Shown here piece by piece: positions 1 through 64,000 of a stretch of 64,000 bases of DNA. Numbering within the stretch: the first letter of the stretch is position 1; every line of letters begins with the position of its first letter. The stretch spans positions 124,001 to 188,000 of the forward strand of contig NZ_SHKO01000005.1 of assembly GCF_004217095.1 (NCBI RefSeq), in the 5' to 3' direction. Origin of the DNA: Advenella incenata. GTDB taxonomy: Bacteria > Pseudomonadota > Gammaproteobacteria > Burkholderiales > Burkholderiaceae_B. The notes under the pieces were generated by a model. That model was not told the DNA's origin. It saw only the letters and a program-made list of their open reading frames with translations, and ran no database searches. The translations under genes and the position numbers were made by a program.

Positions 1-903
1 TACGCACCGTTCGTGCTGGCCGAGTACAAATTGCTGGACAACCTGACTGTCTCTGCCGGTTATCGCTATGAAATGGGCCAGCTTGATGTGGAGTCGTATC
101 GCACCCTGGCTGCCTATAAAAACGTATCCGTGCAAGGAGGAAAGCTCAAATTCAATGAAGGGCTGTTCAGCACAGGCATCGTCTATAAGCCGACGGATAA
201 TCTAACCTTGTTTGGTAGTTTCTCACAAGGGTTCGATATGCCGGATGTGGGACGTGCCCTGCGTTCGATCAACACCCCCGGACAGTCTATTGACAACTTC
301 CAGGCGCTCAAACCCATACTGACGGATAACTACGAGGTGGGTATGCGTTATAAAAATGACCGCTTTGATTTTGACCTAAGCTATTACCAATCGAATTCGA
401 AATACGGCGCACGGGTCGTCCCGGTTGATGGTCAGTTCCAGCTGGCACGCGAAAAGACCCGCATCCAGGGCATCGAGACCGGCCTGGGTGTTCACCTGAA
501 CGACCGGCACTATGCAAAAATCGGCTACTCCTATATGCACGGCAAGTATGACAGCGATGATAACGGCAGCCTGGATGCCAAGCTCGGCGCATTGAATGTC
601 GCCCCCAACCGCATCGTGGCCAGCTGGTCTGCCAAATGGACCGACAAACTGAGTTCCTTCCTGCAAGTCAATTATGCGTTCAGCCAGAAATTCGACGAAA
701 AAGACTCGGACTTCACTGGCTATGCCCTGGTTGACTTGTCTTTGGACTATAAGCTGCCAAAAGGCACGATCAGCGTATCGGCAGCCAACCTGTTGAACAA
801 GAAATACCTGACCTATTATTCGCAAAGTGGCCTGGTTGATCCGCTGCGGTATTTTGCGGGTCGTGGTCGCACTGTCACTGTAGGATATTCGGTCAACTTC
901 TGA
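1..903 (+). CDS. TonB-dependent siderophore receptor (C-terminal part)
   Basis: The frame is open from the first base, so the N-terminal plug and signal peptide lie outside the window; about 300 residues of the beta-barrel remain. The protein shows alternating amphipathic strands with many aromatic residues (for example YKPTDNLTLFGSFSQGF and the VSAANLLNKKYLTYYSQ block) and ends in the outer-membrane signature VTVGYSVNF, with Phe last. Such barrels import ferric siderophores across the outer membrane using TonB energy. The stop overlaps the next ATG (TGATG), and the downstream genes form a complete Fe-siderophore ABC importer, which supports the role. The siderophore cannot be told from this fragment. 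Confidence 0.9.
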   Translation, partial: YAPFVLAEYKLLDNLTVSAGYRYEMGQLDVESYRTLAAYKNVSVQGGKLKFNEGLFSTGIVYKPTDNLTLFGSFSQGFDMPDVGRALRSINTPGQSIDNFQALKPILTDNYEVGMRYKNDRFDFDLSYYQSNSKYGARVVPVDGQFQLAREKTRIQGIETGLGVHLNDRHYAKIGYSYMHGKYDSDDNGSLDAKLGALNVAPNRIVASWSAKWTDKLSSFLQVNYAFSQKFDEKDSDFTGYALVDLSLDYKLPKGTISVSAANLLNKKYLTYYSQSGLVDPLRYFAGRGRTVTVGYSVNF

Positions 904-1016
904 TGAACGCGACATCACAACTGTGGACCAGGCAAACGGCATCGAATCCGGGCCGTGTGCGCACAATCGTGCTTGCGGCTGCGCACGCCGGCTCAGCCGG
1001 CCGGCGATCGCTTGGC

Positions 1017-1937
1017 ATGCGTATCTGGTTCCTGTTGACTGTCCTGGCCTGCACAAATGCCATGGCTGCACCGTTCACCGTGCAGCATGCGCTGGGTGTA
1101 ACCACGATTCCCGATACCCCGCAGCGGGTCATTACGCTGTTTCAAGGGGCCACGGATATCGCCGTTGCGCTTGGCGTAAAACCGCTGGCTACAGTGGAGT
1201 CGTGGGCCGAGAAACCGGTTTATCGCTATCTACGTAAAGACCTGGAAGGCGTGCCTATGGTGGGACTGGAGACCCAGCCCAGCCTGGAAGATATTGCCAG
1301 GCTCAAGCCTGATTTGATCATCGCTTCCAAATTCAGAAATGAAAAAATCTACGACCTGCTGTCCTATATCGCCCCCACCGTGGCGGTGGACGAAGTGTAC
1401 CAATTCAGGGACAACACCCGGCTGATCGGCCAGGCACTGAATCGACAATCCCAAGCTCAGGTGTTGCTGGACAAATGGGATGCGCGTCTGGCGCAGACCA
1501 AAAGGCGTCTTCAGGACAAATTCGGCGCGGCCTGGCCATTGTCCGTTTCGATCCTGGATTTTCGCAGCGACCATGTCAGGATCTATCTGGCAAACAGCTT
1601 TGCCGGCTCGGTTCTGGCCGATCTGGGCTTCGTCTGGAGCGAACCGTTCAGAAAATCCGGCTGGCCGCTGATGAAACTGACCAGCAAGGAAAGCATTCCG
1701 GTTATGGATGCCGATGTGTTCTTCGTGCAGATGCGCTCGGACAGCCGGGTCGTACAAAACCGCTATGAAGACTGGTCCCGCCATTTGCTGTGGCAACAAC
1801 TGACGGCGGTAAAGAACAAGCAGGTTTATCTGGTCGACAACGTCTACTGGAGCCTGGCTGGCGGCATTCTGAGCGCCAATTTGATGCTCGATGAACTGGA
1901 GCAGCTCCTAGGCTCCCCCGCAGGTCTGCAAAAATGA
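1017..1937 (+). CDS. Iron-siderophore ABC transporter substrate-binding protein
   Basis: Periplasmic binding protein of the FecB/FhuD type (class III), expected to carry the ferric siderophore from the receptor to the permease. The frame is open from an ATG at 903 that overlaps the receptor stop, but the Sec signal peptide (MRIWFLLTVLACTNAMAA) begins at the ATG at 1017, so 1017 is preferred; with 903 the protein would have 38 extra residues before the signal. The mature start AAPFTVQHALGVTTIPDTPQRVITL is typical of the family, as is the LKPDLIIASKF segment. Its stop overlaps the next start by ATGA, which indicates translational coupling. Confidence 0.88.
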   Translation: MRIWFLLTVLACTNAMAAPFTVQHALGVTTIPDTPQRVITLFQGATDIAVALGVKPLATVESWAEKPVYRYLRKDLEGVPMVGLETQPSLEDIARLKPDLIIASKFRNEKIYDLLSYIAPTVAVDEVYQFRDNTRLIGQALNRQSQAQVLLDKWDARLAQTKRRLQDKFGAAWPLSVSILDFRSDHVRIYLANSFAGSVLADLGFVWSEPFRKSGWPLMKLTSKESIPVMDADVFFVQMRSDSRVVQNRYEDWSRHLLWQQLTAVKNKQVYLVDNVYWSLAGGILSANLMLDELEQLLGSPAGLQK

Positions 1938-2938
1938 CGACGCTGCATACACGCTCGGGCGCTTTGATCACCCTGACAATCGGATTCGCCTTACTGGTGC
2001 TGCTGGCGGTCCTTAGCCTGTCTATCGGCAAAACCTATATTGCACCGGGCGACGTACTGGGAGCACTGTTTAAACCCGACCCCCTTGATATCGACCATAT
2101 TCTGGTGAACACCACCAGGCTTTCCCGCATGACCGTTGCCATTGCCGTTGGCGCCTGCCTTGCGGTGGCCGGCGGCCTGATGCAGGCCGTGACCCGAAAC
2201 CCGCTGGCCTCTCCCGGCCTGTTTGGCATCAATGCCGGCGCTGTCTTCTCTATTGTCCTGCTGGCGCCGTTATTCGGGTCGACCACGCTGACCCAGTTCA
2301 TGGTGCTGGCCTTTGCCGGTGCTGCCGTTGCCGGCACGCTGGTCTATTGCATCGGTATGCTCGGCAGCCGCAGCCCCTTTCGCATTGTGCTGGCGGGAGC
2401 CGCCGTTACCGCACTGTTTGCCTCGTTCACCCAGGCGCTGCTGGTGATCAGCCAGGAAGGTCTGGACAGCATTCTGTTCTGGATGGCCGGCTCGGTTGCC
2501 GGACGTGAAATGGATGCCGTGCTCACCATCTATCCTTATCTGCTGATCGGCTTTGCCGCCAGTTTCGTGCTGGCCAGACATATCAATATTCTGGTTACCG
2601 GTGACGACATAGCACGCGGCCTTGGGCAAAACACATTTGTCATTCGCTCGCTGCTAAGCATCATTATTATCCTGCTGGCTGGCGGCGCGGTGTCGCTGGC
2701 CGGAAATATTGGCTTTATCGGGCTGATCGTGCCGCATATCGTGCGCCGTATTCTGCCGGGTGACTTTCGCTGGCTGCTTGCCGGCTATGCTGTTTTCGGG
2801 GCATTGTTGTTGCTGCTTGCAGATATTGTGGCCCGAGTCGTGTTAATTCCCCAGGAAGTGCCGATCGGTGTGGTCACCGCACTGCTTGGCGCGCCCTTTT
2901 TTATCCATATGGCCAGAAAGGGGATGCGCAATGGATAA
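1934..2938 (+). CDS. FecCD-family iron-siderophore ABC permease 1
   Basis: Polytopic inner-membrane permease of 334 residues, the usual size for FecCD/BtuC proteins. It has about nine or ten hydrophobic helices and the family blocks TRLSRMTVAIAVGACLAVAGGLMQAVTRNPLASPGLFGINAGA near the N-terminus and GNIGFIGLIVPHIVRRI near the C-terminus, the latter being the coupling region that contacts the ATPase. It overlaps the preceding binding protein by 4 nt and the following permease by 8 nt. Two different permease genes imply a heterodimeric channel such as FecC-FecD rather than a single long FhuB. Confidence 0.92.
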   Translation: MTTLHTRSGALITLTIGFALLVLLAVLSLSIGKTYIAPGDVLGALFKPDPLDIDHILVNTTRLSRMTVAIAVGACLAVAGGLMQAVTRNPLASPGLFGINAGAVFSIVLLAPLFGSTTLTQFMVLAFAGAAVAGTLVYCIGMLGSRSPFRIVLAGAAVTALFASFTQALLVISQEGLDSILFWMAGSVAGREMDAVLTIYPYLLIGFAASFVLARHINILVTGDDIARGLGQNTFVIRSLLSIIIILLAGGAVSLAGNIGFIGLIVPHIVRRILPGDFRWLLAGYAVFGALLLLLADIVARVVLIPQEVPIGVVTALLGAPFFIHMARKGMRNG

Positions 2939-3962
2939 ATGGCTGACCGTGCGCAATAACTGGTATTCCCGCCAAATCAACACCAGCACGTGCACAACAA
3001 TTGCAATATTGCTGCTGATCACGCTGGCGGTTGCCCTGCTGTCTCTGTCTTCAGGCAAGTACATGCTATCGTTGCCGGAGGTCATTGACGCGTTGCGCAG
3101 CCAGACAATCGCCGATAATGCCTTTATCGTCTCCATATTGCGCGCCCCCAGAATGCTGATGGCGCTGCTGGCCGGTGGCGCACTGGCAGTATCCGGCCTG
3201 TTGCTGCAAACCATTATTCGCAATCCGCTGGCTTCGCCTGATATTATCGGCGTCACCAGCGGCGCTTCGGCGACAGCGGTATTTTTCCTGTCGTTCATGA
3301 CGTCCTGGCTCAGTGTGCAATGGCTTCCCCTGGCGGCGATGGCCGGCGGCTTTGCCGGTGCCGCGCTGGTCTATCTGCTGGCCTGGAAAAGCGGCGTTTC
3401 CCCCACCCGTCTGATCCTGGTGGGCGTGGGGATCTCGGCGGTGATGGTTGCCTGTACCACCATGTTGCTGGTTTTCAGCCCGCTCTCCTCTACCCTGAGC
3501 GCCTATGTCTGGCTGACGGGCAGTGTCTATGGCGCGCGCTGGCATGACGTCACAACCCTGTGCCTGTGGCTGTTGCCGGCCGCCACACTGCTGGTCGTGC
3601 TGGCCAGGACGCTGGCAGTCAATGAACTGGACGATGCACTGATTATCGGCCTGGGCATTTCCATGGAACGGGCACGGCTGGTCCTGCTGGCGTTAAGCGT
3701 CTATTTGGCGGGCGCAGCCATTGCCTATACCGGCGCCCTGGGATTTGTCGGCCTGGTTGCACCACATATTGCCCGGCGGATCGGCGGCAAATCCGGCACA
3801 AGTCTGATTGTCGTGACCATGCTGGTCGGCGCCAATATGGTCATGATTGCCGACCTGATTGGCCGCACGCAGTTTTTGCCGCTGGATCTGCCAGCAGGTA
3901 TTTTCGTGTCGGCCATTGGGGCCCCGTTCTTTATCTATTTGCTGTTGCGTGCACGTTCTTAG
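2931..3962 (+). CDS. FecCD-family iron-siderophore ABC permease 2
   Basis: Second FecCD permease, 343 residues from the ATG at 2931. An upstream in-frame start at 2868 would add 21 residues that merely read through the end of permease 1. The sequence repeats the family pattern: SILRAPRMLMALLAGGALAVSGLLLQTIIRNPLASPDIIGVTSGAS, then GALGFVGLVAPHIARRIGG near the C-terminus. An N-terminal tail of about 25 polar residues precedes the first membrane helix. It is expected to pair with permease 1 and with the ATPase encoded 37 nt downstream. Confidence 0.92.
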   Translation: MDKWLTVRNNWYSRQINTSTCTTIAILLLITLAVALLSLSSGKYMLSLPEVIDALRSQTIADNAFIVSILRAPRMLMALLAGGALAVSGLLLQTIIRNPLASPDIIGVTSGASATAVFFLSFMTSWLSVQWLPLAAMAGGFAGAALVYLLAWKSGVSPTRLILVGVGISAVMVACTTMLLVFSPLSSTLSAYVWLTGSVYGARWHDVTTLCLWLLPAATLLVVLARTLAVNELDDALIIGLGISMERARLVLLALSVYLAGAAIAYTGALGFVGLVAPHIARRIGGKSGTSLIVVTMLVGANMVMIADLIGRTQFLPLDLPAGIFVSAIGAPFFIYLLLRARS

Positions 3963-3999
3963 CACGAATGCCATTATTTTTTATGAAAGATCAATCCGA

Positions 4000-4809
4000 A
4001 TGGATCCTATAGAAAGCCAAGACCTTACGCTGAAGTACGATACCCAGATCGTTATTGACGGGCTGAATCTGAGCATTCCCAAGGCACAGATTACGGTGTT
4101 GGTAGGCAGCAATGGCTGTGGCAAAAGCACCCTGCTCAAATCGTTTGCACGGCTGATCCGGCCGTCACAGGGCACGGTCCTGCTCAACGGCAAGGATATC
4201 CACCGCCGGTCCACGGCTGCTGTGGCACGCGAACTGGCCATTTTGCCGCAAAGCCCCACAGCGCCTGAGGGTCTGTCCGTTTATCAATTGGTGCGCCTGG
4301 GAAGATATCCGCACCAGACGTGGCTGCAGCAGTGGTCAAAGGAAGATGAAACGATCGTGACACAGGCGCTGGCGCAAACTGAACTGACCCAATTTCAGGA
4401 CAGGCCGGTCGATGCACTGTCCGGCGGGCAGCGCCAGCGTGCCTGGATTGCAATGACGCTGGCCCAAAATACCGACACGTTGCTGCTGGACGAACCCACC
4501 ACTTATCTGGACCTGGCGCACCAGATTGAAGTGCTGGACCTGTTGTTCGAGCTGAATGCGACCAGACAAAAAACCATTGTCATGGTCCTGCATGATCTGA
4601 ATCTGGCCTGCCGGTATGCACACAATATGATTGCCATTGCCAACAGGCAGGTCTACGCGCAAGGCGATCCGGCAAAGGTGCTCAATGCAACCATGGTCCA
4701 GGATGTATTTCATCTGCAAAGCAAAATTGTAAAAGATCCGCTTTACGGCACCCCTATGTGCATCCCCATTGGCAAAGGAATCCAGAGTGCAGGCATTGAC
4801 GCTTCCTAA
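4000..4809 (+). CDS. Iron-siderophore ABC transporter ATP-binding protein
   Basis: Cytoplasmic ATPase of the FepC/FhuC/FecE type, 269 residues. Walker A is GSNGCGKS at 36-43, the Q-loop glutamine is near 85, the signature LSGGQRQR begins at 141, Walker B is TLLLDEP at 161-167 and the switch histidine is near 199. The start at 4000 has GAAAGA about 8 nt upstream and gives the family N-terminus; the open frame back to 3859 is a shadow of the permease end. It completes the importer of the four preceding genes. Its 3' end overlaps the reductase gene. Confidence 0.93.
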   Translation: MDPIESQDLTLKYDTQIVIDGLNLSIPKAQITVLVGSNGCGKSTLLKSFARLIRPSQGTVLLNGKDIHRRSTAAVARELAILPQSPTAPEGLSVYQLVRLGRYPHQTWLQQWSKEDETIVTQALAQTELTQFQDRPVDALSGGQRQRAWIAMTLAQNTDTLLLDEPTTYLDLAHQIEVLDLLFELNATRQKTIVMVLHDLNLACRYAHNMIAIANRQVYAQGDPAKVLNATMVQDVFHLQSKIVKDPLYGTPMCIPIGKGIQSAGIDAS

Positions 4810-5575
4810 GGCTGCCGGCTTTGATGCGGACCAGTGGCAGGTATTGACCACAAGGTTCATGTTGATTGATGCCAGCGAACGCCACCCCGTGTATTCCGTG
4901 CCATCTGCAGATCTGCTGGACCCTGTGCGCTGCGCCAAGTTGTTGCGTGAAATCGGTCCGATCATTGGGTCGCCCACACTCAAGGTAACCGCGTCTTTGC
5001 TTGGCAAAAGAATCGCGTTCCTGAGCTCTGCCGCAGCCCTCTATGCCATGACCGTGTTCGACAAGGGGCTGGACCTGTCCCTGGACAACACGGTTCTGGA
5101 ATACCAGCACGACGGCAAGTGGCAATCGCGCATGCCATTGATTGATCTGACCGTCACCCCCCCGCAAGCGGGTAAACGCCCACAATGGCGCGAGCGCATT
5201 GTGCAACAGCTGTTTGCTGATAACCTGGCGCCGCTGTGGGCAGCACTGAGCGCTGCCTCTGGCGTCTCACCCAAAATTCTATGGGAAAACCTGGCCGTGC
5301 GTATTTATTCACAATACGAACGCCATATGATCGCCACCGCCGGACAAGACAAACAGGCGCGTATCCAGGAAGATTTTGACTATTTACTGCATGCGCCCGC
5401 CTCTATTTTTGGCGTTAAGGACAACCCGCTAGCCCAATATCATTTTGCGCACACGCAGTGTGACGGCAAGCTGATCAGGATCCGCAAAACCTGCTGCTTT
5501 TATCTTCGGGCAACCACGCCCCCAGAGTACTGCTCGGTATGCCCATTGACGTACAACAGAAAAGCGAAAATCTGA
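4787..5575 (+). CDS. fhuF: FhuF-like siderophore-iron reductase
   Basis: About 262 residues, with a C-terminal cluster CC-x11-C-x2-C (TCCFYLRATTPPEYCSVC) that matches the unusual [2Fe-2S] site of FhuF. FhuF reduces ferric siderophores in the cytoplasm so that the iron is released. I prefer a GTG start at 4787 because AAAGGA lies 7 nt upstream; a TTG at 4769 in the same frame has no such site. The gene overlaps the ATPase end by about 23 nt, so it is translationally linked to the importer. The placement at the end of an uptake operon supports the assignment. Confidence 0.82.
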   Translation: MQALTLPKAAGFDADQWQVLTTRFMLIDASERHPVYSVPSADLLDPVRCAKLLREIGPIIGSPTLKVTASLLGKRIAFLSSAAALYAMTVFDKGLDLSLDNTVLEYQHDGKWQSRMPLIDLTVTPPQAGKRPQWRERIVQQLFADNLAPLWAALSAASGVSPKILWENLAVRIYSQYERHMIATAGQDKQARIQEDFDYLLHAPASIFGVKDNPLAQYHFAHTQCDGKLIRIRKTCCFYLRATTPPEYCSVCPLTYNRKAKI

Positions 5576-5640
5576 ATTGCGCCGCCAGGCTCGTCATAGC
5601 AGATAATCACCTTATCCCTATTTCAATCGCAAGTAGCGGA

Positions 5641-5669
5641 TTGTCAGATCGCAAAGTGCTGCCTACACT
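5641..5669 (+). promoter_or_regulatory. Candidate sigma-70 promoter for the 2OG oxygenase genes
   Basis: TTGTCA (5641-5646), a 17-nt spacer, then TACACT (5664-5669). It lies in the gap after the iron operon and before the oxygenase pair. Assigned from consensus only. Confidence 0.4.
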
Positions 5670-5904
5670 GTATTTATTGTCATCACTGCCAATAAGATAA
5701 CTCATATGTCATTGAACCTCTGGGCTTTGCTCGGCCCCCATGCAAACGATTTACGCGCGCTGGCGCCAGCACCCCTATCGTGGGCCCGGACCTCCTGTGG
5801 CAGCGCCCAGGCCTGCACGCAAAGGGAGAATCCGCTGCATCCGCGCTTTGGGGCAGCAAATGGATAAGGGCAAACCGGATCAATATGAAAGCGATCAGTA
5901 CAAA

Positions 5905-6642
5905 ATGAATAACGGCAAATCGGCTGCACCTGAGGCCACCTATGCCGCCACAATCAATAACGCAGACTGGCAGGCACTTGAGTGCTCGCTCAATGACTAC
6001 GGCAATGCAATCGTGCCCGGCCTGTTGAGTCCAGCGCAATGTGAAGCGCTGGCTGCAGGCTATGACCGCGAGCAAGACTATCGCAGCCGCATCGTCATGG
6101 CCCGTCATGGATTTGGCCGCGGAGAATATAAGTACTTCGCCTATCCTCTACCGGCATTGCTGGATCAGCTACGTCATCTGCTTTATCCGCATCTGGCGCC
6201 GATCGCCAATCGCTGGAGTCGCCAACTGAATATGAATGTACACTTTCCGCCAGCCCTGGATACGTTCCTGGACCAATGCCATGCTGCCGGCCAGATGCGC
6301 CCCACCCCACTGATCCTGCAGTATGGCCCGGGCGACTATAACTGCCTGCATCAGGACCTGTATGGCGAGCATGTGTTCCCTTTGCAGGTGGCGATTCTGC
6401 TGTCCGCACCAGATCGCGATTTTACAGGCGGCCAGTTCGTCATGACGGAAACCGCCGCAGCCAGCCAGCGCGCCGAAGTCATTCCGCTGCAGCAAGGCGA
6501 TGCGCTTATCTTCACCGTCAACCACCGACCCGCACCTGGCAAACGCGGCGGCACACGCAAAGTCGCCATGCGCCACGGCGTAAGCCTTGTGCATAGCGGC
6601 AGGCGTCACACCCTGGGGGTCATTTTTCATGATGCCCGTTAA
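5905..6642 (+). CDS. 2OG-Fe(II) dioxygenase, catalytically intact copy
   Basis: About 245 residues from the ATG at 5905, chosen because the N-terminus then matches the downstream paralogue; ATGs at 5860 and 5740 are also in frame. The double-stranded beta-helix motifs are present: HQD at 149-151 (first His and Asp iron ligands), the distal His at 224 in RHGVS, and the 2-oxoglutarate Arg ten residues later at 234. The enzyme should use Fe(II), O2 and 2-oxoglutarate to hydroxylate or demethylate a substrate I cannot name. It is followed 21 nt downstream by a paralogue and then by an Ada-type zinc module, which hints at alkylation damage handling. That link is inference. Confidence 0.82.
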   Translation: MNNGKSAAPEATYAATINNADWQALECSLNDYGNAIVPGLLSPAQCEALAAGYDREQDYRSRIVMARHGFGRGEYKYFAYPLPALLDQLRHLLYPHLAPIANRWSRQLNMNVHFPPALDTFLDQCHAAGQMRPTPLILQYGPGDYNCLHQDLYGEHVFPLQVAILLSAPDRDFTGGQFVMTETAAASQRAEVIPLQQGDALIFTVNHRPAPGKRGGTRKVAMRHGVSLVHSGRRHTLGVIFHDAR

Positions 6643-6663
6643 GCGCGTGTCCAGGGACGTACT

Positions 6664-7449
6664 ATGACCACGCTCAAAAACCAAATAGATCGCCTGAACT
6701 GGACAAGCATCGCCACTGACCTGGACAGCGAAGGCTGCGCCCTGCTCCCCGGCTTGTTGTCTGCTGCGCAGATTGATGCGCTTACCAGCCAGTTAAGCGA
6801 CCAACTGAGCAGCCAGGTAAGCGAACTGCCCCTGCGCAGCATGTCGTTGGCCCGGCGTGAACCAGGCCACGGCCAATTGTTCTTTTTTGAAAATAAACTG
6901 CCCGAGGTGCTTGCTGTTTTACGCAAGCAGCTCTATCACCATCTGGCGCCTATCGCCAATCGCTGGAACAGCATACTGCAGCTTGGCTACCGCTATCCCG
7001 ACACACTGGATCGTTTTCTACAGGCTAATCGCGATGCCGGGCAGAACCGAGAACTGTCGCATCTGCATAGATTACAGGAGTCGGAGTATATCGCCCTGCA
7101 TCAACGCAATGACGGCCAGCTGGTGTTTCCGTTACAGGCAGTGCTGCTGCTGAGCGAGCCGGGGCAGAATTTTCGCGGCGGCGAACTGGTCATGACAGAA
7201 CAGCGCCCGCGCATGCAGTCGCGCCCCATTGTCCTGTCGATGCGACAAGTTGATGTCGCCATCATAAGCACAGGCCAGCGCCCCTTCAAGGGAAGCCACG
7301 GCTTTTACCGGGTCAATATGAAACATGCCATTAGCCGCGTACACAGCGGCCAGCGCTGCGGGCTGGAACTCTTTTTCCACCATGCGACTGGAGACGATCA
7401 AAGGGATACATATGAACAGGGTTCGCTACTGGACACTGACCGGAACTGA
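6664..7449 (+). CDS. 2OG-Fe(II) oxygenase paralogue lacking the HxD aspartate
   Basis: A 261-residue tandem paralogue of the preceding gene; both share blocks such as HHLAPIANRW, VFPLQ and the VHSG region. The distal His (221) and 2-oxoglutarate Arg (231) are kept, but the first metal motif reads HQR at 146-148 instead of HQD, so one of the three iron ligands is replaced by Arg. An Asp two residues further on could substitute only if the loop is rearranged. The protein may be a non-catalytic partner, a halogenase-like variant with altered metal binding, or a decaying copy. Its 3' end overlaps the next gene by 38 nt. Confidence 0.78.
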   Translation: MTTLKNQIDRLNWTSIATDLDSEGCALLPGLLSAAQIDALTSQLSDQLSSQVSELPLRSMSLARREPGHGQLFFFENKLPEVLAVLRKQLYHHLAPIANRWNSILQLGYRYPDTLDRFLQANRDAGQNRELSHLHRLQESEYIALHQRNDGQLVFPLQAVLLLSEPGQNFRGGELVMTEQRPRMQSRPIVLSMRQVDVAIISTGQRPFKGSHGFYRVNMKHAISRVHSGQRCGLELFFHHATGDDQRDTYEQGSLLDTDRN

Positions 7450-7678
7450 CGGCAAACCTTGGCACAGCACGCGTCCTGGTAAACTGGGCGGGCACAGGCG
7501 CAGCAAAATCTATGGTTGCCTGGATTGCCGCACCGCCCTGCAGGCCATCGCGCGTGGTGGTTATGTGAAGTATCGGGTGTTTTTTGCCGATGAAGCAACA
7601 GCCATCGCTGCCGGGTACCGGCCCTGCGCGGTTTGCCTTCCGGTACAGTACGCCAGGTGGAAGGCAGCGCAGGAGTAA
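7412..7678 (+). CDS. Small Ada-type metal-binding domain protein
   Basis: 88 residues from the ATG at 7412, with AAGGGA 5 nt upstream; the start lies inside the end of the oxygenase gene. It consists mainly of a zinc module like the N-terminal domain of Ada: C36-x2-C39, then the FFADEATAIAAGYRPCAVC block with C72-x2-C75. In Ada this Cys4 zinc site accepts methyl groups from phosphotriesters. No AraC or methyltransferase domain is attached here. Overlap with the 2OG oxygenases suggests a joint function. Whether it transfers methyl groups or only binds DNA or metal cannot be seen. Confidence 0.72.
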   Translation: MNRVRYWTLTGTDGKPWHSTRPGKLGGHRRSKIYGCLDCRTALQAIARGGYVKYRVFFADEATAIAAGYRPCAVCLPVQYARWKAAQE

Positions 7679-7704
7679 TAAGCCAACTGAAATAGTCGCG
7701 TATC

Positions 7705-8670
7705 CTATTGCATTTGCAGATTCGCAGCACGAACCGTATCGGCCCACAACTGCTGCTGATCATTGATAAAAGTAGCAAACTCCGCCGGCGTGTTCCCGCC
7801 AGGGGTACCACCGAGCGATTTGAATCGTGAAACGATATCGTCGCTGCGCAGCGCATGTTTGGCGGCCTGTTGGATTTTACTGACGATATCATCCGGCGTG
7901 CCGGCTGGTGCAATTAATCCAAACCAGGCATTGACGACCATATTATCGATGCCCGCTTCCTTCATGGTGGGGACGTCCGGCAACTGTTCCGAGCGCTTCT
8001 CGCCCGTCACGGCCAGAGCCCGGAATTTACCTGATTTGATAGACGGCATGGAGCTGGGCAGGTTATCAATCATAAACGTATATTGATTGCCCAGCAGACC
8101 TGATACCGCCGGCCCTGCACCTTTATAGGGAATGTGCTGTGCCGTCTGTTTTATCCGTTGCAGGAACATTTCTGCAGAAAGATGCGGAGACTGCCCCTTG
8201 CCCGAAGAGCCGAATGTTCTTCGCGCTTCATCGGCTGCAAGATAAGCAACCAGTTCAGATACTGATTTGACCGGAGTCTCGCTGTTGACAACCAGCACGT
8301 TCGGCACCGAAATGACAAGCGTAATGGCCTTGAAATCTGCCTTTTCATAAGGCAACGTTTTGTACAGGCTATAGTTGATTGCATTAGGGCCCACATTGCC
8401 CATGCCCAGCGTGTAGCCATCAGGCTTGCTGCGCGCCAGGGCCTGCGAACCGATAATTCCCGCCGCGCCGGCCTTGTTTTCGACCACCACCGTCTGGCCC
8501 AGTGTTTTGCTCATTTTTTCGCCCACCAGCCTGGCCGAAATATCTGTTGTTCCGCCGGGAGCCGCGGGCACAATAATCGTGATGGGCTTTTCCGGCCAGG
8601 CAGCGCTGGCGGTACCTGCCAGTAGCAAGGTAACCAGTACTCCGCCTGGAATAGATTGTAAAAAGTTCAT
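7705..8670 (-). CDS. Bug-family tripartite tricarboxylate transporter receptor (TctC-like)
   Basis: Periplasmic solute receptor of about 321 residues. The start is the ATG at 8670, which gives a signal peptide (MNFLQSIPGGVLVTLLLAGTASA) and has GGGAGA upstream on the minus strand; an upstream in-frame ATG at 8736 lacks support. Family motifs include the mature start AWPEKPITIIVPAAPGGTTDISAR, VVENKAGAAG and the late LPDVPTMKEAG. Such receptors bind carboxylates or aromatic acids. No TctA/TctB membrane genes are nearby, so it must share a transporter encoded elsewhere. It lies downstream of the acyl-CoA ligase cluster on the same strand. Confidence 0.9.
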   Translation of the reverse strand: MNFLQSIPGGVLVTLLLAGTASAAWPEKPITIIVPAAPGGTTDISARLVGEKMSKTLGQTVVVENKAGAAGIIGSQALARSKPDGYTLGMGNVGPNAINYSLYKTLPYEKADFKAITLVISVPNVLVVNSETPVKSVSELVAYLAADEARRTFGSSGKGQSPHLSAEMFLQRIKQTAQHIPYKGAGPAVSGLLGNQYTFMIDNLPSSMPSIKSGKFRALAVTGEKRSEQLPDVPTMKEAGIDNMVVNAWFGLIAPAGTPDDIVSKIQQAAKHALRSDDIVSRFKSLGGTPGGNTPAEFATFINDQQQLWADTVRAANLQMQ

Positions 8671-8857
8671 TCGTGTCTCCCGATTGTTGGTTCGATTTTT
8701 ACGATCAGAGTAGCCGCGAAAGGGGAGATTCGCCATCTGTGATTCATGAAGGCATGCTTCACCCTTGTTTAATACCGATTTACCCGTAGATGCCGAAAGG
8801 CGGTTCTGTATCGACAGTTCACTACAATCATACGTATCACCCGAGCACGCGAGTTGC

Positions 8858-9331
8858 TTACTTTTTCTTCTGCGCGCTTTGACCGCCCTGTCGGGTCAGG
8901 ACCAGCACATCGCTTTGGCCGTCCTGTACTACTTCGTCGCGTTGATTGATCAATTGGAAACGACGGGCGATTTTCCCGCTGTTGCCGCTCTTACCCAGTT
9001 CGGTAGACAGAATGGTTAGTTTCAGATGAATGGTGTCATTTACCAGCAACGGTCCAATAAAATTCCAATCGCGATAGCCAAGCATGGCAATCACCGAATC
9101 ATGAAATATCCCCATTTCATGCATCATGCCGGTGCTGACGGCCATCCCCAACACGCCATGTACAACGCGCTGGCCGAATCGGGTCGATTTGGCAAACTCC
9201 ATATCTGCATGAATTGGATTCCAGTCGCCGGAGATCATGGAAAACATGGTCAGATCCGTCTCGGTAATCGTTCTGCCACCGCTCACAAAGGTCTGGCCTT
9301 CGTTGAAATCTTCAAAGTAATATCCGCTCAT
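8858..9331 (-). CDS. MaoC-like enoyl-CoA hydratase/dehydratase
   Basis: 157 residues with the hot-dog hydratase-2 motif: the catalytic Asp and His sit in SGDWNPIHADMEFAKSTRFGQRVVHG. MaoC/PhaJ-type proteins hydrate (R)-enoyl-CoA or related thioesters. It follows the acyl-CoA ligase with only 4 nt between the genes, so it probably acts on the CoA ester made by that ligase. The lysine-rich tail (QKKK) is unusual but harmless. The true substrate is unknown. Confidence 0.87.
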   Translation of the reverse strand: MSGYYFEDFNEGQTFVSGGRTITETDLTMFSMISGDWNPIHADMEFAKSTRFGQRVVHGVLGMAVSTGMMHEMGIFHDSVIAMLGYRDWNFIGPLLVNDTIHLKLTILSTELGKSGNSGKIARRFQLINQRDEVVQDGQSDVLVLTRQGGQSAQKKK

Positions 9332-9335
9332 CGAT

Positions 9336-10922
9336 TTATCCTAATGTGTCCTGTGCCATTTCTCTTAATTTGCGGCGCTGAATCTTGACACCGTTTGAAC
9401 TCATGGTTGTAGGAAAAGCGTCTATTTCCCAAATGCGAACCGGCAACTTGAAGGCAGCGATCGACTGCCCTAGGCTGGAGCGCAACGCATTTTCGTCGAA
9501 TGCGCACCCTTTTCTGGTAATAACAAAAGCAACACATCGATTCTGCCCGTCCACTTCCACGCCCACAACCTGGGCATCATCGACACCAGACTGTAACTTG
9601 AGCACATCTTCGATTTCGGCCGGATTGACCAGAAAACCGGCCAGACGAATTGCATCCCCCTGACGGGTTTGATAGACAAGACTTCCGTCTTCCCGTAAGT
9701 AGCCCAGATCCCCGGTGCAGAAATAGCCTTCGGCATCAATTACCTGATCCGTTGCAGCCTGATTGTTCAGATAACCCACAAAATTGGTATCGGCATAAAT
9801 TTCAATGACCCCGCTTTTACCTGTACCCAGCAATTGACCGGTCTGTGGATCACGGATCCGCAGACGCGCCTGCGGATTAGCCGGAATGCCACCGGGCTGA
9901 AGTCTTTCATTCAACGGCATGTCGGGCGACTGCAGTGAAAACAACGCCTGAACCTCGCTGGATCCATAAAGGCCATACATCGGTATTTTTCTATCCCACG
10001 CCTTTTTACCGAAGCGATCGAACCCCGCATGAAACGCAGCAAAGCCGAACACACGCGCCGACGGAAACGGTATGGCGCTATGGGTGTGTTCCAGCATCCG
10101 GCTGAACATTTCATCGCTGCCGAATAAATGAGTAACCTGATGCTCATTAATCAATATGTTCGCCTGTGCCGCATCAAACGTGTCCATCAGCACAACGGGC
10201 TGTCCCGCTGCGAAGCAGCCGAACACGGCATTAAAACCAAATACACCACAAAACGGCAGCGCGGCCAGCAATATCACGTCCGCTTGCTCTAACCGGTAGG
10301 CCCGAGCCACATGTTGGCTATGGGCCGATATGGTGCGTTGGGTATGCATGACAAGCTTGGGCGCACTGGTGGTCCCCGATGTCGTAAACAGAATGCACAA
10401 TGCGTGCGCTGCATCATTGCGCGGGACTGAAAAATGATCAGGTAACGCCTCCAGCGTCAAGGCAGACACCGGCTTGTTTAACAAACAATCGGTCACCTGG
10501 TCTGCAGGATTCACAAATACAATCGACTTCAAGTGTTTCAGGCTCTCTTCATTCACTTGCATGAGGATAGACATAAAGTCGATCTTTCTGAAGTCCGGCT
10601 CCAGAATCAGCATGCTGGCTTCGGATTTTTCCAAGATGTGAGACACCTCATGCGAGCGGTACCGTGTATTGACCGTTACCAGCGTCGCACCCAGCGCGCT
10701 CAATCCGAACAGCAGCACCAGCCATTCCATGCGATTGACCAGCCACACAGCTACCCGATCACTCTGTCCGATACCCTGCTTTTGCAACCAATAGGTGGCG
10801 CGATCGCACAGATCGGCAAATTGCGCATAGGTATATCTTTGGTTACCGTCGATAAAGGCGATCCGATCCGGATACTCGCGCCGGTGATGCTCCAACAGAT
10901 CAACAATCGTACGCGCTTGCAT
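9336..10922 (-). CDS. AMP-dependent acyl-CoA synthetase/ligase
   Basis: 528 residues, the full length for ANL-superfamily ligases. The phosphate-binding motif TSGTTSAPK is at 181-189, the YGSSEVQALF adenine motif follows, then CTGDLGYLREDGSL, and the C-terminal domain ends in SSNGVKIQRRKLRE with the candidate catalytic lysine. It should activate a carboxylic acid to its CoA thioester through an acyl-AMP. The gene is tightly packed between livF (1 nt) and the MaoC gene (4 nt), so uptake, activation and hydration are probably one operon. The acid could be aromatic, alicyclic or fatty. Confidence 0.9.
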   Translation of the reverse strand: MQARTIVDLLEHHRREYPDRIAFIDGNQRYTYAQFADLCDRATYWLQKQGIGQSDRVAVWLVNRMEWLVLLFGLSALGATLVTVNTRYRSHEVSHILEKSEASMLILEPDFRKIDFMSILMQVNEESLKHLKSIVFVNPADQVTDCLLNKPVSALTLEALPDHFSVPRNDAAHALCILFTTSGTTSAPKLVMHTQRTISAHSQHVARAYRLEQADVILLAALPFCGVFGFNAVFGCFAAGQPVVLMDTFDAAQANILINEHQVTHLFGSDEMFSRMLEHTHSAIPFPSARVFGFAAFHAGFDRFGKKAWDRKIPMYGLYGSSEVQALFSLQSPDMPLNERLQPGGIPANPQARLRIRDPQTGQLLGTGKSGVIEIYADTNFVGYLNNQAATDQVIDAEGYFCTGDLGYLREDGSLVYQTRQGDAIRLAGFLVNPAEIEDVLKLQSGVDDAQVVGVEVDGQNRCVAFVITRKGCAFDENALRSSLGQSIAAFKLPVRIWEIDAFPTTMSSNGVKIQRRKLREMAQDTLG

Positions 10923-10923
10923 C

Positions 10924-11637
10924 TCAATAGAGCTCCATCAGTTTTGCGTTATCAGATAGATCTTGCGGCAATGACTCCTGGATGATGGCGCCAGCCTTCA
11001 TTACCAGTACCCGATCGGATATTTTCAGCGCTTCCCTGACATTTTGCTCAACGAGCAAAATGGACATGCCGGTTGAAAGCTGCAGTTCACGGATCGGTTG
11101 CAATAAATCCTGAAACAGCTTGGGAGCAAGCCCGATTGAGGGCTCATCCATCAGCAGGCAATGGGGTCGGGAAAGCATCGCCCTGCCAATGGATACGATC
11201 TGCTGTTGCCCGCCAGACAAGGTGCCTGCCCTTTGATGATAAAAGTTTTTTAGCGCTGGCAAAATCGACATGACCCATTCAAGACGGTCGGCGCGTTGAC
11301 CCTTGGCGATACCGGCAGCCCACATGCCCATTTTCATGATCTCCTGGACCGTGAGACCAGGAAAGATCCCACGACCTTCCGGTACCAGAGAAATACCTTT
11401 GTCCGTCAACAACCTGGGTTCGATACGATCGGATTTTTCTTCACCGATGAAAATCTCTCCATGTTGTCGTGGTATCAGTCCATACAGCGATTTGATCAAT
11501 GTGGATTTTCCGGCGCCATTATGCCCAATCAGGCAAAGAACCTCGTTCTTGCGCAGTTCAAAGTTAAAATGTTCAAGAACCGGTCGACCGCCGTACCCTA
11601 CGGTCAAGTCAATCGTCTTTATCATCGTCTCGGTCAC
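10924..11637 (-). CDS. livF: Branched-chain-type ABC transporter ATPase LivF
   Basis: 237 residues with Walker A GHNGAGKS at 38-45, signature LSGGQQQI and Walker B LLMDEPSIGLAP, as in LivF. It is one of two ATPases of a HAAT-family importer. Its start overlaps the end of livG by 4 nt (ATGA), and its stop is 1 nt from the ligase. In catabolic clusters this transporter type often imports aromatic or cyclic acids rather than amino acids, and the ligase next door favours that. Confidence 0.92.
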   Translation of the reverse strand: MTETMIKTIDLTVGYGGRPVLEHFNFELRKNEVLCLIGHNGAGKSTLIKSLYGLIPRQHGEIFIGEEKSDRIEPRLLTDKGISLVPEGRGIFPGLTVQEIMKMGMWAAGIAKGQRADRLEWVMSILPALKNFYHQRAGTLSGGQQQIVSIGRAMLSRPHCLLMDEPSIGLAPKLFQDLLQPIRELQLSTGMSILLVEQNVREALKISDRVLVMKAGAIIQESLPQDLSDNAKLMELY

Positions 11638-12389
11638 TCTGCTCTGTCTCCGAAGTAAATTGCTGTCAGATGGGGGTCTTTCAGAACGGCCTCAGGTTCT
11701 CCATCTGCCATCAGTTTGCCCTGATCCAGAAAAGCAATGCGATCAGAAATACCGTAAACAATATCCAGATTGTGCTCGATAATGCAAACGGTGACGCCGC
11801 CTTTGACTTCACTGCGCAGCAGATCAAGGAAATGAGAGTATGAGCCCCGATCCAGTCCCGAAGCGGGTTCATCGAGCAGCCATATTTTTGCATTTGCCGC
11901 CATGATTCTGGCCATACTCAAAAATTTTCTTTCAGCGTAGGACAGATCCAGCGCCCGAACACCAGATTTGTGGGAAAGACGTGTTTTTTCCAGAATATCC
12001 TTTACTTTCTGTTTTCGTTGCACAAGCCCCGATCGTCCTCCTGGTTGCCATAACCAGGCGATGGGTTCCATTACCGATAACACGTTTTCCTCAACCGTCA
12101 TCCGGTCAAACAGACGCAGGTCCTGAAACGTTCTTGCAATACCTTTGCGGGCTATTTTCCAGTGCGGAAGCCCCACAAGGGACTCTCCCTGCCAAAGAAT
12201 ATCGCCGCCAGTCGGGGCAAGATGTCCCGTGATCAGATTGAATAACGTCGTTTTGCCGGCGCCGTTGGGCCCCACCAGGGTAGTCACAATACCTGCCCGC
12301 AGATCAAGCGACACATTCTGCGTGACTTTCAAACCACCGAAATTTTTCTGAAGGTTTGAAATACGCAAGAGCACTGGATTTTCAGTCAT
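11634..12389 (-). CDS. livG: Branched-chain-type ABC transporter ATPase LivG
   Basis: 251 residues. Walker A is GPNGAGKT at 40-47; the signature is the LivG-type LSYAERKFLSMA rather than LSGGQ, and Walker B is IWLLDEPASGLD. It ends with the VLKDPHLTAIYFG stretch usual for LivG. It overlaps livM and livF by 4 nt each, so the three are translationally coupled. It would form the ATPase heterodimer with LivF. Confidence 0.92.
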   Translation of the reverse strand: MTENPVLLRISNLQKNFGGLKVTQNVSLDLRAGIVTTLVGPNGAGKTTLFNLITGHLAPTGGDILWQGESLVGLPHWKIARKGIARTFQDLRLFDRMTVEENVLSVMEPIAWLWQPGGRSGLVQRKQKVKDILEKTRLSHKSGVRALDLSYAERKFLSMARIMAANAKIWLLDEPASGLDRGSYSHFLDLLRSEVKGGVTVCIIEHNLDIVYGISDRIAFLDQGKLMADGEPEAVLKDPHLTAIYFGDRAE

Positions 12390-13270
12390 GATTTAGCCTG
12401 TTTGCCCGACGATCCGATAAGGCCGCCTGGGCGAAAAATCATCAACAGCACCATGGCTATGCCATATGCAATTTGCTGAATCGCGCCGATTTCTGTCTGT
12501 GGCAGGAACCACATATAGCTGAATACGCTGGGAAGCGCCATCAGGATAACGGCCCCCGCCAAAGGTCCCATCAGGGTTCCGGTCCCGCCGATAATCACCA
12601 TTGCCATCAGCAGCACCGACGTATCAAGAGTAAAACTCTCGACATTGATGAAACCGTTGTAAAACGCGTAAAGCGCCCCGGCAATGGCAGATAATGCAGA
12701 AGAGATCACCACTGATAGTGTTTTTATGACGGCAACATTCTTGCCCATCGCATAGGCAGCAGATTCGCTATCGCGAATTGCCTGAAGATTGCGACCAAAG
12801 CTGGAACGCGACAGAATAGTGATAATGGTGGCAACAACAATTAGCGAAACAAACGCCAGTAGTAGAAATTGTGCCGGGTCAATCACATCAAAACCAAAAA
12901 CGCTGGCGGGCGGAATGCCAATTACACCGCCAATTCCGCCTGTAAAAGACTTCCATTCCGAGAACACAGTGACGCCGATGACCTGCAGGCCAAGCGAGGC
13001 AGCTACAAAATATTCACCACGTACGCGCAAAGCAGGCAAGGCCAGGACGAGCGACACCAGTGCGCAGACGCACATTGCGATTGGAATAGTGAGGAAAATG
13101 GACACGCTCAGGTGCATGGCAACGTATGCCGCAGTATAAGCGCCCAATCCGAAGAAAATCGCATGTGCCATGGAGAAAATTCCCGCATAGCCCATGATGA
13201 AGTTCAGGGTGAGCGCGAGCACGGCATTAATGCAAATGAGCGTGGCAAGGTTCAGAATGTAGGCAAGCAT
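12386..13270 (-). CDS. livM: Branched-chain-type ABC permease LivM
   Basis: 294 residues, hydrophobic throughout, with the LivM blocks NFIMGYAGIFSMAHAIFFGLGAY near the N-terminus, LPALRVRGEYFVAASLGLQVIGV, and RDSESAAYAMGKNVAVIKT before the last helices. It lacks the long N-terminal extension of some LivM proteins. The ribosome binding site is weak, and the gap to livH is 13 nt, so translation may depend on livH. It pairs with LivH. Confidence 0.92.
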   Translation of the reverse strand: MLAYILNLATLICINAVLALTLNFIMGYAGIFSMAHAIFFGLGAYTAAYVAMHLSVSIFLTIPIAMCVCALVSLVLALPALRVRGEYFVAASLGLQVIGVTVFSEWKSFTGGIGGVIGIPPASVFGFDVIDPAQFLLLAFVSLIVVATIITILSRSSFGRNLQAIRDSESAAYAMGKNVAVIKTLSVVISSALSAIAGALYAFYNGFINVESFTLDTSVLLMAMVIIGGTGTLMGPLAGAVILMALPSVFSYMWFLPQTEIGAIQQIAYGIAMVLLMIFRPGGLIGSSGKQAKS

Positions 13271-13283
13271 AATTGAATCGCAG

Positions 13284-14162
13284 CTAGGTGGCTATCTCAC
13301 GGCCGAAAAAGCCCGATGGCCGCAACAGGATGAACAGGAACAACATCACAAACGTTACTGCTTCACTCCACTGGGGCCCAAGATAGATGAGGGCAAAATT
13401 TTCTGTTATGCCCAGCAGCATTCCGGCAAGCGCGGCGCCCTTCATACTCCCGACGCCGCCCACAATGGTTGCCGCCAGACTGATAAGCATGACATGATGC
13501 GCGATGGCCGGGTTCAGGCCCGAACTTGCTCCAGTCAGGATGGCCGCAGGGACAACCAGGACAGAGCCGATAGCAAACACCATGGTAGAAAGATGCCGGG
13601 GATTAAGTCCGTAGATGCGGACCAGAGCCGGATTCTCTGACAGCGCCCGCATGGCAATACCAATATGCGTTCTGTTAAGAAATACCTGCAGGGCAAAGAA
13701 AAATACCAGCATGCAAATGACGGCAAGCCCCGAAAGCGGCGCGATGAACAATCCTGGCATGAGCTCAATACTTTCGGAAAGCGGTGTTGCAACGGACACA
13801 AACCCCCTGCCAAAGATCATGCCGATCAGATTCTGGACGATAATACCAATGCCAAGGGAGGCTACAAATACAGTAAAAAATGAACCTTCGTGTCTCTGTA
13901 TGGGCGCATAGATCCACTTATCGAGCACAACCCCAAAGATGATCGCCCCGATTGTTGATGCCAACACCGCCAATGCCCAGTGAAATTGGGCCATTGAATA
14001 TAGGTAATAGAAGATGTAGGCAGCAATCGTAAAGGTTGCACCATGGGCAAAATGGAATATTCTGGTGCACCCGAAAATCAGCGAAAACCCTACCGCGATA
14101 AGCGCGTATAAAGCTCCGCTTTGTATTCCATTGATCAAAAGTTGAACGACCAGCATGGGCAT
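13284..14162 (-). CDS. livH: Branched-chain-type ABC permease LivH
   Basis: 292 residues with the LivH pattern: NGIQSGALYALIAVGFSLIFGCTRIFHFAHGA at the N-terminus, RALSENPALVRIYGLNPRHLSTMVFAIGS in the middle, and GGVGSMKGAALAGMLLGI. It is the first membrane gene after the binding protein, which ends 9 nt upstream. The start at 14162 has GGGAAG just upstream; a second ATG lies two codons further in. Confidence 0.92.
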   Translation of the reverse strand: MPMLVVQLLINGIQSGALYALIAVGFSLIFGCTRIFHFAHGATFTIAAYIFYYLYSMAQFHWALAVLASTIGAIIFGVVLDKWIYAPIQRHEGSFFTVFVASLGIGIIVQNLIGMIFGRGFVSVATPLSESIELMPGLFIAPLSGLAVICMLVFFFALQVFLNRTHIGIAMRALSENPALVRIYGLNPRHLSTMVFAIGSVLVVPAAILTGASSGLNPAIAHHVMLISLAATIVGGVGSMKGAALAGMLLGITENFALIYLGPQWSEAVTFVMLFLFILLRPSGFFGREIAT

Positions 14163-14171
14163 ACTTCCCGT

Positions 14172-15305
14172 CTATTTTCCGAATACCGATACAACTTTTC
14201 CGCCAGCCCCGTCTATTTCATTGACCTGCATGGGGCTGAGCACTGTGCCGTTCTCGGCAAAGGTAACCTTGCCACCCACAAGATCGAAGGTCTTGGTTTC
14301 GTTACGCTGACGCAAAAGATTTTCGCCGGTAATGGGTTCGCCTTTTTTCTTCAGTTCACTGGCCAGCAGACCAAACAGTCGGACAGCGTTGTAATAGTTG
14401 GCTATATACGCAGATGGCAGTTTTTTGTACTTGGACTGATAATCATCTACAAAACGTTTCGTTACTGGATCTGCAGACTTCCAGTCGATATTCTGCGTGG
14501 TATATACCGCCCCCTTGGCTTGCGGCAACGCATTGGTCTCGGGAATGGAAAAGGCGCTGTAGCTGGCAATCTGCTGCTTGACGCCATTGTCTCTAAATTG
14601 CTTGATCATCTGAGACTGCTGGGATCCGTAAGAAGCTATATAGATAACATCAGGATTGGCGGCGCGTACCCGGGCAGCAATACCTGCAAACTGCTGCATT
14701 GTTGCCGGGACAGACAGCGATTCTGCCAGTTCGCCACCAGCCTGTGCAAGACTGGTTTCCAGTTCTTTTCTGATGCCTTCTCCCAATGGATCATCGACAT
14801 AGACCAGAACAAATTTTTTCAGATTTTTCTCTTTGATCAGATAAGGCAGAATGGCCTTGACTTCGTCTGTGGCCAACGGGATCACATTCCAGAAATAGGC
14901 GCCAAGACTGGCCAGATCCGGCCCGACGCCGCCCCCATTGACGGCAACCGTTTTGGTTCGTGCCGCTGTTGTGGAAATCGCTTTGGAAACACCGGTAAAT
15001 GCCGACAGTACATAGGGTACCCGTGCCACATTGACCAGCTTGTTCATGCTGATCACGCCCTGCTGGGGCAATGCCTGCGTATCTTCGTACTGAATCCGCA
15101 GCTTGTCACCCAGCAGATTATCCTCGTTGATATGATCCCGGGCCAGGTTGGCTCCGGACCCGAAAATGTCGCCATAGCTGGCGTTAGGGCCGCTTAGGGG
15201 AAACGCTGCCCCAATTGTGATATCTGCCGCCAGAACCGCCGTTGCAAACGAAATACCGGCCGCACCGAGCACCAGCCGCGGAACCAATTTTAAGATCCAT
15301 GCCAT
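14172..15305 (-). CDS. Branched-chain-type ABC transporter substrate-binding protein
   Basis: 377 residues with a signal peptide (residues 1-26, ending SFATAVLAA). It carries the type I periplasmic fold marks ITIGAAFPLSGPNASYGDIFGSGANLARDHIN and YANYYNAVRLFGLLAS. The start has AGGAGACA immediately upstream and is the first gene of the minus-strand operon running through livHMGF to the ligase and hydratase. It sets the transporter's specificity, probably for an acid that is then CoA-activated. Ligand unknown. Confidence 0.9.
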   Translation of the reverse strand: MAWILKLVPRLVLGAAGISFATAVLAADITIGAAFPLSGPNASYGDIFGSGANLARDHINEDNLLGDKLRIQYEDTQALPQQGVISMNKLVNVARVPYVLSAFTGVSKAISTTAARTKTVAVNGGGVGPDLASLGAYFWNVIPLATDEVKAILPYLIKEKNLKKFVLVYVDDPLGEGIRKELETSLAQAGGELAESLSVPATMQQFAGIAARVRAANPDVIYIASYGSQQSQMIKQFRDNGVKQQIASYSAFSIPETNALPQAKGAVYTTQNIDWKSADPVTKRFVDDYQSKYKKLPSAYIANYYNAVRLFGLLASELKKKGEPITGENLLRQRNETKTFDLVGGKVTFAENGTVLSPMQVNEIDGAGGKVVSVFGK

Positions 15306-15674
15306 TGTTGTCTCCTGATCGTTTTTATACTCTTCTCAGTTGCATCCTGACGGCTGCACCGGGAGTCTATTGCTGATATTCGCACGGTATAGATTCAAGG
15401 GACAATTAGTCTTTTTGGAAGATACCCTTTGATCTCGGTTAACGAGCGTTTACCCTAGCGCCCCGTTTTCTGGTTTCAACATTGATGGACGCCAGACCCA
15501 AACCCGGTCTTATTCTTTTGTGTGGTCAGCCCGGCAAAGGCGTCGGTTCCGCCCGGCGTGCCTGGCTTCGATACCTTTTTGGTATACCTATGAACAAATT
15601 CCATATTAGACCGGACGCCGCCTCACTTATATACTCGGAAGACGAATATAAATCCGCTATCACAGGAAATGGAT
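15306..15674. other. Divergent intergenic region between the LIV-type operon and catB
   Basis: About 370 bp without a credible gene; a 77-codon open frame at 15482-15715 lacks a ribosome site and homology signs. It holds the control regions of both flanking operons. The only clear signal is the CatM/BenM-type box at 15571-15585. Confidence 0.6.
15571..15585. promoter_or_regulatory. CatM/BenM-type operator (ATAC-N7-GTAT) upstream of catB
   Basis: ATAC at 15571, seven bases (CTTTTTG), then GTAT ending at 15585: a perfect match to the consensus known for the LysR regulators CatM and BenM. It sits about 90 bp upstream of the catB start. An identical-pattern box overlaps the start of the CatR-like gene at 18409, so both are probably bound by that regulator, which responds to cis,cis-muconate in the model systems. 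Confidence 0.65.
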
Positions 15675-16793
15675 ATGGATGCAACCATAGTAGAAGTAAG
15701 TACGCAAATTCTTGATATCCCTACCATTCGCCCGCACAAAATGTCCGTGGCCACCATGCATAATCAATGCCTGGTGCTGGTCCGTATCAAAACCTCCGAC
15801 GGCATCGAAGGCATCGGCGAGGCGACCACCATTGGCGGACTCAATTACGGTGGCGAAAGCCCCGAAAGCATGAAGACCAACATCGATCGCTATTTTGCGC
15901 CATTGCTCATCGGGCAGCCGGCATCAGGGCTGGCCGCCCTGCGCCAGCGCATCGACAAGGCCATCAAGGATAATCGTTTTGCCAAATGTGCAATCGAGAC
16001 CGCGCTCTACGATGCCTATGCAAAACGCCTGGGAGTGCCACTGAATGCGCTTTTCGGTGGTGCCGTTCATGACCGGATCAGTGTTGCCTGGACCCTGGCC
16101 AGTGGCGACACCCAGAAAGATATCGACGAAGCGCAGCAGATGCTCGATACACGCCGTCACCGAATTTTCAAGCTCAAGGTGGGCATGCGAGCACCCAAAG
16201 AAGATCTGAAACACATTCGTGCCATCCGGGGCGCGCTGAGCGAGTCGGCCAGCATTCGCATCGACGTGAACCAGGGATGGTCGGAAACCGAGGCAACACA
16301 GCATCTGCGTGCGCTGGCGGATGCCGGGGTCGAACTGGTGGAGCAACCCATCCATGAAAAAAACCTGGCCGGCATGCAACGCCTGACGGCGCTGGGCATT
16401 GTGCCGATTATGGCCGATGAATCCCTCAAAGGCGTGCAGGACGGGTTTGCACTGGCAAGTGCGCATTGCGCCAATGTATTTGCGATCAAGATAGAACAGG
16501 CAGGCGGCCTGCAAAACGCGCGTGACCTGATCGGCATTGCGCAGGCAGCCGATATCGCCTTGTACGGCGGTACCATGCTGGAGGGATCCATTGCCACCAT
16601 TGCCGCCGCGCATCTATTTTCTACGCTGAACCGGCTTGAGTGGGGCACCGAAATGTTCGGCCCGTTGTTGCTCAAAGATGAAATTCTGGCTACGCCGCTG
16701 GACTACAGCGACTACACCTTGCAGATCCCTGACGGGCCTGGCCTGGGCATCGTGCTGGATGAAGACAAGATTGCGTTCTATACCCGCAAATAG
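15675..16793 (+). CDS. catB: Muconate cycloisomerase
   Basis: About 372 residues. I chose the ATG at 15675 because AGGA lies 7 nt upstream; the ATG at 15669 is too close to it. It is an enolase-superfamily member: KLKVG (near 168) carries the proton-relay lysines, DVNQGW (near 199) and the Glu and Asp of ELVEQP and MADES bind the metal, and IKIEQAGG supplies the opposite lysine. CatB converts cis,cis-muconate to muconolactone in the catechol branch of the beta-ketoadipate pathway. catC lies convergently just downstream. Other enolase-family cycloisomerases are possible but less likely given catC. Confidence 0.9.
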   Translation: MDATIVEVSTQILDIPTIRPHKMSVATMHNQCLVLVRIKTSDGIEGIGEATTIGGLNYGGESPESMKTNIDRYFAPLLIGQPASGLAALRQRIDKAIKDNRFAKCAIETALYDAYAKRLGVPLNALFGGAVHDRISVAWTLASGDTQKDIDEAQQMLDTRRHRIFKLKVGMRAPKEDLKHIRAIRGALSESASIRIDVNQGWSETEATQHLRALADAGVELVEQPIHEKNLAGMQRLTALGIVPIMADESLKGVQDGFALASAHCANVFAIKIEQAGGLQNARDLIGIAQAADIALYGGTMLEGSIATIAAAHLFSTLNRLEWGTEMFGPLLLKDEILATPLDYSDYTLQIPDGPGLGIVLDEDKIAFYTRK

Positions 16794-16796
16794 ACG

Positions 16797-16840
16797 ACGG
16801 CCGGTTCAAATAGAAAGAACACGGCCGGCTCAAGTAGAAA
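16797..16840 (+). repeat. Two 20-bp direct repeats between catB and catC
   Basis: ACGGCCGGTTCAAATAGAAA at 16797-16816 recurs as ACGGCCGGCTCAAGTAGAAA at 16821-16840, identical at 18 of 20 positions with a 24-bp period. It starts right after the catB stop. Each copy has a GC-rich CGGCCG core, but I see no terminator hairpin with a T run. Function unknown. Confidence 0.6.
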
Positions 16841-16904
16841 AAATACTGCTGGCGTTCCCGGCACGATAGGAGACAGTCGTGCCAGGTGCCAGATAACAGC
16901 AGCG

Positions 16905-17180
16905 TCAGATTGCCGACGGGTGCCGGCACAATGCCGTTACCTGAATATCCATATAAGGAAACAGCGGCAAGCCGGACAGCAGATTGTGCAATTCTTCATT
17001 GTCCTGCACATCGAAAATACTGACATTGCGATACTGGCCCACAACGCGCCAGATATGCGGCCATTTGCCGGCGCGCTGCAAATCCTGCGAGTATTGCTTT
17101 TCCCTGGCCTTGATGTCCGCAGCCACTTCTGCTGGCATGTCATGAGGGATATTTACTGCCATTTCTACCATGAATAACAT
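16905..17180 (-). CDS. catC: Muconolactone delta-isomerase
   Basis: 91 residues with the CatC sequence pattern: MLFMVEMAVNIPHDMP at the start, KWPHIWRVVGQYRNVSIFDV in the middle and LFPYMDIQVTALCRHPS at the end. It isomerises muconolactone to beta-ketoadipate enol-lactone, using the product of CatB, and forms decamers in known cases. It is convergent with catB and follows the Bug receptor by 95 bp on the minus strand. This differs from the usual catBC operon. No catA is present in the window. Confidence 0.92.
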   Translation of the reverse strand: MLFMVEMAVNIPHDMPAEVAADIKAREKQYSQDLQRAGKWPHIWRVVGQYRNVSIFDVQDNEELHNLLSGLPLFPYMDIQVTALCRHPSAI

Positions 17181-17275
17181 ATTTGATCCTTGATATTATT
17201 GGGATAAATGCAACGGCTTAATACAACCATTAAGCGCAACAGTTCATGCTGCCACGCTCGCCTGGACCGTCACAC

Positions 17276-18280
17276 TCACTGCGCCGAAATGCCCGTCTCG
17301 GACAGAATTTTCTTCCATTTTCCTGTTTCGGACTGCAGATATGCCTTGAGTTCCTCTGGCGTGCTGCCGATTTTTTCGGCGCCGATAGTCTTGAACGTGG
17401 TTTTCACCTTATCCGTTTCCATCGCCTTGAGCATGGCTTTTTGCAGCGTCTGAATAACCTCGGCAGGTGTGCCGGCAGGAGCAAAAGTCGCAAACCAGGG
17501 TCGCAGCTCATACCCGGGCAGGCCGCTTTCGGCAATGGTCGGGACATCGGGCAATGAGGCCGAGCGTTTGGTCGTGGTAATCGCCAACGCCTTGAGCTTG
17601 CCTGCGTCAATATGCGGTTTGGAGGAAGTGATGCTGTCAAACATATAGTCCACCTGCCCGCCCAGCAGGTCCGACACTGCCGGGCCACTGCCTTTATAGG
17701 GCACATGCAGCATATCCAGTTTTCCCAGATAGGTAAACAGCGCCCCGGCCAGGTGAATAGAGGTGCCCACGCCGGCGGACGCATACGTGTATTTGCCCGG
17801 ATTGGCTTTGGCCTGCTCGATCACGTCTTTAACCGAGTTGACATCCTTGCGCGTGGCCTGCGTCACCAGAATATTGGGCACATCTGCCAGCAGCGAGATC
17901 GGTTCGAAGTCTGCAATCGGATCGTAGCTCAGTTTCTTGTAAAGCGATGGGTTGACGGCCATGCCATTGGCAACGATCATGATTGTGTATCCGTCCGGCT
18001 TGGCATTGGCCACCTGGGCCGCGCCAATATTGCCGCCGGCGCCCGGCTTGTTTTCCACGACAATTGGCTGGCCCAGGTCTTTGGCAAGCGACTCACCCAG
18101 CGTGCGCGCAATCACATCCATTGCGCCCCCTGGCGGGAACGGCACGATCCAGGTAATGGGACGTTCCGGATAGGCAGCAGCCGCGGCTCCCGCGGCAAAC
18201 AGACCTGCAATGGCGGTCGCTGCGCACGCCGCTTTGATGCCGAGTGATCGACGAGTATTGTGTTTCAATTGCATCTCCAT
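17276..18280 (-). CDS. Bug-family receptor beside the cat genes
   Basis: 334 residues with a long signal peptide ending AAAAAYPERPITWIVPFPPGGAMDVIAR, then VVENKPGAGGNIGAA and LPDVPTIAESGLPG, all typical of TctC/Bug proteins. Two in-frame ATGs (18280, 18274) are possible starts; neither has a strong ribosome site. It is upstream of catC on the same strand and divergent from the CatR-like regulator, so it probably serves uptake of benzoate, catechol precursors or muconate. That ligand is inference. No membrane partners are present. Confidence 0.88.
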   Translation of the reverse strand: MEMQLKHNTRRSLGIKAACAATAIAGLFAAGAAAAAYPERPITWIVPFPPGGAMDVIARTLGESLAKDLGQPIVVENKPGAGGNIGAAQVANAKPDGYTIMIVANGMAVNPSLYKKLSYDPIADFEPISLLADVPNILVTQATRKDVNSVKDVIEQAKANPGKYTYASAGVGTSIHLAGALFTYLGKLDMLHVPYKGSGPAVSDLLGGQVDYMFDSITSSKPHIDAGKLKALAITTTKRSASLPDVPTIAESGLPGYELRPWFATFAPAGTPAEVIQTLQKAMLKAMETDKVKTTFKTIGAEKIGSTPEELKAYLQSETGKWKKILSETGISAQ

Positions 18281-18408
18281 ACGCGTTGAGTGGCTGTGCT
18301 ACTGCCGCAAGACCGCTTTGACGCGCCCGGCGCAGCTGGCCGTTATATCGTTTTCTTTATTATCCGTATTGTTTTTGTCCGTGTCTAAGACTATATTTGG
18401 CGTAATCG

Positions 18409-18423
18409 ATACTTTTAAGGTAT
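18409..18423. promoter_or_regulatory. CatM/BenM-type operator overlapping the catR start
   Basis: ATAC (18409-18412), TTTTAAG, GTAT (18420-18423), a perfect ATAC-N7-GTAT. It overlaps the ribosome site of the regulator gene and lies in its divergent promoter region with the Bug-catC unit, so it could mediate autorepression and divergent activation. Confidence 0.65.
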
Positions 18424-18427
18424 GAAT

Positions 18428-19309
18428 ATGGAGTTAAGACAAATCCGCTACTTTCAGTGCGTAGCCCGGGAACTGAGCTTTACAAAGGCAGCGCGGATTC
18501 TGCATATTGCCCAGCCGCCCCTGAGTCGGCAAATTAAAATGCTTGAAGAAGAACTGGGTGTGGCGGTATTCGAGCGCCTGGGTCGCGGTATCGCGCTGAC
18601 CGATGCCGGTCGCTATTTCCTGGATCAGACCGAAAAAATGACGCAACGGCTAGAGGAAACCATCAATGCCACCCGCCGGATCGGCAAAAACGACCGCATC
18701 TGGTTTGGTGTCGGCTTTGTTCCGTCTACGCTATATGGACACATGCCGGCCCTGATCCGCCAATTGCGTCAGCTGAACACCCTAGTGGAGATCGGGCTGG
18801 TGGAAATGACCACCCTGCAGCAATTTGAAGCGCTCAAATCGGGCCGGATCGATATCGGTGTCGGACGCATCCTGATCAAAGACGAGGAGATCGAGCGCCT
18901 GGTGTTGACCGATGAACCGCTGGTTGTGGCGCTTCCCATCACGCACCGCCTGGCCGGTAGAGTATCGGTCCGGCTTACCGACATTATGGAAGAACCGCTC
19001 ATTCTGTACCCAGCCAAGCCGCGGCCAAGCTATGCAGACCACGTGCTGGATCTGTTCAGGCAGAAAGGATATTCACCGCAGATCATTCAGGAAGTCAATG
19101 AGTTGCAAACGGCCATTGGCCTGGTGACGGCGACAATCGGCATTGCGATTGTGCCCGAATCGGTGCGTCGACTGCATCGCGATGATGTGGTGTATGTGAA
19201 CCTGGACGAACCGGAGTTCACCTCACCCATCATGCTCAGTTGGCGCAAAAACGATCACTCGGCATTCCTTGAGCAAACGATAGACCTGTTCAAGCGCACC
19301 GCCATATGA
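18428..19309 (+). CDS. catR: LysR-type regulator, CatR/CatM/BenM-like
   Basis: About 293 residues. The start at 18428 (MELRQIRYF) is favoured because AAGG lies 7 nt upstream; an ATG two codons earlier is possible. The winged helix-turn-helix (SFTKAARILHIAQPPLSRQIKMLEEELG) and the effector domain with GRIDIGVGRILI, LYPAKPRPSYADHVLDLF and VNELQTAIGLVTATIGIAIVPES closely follow CatM/BenM, which bind cis,cis-muconate and benzoate. It is divergent from the Bug-catC unit. Two matching operators in the window support control of the cat genes. Confidence 0.87.
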   Translation: MELRQIRYFQCVARELSFTKAARILHIAQPPLSRQIKMLEEELGVAVFERLGRGIALTDAGRYFLDQTEKMTQRLEETINATRRIGKNDRIWFGVGFVPSTLYGHMPALIRQLRQLNTLVEIGLVEMTTLQQFEALKSGRIDIGVGRILIKDEEIERLVLTDEPLVVALPITHRLAGRVSVRLTDIMEEPLILYPAKPRPSYADHVLDLFRQKGYSPQIIQEVNELQTAIGLVTATIGIAIVPESVRRLHRDDVVYVNLDEPEFTSPIMLSWRKNDHSAFLEQTIDLFKRTAI

Positions 19310-19442
19310 ACATGACGCTTGCGACTCAACTGCAAGCAATCACGATCGCAATTTCAGGTACGCCGGCAAGTGCAGTAGCGACCGCCCTGGAACCGGCTGT
19401 CGGCCAATAGCTGTGTCCGTCCATAGTTCGTTCAGGCCGCGT

Positions 19443-20132
19443 TCATAGTTCAAGCCGATATCCGACGCCTGTTTCGGTCAGAATATAGCGGGGCCGGGCC
19501 GGATCCTGCTCCAGCTTGTGACGCAGATGGCCCATGTAAATGCGCAGATAGTGTGTCTGGTCCAGAAAAGCCGGCCCCCATATTTCAACCATCATTCGGC
19601 GTTGTGTCACCACCTTGCCTGCATTGACCAGCAACAGGCTGAGCAGGTCGAACTCTTTGGGCGTCAGGTGCAGCAACTGGCCGGCTCGGCTGACCCGGCG
19701 AGCTTGCAGATCCACATCAATATCGCCAAACTGATAATGGCTGGGCGTCTGCTGCAACGCGGCCGTGCTGCGTCTCAGATGAGCACGTATACGTGCCTGC
19801 AATTCGACTACGCTAAACGGTTTGGTCAGATAATCGTCGGCGCCGGCATCCAGGGCAAACACTTTTTCCTGCTCCTGGCCGCGCGCGGTCAGCACCATGA
19901 CCGTTGCGTTGGAGCCGGTTCGAAAGCTGCGCAGAAATTTCTTGCCATCACCATCGGGCAGGCCCAGGTCCATGATAACCAGATCCGGTTCGAACGCCGC
20001 TGCCACCGCAATCGCCTCGGCCACGGTGACCACCTCGGCGATTTCCCATTCCTGGTCCGGCAGGCACTGGCGAATCATTTTCCTGATATGCGCATCGTCT
20101 TCGAGCAGCAGCAGTTTTCTTTTCAGTTGCAT
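19443..20132 (-). CDS. kdpE: Response regulator KdpE
   Basis: 229 residues of the OmpR/PhoB family. The receiver domain has the acidic pair at 11-12, the phospho-acceptor Asp at 55 (IMDLGLPDGDG) and the lysine of LTKPF; the C-terminal winged helix ends RYILTETGVGYRL. It is 2 nt downstream of kdpD. Phosphorylated KdpE activates kdpFABC under potassium limitation. A candidate KdpE site lies upstream of kdpF. Confidence 0.93.
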   Translation of the reverse strand: MQLKRKLLLLEDDAHIRKMIRQCLPDQEWEIAEVVTVAEAIAVAAAFEPDLVIMDLGLPDGDGKKFLRSFRTGSNATVMVLTARGQEQEKVFALDAGADDYLTKPFSVVELQARIRAHLRRSTAALQQTPSHYQFGDIDVDLQARRVSRAGQLLHLTPKEFDLLSLLLVNAGKVVTQRRMMVEIWGPAFLDQTHYLRIYMGHLRHKLEQDPARPRYILTETGVGYRLEL

Positions 20133-20134
20133 GT

Positions 20135-22834
20135 TTACTCCAGCACGGGCGGCATGGGCAGCGCAGGCAGTTGCACCGTAAATACACTGCCGCCGCCAGC
20201 ACGATTGGCCGCCGTAAGCGTTCCGCCATGTAACTGCACCAGCTGCCGGGCAATGGCCAGGCCCAGCCCGGCACCCGTGGCGTCGGACTCGGGATGGGCA
20301 CGCACAAATTTTTCAAACAGACGCTCACGCTGCGCTTCTGCGTCGGGCAGCCCGACACCTCTGTCAGCGACAATCAACTGAATCGAATCGTCCTGGTGAC
20401 GGGCCGATATATCTATTTGGGTACCCGGCTGACTATATCGCAGCGCATTTTCAACCAAATTGGCTATGACCCGTTCGATCAGCACCGGGTCGCACTCGAC
20501 CAGCGGCAGCGTCGGCGCAATGCGAATATCCAGCACATGGCCCCGGGCGGACACATCCAGATGCCGGATGGCACCTCCCACCAGTTCTTCAATAGACTGC
20601 CAGCTTTTGCTGATGTGTTGCTGGCCTGAGTCTATCTTTGCCATATCCAGCAATTTGCTCATCATGTCGTGCATACAGCGGGCACGATCCAGAATAATCG
20701 CGGCTTTTTGCCTGACATGATTGTCGTCCGATTCGCCGGCCAGCACCTCGGCCTCGCCGATAAGCACCGTCAAGGGTGTGCGCAGGTCATGCGAAATGAC
20801 ATTTAGCATGGTCACGCGCAGTTTCTCCGATTCGACCTGGCGCAGAAATTCATTGGCCACCTCCACGAAATGGACTCGCTCCAGCGCAATAGCTATCACA
20901 TGCGCGTAAATCTCCAGTTGCTGTTGCCATTCAGGAGACAGCAAATGGGGAGCACCTTGCATGCGAACGGCCAGCACGCCACGAATCCGCACCGGCGCAT
21001 GCAGGGGAAAATATCGAAAGGCGTTCGCAGCCAGCGTATCGGCGCCAAAACCGGCTTTTTCTTCATTGTCGAATGCCCACTGCGCCGCCACCATATCCAG
21101 CCCGGCCACCTCATGGCCGGCGCCCGCTTCCGGCAACAACAGCGACTCGTGCGCGTCGGGCAGAATGACAAAGACATCTTCGCCCAAATCGCTGAGCAAC
21201 AGCTTCTGGCTTTCCTGCACGATCTGTTCCTTCTGCAGGGATCCCGACAGCCGCTTGGCCAGTTCGAACAGGCTGTGAACCCGCTGCGTCTGCTGCAATG
21301 CCAGCCTGCCCTGGAACCGTTGCTGCGCGGCCAATTGGCTGACCAACGTAGTGACGGCAAGCATGACCAGCAGGGTAATCAAATATTGAATATCGGCAAC
21401 GGAAAAGGACCACAGCGGTGGTATGAAAGAGAAGTCAAACAGTGCAACGCTGCTCACTGCACAGACCAGCCCTGGCCAGCGTCCCAGGCGCAGGGCAACC
21501 ACCATGGTCAGCGCCAGGTACAACATCGCGATATTGGTAATCGCCAGCCTCGAGGAAAACGGCCACAATAAAGCGGTGGTCGCGCAGGCAAACATCAGCG
21601 CGAGCCCCACCTTGCCCCAGTCGACCGGTTCGCGCCCGGCAAAGGCACGATCCTGAGCGCGCGCCGCTGCCTGCCGCTGCCGGTTGGAAACACCTCCGTA
21701 AATAATAATATCGATATCCGGTCCCAGTTGCCTGTCCCGCAGCAGCGGCGAAGGACGCCACCAATATCGGCGCAGAACCGATCGATCCAGCAACAGGCGG
21801 GATAGATTCTGACTGCGGCAATAGGCGGCGATATCGGGCATGACATCACCATTGCAATAATGCTCGGTGGTTGTGGCCTGCAGTTGCTCGGCCTGCTGCA
21901 ACAGCAGTTGCCAGTCGCCATTGGAGCGGGCCGGCGCCCTGCTGTTTGCTGCCTCTCGCAGAAACATCACGTGCATCGGGCAGGACATCTGGCCCGACAG
22001 GCGGCTGCCATGACGAATCAGGGCCTGGGCTGCGTTTGGCGTGAGGGTCGTGTCCACCACCACAAGAATGCCCTCGGCGGTGCGCCAGATTGCCTCTACA
22101 TAGGTTTCATGGCGATACTGCCTGACATCCTTGTGGATACGCTCAGCAGTCCGGCGCAAGGCGATTTCGCGCAACGCAATCAGGTTGCCCTTGCGGAAAA
22201 AATGCTGTCGTGCCAACGGCACCTGTTCGGACATGTAAACTTTGCCAGCCTGCAACCGCGCCAGCAGCGCTTCGGTCGTGATGTCCACCAGAATAACTTC
22301 GTCTGCGTCATCAAAGACCTGGTCCGGCACGGTCTCGGTCACCCGAATACCTGTAATGCCGCTGATGATATCGTTCAGGCTTTCCAGATGCTGCACGTTC
22401 AGCGTCGTCCATACATCGATCCCGGCGCCCAGCAATTCATCGATATCCTGCCAGCGTTTGCTGTGGCGCAGCCCCGGCGCATTGGTATGGGCAAGCTCAT
22501 CGATAAGCGCAATCTGCGGCGCCCGGGCCAGCATGGCGTCCAGATCAAGCTCGCGGATATCACGCTCGCGATAATGGATGGTTGCAAGGGGAATGGCCGG
22601 CACCGACAGGACCAATTGCCGGGTATCTTCCCTGTCGTGCGTCTCAATAACGCCGATAACGACATCGTGGCCTGCTGCCAATTCCTGATGGGCTGCCGTC
22701 AGCATGGAAAAAGTTTTGCCCACCCCGGCACTGGCCCCGAAATAAATACGCAATTTTCCCCGGGCCTGCCGGGATTCTTCGCGGGCAAGCTCCTCAAGCA
22801 ATTGGTCAGGGTCTTTGCGGTATGGGGTCACCAT
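20135..22834 (-). CDS. kdpD: Potassium sensor histidine kinase KdpD
   Basis: 899 residues, the full KdpD architecture. The N-terminal KdpD domain has Walker A GASAGVGKT at 33-41 and DELAHTN; a universal-stress-like segment follows; four membrane helices occupy roughly residues 400-500; then come a GAF-like region, the phospho-acceptor His682 (VISHDLRTPLTVL) and a HATPase domain with ATGAGLGLAIARQLVQLHGG. It phosphorylates KdpE when potassium is scarce. It is separated from kdpC by 148 bp with no gene, so it may have its own promoter. Confidence 0.95.
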   Translation of the reverse strand: MVTPYRKDPDQLLEELAREESRQARGKLRIYFGASAGVGKTFSMLTAAHQELAAGHDVVIGVIETHDREDTRQLVLSVPAIPLATIHYRERDIRELDLDAMLARAPQIALIDELAHTNAPGLRHSKRWQDIDELLGAGIDVWTTLNVQHLESLNDIISGITGIRVTETVPDQVFDDADEVILVDITTEALLARLQAGKVYMSEQVPLARQHFFRKGNLIALREIALRRTAERIHKDVRQYRHETYVEAIWRTAEGILVVVDTTLTPNAAQALIRHGSRLSGQMSCPMHVMFLREAANSRAPARSNGDWQLLLQQAEQLQATTTEHYCNGDVMPDIAAYCRSQNLSRLLLDRSVLRRYWWRPSPLLRDRQLGPDIDIIIYGGVSNRQRQAAARAQDRAFAGREPVDWGKVGLALMFACATTALLWPFSSRLAITNIAMLYLALTMVVALRLGRWPGLVCAVSSVALFDFSFIPPLWSFSVADIQYLITLLVMLAVTTLVSQLAAQQRFQGRLALQQTQRVHSLFELAKRLSGSLQKEQIVQESQKLLLSDLGEDVFVILPDAHESLLLPEAGAGHEVAGLDMVAAQWAFDNEEKAGFGADTLAANAFRYFPLHAPVRIRGVLAVRMQGAPHLLSPEWQQQLEIYAHVIAIALERVHFVEVANEFLRQVESEKLRVTMLNVISHDLRTPLTVLIGEAEVLAGESDDNHVRQKAAIILDRARCMHDMMSKLLDMAKIDSGQQHISKSWQSIEELVGGAIRHLDVSARGHVLDIRIAPTLPLVECDPVLIERVIANLVENALRYSQPGTQIDISARHQDDSIQLIVADRGVGLPDAEAQRERLFEKFVRAHPESDATGAGLGLAIARQLVQLHGGTLTAANRAGGGSVFTVQLPALPMPPVLE

Positions 22835-22982
22835 AGTTCATGGTTATGCAATGGAATGAATCGGCTATGACATCTGTATTGTATGCAATTACCGGTAGCG
22901 AGCGGTGCCGTTTGCCCGCCGACGGCATGATCGTTGCTCATGGCGCCAGACCAGCGCCTGAGGTTGATCTGCCATCGGCCAC

Positions 22983-23552
22983 TCATGGATACTGGCGATC
23001 GAGCGCCAGGTTCAATGCCAGCACATTAATACGCGGCTCACCGAAGAACAGCATGACCGGCTTGTGCTGAACTTTCCCGATCACCTCCTGGACCTGTTGC
23101 AGCGTCAGGGACCGTGCGCCGGCCACTCTGGCCGCCTGATAGTTTGCCGCAGCAATACTGATTTCCGGATCCAGCCCACTACCGGAACTGGTGACAAGAT
23201 CAATCGGAACCGGCGCATCGCCATGAGAGGCACGCCATTGCTGGACGCGGGTAGCCAGTTGTTGCTGGTAGGCCTGTCCCGACACCGCCAGATTACTGGC
23301 GCCGGACGAAGCGCCGTTATAGGGCTGGTCAGCCGTGGCCGATGGCCGTCCCCAGAAGTAGCGCTGGCTCGTGAAGGTCTGGCCGATCAGGGTAGAGCCA
23401 ATCTGTTTTCCCTCTTTTTCGATCAGGCTGCCGCGCGCCTGCCAGGGGAAAAAGGCGTAAGACAAACCGGTAACGACCAGGGGATAGACAAAGCCAGTGA
23501 TAACAGTCAATAGTAAAAACAGAACAAGCGTTGAACGTAATATTTTCATCAT
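22983..23552 (-). CDS. kdpC: Potassium-transporting ATPase subunit KdpC
   Basis: 189 residues from the ATG at 23552, which has AGGA 6 nt upstream; an in-frame start at 23570 overlaps kdpB and is less likely. One N-terminal membrane helix (LVLFLLLTVITGFVYPLVVTGLSYAFF), then the KdpC blocks GSTLIGQTFTSQRYFWGRPSAT, VPIDLVTSSGSGLDPEIS and INVLALNLALD. KdpC is the single-span subunit that stabilises the KdpFABC complex. Confidence 0.94.
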   Translation of the reverse strand: MMKILRSTLVLFLLLTVITGFVYPLVVTGLSYAFFPWQARGSLIEKEGKQIGSTLIGQTFTSQRYFWGRPSATADQPYNGASSGASNLAVSGQAYQQQLATRVQQWRASHGDAPVPIDLVTSSGSGLDPEISIAAANYQAARVAGARSLTLQQVQEVIGKVQHKPVMLFFGEPRINVLALNLALDRQYP

Positions 23553-23566
23553 GAAATTTCCTGGTG

Positions 23567-25627
23567 TCAAAGCACCGATAGCATCAAATCGATAAGCTTG
23601 ATGCCCGCAAAAGGCACCAGCAGCCCGCCGGCGGCATAGATCAGCAGATTTCTGCGCAGCAGCGCTGCGGCGCTTTGCGCGCGAAAGGTTACACCGCGCA
23701 AGGCCAGCGGAATCAGCCCGATAATGATCAGAGCATTGAAGATCACCGCTGACAACACGGCCGACTCGGGCGAGTGCAATTGCATGACGTTAAGCACGCC
23801 CAGTTGGGGATAAACGGAAACAAACGCGGCAGGGATAATGGCAAAGTACTTGGCCACATCGTTGGCGATGGAAAACGTGGTCAGCGCGCCGCGGGTCATC
23901 AACATCTGCTTGCCGGTTTTGACGACCTCCAGCAATTTGGTGGGATCCGAATCCAGGTCTACCATATTGCTGGCTTCGCGCGCCGCCTGCGTGCCGCAAT
24001 TCATGGCCACGGCCACGTCGGCCTGGGCCAGGGCCGGTGCATCATTGGTTCCGTCGCCGGTCATGGCAACCAGATGGCCTTTTTGCTGATAGTCCCGAAT
24101 GATATCCAGCTTGGTTTGCGGCGTAGCCTGTGCGACATAATCATCCACCCCGGCTTCGGCTGCAATCGCCGCCGCGGTCAGAGGGTTGTCGCCGGTGATC
24201 ATCACCGTCTTGATTCCCATAGTGCGTAGCTGGGCAAACCGCTCGCGGATGTCCGGCTTGACCACATCCTTCAATTCGATGCACCCCACAATCTTGGCGT
24301 TTTCCGCAATGGCCAGCGGGGTCGAACCGCGTTGCGCAATCTGCCTGACCTGTTCGGCAATATCCTGAGGAATGGCGTTGCCCTGGGCCAGGCAATACTG
24401 TTCGATCGCCTGCACGGCCCCCTTGCGGATGTGCAGCACGGCGCCATTGTTCGCGATGTCCACGCCGCTCATGCGTGTCTGCGCAGTAAAAGGGATCACC
24501 TGCCGCTCGCCGGCAGGATCGGCAAGCGATACCTGCATATCGCGAGCCAGCGCCACAATACTTCTGCCTTCGGGTGTTTCATCTGCTGTCGACGCTTCAT
24601 GCGCCAGCCATGCCAGATGTTGCAGCGGCACGCCCTGGCTTGGAATAAAGGCGCTGGCCTGCCGATTGCCGTAAGTAATCGTGCCGGTCTTGTCCAGCAG
24701 CAATACGTCGATATCACCCGCGGCCTCCACCGCCTTGCCAGAGCGTGCAATCACATTTTCCTTCATCATGCGGCTCATGCCGGCGACACCGATGGCCGAC
24801 AACAAGCCGCTGATCGTGGTCGGGATCAGGCACACCAGGAGCGCGATGAGCACGATGACGCTGATCGGCTGACCGACGCCCGACGCGACAACGCTATAGA
24901 CCGACATCGGGTACAGGGTCGTCACGCACAGCAGGAAAATCAGGGTCAGCGACACCAGCAGAATCGTCAGGGCAATTTCATTGGGCGTCTTCTGGCGCTT
25001 GGCGCCCTCTACCATGCGGATCATCTGATCCAGAAAAGACTCCCCCGGATCACTCACTACCCGGATGATCAGATAGTCGGACAGCACTTTCGTACTGCCG
25101 GTCACCGAGCACAGATCGCCGCCCGACTCACGCAGGACCGGCGCGGACTCACCGGTAATGGCCGATTCGTCCACGGTGGCCACGCCTTCGATCACTTCGC
25201 CGTCGGCAGCAATCAACTGGCCCGCATCAGTGCGAATGACATCACCCTTGCGCAGCGTCTCAGAAGGCACTTCAATGATGGCATCGCGCCGTACCGGATC
25301 GACATATTTGCGCGCCATCATGCTTTTTTTCAGCCCCTTGAGGCTTTGCGCCTGCGCCCTGCTGCGCCCTTCTGCCAGTGCTTCGGCAAAGTTGGCGAAA
25401 ATGACCGTAAACCACAACCATAATGTAATGGCAATCGTAAACCCGTGGTTGCTCCGGTCGCTGAACCAGAACCCGGCGATACTGTACAGCGCCGTCAGCA
25501 GACTGCCGACATAAACGACAAACATGACAGGGTTACGCATCTGGACTCGTGGGTCCAGCTTCAGAAACGTGTCGCGCAATACCTGCGCCGGTTTGATGCC
25601 GTCTGTCATTGATAAGACTTTACTCAT
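23567..25627 (-). CDS. kdpB: Potassium-transporting P-type ATPase subunit KdpB
   Basis: 686 residues, typical for KdpB. The phosphorylated Asp is residue 312 in [10 protein letters not shown]; the TGES loop ([15 protein letters not shown]) and the hinge [22 protein letters not shown] are present, as is the KdpB-specific serine in EGRSIVAL. It energises potassium uptake through KdpA. The gene lies 3 nt from kdpA and 14 nt from kdpC. Confidence 0.96.
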
Positions 25628-25630
25628 GCG

Positions 25631-27364
25631 TTACTCCGCTGACTGAACTGAAAACAACTGCACATGCTCGGCAATGGGACCCAGGGCCAGCGACGGAATA
25701 TAGGTCAGCGCCCCCATGATCAGCACAACACCAATAAGCAGAACGCCAAACAGGGCGCCGTGGGTGGGCATGGTGCCCACATTAACAGGCACCCGCTGTT
25801 TGGCTGCCAGATAGCCGGCGACGGCAAGCACGGCGCCGATGACCGCGAACCGCCCCGCAAACATCGCCAGCGCCAGCATCAGGTTGTAATAAAGGTTGTT
25901 GGCAGACAGGCCGGCGAACGCGCTGCCATTGTTATTGGCAGCCGAGGTAAAGGCATACAGCACCTCCGACAGGCCGTGTGCGCCTGGGTTGCCCAACGAG
26001 GCGACGCCGACCTCAAGCACAACAGACAGACCAGTGCCACCCAGGATCAGAAACGGCGGCACCAGCAATGCCAGCGCAATCATTTTCATTTCCTGCATTT
26101 CAATCTTCTTGCCCAGGTATTCCGGTGTTCGTCCAGTCATCAATCCGGCAATGAACACAGCCAGGATGACGAATATCAACATGCCATACAAGCCAGAACC
26201 GACGCCACCGAATACAACTTCGCCCAGTTGCATCAGCAGCAATGGCACCATGCCGCCCAACGGCATGAACGAATCGTGCATCGCCACCACTGCACCGCAG
26301 GAGGCTGCCGTTGTAACTGCGGCAAACAGCGCCGAACCCACAATTCCGAAGCGCACTTCCTTGCCTTCCATATTGCCGCCCGACTGCAACAAGGCATGCG
26401 CTGCCTGGTCAACAGAAAGGCCAGACAATGCAGGATTGGCCTGCTGCTCTGCCAGCAGCACGCATACGGTAAGCACCACGAAAATAACCGACATGGCCGC
26501 GTAGATTGTCCAGCCCTGCCGGCGATCTCCCACCATGCGCCCAAAACAGAAACACAGGCCGGCAGGAATCAGCAGGATCGCGATCATTTGTGCGAAATTG
26601 CTGAATGCGCCCGGATTCTCAAAGGGGTGGGCAGAATTGACGTTAAAAAAGCCGCCACCATTGGTTCCCAGCAACTTGATGGCTTCCTGCGAGGCCACTG
26701 GTCCCATGGCCAGGGTCTGCTGCCCGCCGTCGAGCGTATCGATGGCCAGCGATGGCGAAAAATTCTGGATCACGCCCTGGCTGACAAACACCAGCGCCAG
26801 AATGATCGACAGCGGTATCAGCGCATATAACGTTACTCTGGTTATATCCACCCAGAAATTGCCGATGTGTTTCTGGCTTTTGCTTGCGAATCCGCGGATC
26901 AATGCAAAAACCACGGCAATCCCGGTGGCCGCTGACAGGAAATTTTGTACGGCCAATCCGGCCATCTGGACCAGGTAACTCATGGTGGTTTCCCCGCCAT
27001 AGCCCTGCCAGTTGGTATTGGTCACAAAACTGACCGCCGTATTGAAAGCTGAATCTGCCGATACAGCGCCCATATGCTGCGGGTTCAGCGGCAACCACTG
27101 TTGAACCGTTTGCAACAGAAAGACGGCGAGCACGCCAGCAATATTAAACAGCATCAGCGACAGCAGATAGCGCTTCCATCCCATTTGCGCCGTGGGATCC
27201 ACACCGGAGAGTTGATAAATACCGCGCTCCAGCCGATTAAACAGCTGCGGGCGCAACGTGGCTGCAGGACGTGCTATCCGGGCCAGCAGCCGGCCAATCG
27301 GGGGTGCCAGCGCTGTCAGGACAGCCATAAAAAGGACGAGGTTAAGCCAGGCCTGAGTACTCAT
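25631..27364 (-). CDS. kdpA: Potassium-transporting ATPase potassium-binding subunit KdpA
   Basis: 577 residues from the ATG at 27364 ([12 protein letters not shown]); the frame is open to 27382, but that would overlap kdpF. It has about ten membrane helices and the selectivity-filter-like loops [60 protein letters not shown] and [14 protein letters not shown]. It forms the potassium channel-like pore of the Kdp pump. GGAG lies about 10 nt upstream of the start. Confidence 0.95.
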
Positions 27365-27365
27365 A

Positions 27366-27461
27366 TCAGAATTTCTCCGCATTCAACAGTGCGTAGACCA
27401 GATAGACAAGCACCAGCAGGGCAACAAATGAGCACAGAAAGAGAAGCATTGTTTCCATCAT
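27366..27461 (-). CDS. kdpF: Small potassium-ATPase subunit KdpF
   Basis: A 30-31 residue open frame in the expected place, just before kdpA, which starts 1 nt after its stop. The product has one hydrophobic helix ([21 protein letters not shown]) and the KdpF-like end ALLNAEKF (compare ALLRPEKF-type ends). Two adjacent ATGs (27461 and 27458) are possible. KdpF stabilises the KdpABC complex. It is too short for most gene finders. Confidence 0.85.
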
Positions 27462-27508
27462 GAACGATCAATCCGAAAGTAAGGGATACGGCAGATCGTA
27501 CGAACATT

Positions 27509-27527
27509 GGTGTAAAAATAAGGTAAA
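27509..27527 (-). promoter_or_regulatory. Candidate KdpE-binding site upstream of kdpF
   Basis: On the minus strand this reads TTTACCTTATTTTTACACC. From memory the E. coli kdp operator is TTTATACTTTTTTTACACC, giving 15 of 19 matches with an identical TTTTTACACC end. It lies about 50 bp upstream of kdpF in the right orientation. The match rests on my recall of the E. coli site. Confidence 0.55.
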
Positions 27528-27662
27528 GATTATTTTTATCTGCAGAATCAAGATATTGGATCGGAACTGTGCAGCGACAGGCTGTTCTTTTCCTGTCAAT
27601 TGCAACTGTATTGGCCTGGCGCTTGCGGCAAACCGCGGCCTGCTTATTCTTGACAGAGCCAA

Positions 27663-27718
27663 TATGACAAACCTTCTATAACAAACCTTTTATGACAATT
27701 CTTATATGACAGACGCAA
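27663..27718 (+). repeat. Four tandem degenerate 14-bp repeats
   Basis: Units start at 27663, 27677, 27691 and 27705: TATGACAAACCTTC, TATAACAAACCTTT, TATGACAATTCTTA, TATGACAGACGCAA. The TAT(G/A)ACA head is kept in all four and the tail decays. A TTGACA lies directly upstream (27650-27655). It may be a binding array for a regulator or a slipped repeat. No known family was recognised. Confidence 0.6.
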
Positions 27719-28039
27719 TTGAATGAGCCAGTGCAATCCGCAACCGGCATCGGGCTCATAGGGTTTGTGCCCATTTTGGCGCGCATCAACCTGCTGCAGC
27801 GCCGCCAGATTAGCCCTTGCGAATGGGTCAGTCACCGCTGCGGGCCGCCGATAGCAGGCCTGGCGACCGAATATGGTTTATAAAGGAGCATGTGGGCGCT
27901 GCAGATGCCGTCTGTTGCGCATATGCGCTGCCATTGCAGTATCTTGTTATGAGCGTTGCAAAGCCAGGGCCGCTTTGCGCCAGGCATGATCTGTGCTCAT
28001 GCCGACGCTCATAGTGTTATGAACGAATATTGATGAGAC

Positions 28040-29170
28040 ATGAAAAATTACGGTGTATTTGAATCTGGCTGCCTGCGATGGGTAATAAGAACATTTGGGA
28101 TTGTCGGCGTAGCGCTGCTCATCGGCCTGTTTCCTGAAGCAGGCCGGGCACAAGATCAAGGTGCAGCATCCAGGCAGGTGACAGTCGGCGTCTATGAAAG
28201 CCCGCCTTTTGTCATACCGGAAAACGGGCAATATGCCGGCATGGCAATCGAGCTTTGGGAGTCCCTGGAGGACAAGCTGGGGCTCACTTCAACATACCGG
28301 AGCTATCCCTCCTACCATAAACTGATAGAAGCGGTTGGCAACGGCGAGATAGACGCGGCAGTAACGAACCTCACCATAACCAGGCAACGGGCGCAATCGA
28401 TTGCGTTTACGCAGCCATGGTATGACTCGGGCCTGAGAATCATGACACCAAGCAAGGGGTCGGGCTCATTTCAGAATATTATCGACGGGCTGTCTGACAG
28501 CGGGCATTTGACCACCTTTGCCTGGCTGCTGATTCTCGCCCTGTTTGCGACAGTCATCATTACATTGCTGGATCGCAGGCTGGACAGCGAATTCCCGCGC
28601 AGATGGCGCGAAGGCCTTGCTGATAATTTTTTCCATACCATGTCAATCCTGACCACAGGCAAGACGACGCACAAAAACCTGTTTGGCTGGATTGGCCGCA
28701 TATGGTCGGCATTATGGATGGTGCTGGGCGTAGCCATCATTGCCTATGTCACCTCATCGATCACAAGCGTCATGACGACCACATCGCTGACCAGCCAGAT
28801 CCATTCGCTGTCGGATCTGTCGGGCAAGACCGTTGGTGTACTGGGAGGCAGCGTGGGAGAGGATTATGTTCAGAACCTGGGAATTCAAACAAGGAATTAT
28901 GACAGCCTGGATGCATCGATCCAGGGACTGATAGCTGGCGAGGTTGATGCACTTGTAGGAGATGCGCCCGTTCTGGAATACTTTGCCCATTCCCAGCCCG
29001 GGCAACCCGTTCGCCTGGTTGGCGCCGTGTTTCATCCGGACAAGTACGGGTTTGGTTTTCCCCTGCAAAGCGAGCTGTTGCGGCCCGTCACCCTGGAATT
29101 GCTAGGTTTGCATGAGCGCGGCGACATACACAAACTGCGCATGAAGTATTTCGGCAACACGCGCCAGTAG
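28040..29170 (+). CDS. GluR0-like ligand-gated ion channel
   Basis: 376 residues with the layout of prokaryotic ionotropic glutamate receptors: signal peptide (about 14-37), ligand lobe 1 (45-150) with the amino-acid-binding Arg117 in LTITRQR, helix M1 (159-178), pore loop (about 195-210), helix M2 (221-243) and ligand lobe 2 (251-370) with Asp308 in GDAPV. The pore reads HTMSILTTGKTTHKN, not the TVGYG potassium filter of GluR0. The M2 end SSITSVMTTTSL occupies the place of the eukaryotic SYTANLAAF gate. It is divergent from the kdp operon. It could also be an amino-acid sensor with a poorly conducting pore. Confidence 0.83.
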   Translation: MKNYGVFESGCLRWVIRTFGIVGVALLIGLFPEAGRAQDQGAASRQVTVGVYESPPFVIPENGQYAGMAIELWESLEDKLGLTSTYRSYPSYHKLIEAVGNGEIDAAVTNLTITRQRAQSIAFTQPWYDSGLRIMTPSKGSGSFQNIIDGLSDSGHLTTFAWLLILALFATVIITLLDRRLDSEFPRRWREGLADNFFHTMSILTTGKTTHKNLFGWIGRIWSALWMVLGVAIIAYVTSSITSVMTTTSLTSQIHSLSDLSGKTVGVLGGSVGEDYVQNLGIQTRNYDSLDASIQGLIAGEVDALVGDAPVLEYFAHSQPGQPVRLVGAVFHPDKYGFGFPLQSELLRPVTLELLGLHERGDIHKLRMKYFGNTRQ

Positions 29171-29208
29171 GCAGATGCCCCCGCGCGCACGTTTGCGCTA
29201 TCTTGTGC

Positions 29209-29844
29209 TTATTCCGAATACGCCTTGAATTCACCCGATTGCTCGTCGCGCACAAACAGCACGCCGGTGGCCACACCAAAATAAGCGCCATGCAGTTTGA
29301 GCAGACCCGCTTCCACACGTTCGCGCACGGTAGGAAAGGTCATCAGATTGGCCAGGCTATACTCGACAACGGCCCACTCCAGTTGCCGGATCCAGCCCTG
29401 GCGATCTTGTGTTGGCGGCCCAAGACGCTCGACAACCGGCGCGATCTGCGACATCCATTTACCAATGAAATCGCGCTTGGATAACGGCGCCGCCTTATTG
29501 GCAAACGCCGCTACGCCCCCGCAACTGGCATGGCCCAATACCACTATGTGCTTGACCTGCAGTGCATTGACACCGAACTCGATGGCGGCACTGGTGCCGT
29601 GATACGATGAATCGACGTCCGGCTCACAGGGCGGCACCAGGTTTGCGATATTGCGCACCACAAACATTTCGCCCGGGCCCGCATCAAAGATGGCCTCGGG
29701 CGCCACGCGGGAATCCCCGCAGCCAATGACCATGATTTCCGGGTGCTGGCCACTTTGGCCAAGTTGTTCGTAGCGTGCGCGCTCGCGCTCGAGCCGGCCA
29801 TGAAGAAAAGAAGCGTAGCCATCGGTCAACCGTTGGGGGAACAT
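29209..29844 (-). CDS. Beta-class carbonic anhydrase
   Basis: 211 residues with the beta-carbonic anhydrase zinc ligands Cys42 (CGDSR, with the Asp44-Arg46 dyad), His105 and Cys108 (GHASCGG). VVRNIANLVPP is also typical. It interconverts CO2 and bicarbonate in the cytoplasm, supporting carboxylation and pH balance. The ATG at 29844 has AGGA 7 nt upstream. It is convergent with the channel gene and divergent from the riboswitch-TerC unit; it appears to be a single gene. Confidence 0.94.
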   Translation of the reverse strand: MFPQRLTDGYASFLHGRLERERARYEQLGQSGQHPEIMVIGCGDSRVAPEAIFDAGPGEMFVVRNIANLVPPCEPDVDSSYHGTSAAIEFGVNALQVKHIVVLGHASCGGVAAFANKAAPLSKRDFIGKWMSQIAPVVERLGPPTQDRQGWIRQLEWAVVEYSLANLMTFPTVRERVEAGLLKLHGAYFGVATGVLFVRDEQSGEFKAYSE

Positions 29845-30000
29845 ATTCGGGTCCTGAATTATTCAAAATTTAAGCCGGTTATTTTACTCTTATTTTTTTT
29901 CGACCCAGGCCCAGGACTGTCCATAAGCGATCCTGCGCATAAAACACCGTCATTAGCGGCGAAAATTACATGAAAAATCGCAAATATCGCCAAAAATATC

Positions 30001-30028
30001 TTGACAGCGCGCCAATCGCCGCTATACT
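30001..30028 (+). promoter_or_regulatory. Near-consensus sigma-70 promoter for the Mn riboswitch and TerC gene
   Basis: TTGACA at 30001-30006, a 16-nt spacer, and TATACT at 30023-30028. Transcription would begin near 30035, directly before the riboswitch GGGGAGTAGC. The placement strongly supports both elements. Confidence 0.75.
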
Positions 30029-30035
30029 TCAACCA

Positions 30036-30165
30036 TCAAGGGGAGTAGCTTTCTTCCGCCGCATCGTCATTACGGCTGTCATGCAGTTATCTGCAGACGC
30101 CCGGTGCCCGGGCAACACATCCATGTTGCAGCAAGACCTTGCCACCAAGGGCAAGGTTCATCCTC
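30036..30165 (+). promoter_or_regulatory. yybP-ykoY (manganese) riboswitch aptamer
   Basis: The leader begins with GGGGAGTAGC (30040-30049), the hallmark of the yybP-ykoY family, and continues through CGTCATTACGG and the CCCGGTGCCCGGG region to a perfect 8-bp hairpin (ACCTTGCC 30136-30143 with GGCAAGGT 30150-30157). Members of the class bind Mn2+ and switch on exporters such as YkoY, Alx and MntP. The downstream gene is of the TerC/YkoY family, which is the classic partner. The limits are approximate. Confidence 0.85.
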
Positions 30166-30173
30166 AAATAAAT

Positions 30174-30211
30174 GATGGCCTGTGTCCTTGCGGATCAGGC
30201 CGTTTTGTTTT
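30174..30211 (+). terminator. Intrinsic terminator, expression platform of the Mn riboswitch
   Basis: GGCCTG (30177-30182) pairs with CAGGCC (30196-30201) across a 13-nt loop and is followed by TTTTGTTTT. It sits between the aptamer and the TerC gene, so manganese binding probably prevents this termination. A second stem (TTCGTG 30234-30239 with CACGAA 30255-30260) follows before the gene. Confidence 0.78.
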
Positions 30212-30321
30212 GTCTGATGCTCCTCTCAGACTCTTCGTGCGCCCTTTCGGGGTTCACGAACCAGACAAGCGTCCCGATCCGTTTCATTCCAACATTCAAT
30301 TAGACGGATTCATGGTGAATT

Positions 30322-31035
30322 ATGCTTGAACTTTTACAGACACTAAGCTGGGCAGCGGTATTTCAAATTATCCTGATTGATATTCTGCTGGGCGGCGACA
30401 ATGCAGTTGTCATTGCGCTGGCCTGCCGCAACCTGCCGAAAAAGCAACGGATGCAGGGCATTCTATGGGGCACCGCCGGTGCCATTATCCTGCGGGTTGC
30501 ATTGATCGCTTTCGCGCTGACTCTGCTGACAGTGCCTTTCCTGAAGATCGTGGGCGCACTGCTGCTACTTTGGATCGGCATCAAATTGCTGATTCCCGAA
30601 GATGATGCTCATGGCAACATACAGGGCGGGACAACAGTTTTCTCGGCGTTCAAAACCATCCTCATTGCTGACTTTGTCATGAGCCTGGATAACGTGATTG
30701 CCATCGCCGGAGCGGCCCAGGGCGCAAATCCGGAGCACCAGCTTGGTCTTGTGATCTTCGGCCTTGTCGTCAGCGTTCCGATTATTATCTGGGGCAGTAC
30801 GCTTGTACTCAAGCTGATTGACCGCTTCCCGAGCGTAGTGTTGTTTGGCGCTGCACTGCTGGGCTGGATCGCCGGCGGCATGCTGATCACGGACATCTTC
30901 ATTGTGGAACGATTTGGCGAGCCTTCTACCATGATCAAGCTGACCGCTGAGATTGTCGGCGCCCTGCTGATCGTCGTGGTAGGACGCACGATCGCGCAGC
31001 GCAAAAAAGCCGCAGCTGCCCTGCGCAACGCATAA
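30322..31035 (+). CDS. TerC/Alx/YkoY-family membrane protein, probable Mn2+ exporter
   Basis: 237 residues with seven or so membrane helices. It shows the TerC-family metal-site motifs DILLGGDNAVVIALACRN near the N-terminus and the repeated ADFVMSLDNVIAIAGAAQG near the middle, whose acidic residues are thought to bind Mn2+. Its leader holds a manganese riboswitch with promoter and terminator, so it most likely exports excess manganese. Tellurite resistance is the historical name of the family and is not implied here. A strong terminator follows at 31163. Confidence 0.9.
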   Translation: MLELLQTLSWAAVFQIILIDILLGGDNAVVIALACRNLPKKQRMQGILWGTAGAIILRVALIAFALTLLTVPFLKIVGALLLLWIGIKLLIPEDDAHGNIQGGTTVFSAFKTILIADFVMSLDNVIAIAGAAQGANPEHQLGLVIFGLVVSVPIIIWGSTLVLKLIDRFPSVVLFGAALLGWIAGGMLITDIFIVERFGEPSTMIKLTAEIVGALLIVVVGRTIAQRKKAAAALRNA

Positions 31036-31040
31036 TGGAA

Positions 31041-31081
31041 CGTCGTGCGCGCACCGGTCTGACTGATGCTGGCGCACGACG
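31041..31081 (+). repeat. Perfect 10-bp inverted repeat after the TerC gene
   Basis: CGTCGTGCGC (31041-31050) is complementary to GCGCACGACG (31072-31081) around a 21-nt loop, 6 nt after the stop. No T run follows, so it is not a standard terminator. It could protect the mRNA 3' end. Confidence 0.55.
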
Positions 31082-31162
31082 CAACAGAACGGCGTATATC
31101 TGCCGCGATTGAACACCGGAGTGCCAACAGGCGAGAACCCGGCCAATCGCGGCCACTACCTG

Positions 31163-31200
31163 AAAATTACATATGCACTAATGCATGTGTAATTTTTTTT
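31163..31200 (+). terminator. Strong intrinsic terminator between the TerC and AhpD-like genes
   Basis: A 15-bp stem with one G-T pair (31163-31177 with 31182-31196), loop CTAA, and a run of eight T ending at 31200. The convergent gene order and the A run on the other side suggest it works in both directions. Confidence 0.85.
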
Positions 31201-31261
31201 GCCTGAAGCCTTTGCAAACAGCGGCCCCTCGCGGCCAGCGATTATTGAACAACTGCCAAAA

Positions 31262-31693
31262 TTATTGGCGCATGCCAATTGCCAGGCGATTGAATGCGCT
31301 CATCAAGGCAATGGCAAAGGTCAGGTCGGACACTTGCGCATCGCTAAAATGCAGCTTGAGCGGCTCAAAGTCTTCATCCGGTGCACTGGTCTTGTCCACA
31401 TGGGTAAGTGCTTCGGTCCAGGCAAGTGCGGCGCGTTCGCGCTCGTCAAATCGTTCACTGGCACGCCATCCGGCCAGCGCGTCCAGCTTGGCAGTGGCAA
31501 TATCGCCGGCACGCAGTTCCCTGCTATGCATTTCCAGGCAGAAAGCGCAGCCGTTAATCTGCGACATGCGCAACCATACCAGTCCGATCAATTGCTTGCC
31601 AAGACTGCTCTTTTCCAGCGCCTTCTTGGTTGCGCCCAAGCCCTGATAGGCCTCGGGCGACAAGGTCCAGTAAGGTAAGCGAATGGTACTCAT
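31262..31693 (-). CDS. AhpD-like carboxymuconolactone decarboxylase-family protein
   Basis: 143 residues with the AhpD redox motif C49-x2-C52 and a His at 56 (NGCAFCLEMHSREL). Proteins of this type with the CxxC-x3-H motif are usually peroxidase-like thiol enzymes rather than true decarboxylases of gamma-carboxymuconolactone. GGAG lies about 9 nt upstream of the ATG. It stands alone, convergent with the TerC gene. Its substrate is unknown. Confidence 0.87.
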   Translation of the reverse strand: MSTIRLPYWTLSPEAYQGLGATKKALEKSSLGKQLIGLVWLRMSQINGCAFCLEMHSRELRAGDIATAKLDALAGWRASERFDERERAALAWTEALTHVDKTSAPDEDFEPLKLHFSDAQVSDLTFAIALMSAFNRLAIGMRQ

Positions 31694-32072
31694 ATAAAAA
31701 ATCTCCGGTAAAAGACGGGTTGGATCGGACGACCATCACATTGAACGCCAGGGTAAAGAGTGCATCTGTTCTTGTTCTGGCCGGCAAATCATGTACGCAA
31801 TAGTAGAGTAATAATGGCCCAGTGCACAGGTACAAGAAACGGCTAATGATATGGTCCATAAAACCATCATGGGTATGTAATTTTTCTGAAGTTATGCCTT
31901 TGATTGCATATTCACTTGAAAGCATATATTATTGAGCCCATAAAATGCAGATCACATTCATCTTTTGACGCCATCACCGGTGTACGGCTGTCAACATGAC
32001 AGACCTGCTAGCGAATTCGCATCCAAAATTCGCATCCAATTTACGCATTTCATTCACGCAGAGGCCAGAATC
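31694..32072. other. Intergenic region, no feature recognised
   Basis: About 380 bp between the divergent AhpD-like and XRE genes. It is AT-richer than the flanks, with several TATA-like stretches around 31905-31935 that could be promoters. I see no gene, RNA or toxin reading frame. An open frame at 31554-31925 is antisense to the AhpD-like gene. Confidence 0.5.
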
Positions 32073-32459
32073 ATGCCCAAAAAACCCAGCAAAGAGACGA
32101 CGCCCGGTACTGATCGTGATGCCGACAAAGGCGGCAAGCGCGCACGCTCCGCTGCCAGCCAGGTATTGAAAGTGGCAACGCTCAAAGAGCTGCGCAAAGC
32201 CACCGGCCACACCCAGGAAGATCTGGCCATTGCGCTGGATATTGGCCAGGGCACCATCTCGCGCATAGAAAAGCGCAGCGACATGCTGGTGTCTACGTTG
32301 CAGCATTACATTGAAAGCCTGGGCGGCAAGTTGCAAATCGTTGCCGCATTTAGCGATCGTCCATCCATTGTGGTGGAGCGCCTGGGCAAGAAAATACCGC
32401 CTCATCAAAAAAATACTTCCATGAGTTCTCCACAAGCTATGACATCTGTTGACACCTGA
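32073..32459 (+). CDS. XRE-family helix-turn-helix regulator
   Basis: 128 residues from the ATG at 32073; the frame extends back to 31965 but the extra residues are not domain-like. A basic tail (KKPSKETTPGTDRDADKGGKRAR) leads to a lambda-repressor-type fold: LKELRKATGHTQEDLAIALDIGQGTISRIEKRSDMLVSTLQHYIESLGG. This arrangement resembles HigA-like antitoxins, whose C-terminal LQHYIESLGGKL helix is shared, but no toxin gene is adjacent. It lies 6 nt before nspC, so it may be the first gene of the carboxynorspermidine operon or its regulator. Confidence 0.8.
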   Translation: MPKKPSKETTPGTDRDADKGGKRARSAASQVLKVATLKELRKATGHTQEDLAIALDIGQGTISRIEKRSDMLVSTLQHYIESLGGKLQIVAAFSDRPSIVVERLGKKIPPHQKNTSMSSPQAMTSVDT

Positions 32460-32465
32460 TACACC

Positions 32466-33569
32466 ATGCAAACGCCTTCTACCCCTTACTACCTGATCGA
32501 TAAATCTGCGCTGTTGCGCAACCTGCACGTCATCGACTACATCCGCCAGCAGTCTGGCGCCAAAGTATTATTGGCGCTCAAGTGCTTTGCGACCTGGTCG
32601 GTTTTTGATCTGATGCGCCAACATATGGATGGCACAACCTCTTCATCCCTGTATGAAGTCAAGCTCGGATTCCAGAAATTCGGCGGTGAAACGCATGCAT
32701 ACAGCGTGGCCTTTGCCGACCATGAAATCGACGAAGTGATTGCCAACTGCGACAAGATCATCTTCAATTCCATCGGTCAGCTCACGCGCTTTGCCCCGGC
32801 AGCAGGCGACAAACCGGTCGGCCTGCGTGTCAACCCGGGCATCAGTTGCGCCGGCTTTGATCTGGCCGACCCTGCCCGCCAGTACAGCAGACTGGGCGAA
32901 AGCGATCCGGCACGCATTCTGTCCGTACTGGACAAGCTCGATGGCGTCATGATTCATAACAATTGTGAGAATGGCGACTTTGCACGTTTTGATCAGTTGC
33001 TTACCCAGGTTGAAAAAGACTACGCCGCGATCCTGCCTCACCTTAAGTGGGTCAGCCTTGGCGGCGGCATCAGTTTTACCGCACAAGACTATCCGCTGGA
33101 TGCTTTTTGCGAGCGCCTGCGGCAATTCGCAAAGCAATACAACGTGCAGGTGTATCTGGAGCCGGGAGAGGCTGCTGTACGCCACAGCACAACGCTGCAG
33201 GTCAGCGTCCTGGACATTGTCGTCAACGAGAAGCAGTTGGCGATTGTAGACAGCTCCACCGAAGCTCATATGCTGGACCTGTTGATTTACCGTGAAACCG
33301 CGCCGGTTGGCGACGACACCGGCGAGCACGCCTACATGGTTTGCGGCAAAACCTGTCTTGCGGGCGATATTTTCGGCGAAGGCCGCTTTACCCGGCCGCT
33401 GCAAATCGGTGACCAGATTGCCATTGGCGATGCCGGCGGCTACACCATGGTGAAGAAAAACTGGTTCAACGGCATTCATATGCCTTCCATCGCCATCAAA
33501 AACGAGGATGGCTCCGTGCGCGTCGTGCGCGACTTTTCCTTTGACGACTACGTCAACAGCCTGTCCTAG
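32466..33569 (+). CDS. nspC: Carboxynorspermidine decarboxylase NspC
   Basis: 367 residues of the alanine-racemase-fold decarboxylase group. The PLP lysine is Lys39 (LLALKCFATW); HNNCEN, SLGGGISF, YLEPGEAAV and the dimer-interface Cys in CGKTCLAGDIFGEG are all in the NspC pattern, which distinguishes it from diaminopimelate decarboxylase. It decarboxylates carboxynorspermidine or carboxyspermidine to the triamine. The synthase gene lies 41 nt downstream, giving the complete aspartate-semialdehyde-dependent spermidine/norspermidine route. Confidence 0.93.
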   Translation: MQTPSTPYYLIDKSALLRNLHVIDYIRQQSGAKVLLALKCFATWSVFDLMRQHMDGTTSSSLYEVKLGFQKFGGETHAYSVAFADHEIDEVIANCDKIIFNSIGQLTRFAPAAGDKPVGLRVNPGISCAGFDLADPARQYSRLGESDPARILSVLDKLDGVMIHNNCENGDFARFDQLLTQVEKDYAAILPHLKWVSLGGGISFTAQDYPLDAFCERLRQFAKQYNVQVYLEPGEAAVRHSTTLQVSVLDIVVNEKQLAIVDSSTEAHMLDLLIYRETAPVGDDTGEHAYMVCGKTCLAGDIFGEGRFTRPLQIGDQIAIGDAGGYTMVKKNWFNGIHMPSIAIKNEDGSVRVVRDFSFDDYVNSLS

Positions 33570-33610
33570 GACCAAGGCTGCTTGTATTTAATAATTTGGG
33601 GGATTATCCA

Positions 33611-34996
33611 ATGAAACGCAACGTTCTGATCATCGGCGCCGGCGGCGTCGCACACGTGGCAGCACACAAATGCGCACAGAACAATATTTTGCTTGGCGAC
33701 ATACATATTGCATCACGCACTGTGGCCAAATGCAAAGCCATTATTGCCTCTATCAAGGACAAGGGCAATAAACACGGCCCTGGCCGCCTGCAGGCGCACG
33801 AGCTGGACGCGCTCGATATTGAGGCCACAAAAACGCTGATTCGTGAAACTGACAGCCAGATTGTCATCAATGTTGGCTCGCCTTTTTTGAATATGTCAGT
33901 CATGACTGCCTGCATAGAAACCGGTGCAGCCTATCTGGATACCGCCATTCACGAAGATCCGGACAAGGTATGTGAGCAGCCACCGTGGTACGGTAATCAT
34001 GAATGGAAACGACGCGATGACTGCAAAAAAGCCGGCGTAACAGCCCTGCTGGGCGTCGGTTTCGATCCTGGCGTGGTCAATGCCTATGGCCGTTTTGCCC
34101 TGGATGCCTATTTTGACCAGGTCGACTCCATTGACATCATCGACATCAACGCCGGCAGCCATGGCCGCTACTTTGCCACCAACTTCGACCCTGAAATCAA
34201 CTTCCGTGAGTTCACCTCTACCGTATGGTCCTGGGAACATAACCGCTGGAAAGCCAGCAAGATGTTCGAGCATCGCCAGCAATGGGAAATGCCCGTGGTT
34301 GGCAATCACACGACCTACCTGACCGGCCATGATGAGCTGCATTCCATGTCGAAAAACCTGGGCGTTCCCAACATCCGGTTCTGGATGGGTTTTGGCGACC
34401 ATTACATCAATGTATTCAACGTCCTGAACAGCCTGGGCCTGCTCTCTGAAAAACCTGTGCGTACGGCAGAAGGTGATGAAATCGTGCCGCTCAAGGTTGT
34501 CAAGGCTGTGCTGCCCGATCCCGCGTCACTTGCCCCGGGATACACCGGCAAAACCTGCATTGGCGATCTGGTAAAGGGCATGAAGAATGGCGTGCCGCAG
34601 GAAGTGCTTATCTATAACATTTGTGATCATGAAGAGAGCTACGAAGAAGTGGGCAGCCAGGCCATTTCATACACTGCCGGTGTACCCGTTGTCGCAGCCG
34701 CCATGCTGATTGCAGATGGCACATGGGATGTCGGGCATATGGTCAATGTAGAAGAACTCGATCCCGCGCCGTTTATCGAACTCATGAACCGGATGGGACT
34801 GGTTACGCGCGTGCGTGACAGCAAAGGCGATCGGGTACTGAAGCCGCAAAATGAACTGCTGGTCCTGACCTCTACCGAGGAACCGGACAGCACAGTGGCA
34901 TTCGACTATTTCGCCCATGATCAGGCCGTGCTTGCAAAGAGCCCGCCATCCCATCAACGCGACATGATGGCAGCGCGGCAACGCCTGACCGGCTGA
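33611..34996 (+). CDS. Carboxynorspermidine synthase (saccharopine dehydrogenase family)
   Basis: 461 residues from the ATG at 33611, which has GGGGGA upstream. The N-terminal NAD(P) fold begins VLIIGAGGVAHVAAHKCAQNN, and NVGSPFLNMSVMTACIETGAAYLDTA is typical of the Lys1/saccharopine dehydrogenase family. In the alternative polyamine pathway this enzyme reductively condenses aspartate-semialdehyde with putrescine or diaminopropane; NspC then decarboxylates the product. The pairing with nspC makes this more likely than lysine metabolism. An 11-bp hairpin follows the stop. Confidence 0.92.
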   Translation: MKRNVLIIGAGGVAHVAAHKCAQNNILLGDIHIASRTVAKCKAIIASIKDKGNKHGPGRLQAHELDALDIEATKTLIRETDSQIVINVGSPFLNMSVMTACIETGAAYLDTAIHEDPDKVCEQPPWYGNHEWKRRDDCKKAGVTALLGVGFDPGVVNAYGRFALDAYFDQVDSIDIIDINAGSHGRYFATNFDPEINFREFTSTVWSWEHNRWKASKMFEHRQQWEMPVVGNHTTYLTGHDELHSMSKNLGVPNIRFWMGFGDHYINVFNVLNSLGLLSEKPVRTAEGDEIVPLKVVKAVLPDPASLAPGYTGKTCIGDLVKGMKNGVPQEVLIYNICDHEESYEEVGSQAISYTAGVPVVAAAMLIADGTWDVGHMVNVEELDPAPFIELMNRMGLVTRVRDSKGDRVLKPQNELLVLTSTEEPDSTVAFDYFAHDQAVLAKSPPSHQRDMMAARQRLTG

Positions 34997-35028
34997 TTGT
35001 TACCCGGCATTCGCCGTAAATAGTGAAA

Positions 35029-35063
35029 GCGTCAACCCCTACCGCGCTTGCCGGGGTTGACGC
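35029..35063 (+). terminator. Perfect 11-bp hairpin after the carboxynorspermidine genes
   Basis: GCGTCAACCCC (35029-35039) pairs with GGGGTTGACGC (35053-35063) over a 13-nt loop. No T run follows, so termination is plausible but not certain; it also lies at the end of the convergent small gene. Confidence 0.5.
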
Positions 35064-35092
35064 CGCCATGCCACAGCACATTGCCGATTGGC

Positions 35093-35281
35093 TTAAAGCG
35101 CGAGCTCGGCCTTCAGTTCTTCGTATTGGGCAGTATCTGATTGCTGCACGAGCGCCAATTGATGCTCGATAGACTCCAATTCCTTTTGAGCCGATTCCAA
35201 ATACCCGTTCTGCTTTAGCCTTTTGTAGATGTCAATCTGATTTCTCAGCACATCTGGATCGAATGCCATTTCAGCGTTCAC
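35093..35281 (-). CDS. Small hypothetical coiled-coil protein
   Basis: 62 residues starting at a GTG with GGAG upstream, or 58 residues from the internal ATG at 35269. The product is rich in Glu, Gln and Leu (LKQNGYLESAQKELESIEHQLALVQQ) and should form one long helix or coiled coil. I do not recognise a family. The codon composition and ribosome site look genuine. It is convergent with the carboxynorspermidine synthase. Confidence 0.5.
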   Translation of the reverse strand: MNAEMAFDPDVLRNQIDIYKRLKQNGYLESAQKELESIEHQLALVQQSDTAQYEELKAELAL

Positions 35282-35543
35282 CTGTTTACTCTCCGCGATA
35301 TATATTGATACCGAGCACAGAGTCTATTGCATAGACAAGTCATATTTATTACAAGGCCAGCGCTTTGTACACCTGTAGACAACCTGTCGTCATACACCAC
35401 TGCCCTCTTGCCGACAAAAAGTATAGATCTTCAAAAATAACCATACTCGGCAACGATGGGCATCCCGGGAAAATCACGTTATTGAATCTGGTATTTCCAT
35501 TTTGATATTCGATCGTTGATGCGTTTTGCTTTCAGGAACCCGA

Positions 35544-36431
35544 TCAAATCTCCAGAAACAACTCGGCTACCGTAGAGCGAAGCCAGCGGTTCCCCGGATC
35601 CTGGTGATAGCGCTCGTGCCAGTGTTGCTTGATGGAAAAATCCGGAAATCTGTACGGCGGAGCGAGCGCCTTGACATGCGCAATTTTGACCAATATCTTG
35701 GCGACCCGCCCGGGGAGCGTGGCCATCAGATCGGTGTTCGCCAGCAAATTGCCGACACCCGGAAGGGTAGGCAACGACAGGGCCACTTTACGCTGTGTTC
35801 CCTGACGTTTCAGCTCCCGTTCAACAATCTCGTTTCCGGTACCTGCCGCAATCAGGACAACATGTCTTTCACTTTTGAACCGGCTTAGGGTCAGTTTGGC
35901 GTCAATACGCGGATGGTCGCGTCGCACCACGCAAGCAAATCCGTCCTTGAACAGCTTCTGTTGGTAGAAACCAGCCTCAAGCTCGGGCATATAACCGATG
36001 GCCAGGTCCGCATCCCCCGATTCCAGCAGTTTTCCCGTGTCCGCCTGGATACGCAGAACTTCAATCTGGACATTGGGCGCGACCCTGGCCAATTTATTCA
36101 TCATTGCCGGCATAAATTCAAGATGACTGATGTCCGTCATGGATATTCTGAACGTCCTGAACGACGATGCCGGATCAAATTCAGCCTGCTGCTCAGTGGC
36201 CGACTGCAGCAATTGCAAAGCCTGACGCAATTGCGGTACGAGCGTAGCAGCCCGCGGGGTTGGCATCATGCCATTACCGGTACGTACGAACAACGGATCA
36301 TTGAAGCGACGCCGTAACCGCGCAAGCGCCAGGCTGACCGACGTTTGCGGAATGCCGAGATTTTCGCCGGCCCGGCTGACGCTGCGGGTCTTATATATTT
36401 CATCAAAAACAGCGAGTAGCTTCATATCCAT
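35544..36431 (-). CDS. LysR-type regulator of the Bug/FAD-oxidoreductase unit
   Basis: 295 residues. The N-terminal helix-turn-helix (LLAVFDEIYKTRSVSRAGENLGIPQTSVSLALARLRRRFNDPLFVRTGNGMMPTPRA) is of the NodD/NahR/DntR-like subgroup, which often senses aromatic acids. AGGA lies 9 nt upstream of the start. It is divergent from the Bug receptor at 36553, and a perfect 14-bp palindrome lies between them. The effector is unknown. Confidence 0.88.
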   Translation of the reverse strand: MDMKLLAVFDEIYKTRSVSRAGENLGIPQTSVSLALARLRRRFNDPLFVRTGNGMMPTPRAATLVPQLRQALQLLQSATEQQAEFDPASSFRTFRISMTDISHLEFMPAMMNKLARVAPNVQIEVLRIQADTGKLLESGDADLAIGYMPELEAGFYQQKLFKDGFACVVRRDHPRIDAKLTLSRFKSERHVVLIAAGTGNEIVERELKRQGTQRKVALSLPTLPGVGNLLANTDLMATLPGRVAKILVKIAHVKALAPPYRFPDFSIKQHWHERYHQDPGNRWLRSTVAELFLEI

Positions 36432-36509
36432 TATTTAATTTCCTGCTAGCGTGTATTAGCTCTCCTCGATCGACGCAATGATACCCGGTCCCTAAAATGC
36501 ACACAAGAA

Positions 36510-36523
36510 CCAGATATATCTGG
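36510..36523. promoter_or_regulatory. Perfect 14-bp palindrome in a LysR divergent region
   Basis: CCAGATATATCTGG lies 30 bp upstream of the Bug receptor start and about 80 bp upstream of the divergent LysR gene. It could be the operator of that regulator. Not matched to a known site. Confidence 0.4.
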
Positions 36524-36552
36524 CACAACCCGCCATTTCCAGGAGACATCAT

Positions 36553-37521
36553 ATGAAATCGATCGCCCTTCGACTTTTTTTTCTTGCCACGCTCACGATC
36601 TCTGGCACAGGTGCACTTGCAAACAATTGGCCTGCCGGGCCTGTGAGTATTATCGTCCCTTTTGATGCCGGCTCTACCCCGGACTTTACCGCTCGCCTGA
36701 TTGGTGAACGCCTGGCGGCAAGACTACATCAACCCTTTGTCGTAGAGAACAAGAGCGGGGCAGCAGGCAATATCGGGACCAACGTCGTTGCCAAAGCACA
36801 TGCCGATGGGCAAACGATCGGGGTCAGCATTGCTGGTGCGCTGGGCGTCAATGCCCTATTGTTCAGAAACATGCCGTACGACGTCGCCCGGGACATCGAA
36901 TTGATCACCGTGGCGGTCTCGCAACCGTCTGTACTGGTGGTCGGATCCAAACTGGCCACTGCCGATACCAAGCAGTTGGCCGCTTTGATGAAAGCCAACT
37001 CAAAACTCAGTTTTGCGTCTATCGGCGCTGGATCTATTTCGCATCTGGCAATGGCGGCCCTGGTGGCCCAGACAGGCGGAGATGCCGTCCATGTGCCCTA
37101 CCGTGGATCGGGTGCGGCGGTCACTGCAGTTTTATCGGGTGATGTCGACATGGCGCTACTGCCCGCAGCCGCCGTAATGCCTCATGTTAAAGCAGGCAAG
37201 CTACGGGCATTGGCTGTCGCCTCGCCTGCCAGATCGCCTTCACTTCCCGACATACCCACGTTGGCTGAAAGCGGTCTGCCCAACATAAAGGGAGACGCCT
37301 GGATCGGCTTCATTGCGCCGGCCAAGACCCCCGCCTCCATTGTCAATACCTTGCATGAAAATCTGGTGCAGATCCTGGCTGAACCGGCGGTCCAGAGCAG
37401 ACTTCGAACCCAGTACATGGACCCGGTGGGCAACTCGCAAGCAGATTTCAGCAAGCTGCTGCAGGACGATTTAGCACGCTGGAAACAGGTGGTCGAACAA
37501 AACAATATCAAACTTGATTAA
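36553..37521 (+). CDS. Bug-family receptor paired with an FAD oxidoreductase
   Basis: 322 residues with signal peptide (MKSIALRLFFLATLTISGTGALA), then NWPAGPVSIIVPFDAGSTPDFTARLIGERLA, VVENKSGAAGNIGTN and LPDIPTLAESGLPN. AGGAGACA precedes the start. It probably delivers the substrate of the adjoining oxidoreductase to a shared membrane transporter. The two genes lie 22 nt apart and are divergent from a LysR gene. Confidence 0.9.
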   Translation: MKSIALRLFFLATLTISGTGALANNWPAGPVSIIVPFDAGSTPDFTARLIGERLAARLHQPFVVENKSGAAGNIGTNVVAKAHADGQTIGVSIAGALGVNALLFRNMPYDVARDIELITVAVSQPSVLVVGSKLATADTKQLAALMKANSKLSFASIGAGSISHLAMAALVAQTGGDAVHVPYRGSGAAVTAVLSGDVDMALLPAAAVMPHVKAGKLRALAVASPARSPSLPDIPTLAESGLPNIKGDAWIGFIAPAKTPASIVNTLHENLVQILAEPAVQSRLRTQYMDPVGNSQADFSKLLQDDLARWKQVVEQNNIKLD

Positions 37522-37543
37522 CATTCTGACAAGGGCAACATTC

Positions 37544-38899
37544 ATGACAACTTTACCATCTACCTTATTGGAGCCATCGCGAAATCTTACGATTTTTGGC
37601 GAGTATGACGTTGTTGTCATCGGCGGTGGTCCCGCTGGACTTGCCGCTGCAGCCAGTGCCGCGCGCCATGGCGCTCAGACGCTGCTGGTGGAATCCTATG
37701 GTTTTCTTGGGGGCATGGGTACCGCAGGCGGCGTAACCAATTTCGCTGGCCTTTACGGTCGCCACAACGGTCAAATGCAGCAACTGGTGCGCGGTGCAGT
37801 AGATGATCTGCTGTCGCGCATTGAAGCGCTGGGCGGACTGAACCGGCCTCAGGATGGAATGCAAGGTCGCATCAGGGTTCGCTCGTACGATACGTCCATA
37901 TATAAATGCGCAGCCGACCAATGGATGCTGGCATCAGGGGTGAACTTATTATTTCATGCCAATGCCTGCGCTGTGCTTATGGACGGTACCCGCATCAATG
38001 CCCTGGTGGTCGAGACCAAATCAGGCAGGCAGGCGATCCGGGCCAACGTTTTCGTTGACTGCTCAGGCGATGCAGACGTGGCAGTATTTGCAGGGGTACC
38101 CCATGAAATCGGTGACGGGCACGGCAGCGGACTCTTTCCGACGACGATGTTTCGTGTCGGCCATGTGGACGCCTCGCAAGCATTGCCTGCAGTGGGTGAA
38201 TTCAAAGCCATCAACGACTTTATGGAGCGTGTGCAGCGGGAATACCCGGGACGATATCGCTTCCCGCGAGAGGGCGCCATCCTCAGACCGCAAATCCATT
38301 CTTCCGAATGGCGAGCCAATGTCACGCAAATTGCCAACGCCGATGGTCGCGCCTTGAACGCAGTGGATGCCAATGAGCTGAGCGCCGGAGAGATAGAAGG
38401 CAGACGCCAGGTACTTGAATACTTTCAGTTTCTTCGCGAACAGATTCCGGGTTTCTCTGAAGCGCGCATCGTTGAAATTGCGCCACAGATCGGCATTCGT
38501 GAAACACGTCGCATTCAGGGATGTTATGCGCTGACGGGTGACGACATCATCGGCTCTGCCCGCTTTGAAGACAGGATCGGCCTTAACGCCTGGCCGATGG
38601 AATTGCATCAATCCGGCGGTATTTCATGGGGATTCCCTTCCGATCCAGACCGGGCGTACAACGATCTGCCGTGGCGGATGCTGGTGCCGGCGCAGGTGCA
38701 AAATCTGCTGGTTGCCGGGCGCTGTGCCTCAATGACTCACGAGGGGCAGTCTGCAGCCAGGGCCAGCGGCGCCTGTTTCGTTATGGGTCAGGCGGCCGGC
38801 ACCGCCGCCGCAATGGCTGGCACAGCTCCGTTGCAAACGTTCGATCCCGTACATTTGCAGCAAACCTTGCGCGCGGACGGATGCCTGCTGGAGCCATGA
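37544..38899 (+). CDS. FAD-dependent oxidoreductase
   Basis: 451 residues from the ATG at 37544, preceded by AAGGG; an earlier in-frame start at 37514 overlaps the receptor. The ADP-binding motif is DVVVIGGGPAGLAAAASAARHGA, followed by ESYGFLGGMGTAGGVTNFAGLYG; the C-terminal part has LLVAGRCASMTHEGQSAARASGACFVMGQAAGTAA. This is the pattern of the FAD_oxidored family, which also contains CoB-CoM heterodisulfide reductase-like and catabolic dehydrogenases. The substrate is unknown, but linkage to a Bug receptor and LysR suggests catabolism of an organic acid. Confidence 0.83.
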   Translation: MTTLPSTLLEPSRNLTIFGEYDVVVIGGGPAGLAAAASAARHGAQTLLVESYGFLGGMGTAGGVTNFAGLYGRHNGQMQQLVRGAVDDLLSRIEALGGLNRPQDGMQGRIRVRSYDTSIYKCAADQWMLASGVNLLFHANACAVLMDGTRINALVVETKSGRQAIRANVFVDCSGDADVAVFAGVPHEIGDGHGSGLFPTTMFRVGHVDASQALPAVGEFKAINDFMERVQREYPGRYRFPREGAILRPQIHSSEWRANVTQIANADGRALNAVDANELSAGEIEGRRQVLEYFQFLREQIPGFSEARIVEIAPQIGIRETRRIQGCYALTGDDIIGSARFEDRIGLNAWPMELHQSGGISWGFPSDPDRAYNDLPWRMLVPAQVQNLLVAGRCASMTHEGQSAARASGACFVMGQAAGTAAAMAGTAPLQTFDPVHLQQTLRADGCLLEP

Positions 38900-38919
38900 A
38901 GCCAAGATGGACCTGCCCC

Positions 38920-38939
38920 GAGGTCCATGCCCGGACCTC
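38920..38939 (+). other. Short hairpin after the FAD oxidoreductase gene
   Basis: GAGGTCC (38920-38926) and GGACCTC (38933-38939) form a 7-bp stem. It has no T run. It may be a weak terminator for this convergent gene pair. Confidence 0.35.
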
Positions 38940-39010
38940 GACCAATACGCGGCAGATTCGGGCAATGCGCTTGCGCACAGGCAACAAGATCGGGTATTGA
39001 AAACCGGAGA

Positions 39011-39943
39011 CTATATCTCAGATTCAGTATCATACTCATGCGCGACTTCGCGCAAGCAGTTCATTGCCAGGCGCAAGGCATGCGACATGAACGCTTCCTT
39101 GCTCCAGTACATAGCGACGGCCCCTGATCCGGACAAGCGCATTGGCAGGATACTCAGTACATTCAGTTGCGCCAGACGCAGGGAGGCTCGAACCGAGGCC
39201 ACGCCGATCATGTCACTATTGTTCAGGAACATGAGATTGGCTGTGACCGAATTGGTCTCTATCGTATCCTGCGCCAGGTTCTGCCCAGCCGCTGCCAGTG
39301 CAACATCCAGTGCGTTGCGCACCGGTGTGCCTTTTGGCCAGACTAACCAGCGATAAGCATGCAAATCCGACCAGCGCAGGGGGTTGACTTGCAAAAGCGG
39401 GTGACCAGGACGCACGACAAAGTGAATACCATCAAAGAACAGGTTCTCGGTCTCCAGACTGGGGCTGCCCAGATCCGTATCGGCACGACCCAACACGATG
39501 TCCAGCGCCCCCTGCTCGAGCTGAGAAATCAACCGGTCAGTGGTTCCTTCAACAAGATTCACCCGAGCCTTTGGCATATGCGTCAGCAGCCGCATGATGG
39601 CCAGCGGTACAGTGTCAGAGGCGGCAACACCGCTGGCGCCGATCATGACCCGCCCGCTGCCGCCTTCACGGAGCATTTCCATATCACTGCTGGCGCGATC
39701 CAGCTGAATGTCGATTTGCCTGGCGTGAGCAATCAGCATTTCTCCATAGGGTGTCGGAATCAGACCACGTGCATGACGCTCGAATAAGGGCAAGCCAATA
39801 TCGTCCTCAAGGTCTTTCAACCATTTGGACAGTCCTGGCTGAGTCGTATGCAGTTTTGCTGCGGAATGACTTATGTTGTGCGTTTGCGCCAGGCTAAGCA
39901 GCATTTTTACGTGGCGCAGTCGCAGCCGGTGGGTCCAATCCAT
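39011..39943 (-). CDS. LysR-type regulator of the gentisate operon
   Basis: 310 residues. The HTH segment is RLRHVKMLLSLAQTHNISHSAAKLHTTQPGLSKWLKDLEDDIGLPLFERHARGLIPT, with a CbnR/GcdR-like organisation. The effector domain includes LEQGALDIVLGRADTDLGSPSLETENLFFD. It is divergent from the 3-hydroxybenzoate 6-monooxygenase gene, the standard position for the activator of a gentisate operon. Its effector is probably 3-hydroxybenzoate or gentisate. That is inferred from position. Confidence 0.87.
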   Translation of the reverse strand: MDWTHRLRLRHVKMLLSLAQTHNISHSAAKLHTTQPGLSKWLKDLEDDIGLPLFERHARGLIPTPYGEMLIAHARQIDIQLDRASSDMEMLREGGSGRVMIGASGVAASDTVPLAIMRLLTHMPKARVNLVEGTTDRLISQLEQGALDIVLGRADTDLGSPSLETENLFFDGIHFVVRPGHPLLQVNPLRWSDLHAYRWLVWPKGTPVRNALDVALAAAGQNLAQDTIETNSVTANLMFLNNSDMIGVASVRASLRLAQLNVLSILPMRLSGSGAVAMYWSKEAFMSHALRLAMNCLREVAHEYDTESEI

Positions 39944-40035
39944 GGTGGGCTCAGATGATAAGGTTCAGATTATAAGGACTAGGTATATTGTTTTTCATAT
40001 GGATGATAATAATATTTCATTTTAAATTATATGTC

Positions 40036-40047
40036 TATGGATCCATA
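40036..40047. promoter_or_regulatory. 12-bp palindrome upstream of the gentisate operon
   Basis: TATGGATCCATA lies 35 bp upstream of the monooxygenase start in an AT-rich divergent region. It may be part of a LysR binding site. Short palindromes arise by chance, so the call is weak. Confidence 0.3.
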
Positions 40048-40081
40048 ATGAATGAAAATGTGGCAATAGAAGGAGACAACC

Positions 40082-41287
40082 ATGACGACAAAACAACCGC
40101 AGAGCGCCATTATTGTAGGTGGTGGCATCGGTGGCCTTGCGGCCGCTTTGGCTCTGACCCGTCAAGGCATTCAAGTGCAATTGCTGGAGCAGGCTTCACA
40201 GATTGGTGAAATCGGCGCCGGCATCCAATTGGGGCCCAATGCCTTTTCCGCACTTGATGCACTGGGTGTGGGCGAAACAGCCAGGCAATGCGCCGTATTT
40301 ACCGATCACATCATTATGATGGACGCAGTCGACAACACCGAGATTTTGCGTGTCCAGACGGGTCAGGCGTTCCGCGAGCGTTTCAACGGCCCTTATGCGG
40401 TGATTCACCGGGCCGACATCCACGGCGCCATTCTAAACGGGGTCCGGAACGACCCGCTGATCTCGTTTCAAACATCCACGCAAATCAAGACCTTCACCCA
40501 GACAGACGAATACGCCCAGGTGACGGACGCAGCGGGCCACGTTTTCCAGGCTGATGTCGTTATAGGCTGTGACGGCGTTAAATCCGTGCTGCGTGATCAC
40601 CTTATCGGTGACACCACGCGTGTGACCGGACATGTGGTTTACCGTGCTGTAGTAGACAAAGAGAACATGCCTGACGACCTGCGTATCAATGCGCCGGTAC
40701 TCTGGGCAGGACCCCGCTGCCACCTCGTGCACTACCCGTTGCGTGGCGGCGAGCAATACAATCTGGTGGTCACCTTTCACAGTCGACAACAGGAAGAATG
40801 GGGCGCGCGTGATGGCAGCCAGGAAGAAGTGCTTTCCTATTTCGAAGGCATACATGAACGCCCCAGGCAATTACTCGATCTGCCAAACTCCTGGCGTCGC
40901 TGGGCTACTGCGGACCGCGAGCCGGTCCAGCACTGGAGCGTTGGGCGGGCAACCCTTTTGGGCGACGCGGCACACCCCATGTCGCAGTACATGGCTCAGG
41001 GCGCGTGCATGGCACTTGAAGACGCCGTCACACTTGGCTTGTCCATTGAGCAATGCCACGGGGACCTGCCTGCAGCCTTCAGGCTATACGAGTCGTTGCG
41101 CATACCACGCAGTGCCCGTGTCGTCTGGTCCACGCGCGAGATGGGGCGAATCTATCATGCAGCAGGTGTAGAGCGGGCCGTTCGAAACTCGCTTTGGAAA
41201 GACACGCCGCAATCTCGTTTCTATGACAACCTGCAGTGGTTATACGGATGGAATGCACAAAACTGCATGCAGGGCTATCGGCTTTGA
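40082..41287 (+). CDS. 3-Hydroxybenzoate 6-monooxygenase (FAD-dependent)
   Basis: 401 residues of the class A flavin monooxygenases: GGGIGGLAAALAL near the start, IGCDGVKSVLRDHL in the middle and [22 protein letters not shown] near the end. The sequence resembles 3-hydroxybenzoate 6-hydroxylases (MhbM/XlnD type), which make gentisate with NADH and O2. AGGAGACA precedes the start. The next enzyme genes are gentisate dioxygenase, fumarylpyruvate hydrolase and maleylpyruvate isomerase, which fits. Salicylate 5-hydroxylase is a multicomponent enzyme and is excluded; a salicylate-type flavin hydroxylase is the main alternative. Confidence 0.85.
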   Translation: MTTKQPQSAIIVGGGIGGLAAALALTRQGIQVQLLEQASQIGEIGAGIQLGPNAFSALDALGVGETARQCAVFTDHIIMMDAVDNTEILRVQTGQAFRERFNGPYAVIHRADIHGAILNGVRNDPLISFQTSTQIKTFTQTDEYAQVTDAAGHVFQADVVIGCDGVKSVLRDHLIGDTTRVTGHVVYRAVVDKENMPDDLRINAPVLWAGPRCHLVHYPLRGGEQYNLVVTFHSRQQEEWGARDGSQEEVLSYFEGIHERPRQLLDLPNSWRRWATADREPVQHWSVGRATLLGDAAHPMSQYMAQGACMALEDAVTLGLSIEQCHGDLPAAFRLYESLRIPRSARVVWSTREMGRIYHAAGVERAVRNSLWKDTPQSRFYDNLQWLYGWNAQNCMQGYRL

Positions 41288-41328
41288 CGGCTACCGTCAA
41301 AAAATAAAAATACTCCAGGAGACAAACC

Positions 41329-42315
41329 ATGTTTTTTCGCAAACGCCGTACCCTGATGGCAGGCGCGCTTGCCATCAGTTGCCTGACCAGCACTGCATGG
41401 GCGCAGGCCTCCGATTACCCTCAAAAAACCGTCACGCTGTACACCGCATTTTCCATCGGCAGCGGTCCTGACGTGGTGCTACGTATCCTGAGCCAAGAGC
41501 TTGGCAAGAAGTGGAAACAGCCAGTGGTAGTTGAAAACCGCCCTGGCGGCGGTGGCTTCATTGCATTGGAGGCAGTCAGCAAACGTAAGCCTGATGGCTA
41601 TTCCCTGCTACAGCTCGATAGCGAACATATTTCGGCGCTCCCGCATTTATACAAGGCCCGCCACTATTTCCCGCTGGAGAAATTTGATCTGGTCGCACCC
41701 TTGTTTTACACACCATTCATGATAGCCGTCAGTGAAAAATCCCCCTGGAAAAACCTGACCGAGCTGATCGACGCGGCTAAAAAGCGCCCCGACAGCGTCA
41801 CTTATGGGTCCTGGTTTGTCGGCAGTCCTGGTCATTTGGGTGGGGAATGGCTGAGCTCGCTGACAAACAGCAAGATGCTGCACATTCCCTACAAGGAAGT
41901 AAGCCAATTGTACACAGCGGTAGCCAACGCAGAAGTGGACTGGGCGTTTGGCACCATCCCGTCCACCCGACCGGTATACGACAGCGGCAAACTTCGCTAC
42001 CTCGCCATTGCCGCCCCCCAACGCCACAGCCTGTATCCCAATGTGCCCACCGTCGCGCAGGCCGGTGGACCTGCACAACTGGACGTCAATTCGATCGTAT
42101 CGCTTGTCGCACCCAAGGGTCTGCCGGTAGAAATACGTGACAAGATCCACGCCGATATTTCAGAGATCCTGCGTGACCCCGAGGTGCGCAAGCGCTTTGA
42201 TTCCTTTGCCTTCGAGCCGTTGAGCTGGACGCTGACCCAATTGCGCGAACGCCTTGACCAAAAATCGGCCACGTACAAAGACCTGATAGACAGTGCCAAC
42301 ATCAGTTTGGATTAA
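41329..42315 (+). CDS. Bug-family receptor within the gentisate operon
   Basis: 328 residues with signal peptide (RRTLMAGALAISCLTSTAWAQA), then DYPQKTVTLYTAFSIGSGPDVVLRILSQELG, a variant of the usual PGGxxD loop in which the Pro-Gly-Gly is replaced by Ser-Ile-Gly-Ser-Gly. VVENRPGGGGFIALE and YPNVPTVAQAGGP are family-typical. Its place between the hydroxylase and the dioxygenase suggests 3-hydroxybenzoate or gentisate as ligand. AGGAGACA precedes the start. Confidence 0.88.
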   Translation: MFFRKRRTLMAGALAISCLTSTAWAQASDYPQKTVTLYTAFSIGSGPDVVLRILSQELGKKWKQPVVVENRPGGGGFIALEAVSKRKPDGYSLLQLDSEHISALPHLYKARHYFPLEKFDLVAPLFYTPFMIAVSEKSPWKNLTELIDAAKKRPDSVTYGSWFVGSPGHLGGEWLSSLTNSKMLHIPYKEVSQLYTAVANAEVDWAFGTIPSTRPVYDSGKLRYLAIAAPQRHSLYPNVPTVAQAGGPAQLDVNSIVSLVAPKGLPVEIRDKIHADISEILRDPEVRKRFDSFAFEPLSWTLTQLRERLDQKSATYKDLIDSANISLD

Positions 42316-42334
42316 ACATATAGGAACCATTGCC

Positions 42335-43468
42335 ATGAGCGTGATTAATGCCATTCCCTCGCCTGTCCGGTTAACTGCCATCGCCTCCCCCGGCCAACCG
42401 GAGCCAACCCCAGAACTGGAACAGCTATACCGCGGTTTTGAGCGCGAGATGCTGGTGCCATTGTGGACAGAAATTGGTGACCTGATGCCGATGCATCCGA
42501 AAAGCAAGGCCAGCGCCCACGTTTGGCGTTGGGATCGGCTGGTGCAACTGGCCAACGAAGCAGGCCGTATCGTACCGGTAGGCCGAGGCGGAGAACGCCG
42601 TGCCATTGCGCTGGCCAACCCCGCGCTTGGCGGGCGCCCCTTTGCCACACCCACGCTTTGGGCGGCCATCCAGTACCTGATGCCTGGCGAAGATGCGCCC
42701 GAACATCGCCATACCCAGCACGCCTTTCGGTTCATCGTAGAAGGCGAAGGCGTCTGGACCGTGGTCAATGGCGATTCTGTGCGTATGTCGCGTGGCGACT
42801 TTCTGCCGCAAGGCGGCTGGAACTGGCACGCCCACCATAACGCGTCGATCGAGCCAATGGCCTGGATTGACGGTTTGGACATCCCTTTTTCCTCCTACAC
42901 GGAATCGCAGTTCTTCGAAGTCGGGCGCGACAAGCTCGATCCTCAGGAGTATATCAAGCCAGCCAGGTCGCGCTCCGAACGCCTTTGGGCCCATCCGGGC
43001 TTGCGCCCTGTATCGCAACAGGCAGATCAGGCCGCCACCCCATTGCTGGCCTACCGCTGGGAGGACACGGACCGCGCACTGAGCGAACAGCTCGCACTGG
43101 AAGATGAGGGCTACAGCGCCACGCTAAGCCCAGGCCATGCAGCCGTGCGCTACACCAATCCAATGAATGGCCGTGACGTGCTTCCCACCATTCGCTGTGA
43201 GATGCATCGCATACGCAGCGGCGCACATACTCGAACCAAACGCGAAGTCGGCTCATCTGTGATCCAGGTATTTGATGGGCAGGGAAGTGTCACCGTCGGC
43301 GAGCACCAATGGGAGGTAAAGCGTGGCGACATGTTTGTTATACCCTCGTGGCAGCCTTTCACCGCCATCTGTGCTGCAGACCATGCATCGCTGGACCTTT
43401 TCCGCTTCAGCGATACCCCTATTGTTGAAGCCGTCCATGCCTATCGTGAACAGTTCGATACGCCCTGA
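42335..43468 (+). CDS. Gentisate 1,2-dioxygenase
   Basis: 377 residues from the ATG at 42335, which has AGGA about 9 nt upstream; an earlier start at 42293 overlaps the Bug gene. It is a bicupin. The first cupin holds the iron ligands in [19 protein letters not shown] with a later [10 protein letters not shown]; the second ([25 protein letters not shown]) lacks the same His set. It cleaves gentisate to maleylpyruvate with O2. Neighbouring genes continue the pathway to fumarate and pyruvate. Confidence 0.92.
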
Positions 43469-43560
43469 CGTGCCGGGCTCGAAGCCCTCATGTCCTGCTC
43501 ACTTTCGCTTTCACCATCCCAGACTTCTGGGCTGTATGCTTATTTCAAATCGGAAACACC

Positions 43561-44268
43561 ATGACTACAGTCAATTATCTTTGGACACCCCGTCCCGCAC
43601 AAACCCTGCCCATAGTGGGCACTGAACAGCACTTGCCGATCAACCGTCTGTTTTTTGTGGGGCGAAACTATCACGCCCATGCCGCTGAGATGGGCAAACC
43701 CGTAGACAAGAGCACAGAGCGCCCTTTCTACTTTACCAAAAGTGCGCAAACCCTGACACTGTCAGGCGCTACCGTCCCATATCCACCGGAAACCAGCAAC
43801 TACCATTTTGAAATGGAACTGGTCGTCGCCATTGGCAAAGCAGGGTTCCGTATTTCTGCGGACCAGGCACATGAGAGCATCTATGGCTATGCCTGCGGCC
43901 TGGACATGACCCGCCGGGACCTGCAACTGGTCGCGCGCGATAAGGGACGACCTTGGGACCTGGGTAAAGACGTGGAAAATTCAGCCATTGCATCACCAAT
44001 TCTGCCAATGCCGGGCAAGGTAATAGAGCAAGGCGCCATTGAGCTATCGGTAAACGGCGCAGTCAAGCAACGTTCCAATATCGACAAGCTGATCTGGAAT
44101 ATCCGTGAAATCATTGCAGATCTGTCCCTGTTCTACCACTTGCAGCCGGGCGACCTGATTTACACAGGCACCCCGGAAGGCGTCGGTGCCGTCGTGCCCG
44201 GCGACAAGATAACCGGCCGCGTGCAAGGCGTGGGTGATATTGAATTGAACGTAGGCCAGCCCGCATAA
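43561..44268 (+). CDS. Fumarylpyruvate hydrolase (FAH family)
   Basis: 235 residues with the fumarylacetoacetase fold: [17 protein letters not shown], the metal-site acidic residues in [24 protein letters not shown] and the C-terminal [20 protein letters not shown]. It hydrolyses fumarylpyruvate to fumarate and pyruvate, ending the gentisate pathway; this corresponds to NagK/MhbH. The ribosome site is weak. It is followed 37 nt later by the isomerase gene. Confidence 0.92.
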
Positions 44269-44305
44269 CGCGTTGCAGGATCGGTAAAGAAAAGCAGGAA
44301 TAAAC

Positions 44306-44944
44306 ATGAAACTTTACAGCTTTTTCCGCAGCGGAACATCTCATCGCTTGCGCATTGCGCTCAACCTCAAGGGACTCGCGCCGGACTATATACCGGTGGA
44401 TCTCCGCGTGGACGAACAATCCGAAGGCCCGTACAAGGCCATCAACCCGCAGGGACTGGTCCCCGCCCTTACCATGGATGACGGCAGAACGCTGATTCAG
44501 TCTACCGCCATTATCGAATGGCTGGAGGAGCGTTACCCCGAGCCGGCGCTGTTGCCAAAAGACCCTGAGGCACGCGCCCATGTGCGTGCGCTGGCTGCCA
44601 TTGTCGGCTGCGACGTACACCCTATCAATAACCGCCGTATCCTGCAGTATCTGCGCAAAAATTTCAGCGGCGACGACACGGCCATAGACGCCTGGTGCGG
44701 CCATTGGATAAGCGCTGGCTTTGATGCCATAGAGACGTTATTGGCAAAGGATCGGAATCGCCAGGGATTTTGCTTCGGCAACGCACCCTCCATTGCCGAT
44801 GTTTATTTGATTCCTCAGATAGAAAGCGCCCGTCGTTTTAATGTCGATATGACTCAATGGCCATTGATCTGTGCTGTTGAAAAAGCCTGCAGTGCACTGC
44901 CCGCTTTTGCAAAGGCAGAACCCATGGCGCAGCCTGATGCCTGA
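44306..44944 (+). CDS. Maleylpyruvate isomerase (zeta-class GST)
   Basis: 212 residues. The N-terminal glutathione domain reads LYSFFRSGTSHRLRIALNLKGL, with the zeta-class SGTSHR motif, and the substrate region has NPQGLVPALTMDDG and QSTAIIEWLEERYP; the C-terminal half is the helical GST domain. It isomerises maleylpyruvate to fumarylpyruvate with glutathione. Maleylacetoacetate isomerase is the close alternative, but the operon points to gentisate. AGGA precedes the ATG. Confidence 0.92.
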   Translation: MKLYSFFRSGTSHRLRIALNLKGLAPDYIPVDLRVDEQSEGPYKAINPQGLVPALTMDDGRTLIQSTAIIEWLEERYPEPALLPKDPEARAHVRALAAIVGCDVHPINNRRILQYLRKNFSGDDTAIDAWCGHWISAGFDAIETLLAKDRNRQGFCFGNAPSIADVYLIPQIESARRFNVDMTQWPLICAVEKACSALPAFAKAEPMAQPDA

Positions 44945-45045
44945 AAACAGATTCGGATAGTCTGCACGATGCGTTGTGCGAGCTATCCGGCTGCATTGGT
45001 AATGACTTATCTTACTGTCTGGCTGGCGTAACTATAAATGAAATG

Positions 45046-45987
45046 TTATCTACCTTGTGCTTGAGACCACGGATGCGCCTTCATCCAATGCCGCGCAATC
45101 GCAGCACGGGTCGTTATCCACACAAGATCACGCTGCTGCACATAGTCAAGAAACCGCTGCAGGGCGGCAAAACGACCTGGTCGGCCGATGATACGGCAAT
45201 GCAGCCCGACCGACATCATTTTGGGCGTATCCTGCCCTTCTGCATACAACACATCAAATGCGTCTTTTAGATAATTGAAAAACTGCTCGCCGCTGTTGAA
45301 ACCCTGTGGCGATGCAAAGCGCATGTCGTTCGTATCAAGGGTATAAGGAACAATCAACTGCGGCTTTTTTTGATTGTTGTCCAATTGAACTTCTGTCCAA
45401 AAGGGCAAGTCATCACCGTAGTAGTCCGAGTCGTAAAGGAAACCACCCTCTTGCACGACTAATCGACGGGTATTGGGGCTGTCACGGCCGGTGTACCAAC
45501 CCTCGGGATGATGGCCCAACAAGGCTGACACTACCTCGACGCACTGTCGCATATGTTCACGCTCAATATGCTCAGGCGTATTCTGATAATGAATCCAGCG
45601 ATAACCATGACATGCCACCTCGTGCCCCAGCTCCACGAAAGCCCGCGCAACCTCAGGGTTGCGCTCCAGCGCCATGCCTACCGCAAAGACGGTAAGCGGC
45701 AGGCCACGCCGCTCAAACTCGCGCAGAATGCGCCAGACGCCCGCGCGGGAACCATACTCGTATATGGACTCCATGGAAAGATGACGGTCGGCATACGATG
45801 CAGCGCCAATGATTTCCGACAAAAACTGTTCGGATCCCGCATCTCCATGAAGCACGCAGTTTTCGCCCCCTTCTTCATAATTCAGGACAAACTGCAAGGC
45901 AATCTGCGCTTTTCCCGGCCAGTTTGCCTGGGGCGGCTTGCGGCCATAGCCAATCAAATCACGGGGATATGCGGTAGATAAGGTCAC
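45046..45987 (-). CDS. PuuE-like polysaccharide deacetylase-family amidohydrolase
   Basis: 313 residues from a GTG at 45987, which has GGAG 8 nt upstream and gives the N-terminus TLSTAYPRDLIGYGRKPPQANWPG; the frame opens upstream to 46056 without support. Signature blocks are IALQFVLNYEEGGENCVLHGD, GLPLTVFAVGMALERNP, ELGHEVACHGYRWIHY and MMSVGLHCRIIGRPGRF. PuuE is the metal-independent allantoinase, but many family members have other cyclic amide or unknown substrates. No other purine genes are nearby. It is divergent from the unassigned operon at 46183 and may act in it. Confidence 0.85.
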   Translation of the reverse strand: MTLSTAYPRDLIGYGRKPPQANWPGKAQIALQFVLNYEEGGENCVLHGDAGSEQFLSEIIGAASYADRHLSMESIYEYGSRAGVWRILREFERRGLPLTVFAVGMALERNPEVARAFVELGHEVACHGYRWIHYQNTPEHIEREHMRQCVEVVSALLGHHPEGWYTGRDSPNTRRLVVQEGGFLYDSDYYGDDLPFWTEVQLDNNQKKPQLIVPYTLDTNDMRFASPQGFNSGEQFFNYLKDAFDVLYAEGQDTPKMMSVGLHCRIIGRPGRFAALQRFLDYVQQRDLVWITTRAAIARHWMKAHPWSQAQGR

Positions 45988-46182
45988 AGGTATAACTCCA
46001 TAGAACGAAATACATCGGGATAAGGCGATCTGCACGTGCCGCCAGACGAATGCCACCCGGCCAGCCTCTTGAACAGGCCTTAAGCTTACACAAAAGCAGA
46101 ACGCTCCATTGATTTCTTTTCATAACGGCCATGATCCAGTCTCCTAAGATACATAAAAATAGATTCGATCAGGAGACAGTAA

Positions 46183-47079
46183 ATGAAAGATAGCAGCAAC
46201 GTATTGGGTTTTATCGGGGTTGGCGTAATGGGCGAGTTCATGTGTGCCAATCTGATTCGCAGTGGCAAGGGCAAGGTCCACGTTTATGATGTCCAGCCCG
46301 AGCCAGTCGGGCGCCTTGAAGCAATGGGCGCTATAGCATCAGGATCGCTGAAACAACTAGCACAGGACAGCGACATCGTGTTTCTCTCCCTGCCAAGCAT
46401 CAGTCAGGTCGAAGAGGTCTGCCTGGGCGATGACGGGCTATTCTCGGAGGGCAACAGCCGCATTAAATTTGTCGTGGATATGAGCACCAGCGACGTCGCC
46501 CGCACGCGTGAACTGGCTCTGGCATTGCAAAAACAGGGCGTCACACTGATTGATGCGCCGGTTGCCCGCATGCGGGAGGCCGCAAAAAACGGCACGTTGC
46601 TGATTACCGTTGGCGCCGAGCCGAATATCTTCGAGATGATCAAGCCCTATCTGGAAACCATGGGCAGCGATATTGTCCTTTGCGGACAGACAGGATGCGG
46701 TCAGGTCGTCAAGATAATGAATAACATGATTGTCTTCATGACGGTACAGGCGCTTGCCGAGTCACTGGTTATCGGCAAGCGTGCCGGCGTAGACCCGGCC
46801 CTGATGTTCGATGCCCTGACCAAAGGCTCTGCCGATAGCTTTGTATTGCGCAATCCCGGCCTGAAGGCATTATCGAAAGATACTTTCCCTGAAAAAACCT
46901 TCCCTACCGAATATGCCATCAAGGATATCAGGCTGGCGCTGACGCTGGCTGAAGATGGGAAGGTCGATGCCAAAGCCGCCAAACTGACCCATTCGCTGCT
47001 TGAGCAGACTCGCGATGCAGGGTTCGTCAAGGAGTACTACCCGGTCATGGTCAAACTGATCGAAAAAGGTTACGCATAG
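46183..47079 (+). CDS. 3-Hydroxyisobutyrate dehydrogenase-family NAD(P) oxidoreductase
   Basis: 298 residues of the beta-hydroxyacid dehydrogenase family. The cofactor motif is GFIGVGVMGEFMCANLIRSG; the substrate motif DAPVARMREAAKNGTLLITVG replaces the more usual DAPVSGG; the catalytic lysine is in GQVVKIMNNMI. Relatives include GarR, Hibadh and GLYR1. AGGAGACA precedes the start. First gene of a tightly packed operon with a Bug receptor, an aldehyde dehydrogenase and hydrolases, so it probably oxidises or reduces a pathway hydroxyacid. Substrate unknown. Confidence 0.85.
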   Translation: MKDSSNVLGFIGVGVMGEFMCANLIRSGKGKVHVYDVQPEPVGRLEAMGAIASGSLKQLAQDSDIVFLSLPSISQVEEVCLGDDGLFSEGNSRIKFVVDMSTSDVARTRELALALQKQGVTLIDAPVARMREAAKNGTLLITVGAEPNIFEMIKPYLETMGSDIVLCGQTGCGQVVKIMNNMIVFMTVQALAESLVIGKRAGVDPALMFDALTKGSADSFVLRNPGLKALSKDTFPEKTFPTEYAIKDIRLALTLAEDGKVDAKAAKLTHSLLEQTRDAGFVKEYYPVMVKLIEKGYA

Positions 47080-47107
47080 CCAACGGCGGTCCCTCAAAGG
47101 AAATATC

Positions 47108-48085
47108 ATGTATAGAAAAACAGTCGGAGCCGGGCTACTGGCTGCGTGTGTGCTGGCCCTGCCGCTATCGGCCGCTGCAGCCTATCCCGAAAAGCCGGTG
47201 AAGCTGGTCATCGGATTCTCAGCTGGCGGGCCTACCGATATCGTGGGACGGTATCTTGCGCAGGGCCTGTCCGAAAAACTCGGGCAAACCATCGTCGTGG
47301 AGAACCGGCCGGGCGCTACGGGCGTTCTGGCCCTGCAATCGGTAAAAAAGGAAAAGCCGGATGGTTATACCCTCATGCTGGGAAGCAGCAGCACCTTGTC
47401 GATCGAACCGGTATTCAAGAAAAATGTGAAATTCGACGTATTCAAGGAGTTGACCCCGATTGCCCCGGTTGCCAGTTATCCGTATCTGCTGGTCGTGCCC
47501 GCCTCCTCGCCTTACACGTCCATCAATAGCCTGGTGCAGGGTGCAAAGAAACAACCGGGCACCCTGACATTTGCCTCTGCAGGTAATGGCGCAGTCAACC
47601 ACTTGGCCGGAGAATGGTTCAAAAGCCAGTCGGGTATCGATATTACCCATATACCTTATAAGGGTGATTCTGCCGCGGTATCCGATCTGGTGGCGGGGCG
47701 CGTTGATATGGCCTTTCTGAGCATTATCGCAGCAGACCCCCAAATTGCCGCAGGAAAAATGAAGGCCCTGGGCATTGCCAGTACCGGCGCGTCCCAACTG
47801 AAGCCGGGCATGCCAACCGTTGCCAGCGAAAGCGGCATCAACGGCTTTAGTGCAGAGCCCTGGAATGGCGTACTCGGACCGGCAGATATGCCCCCGGAAA
47901 TTGTCGCCAAGCTCAATGCTGCCATCACCGAGGTCATGTCAACCGATCAGGCCAAAGAAAAACTGGCAACGCTGGGGCAGTCTCCCTTTGTCGGCACTGC
48001 CGATGAATTCGCTGCTCATATCCGGTCCGAGATGACGCGCTGGTCCGGTGTAATAAAGAAAGCCAACATAGAACAAGTGGAGTAG
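47108..48085 (+). CDS. Bug-family receptor of the unassigned operon
   Basis: 325 residues with signal peptide (KTVGAGLLAACVLALPLSAAAA), then YPEKPVKLVIGFSAGGPTDIVGRYLAQGLSEKLG, VVENRPGATGVLAL and MPTVASESGINGF. AAAGGAAA lies upstream. It follows the dehydrogenase gene by 28 nt and precedes the aldehyde dehydrogenase by 4 nt, so it should bind the pathway's starting acid. A second, ABC-type binding protein lies in the same operon. Confidence 0.9.
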   Translation: MYRKTVGAGLLAACVLALPLSAAAAYPEKPVKLVIGFSAGGPTDIVGRYLAQGLSEKLGQTIVVENRPGATGVLALQSVKKEKPDGYTLMLGSSSTLSIEPVFKKNVKFDVFKELTPIAPVASYPYLLVVPASSPYTSINSLVQGAKKQPGTLTFASAGNGAVNHLAGEWFKSQSGIDITHIPYKGDSAAVSDLVAGRVDMAFLSIIAADPQIAAGKMKALGIASTGASQLKPGMPTVASESGINGFSAEPWNGVLGPADMPPEIVAKLNAAITEVMSTDQAKEKLATLGQSPFVGTADEFAAHIRSEMTRWSGVIKKANIEQVE

Positions 48086-48089
48086 ACCT

Positions 48090-49520
48090 ATGCAATACAC
48101 GCAACTGGCCCTGTTGATTGACGGGCAGTGGATCGACGCAACCGGCAGGGAAACAATTGAGGTGATAGACCCGGCAACAGAACAGGTGTTGGGAAAACTG
48201 CCGATGGCAACGCAGCATGACGTGGCCAGCGCCATTGCGGCCGCCGATAAGGCATTTGCCCAATGGCGAGACACCTCTGCCCTCGCCCGCTCGGACATCC
48301 TGCGGCAGACCGGCGCCCTGCTGCGACAACGGCAGGAGCAGGTTGCCCGAACCATCACCTATGAGCTGGGCAAACCCCTGGCCGAAGCCATGGGCGAAGT
48401 GATTGTCGCTGCGGAAATGTTTGAGTGGGCAGCAGAAGAAGCCCGCCGTCTTTATGGTCGAATTATTCCCAGCCGCAACCGTGACATTCGCCAGATGGTC
48501 ATCCAGGAGCCGGTAGGGCCGGTCGCGGCATTCGCGGGCTGGAACGCGCCGGCCATCACACCCTCGCGCAAGATTGCGGGCGCGCTGGCTGCCGGATGCA
48601 CGATAGTGATCAAACCATCCGAAGAGACGGCCGGCGTCGCGCTTCAGATCGCCCGCGCCGTGGTGGATGCCGGGTTGCCGGCCGGTGTGCTCAATGTCGT
48701 ATTCGGCGAACCGGGCAGTATTTCGGAACAATTGATGGCGGCACCGGAAATAAAAATGGTGACCTTTACCGGATCCACTGCGATCGGTAAACATTTGGCG
48801 GCCCTGGCGGCGCCTACCCTCAAGAGACTCACGCTGGAGCTGGGCGGACACGCCCCTGTCCTGGTTTTTGACGATTGTGATATTGACGAAGCAGTCAAAA
48901 ATATCACCGCTGCCAAATTCAGAAATTCCGGCCAGATCTGCACATCGCCCACACGCATCTATGTGCAGGATTCGATTTATGAAGCCTTCATCGAAAAAAT
49001 GGCCGACGCCGTCAGCAAAATCACGATCGGCAATGGCTTTGACAACGACGTAAAAATGGGCCCCATGGCAAACCCGCGGCGACATGCCGCCATGTCACAA
49101 CTCATTGAAGATGCGGTAGCCAACGGAGCCAAAATTGTTGCCGGCGGCCAGGTCATCAAAGGCAAAGGCTGGTTTGTGCAGCCCACGGTAATCCGGGATT
49201 TCAACAACCAGTGTATCGCCGCCAATACAGAACCTTTCGGCCCCCTGGCGCTGATCCGGTCGTTTTCAACGTTTGACCAAGCAATCAGTGAAGCAAATCG
49301 CCTGCCCTTTGGGCTGGCCTCTTATGTGTTCACCCTCAACAGCCGGACAGCCAAACGGGCCTCCGACAGGATCCAAAGCGGTGTGGTATGTATTAATCAT
49401 TGTCAGGCCTCCTTGCCGGAAACGCCGTTCGGCGGGCTCAAAGACAGCGGCCTTGGTAAGGAAGGCGGCATCGAAGGTCTGGAGCAATTTATCAATACCA
49501 AGTACATCAGCCAGCTATAA
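48090..49520 (+). CDS. NAD(P)-dependent aldehyde dehydrogenase
   Basis: 476 residues, standard for the family. The catalytic Glu is in LTLELGGHAPVLV, the catalytic Cys in KFRNSGQICTSPTRIYV, and GSTAIGKHLA is the Rossmann turn. It is closest in pattern to succinate-semialdehyde/glutarate-semialdehyde dehydrogenases (GabD-like). In this operon it would oxidise an aldehyde or semialdehyde intermediate. Exact substrate unknown. Confidence 0.9.
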   Translation: MQYTQLALLIDGQWIDATGRETIEVIDPATEQVLGKLPMATQHDVASAIAAADKAFAQWRDTSALARSDILRQTGALLRQRQEQVARTITYELGKPLAEAMGEVIVAAEMFEWAAEEARRLYGRIIPSRNRDIRQMVIQEPVGPVAAFAGWNAPAITPSRKIAGALAAGCTIVIKPSEETAGVALQIARAVVDAGLPAGVLNVVFGEPGSISEQLMAAPEIKMVTFTGSTAIGKHLAALAAPTLKRLTLELGGHAPVLVFDDCDIDEAVKNITAAKFRNSGQICTSPTRIYVQDSIYEAFIEKMADAVSKITIGNGFDNDVKMGPMANPRRHAAMSQLIEDAVANGAKIVAGGQVIKGKGWFVQPTVIRDFNNQCIAANTEPFGPLALIRSFSTFDQAISEANRLPFGLASYVFTLNSRTAKRASDRIQSGVVCINHCQASLPETPFGGLKDSGLGKEGGIEGLEQFINTKYISQL

Positions 49521-49546
49521 ATAACAATATCAGCCAGGAGACAATT

Positions 49547-50761
49547 ATGAAAATGAGAAAATTGGCAATCAGCATGGCCGCGCTCTGCGGTGGCTATGCA
49601 AGCGTTGCTAGCGGCGCCATATCCGATGACGTTGTAAAAATAGGCGTATTGACCGACGTATCCGGCACCTATTCCGGTAACGTTGGCCCAGGATCCATTC
49701 TTGCCACCAAAATCGCTGTCGAAGAATTTGGCGGCAAGGTTCTGGGCAAACCTGTCGAAGTGATTACCGCCGATCATCTGAACAAGGCAGATGTGGGCTC
49801 GGCCAAAGCGAGGGAGTGGCTGGACCGCGAGAATGTCGACGTGATTACTGAGCTGGGCAACAGCGCAGTCGCACTCTCGGTCATGAATCTGGCAAAAATC
49901 AAAAACAAAATGACCATTGTGACAGGCGCCGGTGCATCACGCATCACGGGCAAAGACTGTTCACCGACTAACCTGATGTGGGTCTACGATACTTACGCGC
50001 TGGCCAAGGTCGGCACCGTGCCACTGGTGCAGGATGGCGCAAAAAAATGGTATTTCCTGACCGCGGACTACTCATTTGGCCATGCGCTGGAAAGCGATGG
50101 TCAGCGCTTTATCAAGGAGAGCGGCGGCCAGGTCATTGGCAGCACCCGGTATCCTTTCCCCGGCAATGATTTTTCTTCGTTTCTGCTGACAGCACAGCAA
50201 AGCCAGGCAGATGCAGTGGCCTTTGCCAGCGCCGGTGCCGATTTGCAAAATGAAATCAAACAGGCCAATGAATTTGGGCTAACTGCCAGCCAGAAAATCG
50301 TTGCCATGCTCATGAGCATTACTGATGTGCACGGCGTAGGCCTGCAGGCGGCACAAGGCATGAACTTTGCCGAGACCTTCTACTGGAATATGGACGATGA
50401 GACCAGAAAATTTTCCAGCAGGTTCTATAAGGAAATGAAAAAAATGCCAACTGCATTGCAGGCTGGCCAATATTCTGCGGTGCTGAACTACCTGCGTGCC
50501 GTCGAACAGGCAAAAAGCGATGATGTGGCTGACGTTATCAAAGCCCTGAAAAACATGAAAATACACGATGCTTTTGCCAGAAACGCCTCTTTGCGCGAAG
50601 ATGGCAAGCTGATACACGACGTGTATCTGGTGTCCGTGAAGAAACCAGAAGAGTCAAAAGAACCTTGGGATTACTACAACATAGAAAAAACGGTTGCGGG
50701 CGCCGACGCTTTCAATCCGCTGTCCGAAAGCGAATGTCCGCTGGTCAAGGGGAGTAAATAA
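49547..50761 (+). CDS. Branched-chain-type ABC substrate-binding protein without partner genes
   Basis: 404 residues with signal peptide (KLAISMAALCGGYASVASGA), then DDVVKIGVLTDVSGTYSGNVGPGSILATKIAVEEFGG, the type I periplasmic-binding fold. AGGAGACA precedes the ATG. No permease or ATPase genes are adjacent, so it must use a transporter encoded elsewhere, possibly the livHMGF set in this window. It lies in the middle of the unassigned operon, 26 nt after the aldehyde dehydrogenase. Confidence 0.88.
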   Translation: MKMRKLAISMAALCGGYASVASGAISDDVVKIGVLTDVSGTYSGNVGPGSILATKIAVEEFGGKVLGKPVEVITADHLNKADVGSAKAREWLDRENVDVITELGNSAVALSVMNLAKIKNKMTIVTGAGASRITGKDCSPTNLMWVYDTYALAKVGTVPLVQDGAKKWYFLTADYSFGHALESDGQRFIKESGGQVIGSTRYPFPGNDFSSFLLTAQQSQADAVAFASAGADLQNEIKQANEFGLTASQKIVAMLMSITDVHGVGLQAAQGMNFAETFYWNMDDETRKFSSRFYKEMKKMPTALQAGQYSAVLNYLRAVEQAKSDDVADVIKALKNMKIHDAFARNASLREDGKLIHDVYLVSVKKPEESKEPWDYYNIEKTVAGADAFNPLSESECPLVKGSK

Positions 50762-50763
50762 CC

Positions 50764-51549
50764 GTGGACAGGCAGTATCAGGTATATGCCCTGAAATATG
50801 CGACCGTCTTGCGCAATGCCGCAGACAACTTTTTGCACAAAGATGCGCACGATGGCCCGATGCCGCTTGATTTTTATTTTTGGGTCATTCGAGATGAGCA
50901 ACAGATCGTTCTGGTGGACACGGGATTTAGCCGTTGTTCTGCGCTTGAGCGTAACCGGCAGTTCCTGCACGAGCCCGTTGCATTGCTGGCATCGCTTGGC
51001 ATCGAGCCGGAGCATATCGACCATATTGTCCTGACGCACCTGCACTACGATCATGCCGGCAACGTGGCGCAGTTTCCCAACGCGACCATTCATCTGCAGG
51101 AAGCTGAAATGCACTTTGCCACCGGCAAATGGATGTGCTTTGAAAACTTCCGCCATTTCTTTTCCGCAGATGATATTACACAAGTAATTCGTAAGGTATA
51201 TGCCGATAAAGTACAGTTTCACGATGGCAATGCCACGCTGCCTGGCGGCATCCAGCTCATCCGTATTGGTGGCCACACGCCCGGTCTGCAGGCAGTGAGG
51301 GTCAATACCGCCAGGGGACCGATCGTGCTGGCCTCGGATGCCATGCATTACTATCGCAACTTTACGAAGGACAATCCCTTCCCTGCTATTGTCGACGTCA
51401 CAGAGATGTTGCAGGGCTACCGTACGCTACGCAGCCTTGTGTCGTCCGACGATCACCTGATTCCCGGTCACGACCCGCTGGTGGCTGCACGTTACCCGTG
51501 TGTGCAAATGCACTCATCCATATTTCGCCTGGATGTCACGCCAGGTTAA
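50764..51549 (+). CDS. Metallo-beta-lactamase-fold lactonase-like hydrolase
   Basis: 261 residues from a GTG 2 nt after the previous stop, with GGGGAG upstream. The zinc motif THLHYDHAGN is at 91-100 (His92, His94, Asp96, His97); GGHTPGLQAV, ASDAMHYY and IPGHDPL complete the fold. This is the N-acyl-homoserine-lactonase-like group. In a catabolic operon it may open a lactone or thioester intermediate rather than degrade quorum signals. Substrate unknown. Confidence 0.85.
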   Translation: MDRQYQVYALKYATVLRNAADNFLHKDAHDGPMPLDFYFWVIRDEQQIVLVDTGFSRCSALERNRQFLHEPVALLASLGIEPEHIDHIVLTHLHYDHAGNVAQFPNATIHLQEAEMHFATGKWMCFENFRHFFSADDITQVIRKVYADKVQFHDGNATLPGGIQLIRIGGHTPGLQAVRVNTARGPIVLASDAMHYYRNFTKDNPFPAIVDVTEMLQGYRTLRSLVSSDDHLIPGHDPLVAARYPCVQMHSSIFRLDVTPG

Positions 51550-51558
51550 GGAAGACTC

Positions 51559-51939
51559 ATGTTATCCGATGAAGATATTATCGCGACCTGGCCTGCCCAA
51601 CTGGCAGACAGGGAACATCTGGCCTGGAAAGGCCGCCACCTGAACACATCATTCCTGTTTGCCCTGGGCGAGCGCCGCTATCTGATCGCCATTCAGGAAG
51701 GCCGGATGCGTGTGCGCAACGCCTCGGCAATGACAATGCCCCAATGGGACTTTGCACTGCGCGCCGACGAAAATGTGTGGAATGAATTTTTCCAACCTAT
51801 ACCCCGGCCGGAGTATCACGATCTGCTGGCGATGATGAAATTTCGTCGGCTGATCATAGAAGGCAATCTTTATGCGTTCATGTCGCATTTGCTGTTTTTC
51901 AAGGCACTATTTGCGCTGTTGCGTTCCACGGAGAAATGA
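51559..51939 (+). CDS. Hypothetical small protein, possibly SCP2-like
   Basis: 126 residues with AAGGA upstream and a 4-nt overlap with the next gene. The pattern WDFALRADENVWNEFFQPIPRPEYHDLLAMMKFRRLIIEGNLYAFMSHLLFFKALFALLR faintly resembles the sterol-carrier-2 fold, which binds hydrophobic ligands, but I do not recognise the family firmly. The tight coupling to a lactonase-like and an alpha/beta hydrolase gene suggests a part in their pathway. Confidence 0.7.
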   Translation: MLSDEDIIATWPAQLADREHLAWKGRHLNTSFLFALGERRYLIAIQEGRMRVRNASAMTMPQWDFALRADENVWNEFFQPIPRPEYHDLLAMMKFRRLIIEGNLYAFMSHLLFFKALFALLRSTEK

Positions 51940-52808
51940 CGATGACGGCAACCTTTGACGCAGTAACTGGCAGATATCTCAATGTCCAGCTCCATGGCAA
52001 GCCGCATCGCATCTACATTGAAACCGCAGGCCAGGGCATTCCGCTGCTGTGTCTGCACACGGCAGGCGCCGACACGCGACAATACCGGGCTTTGCAAAAT
52101 GATAAGCAAGTGACCGATCGCTTTCAGGTTATTGCCTTCGATTTGCCATGGCACGGCAAATCGTCTCCACCACCAGGCTGGCAGGACGAACGCTACCAGC
52201 TGACCTCGTCTCAGTATATCGATACGATTCTGACCGTGATGGACGCACTGGCGCTTGAGCAACCTTATGTCATGGGCTGCTCTATCGGTGGACGAATCGT
52301 CCTGCATCTTGCCCTGCATCATCCGGAAAAGTTTTCCGGCCTGATCGGTCTGCAGTCCGGCGCCCATGTCGATCCTTATTACGACCTGGACTGGCTGCAC
52401 CGTTCCGATGCGCATGGCGGCGAGGTGTGCGCCGGCATTGTCTCCGGACTGGTGGGCCCCTGCAGCCCGGATCGCGAGCGCTGGGAAACCTTGTGGCACT
52501 ATATGCAAAGCGGCCCTGGCGTATTCAAGGGCGATTTGCATTTTTATACGATGGACGGCGATATTCGCGGCCAGGTCAGCCAGATCAACACGCGCCAATG
52601 CCCGCTCTGGCTCTTGTCGGGCTCTTATGATTATTCCTGCACGCCCGCTGATACAGCCTTGCTGGGCAACACCATTGCCGGCGTTAAATGGCGCATCATG
52701 GATGGACTGGGCCATTTCCCAATGAGCGAGGACCCAGCGACGTTCGCAAGCTATTTATATCCCGTCCTTGACGAAATTTATGCAGGCCATCAGAACACAA
52801 ACAGTTGA
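51936..52808 (+). CDS. Alpha/beta-hydrolase of the unassigned operon
   Basis: 290 residues, start overlapping the previous stop (ATGA). The oxyanion region is LLCLHTAGADTRQYRAL, the nucleophile Ser116 is in GCSIGGR, and the late His is in GLGHFPMSEDP. It could be an esterase, C-C hydrolase or enol-lactone hydrolase. It is the last gene of the operon; a bidirectional terminator follows. Confidence 0.87.
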   Translation: MTMTATFDAVTGRYLNVQLHGKPHRIYIETAGQGIPLLCLHTAGADTRQYRALQNDKQVTDRFQVIAFDLPWHGKSSPPPGWQDERYQLTSSQYIDTILTVMDALALEQPYVMGCSIGGRIVLHLALHHPEKFSGLIGLQSGAHVDPYYDLDWLHRSDAHGGEVCAGIVSGLVGPCSPDRERWETLWHYMQSGPGVFKGDLHFYTMDGDIRGQVSQINTRQCPLWLLSGSYDYSCTPADTALLGNTIAGVKWRIMDGLGHFPMSEDPATFASYLYPVLDEIYAGHQNTNS

Positions 52809-52863
52809 ACGACTAGTCACGCTGCTGGCCCACTGTCAGACCAAATGCACCGCACAAAAAGAA

Positions 52864-52884
52864 AAAGGCTGAAGTTCAGCCTTT
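52864..52884. terminator. Bidirectional intrinsic terminator
   Basis: AAAGGCT (52864-52870) pairs with AGCCTTT (52878-52884), flanked by an A run before and T-rich sequence after. It sits between the convergent hydrolase and nicF genes, so it can serve both strands. Confidence 0.7.
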
Positions 52885-52939
52885 CTCCTTACGACACGGC
52901 AAGACAGGATCTGTCCTTAATGCCGCACGCGCATGCGCC

Positions 52940-53563
52940 CTAGCCCAGGCCAAGCAGACGCATGGCCTGCTCGCGATCGGCCACTGTCGCGTACTTCTGT
53001 TTCATATCGAACAGGTTTGCCTCGTGCGGCGCCAGTGCCCTGTCGCCGACACAATCGGCAACGACCAACGGGCGAAAGCCCAGTTGCATGGCATCGACCA
53101 CCGAGGCGCGTACGCAACCGCTGGTGACTGCGCCGGCGACCAGCAGGGTTTTGACACCGCGCTGCGTCAGCCAGGCTGCCAGCGACGTACCGAAAAAGGC
53201 CGATGGCACATTCTTGCGTACGATCAGCTCTCCCTGAACCGGCGTCAGTTGCGGCACAATCTGGCTATTGGGTTCGTTTTCCAGTAAGCCCAGCATGCCG
53301 GGAACCTTGATACTGAAAATATTATTGTCAGCACCATCGTCCGCGTACACAATGCGTGTGTGCGCCACGGGCCAGCCCTGTTCGCGTGCCGTTTGCAGCA
53401 GTTTTTCCGTATTGTCTATCGCCTGGGCAATATTGCCGCCGCCAAAGACCTTGGGATCGGCAAAGCCGTTGACCAGGTCGATAATCAACAGGCCATAGGG
53501 CGCCACCGGCTCCAGCTCGGCGCCAAAGCCCTGCTGCTCATAGACTGCGTCTGCCTTACTCAT
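52940..53563 (-). CDS. nicF: Maleamate amidohydrolase NicF
   Basis: 207 residues from the ATG at 53563; the open frame back to 53731 is antisense noise over nicX. It is an isochorismatase-fold enzyme with catalytic Asp29 (IIDLVNGF), Lys117 (IVRKNVPSAFFGT) and Cys150 (AGAVTSGCVRASVVDAM). It hydrolyses maleamate to maleate and ammonia, late in nicotinate degradation. It overlaps the nicX end by 8 nt and is the last gene of the minus-strand nic operon. Confidence 0.9.
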   Translation of the reverse strand: MSKADAVYEQQGFGAELEPVAPYGLLIIDLVNGFADPKVFGGGNIAQAIDNTEKLLQTAREQGWPVAHTRIVYADDGADNNIFSIKVPGMLGLLENEPNSQIVPQLTPVQGELIVRKNVPSAFFGTSLAAWLTQRGVKTLLVAGAVTSGCVRASVVDAMQLGFRPLVVADCVGDRALAPHEANLFDMKQKYATVADREQAMRLLGLG

Positions 53564-54602
53564 GTGCGCCCCCGTCCAGAACCTTGCCATCACGCACGAC
53601 ATCCACGCCATCCAGTTTGACCGTGCAGTGACGCAAGGGAATATCAATATGACATGCCGTGGTTCGGCTGCCGCCTGCTTCATTATTGGGCCCCAGAGAA
53701 AACAGGAAATTGCCTTCGAACGCGCGTGCATCCATGCCTATTGTGTTTTCCCTGTCGTACAGACCCAGCGTGGACCAATAGGCACGTGGTTGCAGCCCCC
53801 AGCCGATATGGGAAATGGCATAGCCTTCCGGGTCGTTGAATGACTTCATGTACTCGTCCAGCAACTGAGCATCAATGCCGCCATCTATACGGGTGGCATA
53901 ACCATTTTCGACTGTCAGGGTAATGGGTTCGGCAACATATTTTTTCTGCGGCAATAAGATATCGCCTTTATCAATCACGATACGTCCTGTCGCCCCGCCT
54001 TCGTTGGGCCAGGTCAGGGTAAAGCCGCTGGGCCAGTGGTCCCAGCGCCCGGGCTCGTCCACATAACCATACTCGCTGATGGCCGGAAATTCACCCAGGG
54101 GGCAGCGCAAATCGGTGCCGGCCTCAGAAGTGATATGCATTTGTTTTGATTTGGCAATCAGCGCAGAGGCCGCTTTGACCCGCTTTCGGTCCGCTTCGAT
54201 AGGCACTGTACGAACCAGAATTTCCGGCGGTTCCACGGCCAGCAGGATTTTGGTGCCGCTTTCAAGAATTTCATGTTGTTCCGGTGAAAACAGCAATGTC
54301 ATCAGATCCAGCACAAGATCACTGGCCTTGAGCGCGGCAATGGCCGCCTTGTTCCCGGTCAGTGGAGTGGTGCCCAGATACGCCAGCGCATCCCTGCTTA
54401 ATGCCTTTTCAGCATTGACCGGCGGCAGATCCAGCCGGTTGACAATGGCGCCTTTGGATTGCGCTGCAATGGTTGCGCATAACAGCGTTTGCGGATGCGT
54501 TGACATACTGGTCAGGATCGTAACAGTCTGCCCGGCCTCAAGATTGGACAGCGTCAATACCTTCTGCCATGCCTCGATAAGTTGATAATCGCTTACAGCC
54601 AT
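53556..54602 (-). CDS. nicX: 2,5-Dihydroxypyridine 5,6-dioxygenase NicX
   Basis: 348 residues from the ATG at 54602, with AGGA 5 nt upstream; an ATG four codons earlier is less likely. This is the M29-peptidase-like iron dioxygenase family; the C-terminal part has SEAGTDLRCPLGEFP and the ligand-bearing HIGWGLQPRAYW and GGSRTTACHIDIPLRHCTVKLDG segments. It cleaves 2,5-dihydroxypyridine to N-formylmaleamate. Flanked by nicD and nicF in pathway order. Confidence 0.93.
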   Translation of the reverse strand: MAVSDYQLIEAWQKVLTLSNLEAGQTVTILTSMSTHPQTLLCATIAAQSKGAIVNRLDLPPVNAEKALSRDALAYLGTTPLTGNKAAIAALKASDLVLDLMTLLFSPEQHEILESGTKILLAVEPPEILVRTVPIEADRKRVKAASALIAKSKQMHITSEAGTDLRCPLGEFPAISEYGYVDEPGRWDHWPSGFTLTWPNEGGATGRIVIDKGDILLPQKKYVAEPITLTVENGYATRIDGGIDAQLLDEYMKSFNDPEGYAISHIGWGLQPRAYWSTLGLYDRENTIGMDARAFEGNFLFSLGPNNEAGGSRTTACHIDIPLRHCTVKLDGVDVVRDGKVLDGGAHE

Positions 54603-54662
54603 AATAGTCCTCATGAAAGTGCTCTGCTGCGGGCAGCCACCCGCAGCGCCGGTACGACAGTC

Positions 54663-55487
54663 TTAATCGAGCCGGGCGCCAAGAAAGTCGCCAAAGGCGA
54701 CATAAAATCCCGCTTCGTTGTCCCAGGGAATCATGTGTCCCGCATCGCTGACTCTGGTCACGGTCAGACCGGGAATCAGTGTCGTGATTTCCTGAACGTC
54801 TTGATCAAGAACCACATCGCCGCGCTCGGCCGTCATCAACATGACCGGCACCTTGATTTGCGGAAAATTGGCATGGACGTCGTCATTCTGAAAATCATTA
54901 AAGCTCTGGATAATGGCGCGTTCATCGCATGTGTGCAGCCACTGCGCACGAAGCTGCAGTTGTTCCTGCGTCCAGGTCGGGCAAAAGGCGCGCATTGCTT
55001 CGGCATCGCACCCCTTGCGTGCCATGGCCATGGAATCAACATACCAGGGCAGTTTGGCGGGATAGGCGCGACGGCCCGGACCCGAGACCGGCGGGTCTAC
55101 CATGACCAGCGCTTCAAGGCCTGCAGGGGCGGTGCTCGCCGCACGTGCGCCGATACGCCCGCCCATGGAGTGACCAACCAGGATATAACGACTCAGGCCC
55201 AGGGCTTTGGCAAACGCAACCACATCGGCAGCCTGCGCATCCAGACCATAGTCCAGCGTATCGGACGCCTCGCTCAGACCCCGGCCCCGGACATCCAGGA
55301 TGTATGTATCAAACTGGCGTGCAAAGCGCTCGCCAACAAACCCCCAGGTCACCGCCGGGCTGGTAATGCCCGGAATAATGATGACCGCAGGACGATTCGC
55401 CCGTTCACCTTCGTTACCGCCATAGCGCAAATAATGCTGCCGGATGCCGTTGGCCGATATATTGGCGCCATATAGATAGTGACTCAT
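54663..55487 (-). CDS. nicD: N-formylmaleamate deformylase NicD
   Basis: 274-residue alpha/beta-hydrolase. The nucleophile Ser107 is in VGHSMGGRIGA, acidic residues lie in LVMVDPPVSG, and the catalytic His is in VSDAGHMIPWDN. It removes formate from N-formylmaleamate to give maleamate for NicF. GGGAG precedes the ATG. It sits between nicX and the molybdenum subunit gene, 21 nt from the latter. Confidence 0.88.
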   Translation of the reverse strand: MSHYLYGANISANGIRQHYLRYGGNEGERANRPAVIIIPGITSPAVTWGFVGERFARQFDTYILDVRGRGLSEASDTLDYGLDAQAADVVAFAKALGLSRYILVGHSMGGRIGARAASTAPAGLEALVMVDPPVSGPGRRAYPAKLPWYVDSMAMARKGCDAEAMRAFCPTWTQEQLQLRAQWLHTCDERAIIQSFNDFQNDDVHANFPQIKVPVMLMTAERGDVVLDQDVQEITTLIPGLTVTRVSDAGHMIPWDNEAGFYVAFGDFLGARLD

Positions 55488-55508
55488 TCAAACTCCCTTA
55501 AATAAAAA

Positions 55509-57791
55509 TTACATCCCGGCCAGCACAGGCGTTGCGCCATTAATGCTGGCCAGTTGCAGCGCCTCGCGCACTGCCTGTGGTGTAAACGGCGCCTGGTAAA
55601 AGCGCAAGCCGCAGGCATCAAACAAGGCATTGGCCACGGCCGATGCACAGGGCACCGAGGCCGACTCGCCTGCGCCCATGGGCGGTTCATCCTGCCTGTC
55701 CATCAATACGACATCAATAGGTGGAATGGCCGTAAAGTCAATAATCTTGTATGCGCCCCACTCTGCCTGTACGGTGCCGTTGGCATCGAAACTGACCTGT
55801 TCATACAGGGCGCGGCTGAGCGCCTGGATCACATTGCCATGCAATTGGTGGCGTACCCCCGCAGGATTGACCATTTGTCCGGTGTCCTGGCCAACCACGA
55901 TATGGTTCAACCGGATCTCGCCCGTACGTGCATTGACGCTGATATCTGCAATCCATGCCGACCAGGCCGCGCCAAAGCCGGGAAATTTGGAATGTATATA
56001 GCGGGCGTAAGAGACGCCCCGCCCGTGCAGCCACCCTTGCGCATCGGGCGCCCCGCGGCTACCGGGCTTGCCGGGTTGCCAGTGCGCCCGCTCGCCCACA
56101 GCCAGCAGCAATTGCTGGGCGCGCTCGTCGGCCGCCAGGTTTTTTACCCGAAACGCCAGCGGATCGACTTGTGCTTCGAACGCCAGCTCATCTATAAAGC
56201 AGTCATGGGCAAATGAATTGGGTAGCGCCGAGACCCCGCGAAGCCAGGAGGCGCGCACAATGGTCGCCATATCGTTGCAGACGATTTTCTGGCTTGGATA
56301 GCCATAAGGCGGCACCGCAGTGCGATCACCCATTTGCAGGCTGCGCGGCAACGCCGGCTCTTTGCCGGTAAGCAACAACGCCAGGAGCGGCCCATCGTTT
56401 GACGGGTAATGCGTGGTGAAGTCGTAATGCCGCAAATTGCCTTGTGCATCAATCGAGCCCTGCACATCCATCAACTGCGCAGCGCCCTTGGGTTCCCAGC
56501 CATGTTCCTGCTCGCGGCTCAATTGCACACGAACCGGCACACCGGCATGCTGTGAAAGAAGGAGCGCGTCGGCACAAACGTCATCGGCACAATTGCGGCC
56601 ATAGCAGCCGGCCGCCTGCAGACGAATTATTTCTATGTGTTCTTCATCAAGGCCACTGAGCTGGCTAAGATGCACTCTCAACATATGGGGGTTTTGCGAA
56701 CCGGACCAGACTCTGACATGTCCAGGCTGGTAATCTGCGACCGCGCATGAAGGCCCGATGGAGGCATGCATCTGGTAAGGCCAGACATAGGTTCGTTTGA
56801 TATCGACCCTGGCGTCAGGCAGATCGGAGTGGTCGCTACGGTTATCCTGCAGAATACGTTCGCTCATGGCCTGACGTCGAATGGCCGCTTCCAGATCCTG
56901 AAGGTCTTCCAGCGGTGCAACAGGCTTCCAGGTCACCTTGAGCTCACGTGCCGCGCGGATCGCATGCTCTTCGCGGCGCGCCGCCACACCGACAAAATCG
57001 CCCTGCACGATCACTTTGATGTCAGGACAGATATGATCTACGCTAGCGGTATCCACACAAACCAGGCTGTGGCCGATAAAGGCGCCCGTATCTCGTCCGA
57101 CATAGGGAGGCCGTACGACCCGGCCATGCCACATGCCTGGAACCCGCATATCATGGACATAGACAAACTGGCCCAGTGCCTTGGCGGGGATATCCACGCG
57201 GGGCTGGGAGTGACCCACAATTTTCAGGTCTTTGGCTGCCTTGGTCTGAACGTCGTCCTGCAGGTATTGGCGATATTGCTTTCCCGCCAGCAACGTCCAA
57301 TAATCAATGGCGTGACCTTGCGCAGAAGATATCCGGCCGTCCTGAACAAACAAATGCGCCGCATCAACATTCCACATGCCGGCAGCCAAATCCACTAGAA
57401 TATGACGGGCCTGGGCAGCGGCCTGGCGCAAGGGCCGGGCTGTGATCTGGATGGATGCACTGGCAATGGTGGGACCCTGATTGGGCGAAGCATCTGTGTG
57501 GCCCAGCACCATCTGCACGGCAGACATCGGCACATCCAGCTCATCGGCCACAATTTGCGCCAGCGCGGTCTGAATGCCGGTACCCAGGTCAACGTGGCCG
57601 CAAAAGGCCCGGACCCAACCCTGCTCGGATACAGCAACGAACACATCGTCATAATCCTGCAGATACACAGACACCACCCCGGGCTGCCCCGGGGCAGGCG
57701 CAGGCGGCACAACCGGCGCACGCAGCACCAGCAGGGTGCCAGTAGACTCCAGGAGCGATTGTTGCTCGGTACGAGGTGCCATATACGTCAT
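55509..57791 (-). CDS. nicB: Nicotinate dehydrogenase molybdopterin subunit (intact Mo domain)
   Basis: 760 residues from the ATG at 57791 (GGA about 9 nt upstream); a TTG at 57824 and an ATG at 57782 are alternatives. It is a xanthine-oxidase-family molybdenum subunit: CGHVDLGTGIQTALAQIVADEL (about 64-85), GHTDASPNQGPTIASASI, AAGCYGRNCADDVCADA, GWGxSYARYIH-like LHGRGVSYARY and the catalytic Glu709 in GAGESASVP. It should hydroxylate nicotinate at C6. In P. putida, NicB is one long protein with cytochrome c domains fused; here the cytochrome part is a separate gene on the opposite strand. It heads the minus-strand operon nicB-nicD-nicX-nicF. Confidence 0.88.
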   Translation of the reverse strand: MTYMAPRTEQQSLLESTGTLLVLRAPVVPPAPAPGQPGVVSVYLQDYDDVFVAVSEQGWVRAFCGHVDLGTGIQTALAQIVADELDVPMSAVQMVLGHTDASPNQGPTIASASIQITARPLRQAAAQARHILVDLAAGMWNVDAAHLFVQDGRISSAQGHAIDYWTLLAGKQYRQYLQDDVQTKAAKDLKIVGHSQPRVDIPAKALGQFVYVHDMRVPGMWHGRVVRPPYVGRDTGAFIGHSLVCVDTASVDHICPDIKVIVQGDFVGVAARREEHAIRAARELKVTWKPVAPLEDLQDLEAAIRRQAMSERILQDNRSDHSDLPDARVDIKRTYVWPYQMHASIGPSCAVADYQPGHVRVWSGSQNPHMLRVHLSQLSGLDEEHIEIIRLQAAGCYGRNCADDVCADALLLSQHAGVPVRVQLSREQEHGWEPKGAAQLMDVQGSIDAQGNLRHYDFTTHYPSNDGPLLALLLTGKEPALPRSLQMGDRTAVPPYGYPSQKIVCNDMATIVRASWLRGVSALPNSFAHDCFIDELAFEAQVDPLAFRVKNLAADERAQQLLLAVGERAHWQPGKPGSRGAPDAQGWLHGRGVSYARYIHSKFPGFGAAWSAWIADISVNARTGEIRLNHIVVGQDTGQMVNPAGVRHQLHGNVIQALSRALYEQVSFDANGTVQAEWGAYKIIDFTAIPPIDVVLMDRQDEPPMGAGESASVPCASAVANALFDACGLRFYQAPFTPQAVREALQLASINGATPVLAGM

Positions 57792-57837
57792 TAACGGTAT
57801 CCGGTTCAGGCGTGTGTTGGACAAGAAGATTAACTAA

Positions 57838-58038
57838 AGTGTACACGCTATATTAAAATGATCAAACACCAAAAGCACATCTTCTAAAAAATGAAAATAG
57901 ATCTGCAGTTTGCAGTGTAAACTCTGGTTATGCTAAGAAAATACTAGTAAAAACCCGCAGAATGACGAGTTGATACACTCTTGTTCATTTTCATGAAATT
58001 CTTTGTTTGCTGAAAAAATTAAAGTGTGTAAACTTATT
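57838..58038. promoter_or_regulatory. Divergent nicB/nicA control region with repeated GTGTAMAC-like sites
   Basis: Between the divergent nicB and nicA starts lie several copies of one motif: AAGTGTACACGCT at 57837, AGTGTAAACTCT at 57914-57925, TACACTCTT at 57974-57982 and AAGTGTGTAAACTTATT at 58022-58038. The same core forms a 22-bp palindrome upstream of nicC. They are the best candidates for NicR operators. The region has no gene and is AT-rich. Confidence 0.6.
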
Positions 58039-58066
58039 ATTAGTTGACACACTGTACGCCCTGAAC

Positions 58067-58546
58067 ATGAATCCTATTGCCCCCCGCCCATTCGCCCTAT
58101 CGGTCAATAACGAACAACACAACGTGACCGTTGAGTCCGATACCCCGCTGCTTTACGTATTGCGCAATGACCTGGCCTTAAATGGCCCGAAGTTCGGTTG
58201 CGGGCTCGGCGAATGCGGCGCCTGTACGGTATTGGTGGATGGCGTAGCGGCGCGCGCCTGCGTCATACCAGTCAGCGTTATAGAAAATCGCAAGGTCACG
58301 ACCCTTGAAGGGCTCACCGAAAATGGCCAGCCCAATAAGGTCCAGCAGGCCTTTATTGATAACCAGGCTGCGCAATGCGGCTATTGCCTCAACGGCATGA
58401 TCATGACAGTACAGGCACTATTGAACCGCAATCCCAATCCCTCGGAAGCACAAATTCGTAACGAACTGCGTCACAACTTGTGCCGTTGCGGCACCCATGT
58501 AGAAATCATGGCGGCCGCAATCGCAGCGGCCCGGGGGCGACCATGA
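58067..58546 (+). CDS. nicA: Nicotinate dehydrogenase small [2Fe-2S] subunit NicA
   Basis: 159 residues from the ATG at 58067; the frame opens at 58007 but the extra residues are in the operator region. The plant-type cluster is in KFGCGLGECGACTVLVDG, with a further Cys in RACV, and the second cluster cysteines are in QCGYCLNGMIM and LCRCGTHVEI. NicA passes electrons from the molybdenum site. It overlaps the cytochrome gene by ATGA. Confidence 0.95.
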   Translation: MNPIAPRPFALSVNNEQHNVTVESDTPLLYVLRNDLALNGPKFGCGLGECGACTVLVDGVAARACVIPVSVIENRKVTTLEGLTENGQPNKVQQAFIDNQAAQCGYCLNGMIMTVQALLNRNPNPSEAQIRNELRHNLCRCGTHVEIMAAAIAAARGRP

Positions 58547-61416
58547 CCATGGACCTGACCGCTCCCACCGCTACCGACATAAGTCACACGCCAGAGGACA
58601 GCGCCGGCGTTGACCTGTCCATACCAACCGACAGCCAATTGCTGCATGGCGTTGTATTGCGTCCGCCCCATTGGGAACTGGGCATACAAACAAACCGGAT
58701 TGCGCAGTTGCAGTCGCTCGACAGCGATCGGGCAGCCAACGTGCCAGGCGTAGTCAATTGCATCGCACGCGGCAGCTTTGTCGGCGTTGTCGCCGTACAG
58801 CGCACGCAGGCGCAGCAGGCTTGTGCCTTGCTGCACGCCACCTGGGTGACGCCTGTTGCTGCAGGCGCCGATGTGCAACCCTTAACACACCAGACAGCCA
58901 CGCCAGGCACGATCCATTCGGCAACCGGGTATGAATGGAATAACCACCTGGCCGCCGACGCACCGGATTGGGCTATCGCATGGCACCGGGACGATCAACT
59001 CACAGTGTGGGTCAATACCAATCGTCAGCCGGCCCTCAGGCAGGAACTGAGCGCACTACTGGGGCTGGTACCCGAAGCGGTCCAGATTGTGCAACATGGC
59101 CAGCACACACAGGACGGGCTGGAGACCGCCGTCGAAGCCGCGCTGTTGGCCTGGGATTTACACCAACCGGTACGCGTACAAGCAGCCTACGCACCTGCCG
59201 CATTAGCGGTCAAAGTCGAGCAGAACGCCCAGGCGGCAAGCCAACACCTTACAGACCGGGAGCAATGGAGCATCAACGCGCTTGACCCACGCCGTGCGTC
59301 CATCGCCGGCCGCTTATGCGGACTGGACTCGACCTCGGCCACAGGGATGGCACTGCTTACGGAATATGCCAGCGCCCCCGTTCAAAAAAGCGGCAGCAGC
59401 CTGGTGGCCACGGACCCCTACAGCTATACAGCCGCCACGGTGTTTGCACAGGAATCGCATTTCGATGAATATTGCGAAAACCGTCAACTGGATCCGGTAC
59501 AGACCCGTCTGGCACAAATCAACAGCGAGCGCGGGCACCAACTGTTAAAAAGCGTTGCCCAACAAAGCGGCTGGGATCAGGCAGCATCCGGCCCGGCGGC
59601 CAAGGCTGCCGGGCTTGGCCGTGGCATTGCCTATAGTCATATTATTGATAACGACAGGAATCCTCCGCAGGAAGTATGGTCGGTCTGGTCGGTAGAGCTG
59701 GCCGTGGATGCGCGCAGCGGCAGCCTGGCCGTTAGCAAGCTGACAGTGGGACATGATGCAAGCCATAACGAGAGCGCACCGCCCAGCACCCCGGAAACCC
59801 AGCGCCTGCTGAAAGACCGCCTGGGCAAGTGGACGCAATCCCTGTTGGGGCAACAGACCCAACAAGGCGCCAATAGCCATTCTGAACAAGACAAACAGCG
59901 CCCGTTGGCGCTGCCCGAGGTACAGGTCATCAATAGCGCCCGCTCGCTGGATCAACCGCTGGCCTGGGGTCCGGGCGTTGAGCTGCCAGCAGCGGCTGCC
60001 ATTGCCAATGCGATATACAGCGCAACCGGACTGCGTATTCGCGAAACGCCATTTGCATTGCCCACCCTGTCGCTGGAGCCGCCGCCGACAGCAAAACGCA
60101 GCCGACGCTGGCGCAACAGCTGGCTGGGCGGGCTGATGGCTGCCGCGACCGGCGCCCTGGTGGTTGCCGCCCCCTGGCGCACCAGCATTCCACCCGTTGC
60201 CCGGGTCGATACTTCTATTTTTTCCGCGCAGGCGATTGAGCGTGGCCGGCTTGTCGCGCTTACCGGAGATTGCATGGTCTGCCACACGGCGCCGGGCGGC
60301 CAGACCAATGCCGGCGGCCTGGGGCTGGATACGCCTTTTGGCACCATCTTCACCACCAATATTACACCCGACCGGGAAACCGGCATTGGCGCCTGGTCAT
60401 ATAAAGCGTTCGAGCGCGCCATGCGCGAAGGCATCCATCGCGACGGCAAGCATTTATACCCGGCATTTCCCTACACCGCCTACGCAAAAATGTCCGACGA
60501 GGATTTGCAATCGCTTTATGCCTACCTGATGACCCGCCCTGCTGTCTCGGCGCCCAATCAGGAAACCCGCCTGCCCTTTCCAATGAACCTGCGCCCCCTG
60601 GTAGCGGGATGGAATGCCCTGTTTCATCGGGACCGGCAAGCCTACGCGCCAAATCCGGAAAAGAGCCCGCTTTGGAACCGTGGCGCCTACCTGGTAAATA
60701 GTAGCGGACACTGCGCTGCCTGTCATTCACCTCGCAATGCACTGGGCGCTGAAAAATCCGGAGAAAACAACTTTCTGGCTGGGGGTTTCGCCGACAACTG
60801 GGAAGCCCCGGCGCTCAACAAACTGTCGTCCTCGCCCATTGCCTGGACCGAGCAGGAGCTATTCCAGTATTTGCGCACGGGCTACTCCCCCTTGCATGGC
60901 GTTGCCGCCGGCCCGATGGGGCCCGTTGTTGCAGGGCTGGCGCAACTGCCAGAATCCGATGTCCAGGCCATGGCTCATTACCTGGCCAGCCTGAATCCAG
61001 CAGCAGCCGAATCGACGCACAACCCGGCCGTGTTGGCAGCCAGACTGGAGGCAGACAGCCAGGCGAACCAGGAGGCACGACTGCTGCCCGGCGAGACCTT
61101 ATTTAATGGCGCCTGTGCGGTGTGCCACGATTCGGGCAGCGGCCCGGTTCTGTTCGGCGCACGCCCCTCGCTGGCACTCAATAGCAATCTACATAGCGAC
61201 CATCCTGATAACGTCATTCAGGTTTTGATGCACGGCATAACCCGCCCGGCCCAGGCAAACCTGAGCACGATGCCTGGCTTCAAAAACAGCATGAATGACG
61301 CGCAAATGGAATCACTATTGCAGTACATGCGCACGCGCTTTGCACCGGACAAGCCCGCCTGGAACAATCTGCGTAAAAAAATCGCCGAGATCAGGCAGCA
61401 ACAGGGGCATCCATAA
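58543..61416 (+). CDS. Nicotinate dehydrogenase triheme cytochrome subunit with degenerate Mo-like domain
   Basis: 957 residues from the ATG at 58543, coupled to nicA. Residues 1-510 align by eye with the second half of the NicB molybdenum domain (LLHGVVLRPPHWELG, GSFVGVVAVQR, QLTVWVNTNRQPALRQEL, PLAWGPGVELPAAAAIANAI) but lack the CGHVDLGTG loop, the GCYG motif and the catalytic Glu, where GAGE reads GPGV. A membrane helix follows (527-546), then three c-type hemes at CMVCH 577-581, CAACH 724-728 and CAVCH 858-862. It should carry electrons from NicA to the respiratory chain. The Mo-like part may be a scaffold. Confidence 0.85.
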   Translation: MTMDLTAPTATDISHTPEDSAGVDLSIPTDSQLLHGVVLRPPHWELGIQTNRIAQLQSLDSDRAANVPGVVNCIARGSFVGVVAVQRTQAQQACALLHATWVTPVAAGADVQPLTHQTATPGTIHSATGYEWNNHLAADAPDWAIAWHRDDQLTVWVNTNRQPALRQELSALLGLVPEAVQIVQHGQHTQDGLETAVEAALLAWDLHQPVRVQAAYAPAALAVKVEQNAQAASQHLTDREQWSINALDPRRASIAGRLCGLDSTSATGMALLTEYASAPVQKSGSSLVATDPYSYTAATVFAQESHFDEYCENRQLDPVQTRLAQINSERGHQLLKSVAQQSGWDQAASGPAAKAAGLGRGIAYSHIIDNDRNPPQEVWSVWSVELAVDARSGSLAVSKLTVGHDASHNESAPPSTPETQRLLKDRLGKWTQSLLGQQTQQGANSHSEQDKQRPLALPEVQVINSARSLDQPLAWGPGVELPAAAAIANAIYSATGLRIRETPFALPTLSLEPPPTAKRSRRWRNSWLGGLMAAATGALVVAAPWRTSIPPVARVDTSIFSAQAIERGRLVALTGDCMVCHTAPGGQTNAGGLGLDTPFGTIFTTNITPDRETGIGAWSYKAFERAMREGIHRDGKHLYPAFPYTAYAKMSDEDLQSLYAYLMTRPAVSAPNQETRLPFPMNLRPLVAGWNALFHRDRQAYAPNPEKSPLWNRGAYLVNSSGHCAACHSPRNALGAEKSGENNFLAGGFADNWEAPALNKLSSSPIAWTEQELFQYLRTGYSPLHGVAAGPMGPVVAGLAQLPESDVQAMAHYLASLNPAAAESTHNPAVLAARLEADSQANQEARLLPGETLFNGACAVCHDSGSGPVLFGARPSLALNSNLHSDHPDNVIQVLMHGITRPAQANLSTMPGFKNSMNDAQMESLLQYMRTRFAPDKPAWNNLRKKIAEIRQQQGHP

Positions 61417-61602
61417 TCGCGGGAAAAATGCACCCAAATTCGTCGCTACAGTCAGCAACGTAGCGAGAGATGGCCCATTGAAAAACAAGACATGACGCAG
61501 TTGCGCGGCGGTTTGCGGTGCAGCCGCTCTGGCAGCAGATCTGATGTTGCGTTTGTTACGTGCCGGAACGCTTGGGCAAGCAGGCTGCGCTGGCAAAAGC
61601 GC

Positions 61603-62085
61603 CTATTCGCCCTCAAGGCCGCTGGCGTTCATTTTTTGCAATAGATACAAAATAGCGACCTGTTCGGCCGGGTTTAGCTGCCCCATGGTGAGCCGGCTGA
61701 TTTCCTGTGCGCGAGGAATCGTGCGAGACAGCAGCGCCTGCCCTTCGGTGGTCAGGCTGGCAATCACCTTGCGCTTGTCCAGCTTTCCTGGCGAGAGCGC
61801 AATCAGGCCGCGCGCCTTCAAACGATTGATAATCCCGCGAATGGTTGCCTGATCGATCGCCGTGGCCTCTACCAACTCGGCCTGGGAACTGCGCCCACGA
61901 TCACGCAAGGCGCACAAGGTAACAAACTGAATGGCCGTCAACTGGTCATCGCCCACATTCTGCTGAAAAATGGCCGTATGACGCTGTACCGCCTTGCGCA
62001 ATAAGTGTCCAACCTGCTGGGTGACATCATACGGCGCGCGGCAAGGCCCTGCTTCTGTTTCAGGTTGCTCGTGTTTTCTGGACAT
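61603..62085 (-). CDS. nicR: MarR-family regulator NicR (BpsR-like)
   Basis: 160 residues with a MarR winged helix: RGRSSQAELVEATAIDQATIRGIINRLKARGLIALSPGKLDKRKVIASLTTEGQALL. Position between the nic dehydrogenase and nicC, divergent from nicC, matches NicR of P. putida and BpsR of Bordetella, both repressors relieved by 6-hydroxynicotinate. Convergent with the cytochrome gene. Ribosome site is weak. Confidence 0.86.
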   Translation of the reverse strand: MSRKHEQPETEAGPCRAPYDVTQQVGHLLRKAVQRHTAIFQQNVGDDQLTAIQFVTLCALRDRGRSSQAELVEATAIDQATIRGIINRLKARGLIALSPGKLDKRKVIASLTTEGQALLSRTIPRAQEISRLTMGQLNPAEQVAILYLLQKMNASGLEGE

Positions 62086-63833
<1,748 letters not shown>

Positions 63834-63924
63834 CACACTACCCGGAACCGGATGAATGGCGTTGACCAGCTCATCCGGCTCTATTGTCCCTCGTGCGGAC
63901 CCCTACCTCCAGGAGACATTTGAC

Positions 63925-64000
63925 GTGAACTCGACCACTTCAAACCCACCATTGCTCCAAACCGGCGAAACAAACCGGGATCTCTATACAAAAATTACCT
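63925..64000 (+). CDS. Start of a probable MFS transporter (3' truncated by the window)
   Basis: A GTG with AGGAGACA about 8 nt upstream opens a frame running off the window; the visible 25 residues end in GETNRDLYTKIT. The RDLYxKIT motif is the usual cytoplasmic start of anion:cation-symporter MFS proteins such as NicT, and the position after nicC suits a nicotinate transporter. Too short to be certain. Confidence 0.55.
   Translation, partial: MNSTTSNPPLLQTGETNRDLYTKIT

Follow-up and report, generated by a model that had tools for sequence, protein, structure and literature searches.

A truncated molybdenum subunit without a cofactor site, joined to the cytochrome of a split nicotinate dehydrogenase, is probably kept as a docking piece

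Introduction

Why should a nicotinate dehydrogenase have an intact molybdenum (Mo) subunit and, in addition, a Mo-like domain in its cytochrome subunit that has lost the residues needed for catalysis? The question is raised by a locus of Advenella incenata, where the live Mo subunit (NicB1) is encoded apart from the cytochrome (NicB2). In P. putida, NicB is a fused protein that holds both the Mo and the cytochrome parts. Among kinases and proteases, conserved pseudoenzymes are a familiar phenomenon; for the xanthine oxidase family we are aware of no described case.

In the accessible text of the sources, the tripartite split into NicA, NicB1 and NicB2 is already published for Bordetella, Burkholderia gladioli and Delftia (PMC10269826, PMC4572682), and a dead Mo-like domain in NicB2 is not mentioned there. 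The novelty therefore lies in the dead domain and not in the split, which that text of PMC10269826 already has in print. A literature search by title and abstract start found no description of a dead Mo domain, and the word pseudoenzyme was absent from the matches listed for literature on molybdopterin and the xanthine oxidase family.

Results

Gene content of the locus

The window, that is, the whole stretch of 64,000 nucleotides that was analysed, contains the following features.

52940..53731, minus strand: isochorismatase-fold hydrolase (E 5.6e-43), putatively NicF-like by position; exact start uncertain
55509..57791, minus strand: NicB1, intact Mo (molybdopterin-binding) subunit, 760 aa from ATG (Pfam, structure and motif matches)
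58067..58546, plus strand: NicA, subunit with two [2Fe-2S] clusters, 159 aa (Fer2_2, E 7.9e-27; Fer2, E 2.9e-6)
58543..61416, plus strand: NicB2, pseudo-Mo domain, anchor helix and triheme cytochrome c, 957 aa
58612..60057, plus strand: pseudo-Mo domain spanning residues 24-505 of NicB2, with NicB1 225-748 as the homologous stretch (blastp, alignment, AlphaFold2 models, Foldseek)
59971..59973, plus strand: codon for Pro477 of NicB2, in the alignment column of the catalytic Glu (E723 in the frame numbering of NicB1)
60109..60168, plus strand: anchor helix, NicB2 residues 523-542, N-terminal side positively charged (model helix, flank charges)
60187..61398, plus strand: triheme cytochrome c domain, NicB2 residues 549-952
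60271..60285, plus strand: heme site 1, CMVCH (CxxCH at NicB2 577)
60712..60726, plus strand: heme site 2, CAACH (CxxCH at NicB2 724)
61114..61128, plus strand: heme site 3, CAVCH (CxxCH at NicB2 858)
61603..62085, minus strand: MarR-family regulator (MarR_2, E 5.9e-9), putatively NicR/BpsR-like by position and cluster context
62676..63833, plus strand: FAD monooxygenase (FAD_binding_3, E 1.1e-28), putatively NicC-like by position and cluster context

The initial annotation had placed an intact Mo subunit on the minus strand and, divergently, NicA and a 957-residue protein, and these genes and their coordinates proved correct. The open frame of NicB1 extends to 57824, and the NicA stop overlaps the NicB2 start in an ATGA. 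As in the NicA/NicB nicotinate dehydrogenases, a 2Fe-2S subunit, a Mo subunit and a triheme cytochrome are encoded together. By family and position, the neighbouring genes fit what a nicotinate cluster would contain; for a NicX-like gene at 53556-54614, Pfam had no match.

NicB1 carries the GHVDLGTG, GCYGRN and GAGE motifs and both MoCoBD domains of a catalytic Mo subunit of the xanthine oxidase family; its closest solved relative is 8gy3_C (E 4.4e-48), and its N-terminus has no Tat signal. That the second half of the 957-residue protein is a membrane triheme cytochrome c, as had been claimed, is borne out by its three CxxCH sites, its anchor helix and its match to 8gy3_A, the cytochrome subunit of the Gluconobacter aldehyde dehydrogenase (E 2e-108).

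The pseudo-Mo domain lacks the cofactor site

The first half of NicB2 matches NicB1 by blastp (residues 24-504 against NicB1 225-747, 120 bits, 24% identity), and in a search of the whole genome NicB1 was its best match besides itself (E 4.1e-22), followed only by two further matches at E 0.015 and 0.020. Homology to the Mo subunit thus stands as initially annotated, but the extent does not, since the match spans roughly the final two thirds of the Mo protein rather than its second half. Similarly, the CGHVDLGTG loop is missing as reported, not by decay of the loop alone but because the N-terminal ~220 residues that bear it are absent. The motif alignments contain pseudo-Mo sequences trimmed to the domain, and the missing N-terminal module was therefore sought on whole frames: none of 63 whole pseudo-Mo frames, some of them from genomes entered twice, has a Mo-profile match before position 219, where the cofactor module with its GHVDLGTG-type loop would lie.

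The remaining catalytic positions are lost as well. The Cys and Tyr of GCYG are present in 0/45 pseudo-Mo sequences, in agreement with the loss first noted in NicB2, versus 50/50 intact ones, and the same counts hold for W530; the Mo sequences of L041, L060 and L095 are partial in these alignments. The reported change of GAGE to GPGV without its Glu is seen in the alignment, where PMGAGESASVP becomes PLAWGPGVELP, with a Pro in place of the GxGE Glu. This catalytic Glu723 is kept in 49/50 intact sequences and in a single pseudo-Mo sequence of 45 (L050), where it stands out of context, in WNEKARW and not in GxGE. Of the proteins from named loci, all 63 fused ones have Cys, Tyr and Glu, and none of the 17 pseudo-Mo ones has any of them. 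In Pfam, NicB2 scores 16.1 bits for MoCoBD_1, short of the 27-bit cut-off, and gives no MoCoBD_2 match at E 1. NicB2 is thus not a fused NicB, with a live Mo domain and a cytochrome in one chain.

These losses bear on whether NicB2 might be a second catalytic Mo subunit, as PMC6403243, in its accessible part, would have it for A. faecalis JQ135 with the phrase 'two molybdenum-containing subunit', citing a genome paper. With the cofactor module and the catalytic residues missing, we reject this reading as extremely improbable. The check proposed with the initial annotation, an alignment of the N-terminal half of the 957-residue protein, leaves it homologous to the Mo subunit yet devoid of cofactor module and catalytic residues. 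On sequence evidence, we class the first half of NicB2 as a pseudoenzyme: a shortened Mo-subunit copy whose fold is predicted to be retained and whose cofactor site is missing.

Fold, conservation and selection

Sequence homology and modelling both indicate a Mo-subunit fold over the part of the domain that is present. The AlphaFold2 model of the pseudo-Mo domain (pLDDT 74.6, pTM 0.69) was built from an alignment in which 29 of 47 sequences are fused live Mo proteins, which may pull it towards the Mo fold. All 50 PDB matches listed by Foldseek are Mo proteins of the xanthine oxidase family, the top one among them being 8gy3_C (E 4.9e-20, TM 0.54, rmsd 8.8). The full-length NicB2 model has a pTM of 0.49, too low to place the domains relative to each other.

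The domain could be a relic, the decaying remainder of a fused NicB with no role of its own, whose deletion would merely upset the start or the membrane insertion of the cytochrome. It does evolve faster than its neighbours: dN/dS is 0.07-0.30 in 11 pairs (dS being saturated for the pair at 0.07), whereas NicB1 has 0.04-0.21 in 10 measurable pairs and the cytochrome 0.01-0.10. At about 1.4-3.4 times the dN/dS of NicB1, constraint on the domain is loose. Moreover, of 167 columns without variation in intact Mo proteins, 62 show the original residue in half or more of the pseudo-Mo sequences and 105 do not. The columns kept are distributed along NicB1 as follows.

NicB1 225-330: 16 of 30
NicB1 330-440: 14 of 40
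NicB1 440-540: 3 of 34
NicB1 540-610: 12 of 15
NicB1 610-665: 6 of 18
NicB1 665-720: 2 of 15
NicB1 720-757: 9 of 15

An apparent intermediate of such decay is seen in the Halomonas and Vreelandella forms, in which part of the GCYG segment survives (TGLGRHCGDDAA and SGLGRHCGDDAA, versus AGCYGRNCADDVC). Against a relic speak the dN/dS values themselves, which indicate purifying selection on a domain that has lost its catalytic residues, as expected of a pseudoenzyme, together with 53 positions at which at least 85% of 45 pseudo-Mo sequences have the intact consensus residue and 17 more that are conserved with a residue unlike it (e.g. R251, S253). The match also covers almost the entire domain in 45/45 frames, across Burkholderiales and Halomonadaceae. 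A freely drifting relic is disfavoured by dN/dS and conservation, and we regard the relic reading as unlikely.

The 17 newly conserved positions would also suit a regulatory or assembly module that binds substrate, product or a maturation factor instead of docking NicA-NicB1. The loss of the GCYG and RASWLRG motifs is at odds with this, and the distribution of Tat signals described below points to tethering, so that we find such a module quite improbable.

Distribution and origin

The initial annotation had proposed a pairing of live and pseudo partners, and the two are indeed encoded close together, a separate live Mo gene being present within the examined stretch in 60 of 63 pseudo-Mo loci; none of the 63 contains the fused live form, these counts including some genomes entered twice (e.g. 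L040/L096, L062/L101). Among the loci collected, the pseudo-Mo form and the fused live form are mutually exclusive. Fused NicB, with which the locus had been contrasted, does exist as a distinct kind, in 63 of 80 named loci from Pseudomonas and others. At L088, L089 and L091, NicA, NicB2 and the Mo gene are consecutive and in the same direction, with overlapping open frames. A class-wide search found pseudo-Mo relatives in 3/369 genomes at E 1e-10, the genome studied here included, and a plasmid search found no good ones, none of 33 matching records having 80% coverage.

In the Mo tree, the pseudo-Mo sequences form one clade (100/100) on long branches, and the 19 NicB1 sequences form a clade beside the fused one. 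Descent of the pseudo-Mo domain from a fused ancestor is not supported by the trees, and AU tests rejected none of the groupings of pseudo-Mo with NicB1 (p 0.451), pseudo-Mo with fused (0.215) or NicB1 with fused (0.184). In the cytochrome tree, the pseudo-Mo proteins are not one clade, the Halomonas group lying apart from the Cupriavidus/Oxalobacteraceae group, and five changes are required, two of them forced by starred branches. A single origin is likely, judging from the Mo-like part, yet not certain because the cytochrome tree splits this clade.

Membrane topology and export signals

The flank of the anchor is more positive on the N-terminal than on the C-terminal side in all 58 pseudo-Mo proteins measured (of 62 then collected, duplicates included). 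The anchor is weakly hydrophobic, with KD values of 1.13-2.26 in pseudo-Mo proteins versus 2.55-3.13 in three plain cytochromes. Two relatives, G178 and G138, have a break in the frame close to where the pseudo-Mo and cytochrome parts join, and both breaks were examined as possible natural splits. In G178 the cytochrome frame opens only within the anchor, and a free cytochrome is therefore unlikely; G138 has a TTG upstream of its anchor, and a natural split may exist there.

A Tat signal was found on the Mo subunit in all 14 cases where it stands beside a plain separate cytochrome, on none of 52 Mo subunits paired with a pseudo-Mo domain, and on none of 71 fused forms; identical Mo sequences were counted once, the criterion was fixed only after some sequences had been viewed, and seven of the 14 cases come from one genus (L204-L210). 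The count omits eight sequences with no partner in view, five with a Tat signal by this criterion and three without (L214, NicB1-like; L217, with RR by eye; L224, on a cut contig, with RR by eye). In a tree of 45 chosen sequences out of 145, plus two outgroups, Tat changes twice, each time together with architecture; two independent transitions are too few for a test. The Mo partners at L088, L089 and L091, which have no Tat signal, cluster with Tat-bearing proteins (100/99). The Tat-bearing enzymes may act on other substrates, as two genomes, G017 and G091, contain both kinds. The correlation of Tat, scored by this criterion, with architecture is new and supplies an argument for a dock beyond those of the initial annotation.

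These data also bear on whether NicA-NicB1 is exported by another route and works in the periplasm, the anchor then not holding the pseudo-Mo domain in the cytoplasm. As c-type hemes are attached in the periplasm, an enzyme on that side would solve the problem of electron transfer, and an RR pair is retained at a few NicB1 or fused N-termini (L098, L150, L155, L173). The absence of Tat, by the criterion used, from all pseudo-Mo partners and fused forms counted, set against its presence in every case with a plain cytochrome, and the uniformly positive N-terminal anchor flank argue against a periplasmic enzyme, to which we give little credence.

Discussion

We propose, with somewhat more confidence than doubt, a nicotinate dehydrogenase of three parts whose pseudo-Mo domain serves as a cytoplasmic dock, tying an unexported NicA-NicB1 to the membrane cytochrome. 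The only molybdenum site would be that of NicB1, predicted to hydroxylate nicotinate; electrons would pass to the two [2Fe-2S] clusters of NicA, and NicB2 would supply three c-type hemes and the membrane anchor. NicB1 and NicA would remain cytoplasmic because they have no export signal, and the pseudo-Mo domain would lie on the same side because it is placed before an N-in anchor. There it could bind NicB1, NicA or both, possibly by mimicking one half of a Mo-subunit dimer, and so link the catalytic module to the membrane cytochrome, achieving non-covalently what fused NicB does covalently. The initial annotation had likewise suggested that the dead domain may act as a scaffold for docking, in place of the covalent link that was lost. 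One point goes against a dock of this kind: with NicA in the cytoplasm and the hemes in the periplasm, the crossing of the membrane by electrons would have to be explained.

A broader scenario, which we offer tentatively and think doubtful as a whole, is that a class of Mo hydroxylases moved from periplasm to cytoplasm. The Tat signal would have been lost whenever the cytochrome gained a cytoplasmic head, whether live and fused or dead; the dead copy would be a reusable dock, able even to receive Mo subunits of a different clade (as at L088, L089 and L091), and electrons would pass from cytoplasmic FeS clusters to periplasmic hemes by an undescribed route.

Seen in this light, the tripartite enzymes of Alcaligenes, Achromobacter, Bordetella and Cupriavidus would have one molybdenum site, not two, and a dead paralogue in their electron-transfer subunit. 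The link between a missing export signal and a cytoplasmic head makes testable both the membrane side of the enzyme and the electron path to periplasmic hemes. Where 6-hydroxynicotinate is to be produced by the expressed enzyme, the NicB2 head may be needed. Across many vitamin B3-eating bacteria, the pseudo-Mo copy has probably been retained as a dock for the live subunit, which is encoded separately.

Several known systems can be compared. The Pseudomonas type of fused NicB likewise has NicA, a Mo domain from a sister clade and a similar anchor with its triheme cytochrome, but its live Mo domain is N-terminal to the anchor, where the present locus has a truncated dead copy and encodes the live one separately. 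The same build as in the window is found in Bordetella ansorpii (L101) and in Achromobacter, Alcaligenes and Cupriavidus loci; among the published tripartite systems, the likeness to those of B. gladioli and Delftia is one of naming in the accessible text. In the membrane-bound aldehyde dehydrogenase of Gluconobacter oxydans (8gy3), chain A is closest to the cytochrome half of NicB2, and chain C is closest both to NicB1 and, among the matches listed, to the pseudo-Mo half. Unlike NicB2, its cytochrome is a plain subunit of ~440 residues, too short for a pseudo-Mo domain. The nicotinate dehydrogenase of Eubacterium barkeri (3hrd, chains A and B) also has two different polypeptides of the Mo fold, which jointly build one live site, whereas here NicB1 alone has all the motifs and NicB2 has none.

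The nic locus and its proteins

The three genes under study occupy 55.5-61.4 kb of the window:

NicB1, minus strand: intact molybdenum (Mo) subunit
NicA, plus strand: subunit with 2 x [2Fe-2S]
NicB2, plus strand: Mo-like (pseudo-Mo) domain, residues 24-505
NicB2, plus strand: anchor helix, residues 523-542
NicB2, plus strand: triheme cytochrome c, C-terminal to the anchor helix

The start of NicB2 sits on the stop of NicA (ATGA overlap). Pfam assigned the neighbours to an isochorismatase-fold gene, alpha/beta hydrolases, a MarR regulator and an FAD monooxygenase, and the Pfam search gave no match for the gene at 53556-54614 of the window. This neighbourhood fits a nicotinate (nic) cluster, with individual gene names that we infer. 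Elsewhere in the window (40082-44944), ORFs resemble by eye a salicylate/gentisate cluster (FAD hydroxylase, cupin dioxygenase, fumarylacetoacetase-like and GST-like).

The minus-strand protein that the initial annotation had taken for an intact Mo subunit, NicB1, proved to be a complete member of the xanthine-oxidase family with a permuted domain order; its N-terminus holds the first half of MoCoBD_2 (Pfam), and its closest solved structure is chain C of 8gy3, the membrane-bound aldehyde dehydrogenase of Gluconobacter oxydans. The triheme cytochrome c that the same annotation recognized in the second half of NicB2 was borne out by its resemblance to the cytochrome chain of that structure (8gy3_A).

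Homology and loss of the active site in the Mo-like domain

The first half of NicB2 had been described as a homologue of the Mo domain devoid of the cofactor loop, the GCYG motif and the catalytic Glu, and our alignment with homologues upheld the homology and revealed no full cofactor site. Searched against the entire source genome, the domain matched NicB1 at E 4.1e-22 (24% identity); its MoCoBD_1 score is 16.1 bits against a 27-bit cut-off, which may make it inconspicuous in annotation. No match to the intact Mo profile was found upstream of position 219 in any of the 63 pseudo-Mo frames, searched whole, indicating that these frames lack the N-terminal module that bears the GHVDLGTG loop. 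The Cys and Tyr of GCYG aligned in 0/45 pseudo-Mo domains versus 50/50 intact ones, and the Glu of GxGE in 1/45 versus 49/50, the sole exception (locus L050) reading WNEKARW locally. Among the named loci (80 listed of 577 confirmed), Cys, Tyr and Glu occurred in 0/17 pseudo-Mo proteins versus 63/63 fused proteins, which carry a live Mo domain and the cytochrome in one chain (Pseudomonas type). Judged from its sequence, the Mo-like domain of NicB2 looks dead. A remnant of this segment persists in Halomonas and Vreelandella (TGLGRHCGDDAA and SGLGRHCGDDAA versus AGCYGRNCADDVC), in line with a live site that decayed.

AlphaFold2 modelled the pseudo-Mo domain alone with pLDDT 74.6 and pTM 0.69, and the whole of NicB2 with pLDDT 78.2 and a pTM of 0.49, so that the relative placement of its domains is not given by the model. 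The best 50 of 92 PDB matches of the domain model (E 0.001) were all Mo proteins of the xanthine-oxidase family, headed by 8gy3_C (E 4.9e-20, rmsd 8.8, TM 0.54 when normalized to query length). Since 29 of the 47 alignment rows behind these models are fused live proteins, the fold evidence is not free of their influence.

Distribution and retention

The observation in the initial annotation is correct, and the dead-looking Mo-like domain is more widespread than could be seen there. Among 80 loci taken of 577 confirmed in a scan of the genome collection, at least 17 carry a pseudo-Mo cytochrome and at least 63 a fused live Mo-cytochrome; named holders of the former include Advenella, Alcaligenes, Bordetella ansorpii, Achromobacter, Cupriavidus, Herbaspirillum, Paracidovorax, Halomonas and Vreelandella. 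Of 250 genomes of the family to which the window belongs, 116 gave a match to the query at E 1e-5, with intact and fused Mo proteins counted in. Over all classified loci, the pseudo-Mo domain occurs at 63, and at 60 of them the same stretch also encodes a live Mo protein as a gene of its own. The other three lack a complete one there: in L138 the Mo frame is cut off where the stretch ends, in L059 a different contig of the same genome holds a Mo match, and the contig of L137 is only 7.7 kb long. The fused form accompanied the pseudo-Mo domain at 0/63 loci, and no separate Mo gene was found at fused loci at a 550-bit threshold.

One genome of another genus (G191) has nicB2 and nicB1 doubled, with equal scores (C1 3060726-3062300 and 3105976-3107550, ~45 kb apart). 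Three relatives (L041 in G178, L044 in G138, L060 in G092) show frame breaks in the Mo gene, the NicB2 gene or both, and two of the three have them near the junction of pseudo-Mo domain and cytochrome; these breaks may reflect sequencing error, decay or, for L044, a natural split.

Between close pairs, dN/dS was 0.07-0.30 for the pseudo-Mo domain (11 pairs, one with saturated dS), 0.04-0.21 for NicB1 (10 measurable pairs) and 0.01-0.10 for the cytochrome. The pseudo-Mo domain is thus under purifying selection, its constraint being pairwise ~1.4-3.4 times looser than that of NicB1. At 53 positions at least 85% of pseudo-Mo rows share the intact consensus residue, and a further 17 are conserved with a different residue. 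Of the 167 columns that do not vary among intact Mo proteins, 62 are retained by at least half of the pseudo-Mo rows.

Invariant columns retained in pseudo-Mo domains (NicB1 numbering)
225-330: 16/30
330-440: 14/40
440-540: 3/34
540-610: 12/15
610-665: 6/18
665-720: 2/15
720-757: 9/15

Export signals and a possible docking role

A third build pairs a separate Mo subunit gene with a plain cytochrome gene and has no pseudo-Mo domain. By a criterion set after part of the sequences had been inspected, the Mo subunit bears a Tat signal in 14/14 cases of this build (seven from one genus, L204-L210), in 0/52 partners of pseudo-Mo proteins and in 0/71 fused proteins. The genome of the window encodes, at other places, two Mo proteins of more distant kinship (L084, L085), and both are Tat-bearing. 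On the tree the signal switches twice, both times together with the build; two transitions do not suffice for significance, and their count does not distinguish gain from loss. Three Tat-less Mo subunits (L088, L089, L091) group with Tat-bearing ones (100/99), their genes directly following a pseudo-Mo cytochrome in the same direction; the partner seems to have been swapped for a Mo subunit of another clade whose members otherwise bear the signal. A Tat-bearing system and a pseudo-Mo system coexist in two genomes (G017, G091), and the Tat-bearing enzyme may therefore act on another substrate.

Some fused NicB and NicB1 N-termini (L155, L173, L098, L150) show the RR pair of a Tat signal but an incomplete hydrophobic core, which looks like decay of an export signal at its original site. 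A second Mo-hydroxylase pair (L084:7683-10415, own genome, C5) lies ~5.7 kb past the window end, comprising a Mo subunit of 748 aa that bears a clear Tat signal and a 2Fe-2S partner; a gene that by eye resembles an AraC-type regulator is nearby, and no cytochrome of the NicB2 kind was found in the 17-kb stretch.

The N flank of the anchor is more positive than the C flank in 58/58 pseudo-Mo and 65/67 fused proteins, and from this charge pattern the NicB2 head should lie in the cytoplasm. An exported Mo subunit could contact the periplasmic cytochrome directly, and an unexported one would require the cytochrome to have a head inside: the live Mo domain in the fused form, and a dead Mo domain binding the live Mo protein in the pseudo-Mo form. 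We infer that NicB1 and the pseudo-Mo head are cytoplasmic and that the latter binds the live protein and tethers it. This putative docking role is the best explanation for a domain that has lost its site, is under selection, and nearly always has a live partner and never the fused form. If the Mo subunit is cytoplasmic, electrons must cross from cytoplasmic clusters to periplasmic hemes, a problem shared by the fused enzymes.

Origin of the pseudo-Mo domain and comparison with published systems

The Mo-protein tree grouped 19 NicB1 proteins in one clade (98/96) beside 24 fused proteins (95/93), with the Mo proteins of L088 and L089 outside the NicB1 clade. Pseudo-Mo domains formed a single clade with long branches. 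AU tests rejected none of the placements (p = 0.451 for pseudo-Mo with NicB1, 0.215 for pseudo-Mo with fused, 0.184 for NicB1 with fused), and the domains may derive from a fused ancestor or from a NicB1 duplicate. Pseudo-Mo proteins did not stay together in the cytochrome tree, a result that favours either gene exchange or something other than one simple origin.

Within the partial texts covered, our literature search found no description of a dead Mo domain, Jimenez 2008 and Brickman 2018, where an earlier mention is possible, lying outside its reach; the available portions of a 2023 review in which a three-gene NdhS/NdhL/NdhM enzyme is described (PMC10331938) and of Bordetella pathway papers (PMC6837509, PMC10142695) do not mention it. 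According to the accessible text of PMC6403243, Alcaligenes faecalis JQ135 has 'two molybdenum-containing' subunits (citing a genome paper), and the nicotinic acid cluster is kept in 30/30 Alcaligenes strains compared. As far as the available parts of these papers go, nicB1 and nicB2 have been published for Delftia (PMC4572682), and the tripartite NicA, NicB1 and NicB2 for B. gladioli and Bordetella (PMC10269826).
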